NCBI GenBank assembly: GCA_016793585.1
Contig: JAEUJR010001066.1
Coordinates: 1-7,633, forward strand
Length of the DNA: 7,633 bases
Source: Archangium sp.
GTDB taxonomy: Bacteria > Myxococcota > Myxococcia > Myxococcales > Myxococcaceae
Direction of reading: 5' to 3'
The notes beneath the pieces are model-generated. The model saw nothing but the letters and a program-made list of their open reading frames with translations. It had not been told where the DNA came from and did no database searches. Position numbers and translations under genes: made by a program. Within the stretch, counting starts at the first letter, position 1. Each line of letters begins with the position of its first letter. Positions 1-7,633 of the stretch are shown here, piece after piece.

Positions 1-4
1 CGTC

Positions 5-340
5 GTGAGTGACTTCGAACGTCGTCGCAGCGTGCGCGTGAACGTCTCCCTCCCCGTCGAGGTGCGAGACGAGCGTGGCTTCTCGTTTCATTCGACGCGC
101 GACATCTCGGCCACCGGCTGCTTCTTCGACCGCGCCATTCCGCACGCCGTCGGCGCCCGCGTCGCGTTGTCCTTCGGTCTGCCCGGAGACAGCCGCACCA
201 TTCGCTGCGAAGGTGAAGTGGTGAACGTGCCCGACAAGAAGGGCTACGGCATGGGCATTCGGTTCTTGAACATCTCGCCCGCCGACGCCCAGCGCCTCGA
301 CGCGTTCGCCAGACAGCTGCTCGAGGGGGAAGACCGATGA
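5..340 (+). CDS. PilZ-domain protein (c-di-GMP receptor type)
   Basis: Single-domain PilZ protein of 111 residues from the GTG at position 5. Both halves of the c-di-GMP binding signature are visible: the arginine motif RRSVR at residues 7-11 (RxxxR) and the D33-x-S35-x-x-G38 motif (DISATG) starting 22 residues later. The rest fits the PilZ beta-barrel, with a closing hydrophobic strand at GMGIRFLNIS. In the family, binding of cyclic di-GMP through these residues changes partner interactions, often in motility or exopolysaccharide control. There is no signal peptide, so it should be cytoplasmic. The reading frame is open to the window edge, so a start further upstream cannot be excluded, but the RR motif close to the N terminus is normal for stand-alone PilZ proteins. 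Its stop overlaps the next gene's start (ATGA), indicating translational coupling. The family call is firm; the cellular process is unknown. Confidence 0.9.
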   Translation: MSDFERRRSVRVNVSLPVEVRDERGFSFHSTRDISATGCFFDRAIPHAVGARVALSFGLPGDSRTIRCEGEVVNVPDKKGYGMGIRFLNISPADAQRLDAFARQLLEGEDR

Positions 341-777
341 CGAAGCCGATGGCGGTGCTGCTGGCGGTGCTCGCCGCGTCGTCGTGCATCACCGACGACA
401 GGGCCTCACGCGCGCGTGGCGCCTCGGGGTGGTTCGAGAACGTGCCCGTGTACAAGGCACCTGCGACGTCACGCTGCGCGAAGTTCAAGAAGGGCGGCAG
501 CGCCGGCGCCGCCTGCGACGAAGCGAAGTACCTGGGTGAAATCTACGTGCGCCGTCTCTCGTCGGGTGACGAGGTGTGCCTCGAGGGCGGCTTCGGAGAC
601 CGGCCGCTCGCCTCGTGCCTCGCCCGCGCGTCGGTCGCCGACACCGACACCAACCGCCTGCTGCTCGAAGTGCGCAACGCCCAGCCGGGCTCGAAGTGGT
701 TCAACAAGGAGTCGAACCAGTTCTGGTTCGAAGAGGGCGCGCTCGTCGACCTCTACCTCGCCGACCACGGCTACTGA
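337..777 (+). CDS. small Cys-containing lipoprotein, function unknown
   Basis: 146 residues. The N terminus is a short lipoprotein-type signal: K3, a hydrophobic stretch (residues 5-14), then Ala-Ser-Ser-Cys with C17 as the likely lipidated residue. The box is relaxed (Ala rather than Leu at -3). The mature part has four more cysteines (C47, C60, C81, C94), enough for two disulfides, which fits an extracytoplasmic location. The segment around residues 64-96, with GEIYVRRLSSGDEVCLEGG, reads as beta strands. It ends with an aromatic-rich stretch (WFNKESNQFWFEEGALVDLYL) typical of small SH3-like or beta-barrel envelope proteins, but I do not recognise the family. It overlaps the PilZ gene by 4 bases, so it is probably co-translated; a purine-rich GGGGGAAG lies just before the ATG. 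A function linked to PilZ signalling is only an inference from the overlap. Confidence 0.75.
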   Translation: MTKPMAVLLAVLAASSCITDDRASRARGASGWFENVPVYKAPATSRCAKFKKGGSAGAACDEAKYLGEIYVRRLSSGDEVCLEGGFGDRPLASCLARASVADTDTNRLLLEVRNAQPGSKWFNKESNQFWFEEGALVDLYLADHGY

Positions 778-805
778 GCCGACCCGCCGTTCGGAGAGCC
801 GCGCA

Positions 806-834
806 TTGAGCGCTCCTGGCGCGGCGGCGATACT
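806..834 (+). promoter_or_regulatory. candidate sigma-70-type promoter for a leaderless GTG start
   Basis: TTGAGC (806-811) is followed by exactly 17 bases and then GATACT (829-834), each matching the -35 and -10 consensus at 4 of 6 positions. Six bases separate the -10 from the GTG at 841, so transcription would start at or next to the start codon. No Shine-Dalgarno is visible in front of this GTG, which agrees with leaderless translation. The inference rests on spacing and partial matches only. Confidence 0.45.
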
Positions 835-840
835 GCGCCC

Positions 841-1431
841 GTGGCCTTCTACGACTCGCTGTCGCCCTCGAAGCTGAAGTCTCTCGCCAACGAGCGCCTG
901 TCGGACCTCATCGACAAAGAAGCGGTTCGCGCGCGCGCGTCACTCGACGACCTGCAGCAGCGCTACCCGTCGGCCGGCCCGCGCGAGCTGTCGCAGCGCT
1001 ACATCGACTCGCGCAAACAGGCCGCCAGCGTGCTCGGGGGCGTCACCGGCGTCTTCGGCGCCGTCACCGTGCCCGTCGACCTCGTCGGCATGGTGTACCT
1101 GCAGCTCGCGCTGCTCGTCGAGATTGGCACCGTCTTCAAGGCCGACTTCAAGAACGAGCGCGGTAAGAAAGACGTGCTCGACCTTTTCGGCTACGCGAAC
1201 GGCATCGGCCCCATTCAGCGCGCGAGCCCCAAGGTGCTGGGCAGCCTCGCCGCGATGGTGCTGACGAAGACGGGCCTCAAGGCGTTGGGCCGCGCGATGC
1301 CGCTCGTGGCCGCCCCCATCTCGGCGTACCTCAACAACCAGCACGTGCAGCGCGTCGGCGACTCGGCCATTCGCCACTACGACGGCTGGGTGCACGCGCA
1401 CGAGAAGTCGAAGAAGGCCTCGGGCAGCTGA
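841..1431 (+). CDS. EcsC-family-like protein
   Basis: 196 residues starting at GTG 841. The N-terminal 60 residues are charged and helical. They are followed by a glycine-rich amphipathic stretch (residues 61-96: GGVTGVFGAVTVPVDLVGMVYLQ, key element P78-V-D-L81), then a conserved-looking charged segment FKADFKNERGKKDVLDLFGYANG, and a second hydrophobic helical region at about 128-162. The Gly-rich segment leading to P-x-D and a helix rich in Leu and Gln resembles the EcsC family (PF12787), named after a Bacillus gene next to an ABC transporter and still without a defined biochemical role. There is no signal peptide; membrane association through the two hydrophobic regions is possible. It is separated by 63 bases from the lipoprotein gene and probably has its own promoter. 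Its stop codon lies one base from the stop of the convergent glycosyltransferase-like gene. The coding call is strong, the family call moderate. Confidence 0.7.
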   Translation: MAFYDSLSPSKLKSLANERLSDLIDKEAVRARASLDDLQQRYPSAGPRELSQRYIDSRKQAASVLGGVTGVFGAVTVPVDLVGMVYLQLALLVEIGTVFKADFKNERGKKDVLDLFGYANGIGPIQRASPKVLGSLAAMVLTKTGLKALGRAMPLVAAPISAYLNNQHVQRVGDSAIRHYDGWVHAHEKSKKASGS

Positions 1432-1432
1432 T

Positions 1433-3760
1433 TCACTCGAAGGGAATCACCGCGTCGCGCCGCAGGTAGAACGTTCGCGTCGCGCCCTGCTGCGTCGCCT
1501 TGCTCAGCCGAACCCACGGCGGCCCGGGCGGCGTCGTCGCGCAGCCAGCCTCGACCACCGCGTACTGCGCGTGCTGCTGCACGGCGTCGTCGTTGCCCGC
1601 GCGCCGCGGCGGCGGAAACGTCAGCTTGAAGCGGCCGCCGTCGACGGGCACCGAGAGGTCGCTCAGCCGGTACAGGCCCGTGCCGTAGCTGCCGCCGCAG
1701 CCCTGGTACCAGACGCCGTCACCGCGCTCGAGGGTGGGCGGTGGCCCCAGCTCGGCGTGGTGCCACAGCCCGGCGACCCGGTCGTTCACCGTGTGCTCGG
1801 CCACCAGGGCGCGAAAGAGCAGCTCTCCGGCCACGCTGTCAGGCGGCCCGTCTTCCTCGATGAAGCCGACGTGCGAGGCGCCCATCTGCACGAGCTTCTC
1901 GTGCACGGCCTTCACGGTGCCCAGGCGCGCGTATGAGAGGCCGTATTGAATGCCCGGCTCGTCCGTCATCGCCACGTGGTGGATGCCGAGGGTGGGGTAG
2001 CGGTTGTGGTACAGCACGCGCGCCTTCGGCGGCAGCTGGTCGCCCATGCCCTCCCAGTCTGAGAACGGCTGGAGACGCGCGGTCGGCGTCGCGGACGTGA
2101 GGCCCTGGCTGAAGTGCTCGACGGTGCTCGCCATCGCCGAGGTGCCGCCGTTCATGCCATGCGTCTTCAAGAAGGGCACGCCAGCCGCGACCACGAGCTG
2201 AAACACGACAGCCGCAGCGACGCCCATACGGGCAGGCCAGCCCAGCTGCCAGGCGTGCGCGAACACGACGTACGCGACGGCCGCCATCACCGGCACCAGC
2301 ACCACGAGGTACCGCATCTGATGCGCGAAGTTCCACCACAGGCCGATGCCGCCGTGCACCACCAACACGAGCACCCAGACCCACGGCAGCCGTCGCAACA
2401 GCGGCAGCACCACCAGCGAGACCGAGAAGAGCGAGCCAAAGACGGGCAAGCGCTTCGTGAACGACTCCCAGGTGGCGAGGTCCAGGTGGTAGCGCCACAG
2501 CGCCTCGAGCGTGCCCGTCACGCGCGCGCTGAACGAGGCCGGTTGGGCAGCCCACGCCTCGAGGCTGAAGCGCGCGGCCCAGGCGCCGCTGTCCTGCGTC
2601 CACGGGGTCGACGGCCAGAGCTCGCCAGCGAAGGGGTAGAGCGGGTTGTGGTACCAGATGAGGTTTCGCAGCCAGAGCGGTGTGGTCACCAGCAGGCCCG
2701 TCGCGAGCGCGACCAGCATGGGCGGCCACACCTGGCGCACCGAGCGCCTCACGCACGCGACGACGATGCCGCCCGTCACGCCCACCAGCATGGGCACGAC
2801 GAAGAAGGCCGCCGTGTACTTCGTCAGCACGACGCCACCGACCTGCGCCGCCACCAGCGCCCAGCTCGCCGCATCGCCGCGGCGAAAGGCGTGCACCCAC
2901 GCGAGCACCGAGCTGGCCACCCACCACGCGGCCACGTGGTCAGCGCCGCCCATGAGGCCCGTGTCGTAGACGTAGAGCGAGGGGAACAGCAGCACCATCA
3001 CCCACGCCCAGCGGGAGCCCACGCGCGTGAGCGACGGGGAGAGGACGCGCACGAGCGCAGGCATCGTCGCGAGCGTTCCAAGAAACGCTACCACCTCGAG
3101 CTGCTGCGCGAGCGCCACGCGGTCGAAGAGGGTGCCCGGCCGAAGGAAGGCCCAGGTCGCGAACAGGCTCGCCAGATGCGGAGACGTGAGCACCAGCGCG
3201 CCCTCGGGGCTGGGTTCGATGCCCCCCGCCGCGACGTACCGCTCGGCGATGCCCAGGTGGTACCAGCGCGCGTCGTAGTTCAGGTTCGTCGGCGACAACG
3301 TCGGCAGCACCGCGACGCCGAGCGCCACCAGCCCGAGGAGCAGCACGAGCCACTCCCAGGCCGCCAGCACGGGCCGGGCGCGCCAGAGGCGGTCGAGCTC
3401 CTCCACGAGCTGCTGGTGCCCGCTCAGCAAGAGCAGCGCGGGGTAGAGCCAGAACGTCGTGGGCCCGAAGAGGTGCAGGTGGCCCACCAGCGCGAGCCCC
3501 AACCCGAAGGCGAGCCCGCCCGTCGCGAACGAGAGCGCGAGGTGCCCATCACGCCGCGGCCCGGGCACGAACGAGAGCAGCTTGAGGCCGACGCTGAACG
3601 ACGCAGCCGCAAAGACGAGCGCGCCCACCCACGCCGTCATCACGCGCGGCAGCAGCCACCGCTCGAAGGGGAAAATCTCGGTGAAGAACGGCACCAGCTG
3701 CAGCACCGCCCCCACCAGGGCGGCGAGGGCCACCCACGCGCGCCAGCCAGGGGACTTCAC
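1433..3760 (-). CDS. polytopic GT-C-fold glycosyltransferase-like membrane protein
   Basis: 775 residues from the GTG at 3760, chosen because it overlaps the upstream gene's TGA as GTGA; an in-frame upstream ATG would bury 45 residues in that gene. About a dozen hydrophobic segments fill residues 8 to 535. After the segment at about 136-153 comes N161-Y-D163-A-R-W-Y-H168, in the place where GT-C enzymes (PMT/ArnT-like, GT39/GT83 clan) carry the acidic catalytic loop, so D163 is the candidate catalytic or metal-contacting residue. Further family-like motifs are GGADH (271-275), TKYTA (313-317) and RNLIWYHNPLYPF (365-377). The last 230 or so residues are soluble and probably extracytoplasmic. 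Such enzymes transfer sugars from polyprenyl phosphate donors on the outer face of the inner membrane; donor and acceptor cannot be read here. The gene is coupled to the discoidin-domain gene. It could instead be a non-catalytic homologue. Confidence 0.75.
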   Translation of the reverse strand: MKSPGWRAWVALAALVGAVLQLVPFFTEIFPFERWLLPRVMTAWVGALVFAAASFSVGLKLLSFVPGPRRDGHLALSFATGGLAFGLGLALVGHLHLFGPTTFWLYPALLLLSGHQQLVEELDRLWRARPVLAAWEWLVLLLGLVALGVAVLPTLSPTNLNYDARWYHLGIAERYVAAGGIEPSPEGALVLTSPHLASLFATWAFLRPGTLFDRVALAQQLEVVAFLGTLATMPALVRVLSPSLTRVGSRWAWVMVLLFPSLYVYDTGLMGGADHVAAWWVASSVLAWVHAFRRGDAASWALVAAQVGGVVLTKYTAAFFVVPMLVGVTGGIVVACVRRSVRQVWPPMLVALATGLLVTTPLWLRNLIWYHNPLYPFAGELWPSTPWTQDSGAWAARFSLEAWAAQPASFSARVTGTLEALWRYHLDLATWESFTKRLPVFGSLFSVSLVVLPLLRRLPWVWVLVLVVHGGIGLWWNFAHQMRYLVVLVPVMAAVAYVVFAHAWQLGWPARMGVAAAVVFQLVVAAGVPFLKTHGMNGGTSAMASTVEHFSQGLTSATPTARLQPFSDWEGMGDQLPPKARVLYHNRYPTLGIHHVAMTDEPGIQYGLSYARLGTVKAVHEKLVQMGASHVGFIEEDGPPDSVAGELLFRALVAEHTVNDRVAGLWHHAELGPPPTLERGDGVWYQGCGGSYGTGLYRLSDLSVPVDGGRFKLTFPPPRRAGNDDAVQQHAQYAVVEAGCATTPPGPPWVRLSKATQQGATRTFYLRRDAVIPFE

Positions 3761-4647
3761 GGGTGCACTTCGACGCGCTCGAGGTGGAGCGTCGTCGTCC
3801 GGTCGGTGCGCAGGCGCACGTAGCGGGCGGTCGTGGTGGTGAATCGCGGCTCCCACGTGCTGAAGGCGGCCGGCTGCCGCGCCACCTCTCGCCACGTGAG
3901 GCCGTCGTCACCGACCTCGACGACGAGGGGCACGGCCCGCTCCTGCAGCTCGTCGAGGCGGTTCACGACGGTGAGCCCCGAGACCGCCTGGGCCTCGCCG
4001 AGGTCGTACTGAATCCACGGGTTGGCCTCGGGCGCGGTGATGAAGAAGATGTCGGTGCGAACGCCGGCGCACTCGTGATGGCTCGGGTGGCAGGTGTACG
4101 GGCTGCTCGAGGTCTTCCACTCGGCGTGACGCGCGAGGTTCCGCGGAGCCCGCAGCCAGGTCAGCACGCCAGGGCCGAGGGCGGCCACCAGCACCAGCCC
4201 CACCACGACGCGCAGCGACCGTACCCAGGGCAGCTGCCGCGCGCTCGCCATCAACCGCGCCGGTCGCTCCACCACGTCGAGCAGCTCGGCGTGCAGCCTG
4301 CGCAGCGTCGCGACGTCGGTCGACTGCTGCTCCACCAGCGCGGCAGCGTCGGTGACGAAGCGGGGCGCGCCTGGCGGCAACGTCGCCAGCACCGAGGCGG
4401 TCGAGTAGCTGGCGGGAACGTCGGCGTAGGCCGCGAGCGCGAGCGCCAGCCCCTGCTGGTGAAGCGTCGCGCGGGCCAGCTCACGGCCGGCCGTGAACGA
4501 GAGCTGTTCGGCCGCATCGAAGGTCTCTCGTGAGCGAGAGGTGAGCTCGGCCTGACGGGCGCTCTGCTTCGAGCTCGCTGCGGCTGCAGCCTCTCGTTCG
4601 GCGCGGGCGGTGAACCAGGTGAGCACGGTCGCTGTGTAGCGGACCAT
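3757..4647 (-). CDS. single-pass membrane protein with extracytoplasmic discoidin (F5/8 type C) domain
   Basis: 296 residues. Residues 1-140 are Ala- and Arg-rich, helical and without a signal peptide, so probably cytoplasmic. A single membrane helix follows at about 146-164 (VVVGLVLVAALGPGVLTWL). Residues 172-296 form a discoidin-like galactose-binding fold. The diagnostic parts are NPWIQYDLGEAQAVSGLTV (from 209), VEVGDDGLTWREVA and the closing ARYVRLRTD strand. C186 and C193, near the start of this domain, could form a disulfide, as expected outside the cytoplasm. Discoidin domains usually bind carbohydrate or lipid headgroups. The ATG has GGAG 8 bases upstream (4659-4656), and that GGAG lies inside an inverted repeat. 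The stop overlaps the glycosyltransferase-like gene (GTGA), so the two products are probably made together. A role in binding or positioning the glycan substrate is inferred. Confidence 0.75.
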   Translation of the reverse strand: MVRYTATVLTWFTARAEREAAAAASSKQSARQAELTSRSRETFDAAEQLSFTAGRELARATLHQQGLALALAAYADVPASYSTASVLATLPPGAPRFVTDAAALVEQQSTDVATLRRLHAELLDVVERPARLMASARQLPWVRSLRVVVGLVLVAALGPGVLTWLRAPRNLARHAEWKTSSSPYTCHPSHHECAGVRTDIFFITAPEANPWIQYDLGEAQAVSGLTVVNRLDELQERAVPLVVEVGDDGLTWREVARQPAAFSTWEPRFTTTTARYVRLRTDRTTTLHLERVEVHP

Positions 4648-4654
4648 GCCTGCT

Positions 4655-4676
4655 GCTCCAACGCGTCAGTTGGAGC
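4655..4676 (-). promoter_or_regulatory. perfect 7-bp hairpin covering the Shine-Dalgarno of the discoidin gene
   Basis: On the minus strand the arms GCTCCAA and TTGGAGC are perfectly complementary and enclose an 8-base loop. The 3' arm contains the GGAG that sits 8 bases before the ATG at 4647. If folded in the mRNA the ribosome site would be paired; as DNA the 22-bp dyad could equally be an operator. The repeat is seen directly; a regulatory role is inferred. Confidence 0.5.
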
Positions 4677-4687
4677 GTGGTGAGCCA

Positions 4688-4713
4688 GGGCCCCCGAAAC
4701 GACTCGGGGCCCC
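4688..4713 (-). terminator. GC-rich terminator-like stem-loop between two minus-strand units
   Basis: GGGCCCCCGA (4688-4697) and TCGGGGCCCC (4704-4713) form a 10-bp stem with one internal C/C mismatch around a 6-base loop. It lies about 45 bases after the stop of the secreted-protein gene at 4759 and before the discoidin gene. There is no clear T tract, so it may be a weak or Rho-assisted terminator. A separate 10-bp palindrome GCCCCGGGGC at 4726-4735 can pair with parts of the same stem, giving alternative folds. Confidence 0.4.
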
Positions 4714-4758
4714 GTTCGTCACGGAGCCCCGGGGCACGTCGTGTCGCTTCCCCTTCGT

Positions 4759-5181
4759 TCAGCGGAAGCCGACGTTGAACTCGACGCGCGAGCTGCGGCC
4801 GTAGCGGCGGTGCTCTTCACGGCGCTCGTGACGGCCGTAGTCGGAGCGGTCGTACGCCACCCAGACCCAGTTCTGCTGCGACTCGTAGTGGCCGGCGGTC
4901 TGCGTGGTGACGTACCGGCCAGGCTCGCAGAACTGACGGCCGCGGTGGCCGACGCGGCACTGCCCGGCCACGTAGACCTGCTGCGTGAAGCCGGGCACGT
5001 AACGCTGCGTGGTGCGCAGCTCCCAGCGGCCCGAGTTGTTCACCGGCGCGGGCTGGGGGCCGCACGGCTGCTGAACCACCGCTGGCATCGGGGCCGGCTG
5101 CACGGCGACGGCGCCGTGGTACTGGGCGAAGGCGGCAGGAGCGGCGAGCACGGCGAGAAGGGTGAGGATTCGAGCGTTCAT
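4759..5181 (-). CDS. secreted protein of unknown function with WVxxY-type beta repeats
   Basis: 140 residues. The ATG at 5181 is chosen because it opens a clean signal peptide: N2-A-R4, a hydrophobic core (residues 5-18) and cleavage after A17-F-A19 before Q20. The frame is open further upstream, but those codons run into the copper-protein gene in another frame. The mature protein has a Pro/Gln-rich linker (27-47), then strand-like segments WELRTTQRYVPG, QQVYVAG, GRYVTTQTAGHYE and WVWVAY. These repeat a pattern of Tyr/Trp-Val followed by Gly. There are three cysteines (C40, C75, C85). The tail (112-132) is Arg/His/Glu-rich and ends in VEFNVGFR. I do not recognise a named family. It lies 64 bases downstream of the copper storage gene on the same strand and may share its transcript. 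The His, Cys and acidic tail could bind metal, but this is speculation. Confidence 0.75.
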   Translation of the reverse strand: MNARILTLLAVLAAPAAFAQYHGAVAVQPAPMPAVVQQPCGPQPAPVNNSGRWELRTTQRYVPGFTQQVYVAGQCRVGHRGRQFCEPGRYVTTQTAGHYESQQNWVWVAYDRSDYGRHERREEHRRYGRSSRVEFNVGFR

Positions 5182-5245
5182 GGCCCCTTCGACCGTGAAC
5201 CCGTCACTCCTATTCACCCACCCTGCCTGCGCCCTCAACCGCTCG

Positions 5246-5719
5246 TCAGGCGGCCGCTTTTTCGCACTCGGCCGCACACTTCTGACAGCTCTCCATGCAC
5301 GCCTTGCACTCGGCGTGGTGGTTCTGGTGCTTCTTGCAAGCCGCTTCACAGTCGCGGCACACCTTCGCGCAGACCGCCGCGAGGGCCTTGAGGTGGGCCG
5401 AGTTGAGGCGCGTGAGGTCGGCCACGGCGTGGCACATCGGCAGCATCGCGCGCACCGTGCCCGCGCACTCGGCCATCGACTTGTCGCCCGTCGAGAGCGT
5501 GCGCACGCAGTGGTCGAGGCACGCTTCGCCCGCCTTGATGCAGTCGAGCGCGGCGGCCAGCAGCGCGTCGTTGATGACCCACGCGGCCTTCGCTTCGGGC
5601 TTGGCATCTTTCGCCGCGGGCGGAGGCGTCGTGCCCTTGCCCTGGGCCAGGGCCGTCAGGCTCAGCACCGCTGCACCACCGGCTGCCATCGTCACCGCAT
5701 CACGTCGCGTCATCGTCAT
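5246..5719 (-). CDS. csp1: exported four-helix-bundle copper storage protein (Csp1-like)
   Basis: 157 residues with 14 cysteines, all after residue 59: C60, C67, C71, C85, C96, C117, C121, C124, C128, C138, C141, C145, C148 and C152. They recur at 3-4 residue spacing within four predicted helices, for example CxxCxxxCxxCxxxC at 138-152. This is the pattern of the Csp family (PF03860), in which thiols lining the core of a four-helix bundle hold many Cu(I) ions per monomer. The N terminus is Tat-type: T4-R-R6-D, a mild hydrophobic core (8-24) and ALA before Q26. This matches exported Csp1 rather than cytosolic Csp3. A Pro/Lys/Ala linker (27-46) precedes the bundle. The first ATG is preferred because GGAG (5730-5727) lies 7 bases before it; the alternative Met3 would leave 13. 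It stands between a MerC-like gene and a secreted-protein gene on the same strand, with an inverted repeat upstream. Copper is the expected metal from the family; selectivity cannot be read directly. Confidence 0.9.
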   Translation of the reverse strand: MTMTRRDAVTMAAGGAAVLSLTALAQGKGTTPPPAAKDAKPEAKAAWVINDALLAAALDCIKAGEACLDHCVRTLSTGDKSMAECAGTVRAMLPMCHAVADLTRLNSAHLKALAAVCAKVCRDCEAACKKHQNHHAECKACMESCQKCAAECEKAAA

Positions 5720-5776
5720 GGAAGGTCTCCGTCGTGGGGAAAGAAAGCGCTGCGAGGCGCGACATACGCCCGCGCG

Positions 5777-5802
5777 CGTTCGTCGTCTTTCGAGAACGAA
5801 CG
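5777..5802 (-). repeat. 26-bp interrupted palindrome between merC-like and csp genes
   Basis: CGTTCGT (5777-5783) and ACGAACG (5796-5802) are perfect inverted repeats around 12 bases; two more symmetric base pairs extend inside the spacer. It starts 4 bases beyond the MerC-like stop and lies about 58 bases ahead of the copper storage start. It could be an attenuating or terminating hairpin after the MerC gene, or an operator for csp. No T tract follows, and it matches no metalloregulator site I know. Confidence 0.45.
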
Positions 5803-5806
5803 TGGC

Positions 5807-6184
5807 TCAGGCCGCGCGCAGCAACGAGCGGTTGCGCAGGTGCGCCGCCATCATCGCAGCCGCGCCACCGAGGCTGAGCACCGTCTCGGCGACGCTCTCG
5901 TCGAAGGCGAAGGCGGCGGTGGCGAGCAGGGCGATTCCACCGAGGGCAAGCCCGACGACCCCGACGTCGCGGTGCGACCGAAAGCCCGGCGCGAACGAGG
6001 TGACCGCGACGGCGAGCACGGCGACCAGCAGCACCGGGTGAAAGCCGCCGAGCACCGAGGCCGCCGCAGGCGCGACCGCCAGCAGGCCCGGCGTCGACAC
6101 GCAGTGCACCATGCAGAGGCCCGAGAGCGCCGTCCCCACGAGGTCTGACGAACGCGGCGCGGCGACGGGCGAGGGCGACTGCAT
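5807..6184 (-). CDS. MerC-domain inner-membrane protein (soft-metal transport type)
   Basis: 125 residues from the ATG at 6184. Four hydrophobic helices are visible, roughly 15-33, 40-62, 73-95 and 99-115. The first carries G22-L-C24-M-V-H27-C28 followed by S-T-P32. This CxxHC-x-x-x-P signature in helix 1 marks MerC-domain proteins (PF03203), whose founding member moves Hg(II) across the inner membrane. The end, AHLRNRSLLRAA, also fits the wider MerC-domain group. The frame stays open far upstream, but that sequence lies over the divergent gene and lacks membrane character, so the Met just before the first helix is preferred. No Shine-Dalgarno is seen, and a -35/-10 pair ends 7 bases before the ATG, consistent with leaderless initiation. 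No merA, merT, merP or merR is present, so mercury resistance should not be assumed. Being upstream of an exported copper storage gene, Cu(I) is a plausible alternative substrate. Confidence 0.82.
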   Translation of the reverse strand: MQSPSPVAAPRSSDLVGTALSGLCMVHCVSTPGLLAVAPAAASVLGGFHPVLLVAVLAVAVTSFAPGFRSHRDVGVVGLALGGIALLATAAFAFDESVAETVLSLGGAAAMMAAHLRNRSLLRAA

Positions 6185-6191
6185 GCCGGGC

Positions 6192-6220
6192 GCAATAGCC
6201 AGTCGGCGCTCTTTTCGCAA
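6192..6220 (-). promoter_or_regulatory. candidate leaderless promoter for the MerC-like gene
   Basis: On the minus strand TTGCGA (6220-6215) is followed by 17 bases and TATTGC (6197-6192), 7 bases before the ATG at 6184. The -35 matches consensus at 4 of 6 positions, the -10 only at 3 (TAT). The geometry is the same as for the EcsC-like gene at 841, which is the main support. The boxes are weak, so confidence is low. Confidence 0.3.
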
Positions 6221-6225
6221 GTCAG

Positions 6226-6241
6226 TGGCAACTGCGACGCT
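6226..6241 (+). promoter_or_regulatory. candidate sigma-54 (-24/-12) promoter for the TIGR02996-type gene
   Basis: TGGCAACTGCGACGCT has the invariant GG (6227-6228) and GC (6239-6240) at the 12-base offset required of sigma-54 promoters, with a full TGGCA at the -24 side; the -12 side has AC instead of TT before GC. Predicted transcription start is near 6252, 17 bases before the GTG. It lies in the 84-base divergent region shared with the MerC-like gene. No enhancer site is obvious nearby. Confidence 0.3.
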
Positions 6242-6268
6242 GTCGGCAATGCGTGGCACAGTCGCTTC

Positions 6269-7207
6269 GTGGAGGAGCGCGCGCTCATCGAGGCGATTCG
6301 TGAGGCCCCCGGCGATGATCAGCGCTGGGCTGTCTACGCTGATCAGCTCGAGTCGCGTGGAGACGTGCGTGGCCAGCTCATCGCGCTCGCCCTCGCCGGC
6401 AAGCGCCGGGCGGAGCGGTTGCTGCGTGACAAACGCCGCGCGCAGCTGGGCTCCGATGTGGTGTGGCAGGCGCTCGACGCCGGTGTGCTCGACGTCACCT
6501 GGCGTGCAGGCCACTTCGAGCGCGTGCGCTTCCTCCGCGAGGCCACTGGCCACCAGGTGCTTCGAGCGCTCCTCGACTCGCCGCTCGCCATGGCGTTGGC
6601 GGGCCTCGACCTTCGACTCGCAGACGACGAGGCCGAGGTGAGCGCGGTGTGCGACGTGCTCTCGCTCTCGCTCCCGCCGCTGCGGTCACTCGAGATCTCG
6701 GTGGAGGGCATGGGCACCTTCGCGCCGGGCGTGATGCTCTCGAAGCTCACGCGGCTCGAGCACGCACGGCTGTTCGGCGTGAGTGTCTTCGACGACCTTC
6801 GGCACGGTCGCCTCGAGTCGTTGCGGGTGTGGTTCAACGATTGGGAGGGCGCTCCGCCGTGTCTGCTCGGCGCCCTCGATGCGCCCCGCCTCGTCGAGCT
6901 CACGCTGCGCACCCGCTTCGATTCCACGCCGCCGCTCACGCGCTGGGTTCGCGAGCGTTGCCATACACCGTCGCTGCGCCGGCTCTTCATCGAAGCGCCC
7001 ATCACCTCGCAGCTCGTCGAGGCCATCGCCGACGCGCCGTTTGCAAACCACCTGGAGCGCCTCGAGCTGCTCGTCATCGACGACGCTTCGGCGCACACCC
7101 TGCTCGAGCGGCGCTCCAGCCTTCCCCGGCTCGTGGCGGTGAAGGCACGCTTCTTCCGCACCTCTGCCGCCGTCGAGGCCTCCGTTCGGGCAGCCTTCAC
7201 CCGCTGA
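6269..7207 (+). CDS. TIGR02996-domain protein with leucine-rich C-terminal part
   Basis: 312 residues from GTG 6269. Residues 1-41 (EERALIEAIREAPGDD, then W20-A-V-Y-A-D25-Q-L-E-S-R-G31-D and L37-I-A-L) match the short TIGR02996 module, known chiefly from Myxococcota and Planctomycetes, where it stands at the N terminus of paralogous proteins carrying degenerate repeats. From about residue 100 on, Leu-rich units recur: LPPLRSLEISVEG, LTRLEHARLFGV, GRLESLRVWF, APRLVELTLRTR, TPSLRRLFIEA, HLERLELLVIDD, LPRLVAVKARF. They suggest an irregular leucine-rich repeat array acting as a protein-binding scaffold. There is no signal peptide or membrane helix, so it is probably cytoplasmic. No biochemical function is established for this architecture. 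It is divergent from the MerC-like gene with 84 bases between starts; a functional link to metals is not implied. Upstream in-frame starts were not favoured, because coding to 6269 already begins exactly at the TIGR02996 module. Confidence 0.85.
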   Translation: MEERALIEAIREAPGDDQRWAVYADQLESRGDVRGQLIALALAGKRRAERLLRDKRRAQLGSDVVWQALDAGVLDVTWRAGHFERVRFLREATGHQVLRALLDSPLAMALAGLDLRLADDEAEVSAVCDVLSLSLPPLRSLEISVEGMGTFAPGVMLSKLTRLEHARLFGVSVFDDLRHGRLESLRVWFNDWEGAPPCLLGALDAPRLVELTLRTRFDSTPPLTRWVRERCHTPSLRRLFIEAPITSQLVEAIADAPFANHLERLELLVIDDASAHTLLERRSSLPRLVAVKARFFRTSAAVEASVRAAFTR

Positions 7208-7265
7208 AAACGCGGAAAGAAATCGGAGTCGGGAAGGTTGTTCGAGCTTCAGGGAATCTCGGTGG

Positions 7266-7307
7266 TGTGGAGCCCACTCCGCAGATCGCGTGTGGGATCC
7301 GCTCCCC
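7266..7307 (+). repeat. pair of imperfect direct repeats, 25 bp apart
   Basis: Two 17-base units start with TGTGG at 7266 and 7291 and agree at 12 of 17 positions. Each is itself roughly palindromic: GTGGAG-N4-CTCCGC in the first, GTGGGA followed by TCCCCAC in the second. They lie about 110-135 bp ahead of the start predicted from the sigma-54 element at 7375. That is the usual location of paired enhancer-binding protein sites. The repeats are seen directly; the binding role is inferred. Confidence 0.4.
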
Positions 7308-7317
7308 ACCCCTCGGT

Positions 7318-7327
7318 CGCTCGAGCG
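7318..7327 (+). repeat. 10-bp perfect palindrome CGCTCGAGCG
   Basis: A perfect self-complementary decamer in the 231-base region between the TIGR02996-type gene and the Cys-rich gene. Slightly wider, CCGCTC (7299-7304) pairs with GAGCGG (7323-7328). It could be part of a terminator for the upstream gene, although no T tract follows, or a protein site. In DNA this GC-rich it may be chance. Confidence 0.25.
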
Positions 7328-7351
7328 GGGCCATCGTCGTAAGCTGTTGAA

Positions 7352-7395
7352 TCAAAAGCCAGTTCTGCCCCCTGTGGCATTGGATCGGCTTTTGA
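7352..7395 (+). repeat. 9-bp perfect inverted repeat spanning the promoter of the Cys-rich gene
   Basis: TCAAAAGCC (7352-7360) and GGCTTTTGA (7387-7395) are exact reverse complements around 26 bases. The arms are AT-rich compared with the surroundings, which makes them stand out. The right arm overlaps the -12 half of the candidate sigma-54 element, so the dyad could be an operator that competes with polymerase or helps melting. It lies upstream of the predicted transcript, so an RNA hairpin is less likely. Confidence 0.5.
7375..7390 (+). promoter_or_regulatory. candidate sigma-54 (-24/-12) promoter for the secreted Cys-rich gene
   Basis: TGGCATTGGATCGGCT carries TGGCA with GG at 7376-7377 and GC at 7388-7389, the invariant 12-base offset, followed by a T-rich stretch (TTTTG). 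The -12 side reads CGGCT rather than TTGCA. Transcription would start near 7401, leaving a leader of about 38 bases that contains GGAG (7426-7429), 9 bases before the ATG at 7439. The paired repeats upstream strengthen the case. Confidence 0.4.
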
Positions 7396-7438
7396 AGATG
7401 CGTCCTCCCGGACTCAACCCCAACCGGAGACGCACCCC

Positions 7439-7633
7439 ATGAAGAACCGATTCCTCCTCCTCGCCGCTGCAACGACGATGTTGTCGGTGCCGGCGTTCGC
7501 GCAGCTGGCCAACTCGACCAACCCTGAGTGCCTCGACCCCTCGTGCGGTACCCCGAAGGAAGAGGGCGGCGGCTGCGGCTGTGGCTGCGGCTGCTCGGTG
7601 TGGGTGGCGTACACGGACGACGGCAAGACGCTG
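7439..7633 (+). CDS. secreted Cys-rich protein with alternating Gly-Cys run (3' truncated by window end)
   Basis: The first 65 codons of an open frame that runs off the window. The ATG has GGAG 9 bases upstream. Residues 1-21 form a standard signal peptide: K2-N-R4, the hydrophobic core FLLLAAATTMLSV, and cleavage after P18-A-F-A21 before Q22. The mature start has C31 and C36 (NPECLDPSCG), an acidic linker, then G45-C46-G-C48-G-C50-G-C52, four cysteines each separated by one glycine, followed by SVWVAYTDDGKTL. The Gly-Cys alternation could bind soft metal or form dense disulfides. Short Gly-Cys linkers also occur in myxobacterial surface proteins, so no function is assigned. The DNA of the run is a GGC/TGC-rich repetitive stretch (about 7566-7594). 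The rest of the protein lies outside the window. Confidence 0.8.
   Translation, partial: MKNRFLLLAAATTMLSVPAFAQLANSTNPECLDPSCGTPKEEGGGCGCGCGCSVWVAYTDDGKTL

Follow-up and report, generated by a model that had tools for sequence, protein, structure and literature searches.

A MerC-family gene that is, on balance, probably controlled by zinc starvation lies directly beside the gene of a copper store in the DNA described here. The genes, the conserved adjacency of merC and csp1, an operator upstream of merC and the link of this operator to zinc-free ribosomal paralogues were all found by computation on the window (the whole stretch of DNA analysed, 7,633 nucleotides) and on related genomes. Judged from its upstream sequence, merC is here most likely a zinc-starvation gene of the Zur type. 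The features that bear on this reading are as follows.

6184-5807, minus strand: merC-like gene, 125 aa, PF03203 (ORF list, Pfam)
5719-5246, minus strand: csp1, 157 aa, TIGR04401 (ORF list, NCBIfam)
5181-4759, minus strand: third gene, 140 aa, secreted, no known family; signal peptide read by eye, two invariant Cys (C75, C85)
6215-6231, minus strand: Zur-type operator, TTGCCACTGACTTGCGA; consensus TTGCAACNNNGTTGCAA, from which 3 of 14 positions differ
6192-6220, minus strand: predicted merC promoter, read by eye from aligned upstream regions
5758-5769, minus strand: recurring element GCGTATGTCGCG upstream of csp, suggestive only
5207-5218, minus strand: element GGTGAATAGGAG upstream of the third gene, similar in several relatives

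The MerC-like protein, Csp1 and their adjacency

The three minus-strand genes in a row that had been claimed for this place are present as open reading frames, with intergenic gaps of 87 nt between merC and csp1 and 64 nt between csp1 and the third gene. The first product scores above the cut-off for PF03203 (E 2.3e-19; 70.4 bits, cut-off 27.6), has about four hydrophobic stretches by hydropathy, and contains the expected CxxHC motif as CMVHC at residues 24-28. Six residues (C24, H27, C28, H49, H71 and H115) are invariant in 31 aligned rows, the window included; they fit a metal path across about four helices, and MerC would then be a transporter. MerC mercury importers, such as the Tn21-type MerC, are alike in Pfam family, size, number of hydrophobic stretches (about four) and the presence of Cys in the first stretch, but the window protein differs from them, as they are generally described, by the CxxHC motif and further invariant His, by a zinc-type operator and by the lack of mer genes in the window.

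When genome contigs were scanned with the MerC alignment, 80 of 110 loci were retained, of which the 13 best are from Myxococcota, and PF03203 is found above its cut-off in 58 of the 147 genomes in the class of the nearest genome. On a MerC tree of 35 rows (the frame-broken L012 left out, and L088 in place of the cut L013), the window groups with L001, L004, L011 and L002.

The second product was announced as a 14-Cys Csp1-like protein, and it is indeed an ordinary Csp1 by sequence: all 14 Cys were counted, the match to TIGR04401, the Csp1 family, has 139.6 bits (cut-off 100), and PDB Csp1 5fjd is matched with E 2.5e-16. The scan of the window gave no Pfam-A match for it; PF03860 is a precomputed label of Csp homologues. 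Among the 120 homologues listed of 181 matches, each of the 14 Cys is kept in at least 119 (C60 in 119 of 119), and the twin Arg at residues 5-6 is kept in 111 of 111 and 110 of 111 aligned homologues with a residue there. Tat export is read from this twin Arg and its conservation in homologues, and the product is predicted to be a Tat-exported four-helix-bundle Cu(I) storage protein. A Tat-type twin Arg, a score above the cut-off and a Cys-rich core are shared with the Csp1 family at large (TIGR04401; Methylosinus Csp1, Neisseria Csp). Two features differ: the adjoining merC, and a conserved His loop at 131-135 near the Cys cluster (H131 in 120, H134 in 108 and H135 in 119 of the 120 listed homologues), which has no His in the aligned part of Methylosinus Csp1. 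Csp1 is found above the cut-off in 15 of the 147 class genomes; on plasmids, relatives occur in three records, none covering 80% of the query.

Upstream DNA can be read at 13 myxobacterial Csp1 loci, and at 8 of these the gene immediately before csp1, in the same orientation, is merC. Seven of these are in G001, G003, G004, G008, G009, G011 and G013; the eighth is in G136, otherwise syntenic with the window, where the last merC codons were read by eye before csp1 at the contig end. The csp1 gene stands without adjacent merC in G010, G012, G022, G094 and G100, while G002 and G135, cut by contig ends, are outside the count. The adjacency thus recurs beyond chance, and the envelope metal locus with conserved order proposed in the original prediction is borne out; the search of Myxococcota genomes, which had been named as a refuting check, places the adjacency in other genomes too. 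Seen from the other gene, MerC has no Csp1 neighbour in 50 of the 58 class genomes that carry it. Across a phylum set of 195 genomes, MerC is above the cut-off in 15 of 20 genomes with Csp1 versus 53 of 175 others (Fisher p 2e-4, ignoring kinship). On the MerC tree the Csp-linked label falls in two sub-clades and needs only four changes, so that inheritance explains much of the pattern. Behind merC in one locus (L007:8520-8645) there is a short csp-like stretch (E 2e-4) that resembles a decayed csp gene. Among the open-access matches listed, no literature that links MerC to Csp or places it under Zur was recognised.

The operator of merC and its zinc signature

The gap upstream of merC is 84 nt long and contains the operator, which has the palindromic form TTGCAAC-N3-GTTGCAA. 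A weight matrix was built on 53 sites among the matches listed elsewhere in the class, with the G097 merC site excluded; run on the whole 7,633-base window, it gives 13.7 at 6215-6231, and the next best score is 0.5. In first-order simulated windows, 7 of 300 reach 13.7 anywhere in 7.6 kb. The predicted promoter consists of a −35 box TTGCGA (6220-6215) inside the operator, a 17-nt spacer and a −10 box TATTGC (6197-6192). The ATG of merC follows 7 nt after the −10 box, and the mRNA may therefore be leaderless. A generic sigma-70 scan found no promoter in the window, that of merC included; a terminator scan gave one plus-strand match, with 0.7 expected.

Myxobacterial merC upstream regions have in common an imperfect palindrome near TTGCAAC-NNN-GTTGCAA. 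When one mismatch is allowed, 64 of the 147 class genomes contain it, and 11 of the 147 contain the reversed control. Its contexts were read at 30 fetched sites and in 20 more regions. The same lipoprotein-like gene lies beside the box at 14 of the 30 sites, with a TonB-receptor gene next where the neighbour was seen. The box also precedes genes for CbiM and a NicO-like protein, a ZIP-like gene that is 456 nt away and matches below the cut-off, and one member of the Fur family, for which Zur is the best NCBIfam match, again below the cut-off; an imelysin gene was seen at a further site. In G055 there are eight copies that deviate at no more than one position, and for the majority no target gene is evident; most of these, like many other sites without a clear target, may be due to chance.

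Ribosomal protein genes were compared after these contexts had been read. The 26 S18 loci in 22 genomes comprise four that are Cys-free and 22 that contain Cys. A box scoring at least 10 is present at three of the four Cys-free loci (27.1, 17.4 and 10.1; the fourth has 1.8) and at none of the 22 Cys-containing loci (best 3.9). One of the boxed Cys-free loci is in G012, which shares the pair of csp and third gene with the window; there, the box (10.1; L318:5806-6828) has the S18 gene on one side and, on the other, a lipoprotein-like gene similar by eye to those linked to the box elsewhere. In G080 (L317:12862-14430), S14, L28 and Cys-free S18 paralogues occur with several copies of the palindrome, and this group is likely a zinc-starvation ribosome set. 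In G060 the box precedes an L28 gene, followed by an S18 paralogue. According to excerpts of PMC6103462, zinc-free ribosomal paralogues are classic Zur targets. Because it precedes Cys-free S18, S14 and L28 paralogues as well as TonB receptors, the box is taken as a Zur-regulon signature. The likeness to Zur regulons, as given in those excerpts, lies in a palindromic operator common to zinc-free ribosomal paralogues, TonB receptors and one Fur-family gene; the excerpts include no MerC-family member, and the Caulobacter Zur operator differs in sequence from the box described here (PMC4176598, in part). In 405 kb of fetched myxobacterial DNA there are 11 sites of at least 13, seven upstream of merC (one counted twice) and four in S18-paralogue loci; the 74 loci scanned overlap in part, and many had been chosen for MerC, Csp, S18 or the pattern.

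The neighbours of other MerC genes are also zinc-linked. Six large-genome MerC loci (L151-L156) were opened, and five of them have a gene for an ABC-3 permease close to merC and on the opposite strand. In each of these five genomes (G116, G117, G060, G091 and G088), the sole ZnuA found is 3-6 kb from merC, so that MerC is near znuABC in all five. At 20 loci, 19 of them titled Sphingomonas or Sphingomonadaceae, the gene next to merC belongs to a single cluster, assigned to the Fur family by family models on one member (L021), for which Zur is the best NCBIfam match, below the cut-off.

The generality of the box at merC was gauged on two sets of loci. In the first, of 26 upstream regions (the window, L001-L013 and 12 chosen loci, L151-L162), 19 score above 0 and 13 at least 10; in the second, of 29 loci from the PF03203 class scan (L111-L139, ten loci being common to both sets), the counts are 12 and 6. 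Overall, 15 of 45 distinct merC loci reach at least 10. Of 1573 equally long background stretches, taken from loci of Fur, ZnuA and Cys-S18, one does so and 35 score above 0; the box is therefore strongly tied to merC. The motif first came to notice in MerC upstream regions, so its form cannot be taken as independent of the merC sites. A pattern shaped on those sites matched 15 times, in 10 of the 16 genomes, and four of these matches are at merC. Since this pattern is no commoner than its reversed control, which matched 22 times, it reveals no wider regulon of this exact form.

Boxed merC genes are found mainly in nearer relatives, and most large-genome merC loci are without a box, as is L011, a close relative with the order merC, csp, third gene. 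None of 37 Fur-family loci has a box of at least 10 (best 7.9); Fur-family matches number 2-4 in each of 12 genomes, none assigned to Zur. The znuA gene is a usual Zur target; at 14 ZnuA loci there is no box upstream within 1.5 kb, the one match (10.2) being inside coding sequence. Nor is there a box of at least 10 in the 6-8 kb surrounding csp genes without merC, and co-regulation of csp would thus depend on read-through from merC. Upstream of several myxobacterial csp genes, with and without merC, there is an element like GCGTATGTCGCG, a possible promoter of csp itself.

Proposed mechanism and alternative readings

We infer that the repressor is Zur, that MerC transports metal, and that merC and csp1 are co-expressed and act together. 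A Zur-type repressor bound at 6215-6231, overlapping the −35 box, would keep merC silent as long as zinc suffices; a fall in zinc would release transcription of merC from a start at or near its own ATG. The MerC protein, which is small, lies in the inner membrane and belongs to the CxxHC subgroup of PF03203, would most likely pass zinc through the membrane, or control its passage, by way of the invariant Cys and His residues. Transcription of csp1 would come from read-through over the 87 nt between the two genes, from an element belonging to csp1, or from both. Cu(I) binds thiols and histidines more tightly than zinc, and a likely sense of the pairing would be metal sorting in the envelope, with Csp1 keeping Cu(I) off the zinc route when zinc is scarce. 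As a complete module, in which a Zur-controlled MerC zinc permease is made together with a Tat-exported Csp1 that mops up periplasmic Cu(I), this is a tentative and rather doubtful proposal; if true, the copper store would be part of the zinc-starvation response. Proteins of PF03203 carry the label 'mercury resistance', which zinc-type control of this MerC subgroup would correct. Such control would also give these myxobacteria a defined Zur-type box and make the protein a candidate for a minimal zinc permease, and with the Csp1 neighbour, copper buffering during zinc starvation becomes directly testable.

The neighbours may instead be functionally unlinked, with a zinc-related merC, a copper-related csp1 under its own promoter and an order kept by kinship. 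This is a serious possibility, if a less than even one, and as regards merC it overlaps with the reading preferred here. It would account for the element upstream of csp that recurs at csp genes without merC, for the missing Zur box at csp, for the five genomes in which csp stands without merC, and for the mere four changes of the linkage label on the MerC tree; it sits less well with the same strand and order, and gaps from below 100 to about 340 nt, kept in two MerC sub-clades, or with the csp-like stretch that persists behind merC in L007. Less probable, and on the whole unlikely, is the copper-handling pair of the original prediction, in which Cu(I) would pass between cytoplasm and periplasm by way of MerC and be stored outside by Csp1. 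The adjacency seen in 8 of the 13 Csp1 genomes that could be judged and the invariant Cys and His of MerC agree with such a pair, and so do fusions of MerC to copper-binding bufferins in other bacteria, which the authors, in excerpts of PMC12452194, relate to mercury or other metals. What the fusions share with the present locus is the combination of a MerC domain with an exported, periplasmic metal-binding domain, but according to the same excerpts bufferins are modified peptides linked by fusion, whereas here MerC and Csp1 are encoded by neighbouring genes. Copper transport by MerC is not favoured because of the Zur-type box on the merC promoter, the zinc-linked neighbours of other MerC genes and the 50 of 58 class genomes in which MerC has no Csp1 neighbour.

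Two further readings assign other metals to the locus. In the first, the Csp1 of this lineage would be a store of zinc, or of both metals, on which MerC draws for import. This is improbable: H131, H134 and H135 are conserved in a loop that lacks His in the aligned Methylosinus Csp1, but the Cu(I)-lined bundle retains its full set of 14 Cys, and characterised relatives bind Cu(I) according to excerpts of PMC7558416 and PMC12510493. An origin as a mercury-uptake remnant of a mer operon, suggested by the naming of PF03203 after MerC, is very improbable indeed. The original prediction had noted that the window has no mer reductase or regulator, and no other mer family was found by Pfam among the nine window ORFs scanned; tblastn up to E 10 gave no match in 72,556 plasmid records, and a mercury operon was rejected on these two counts. 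The relatives of MerC are on chromosomes and MAG contigs and group by lineage. Among the neighbour clusters listed for them, from a search that was not mer-specific and covered 79 of 94 selected loci (no merC gene being called in the other 15), no mer gene was recognised.

The third gene and further neighbours

The third protein has nothing near the cut-off in Pfam or NCBIfam. Five of six relatives tried match no family, and the sixth gives a weak EAGR-box hint below the cut-off; an EAGR box for the third protein itself, far below the cut-off, was discarded. Its His/Arg/Glu tail, pointed out in the original prediction, is present in the window protein, but it is not conserved: in a 23-row alignment it varies in length and content and is missing from two rows (P0053 and P0056), and it was therefore dropped as a metal site. 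Close homologues of the gene (E < 1e-40) occur in 5 of the 147 class genomes, in all five behind csp1, and are broken in two (G004 and G012); weaker relatives exist in 78 other class genomes.

Beyond the third gene, at 1433-4647 of the window, are genes for a PMT_2-like membrane protein (just below the Pfam cut-off) and an F5/8 type C protein, and G136 has genes of matching length, on the same strand and in the same order. Other genes recur next to merC elsewhere. In 29 loci, many titled Novosphingobium, merC is followed, instead of by the Fur-family gene, by a member of a protein cluster that includes ThiS (L015). At eight myxobacterial loci (L003:4050-7895 and seven others), a large DUF3857/TPR protein, so assigned from one member tested with Pfam, is encoded directly upstream of merC on the same strand. 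In G080 (L151:4444-6354), merC is followed by the gene of an ArsP-type permease with a His/Cys-rich tail.
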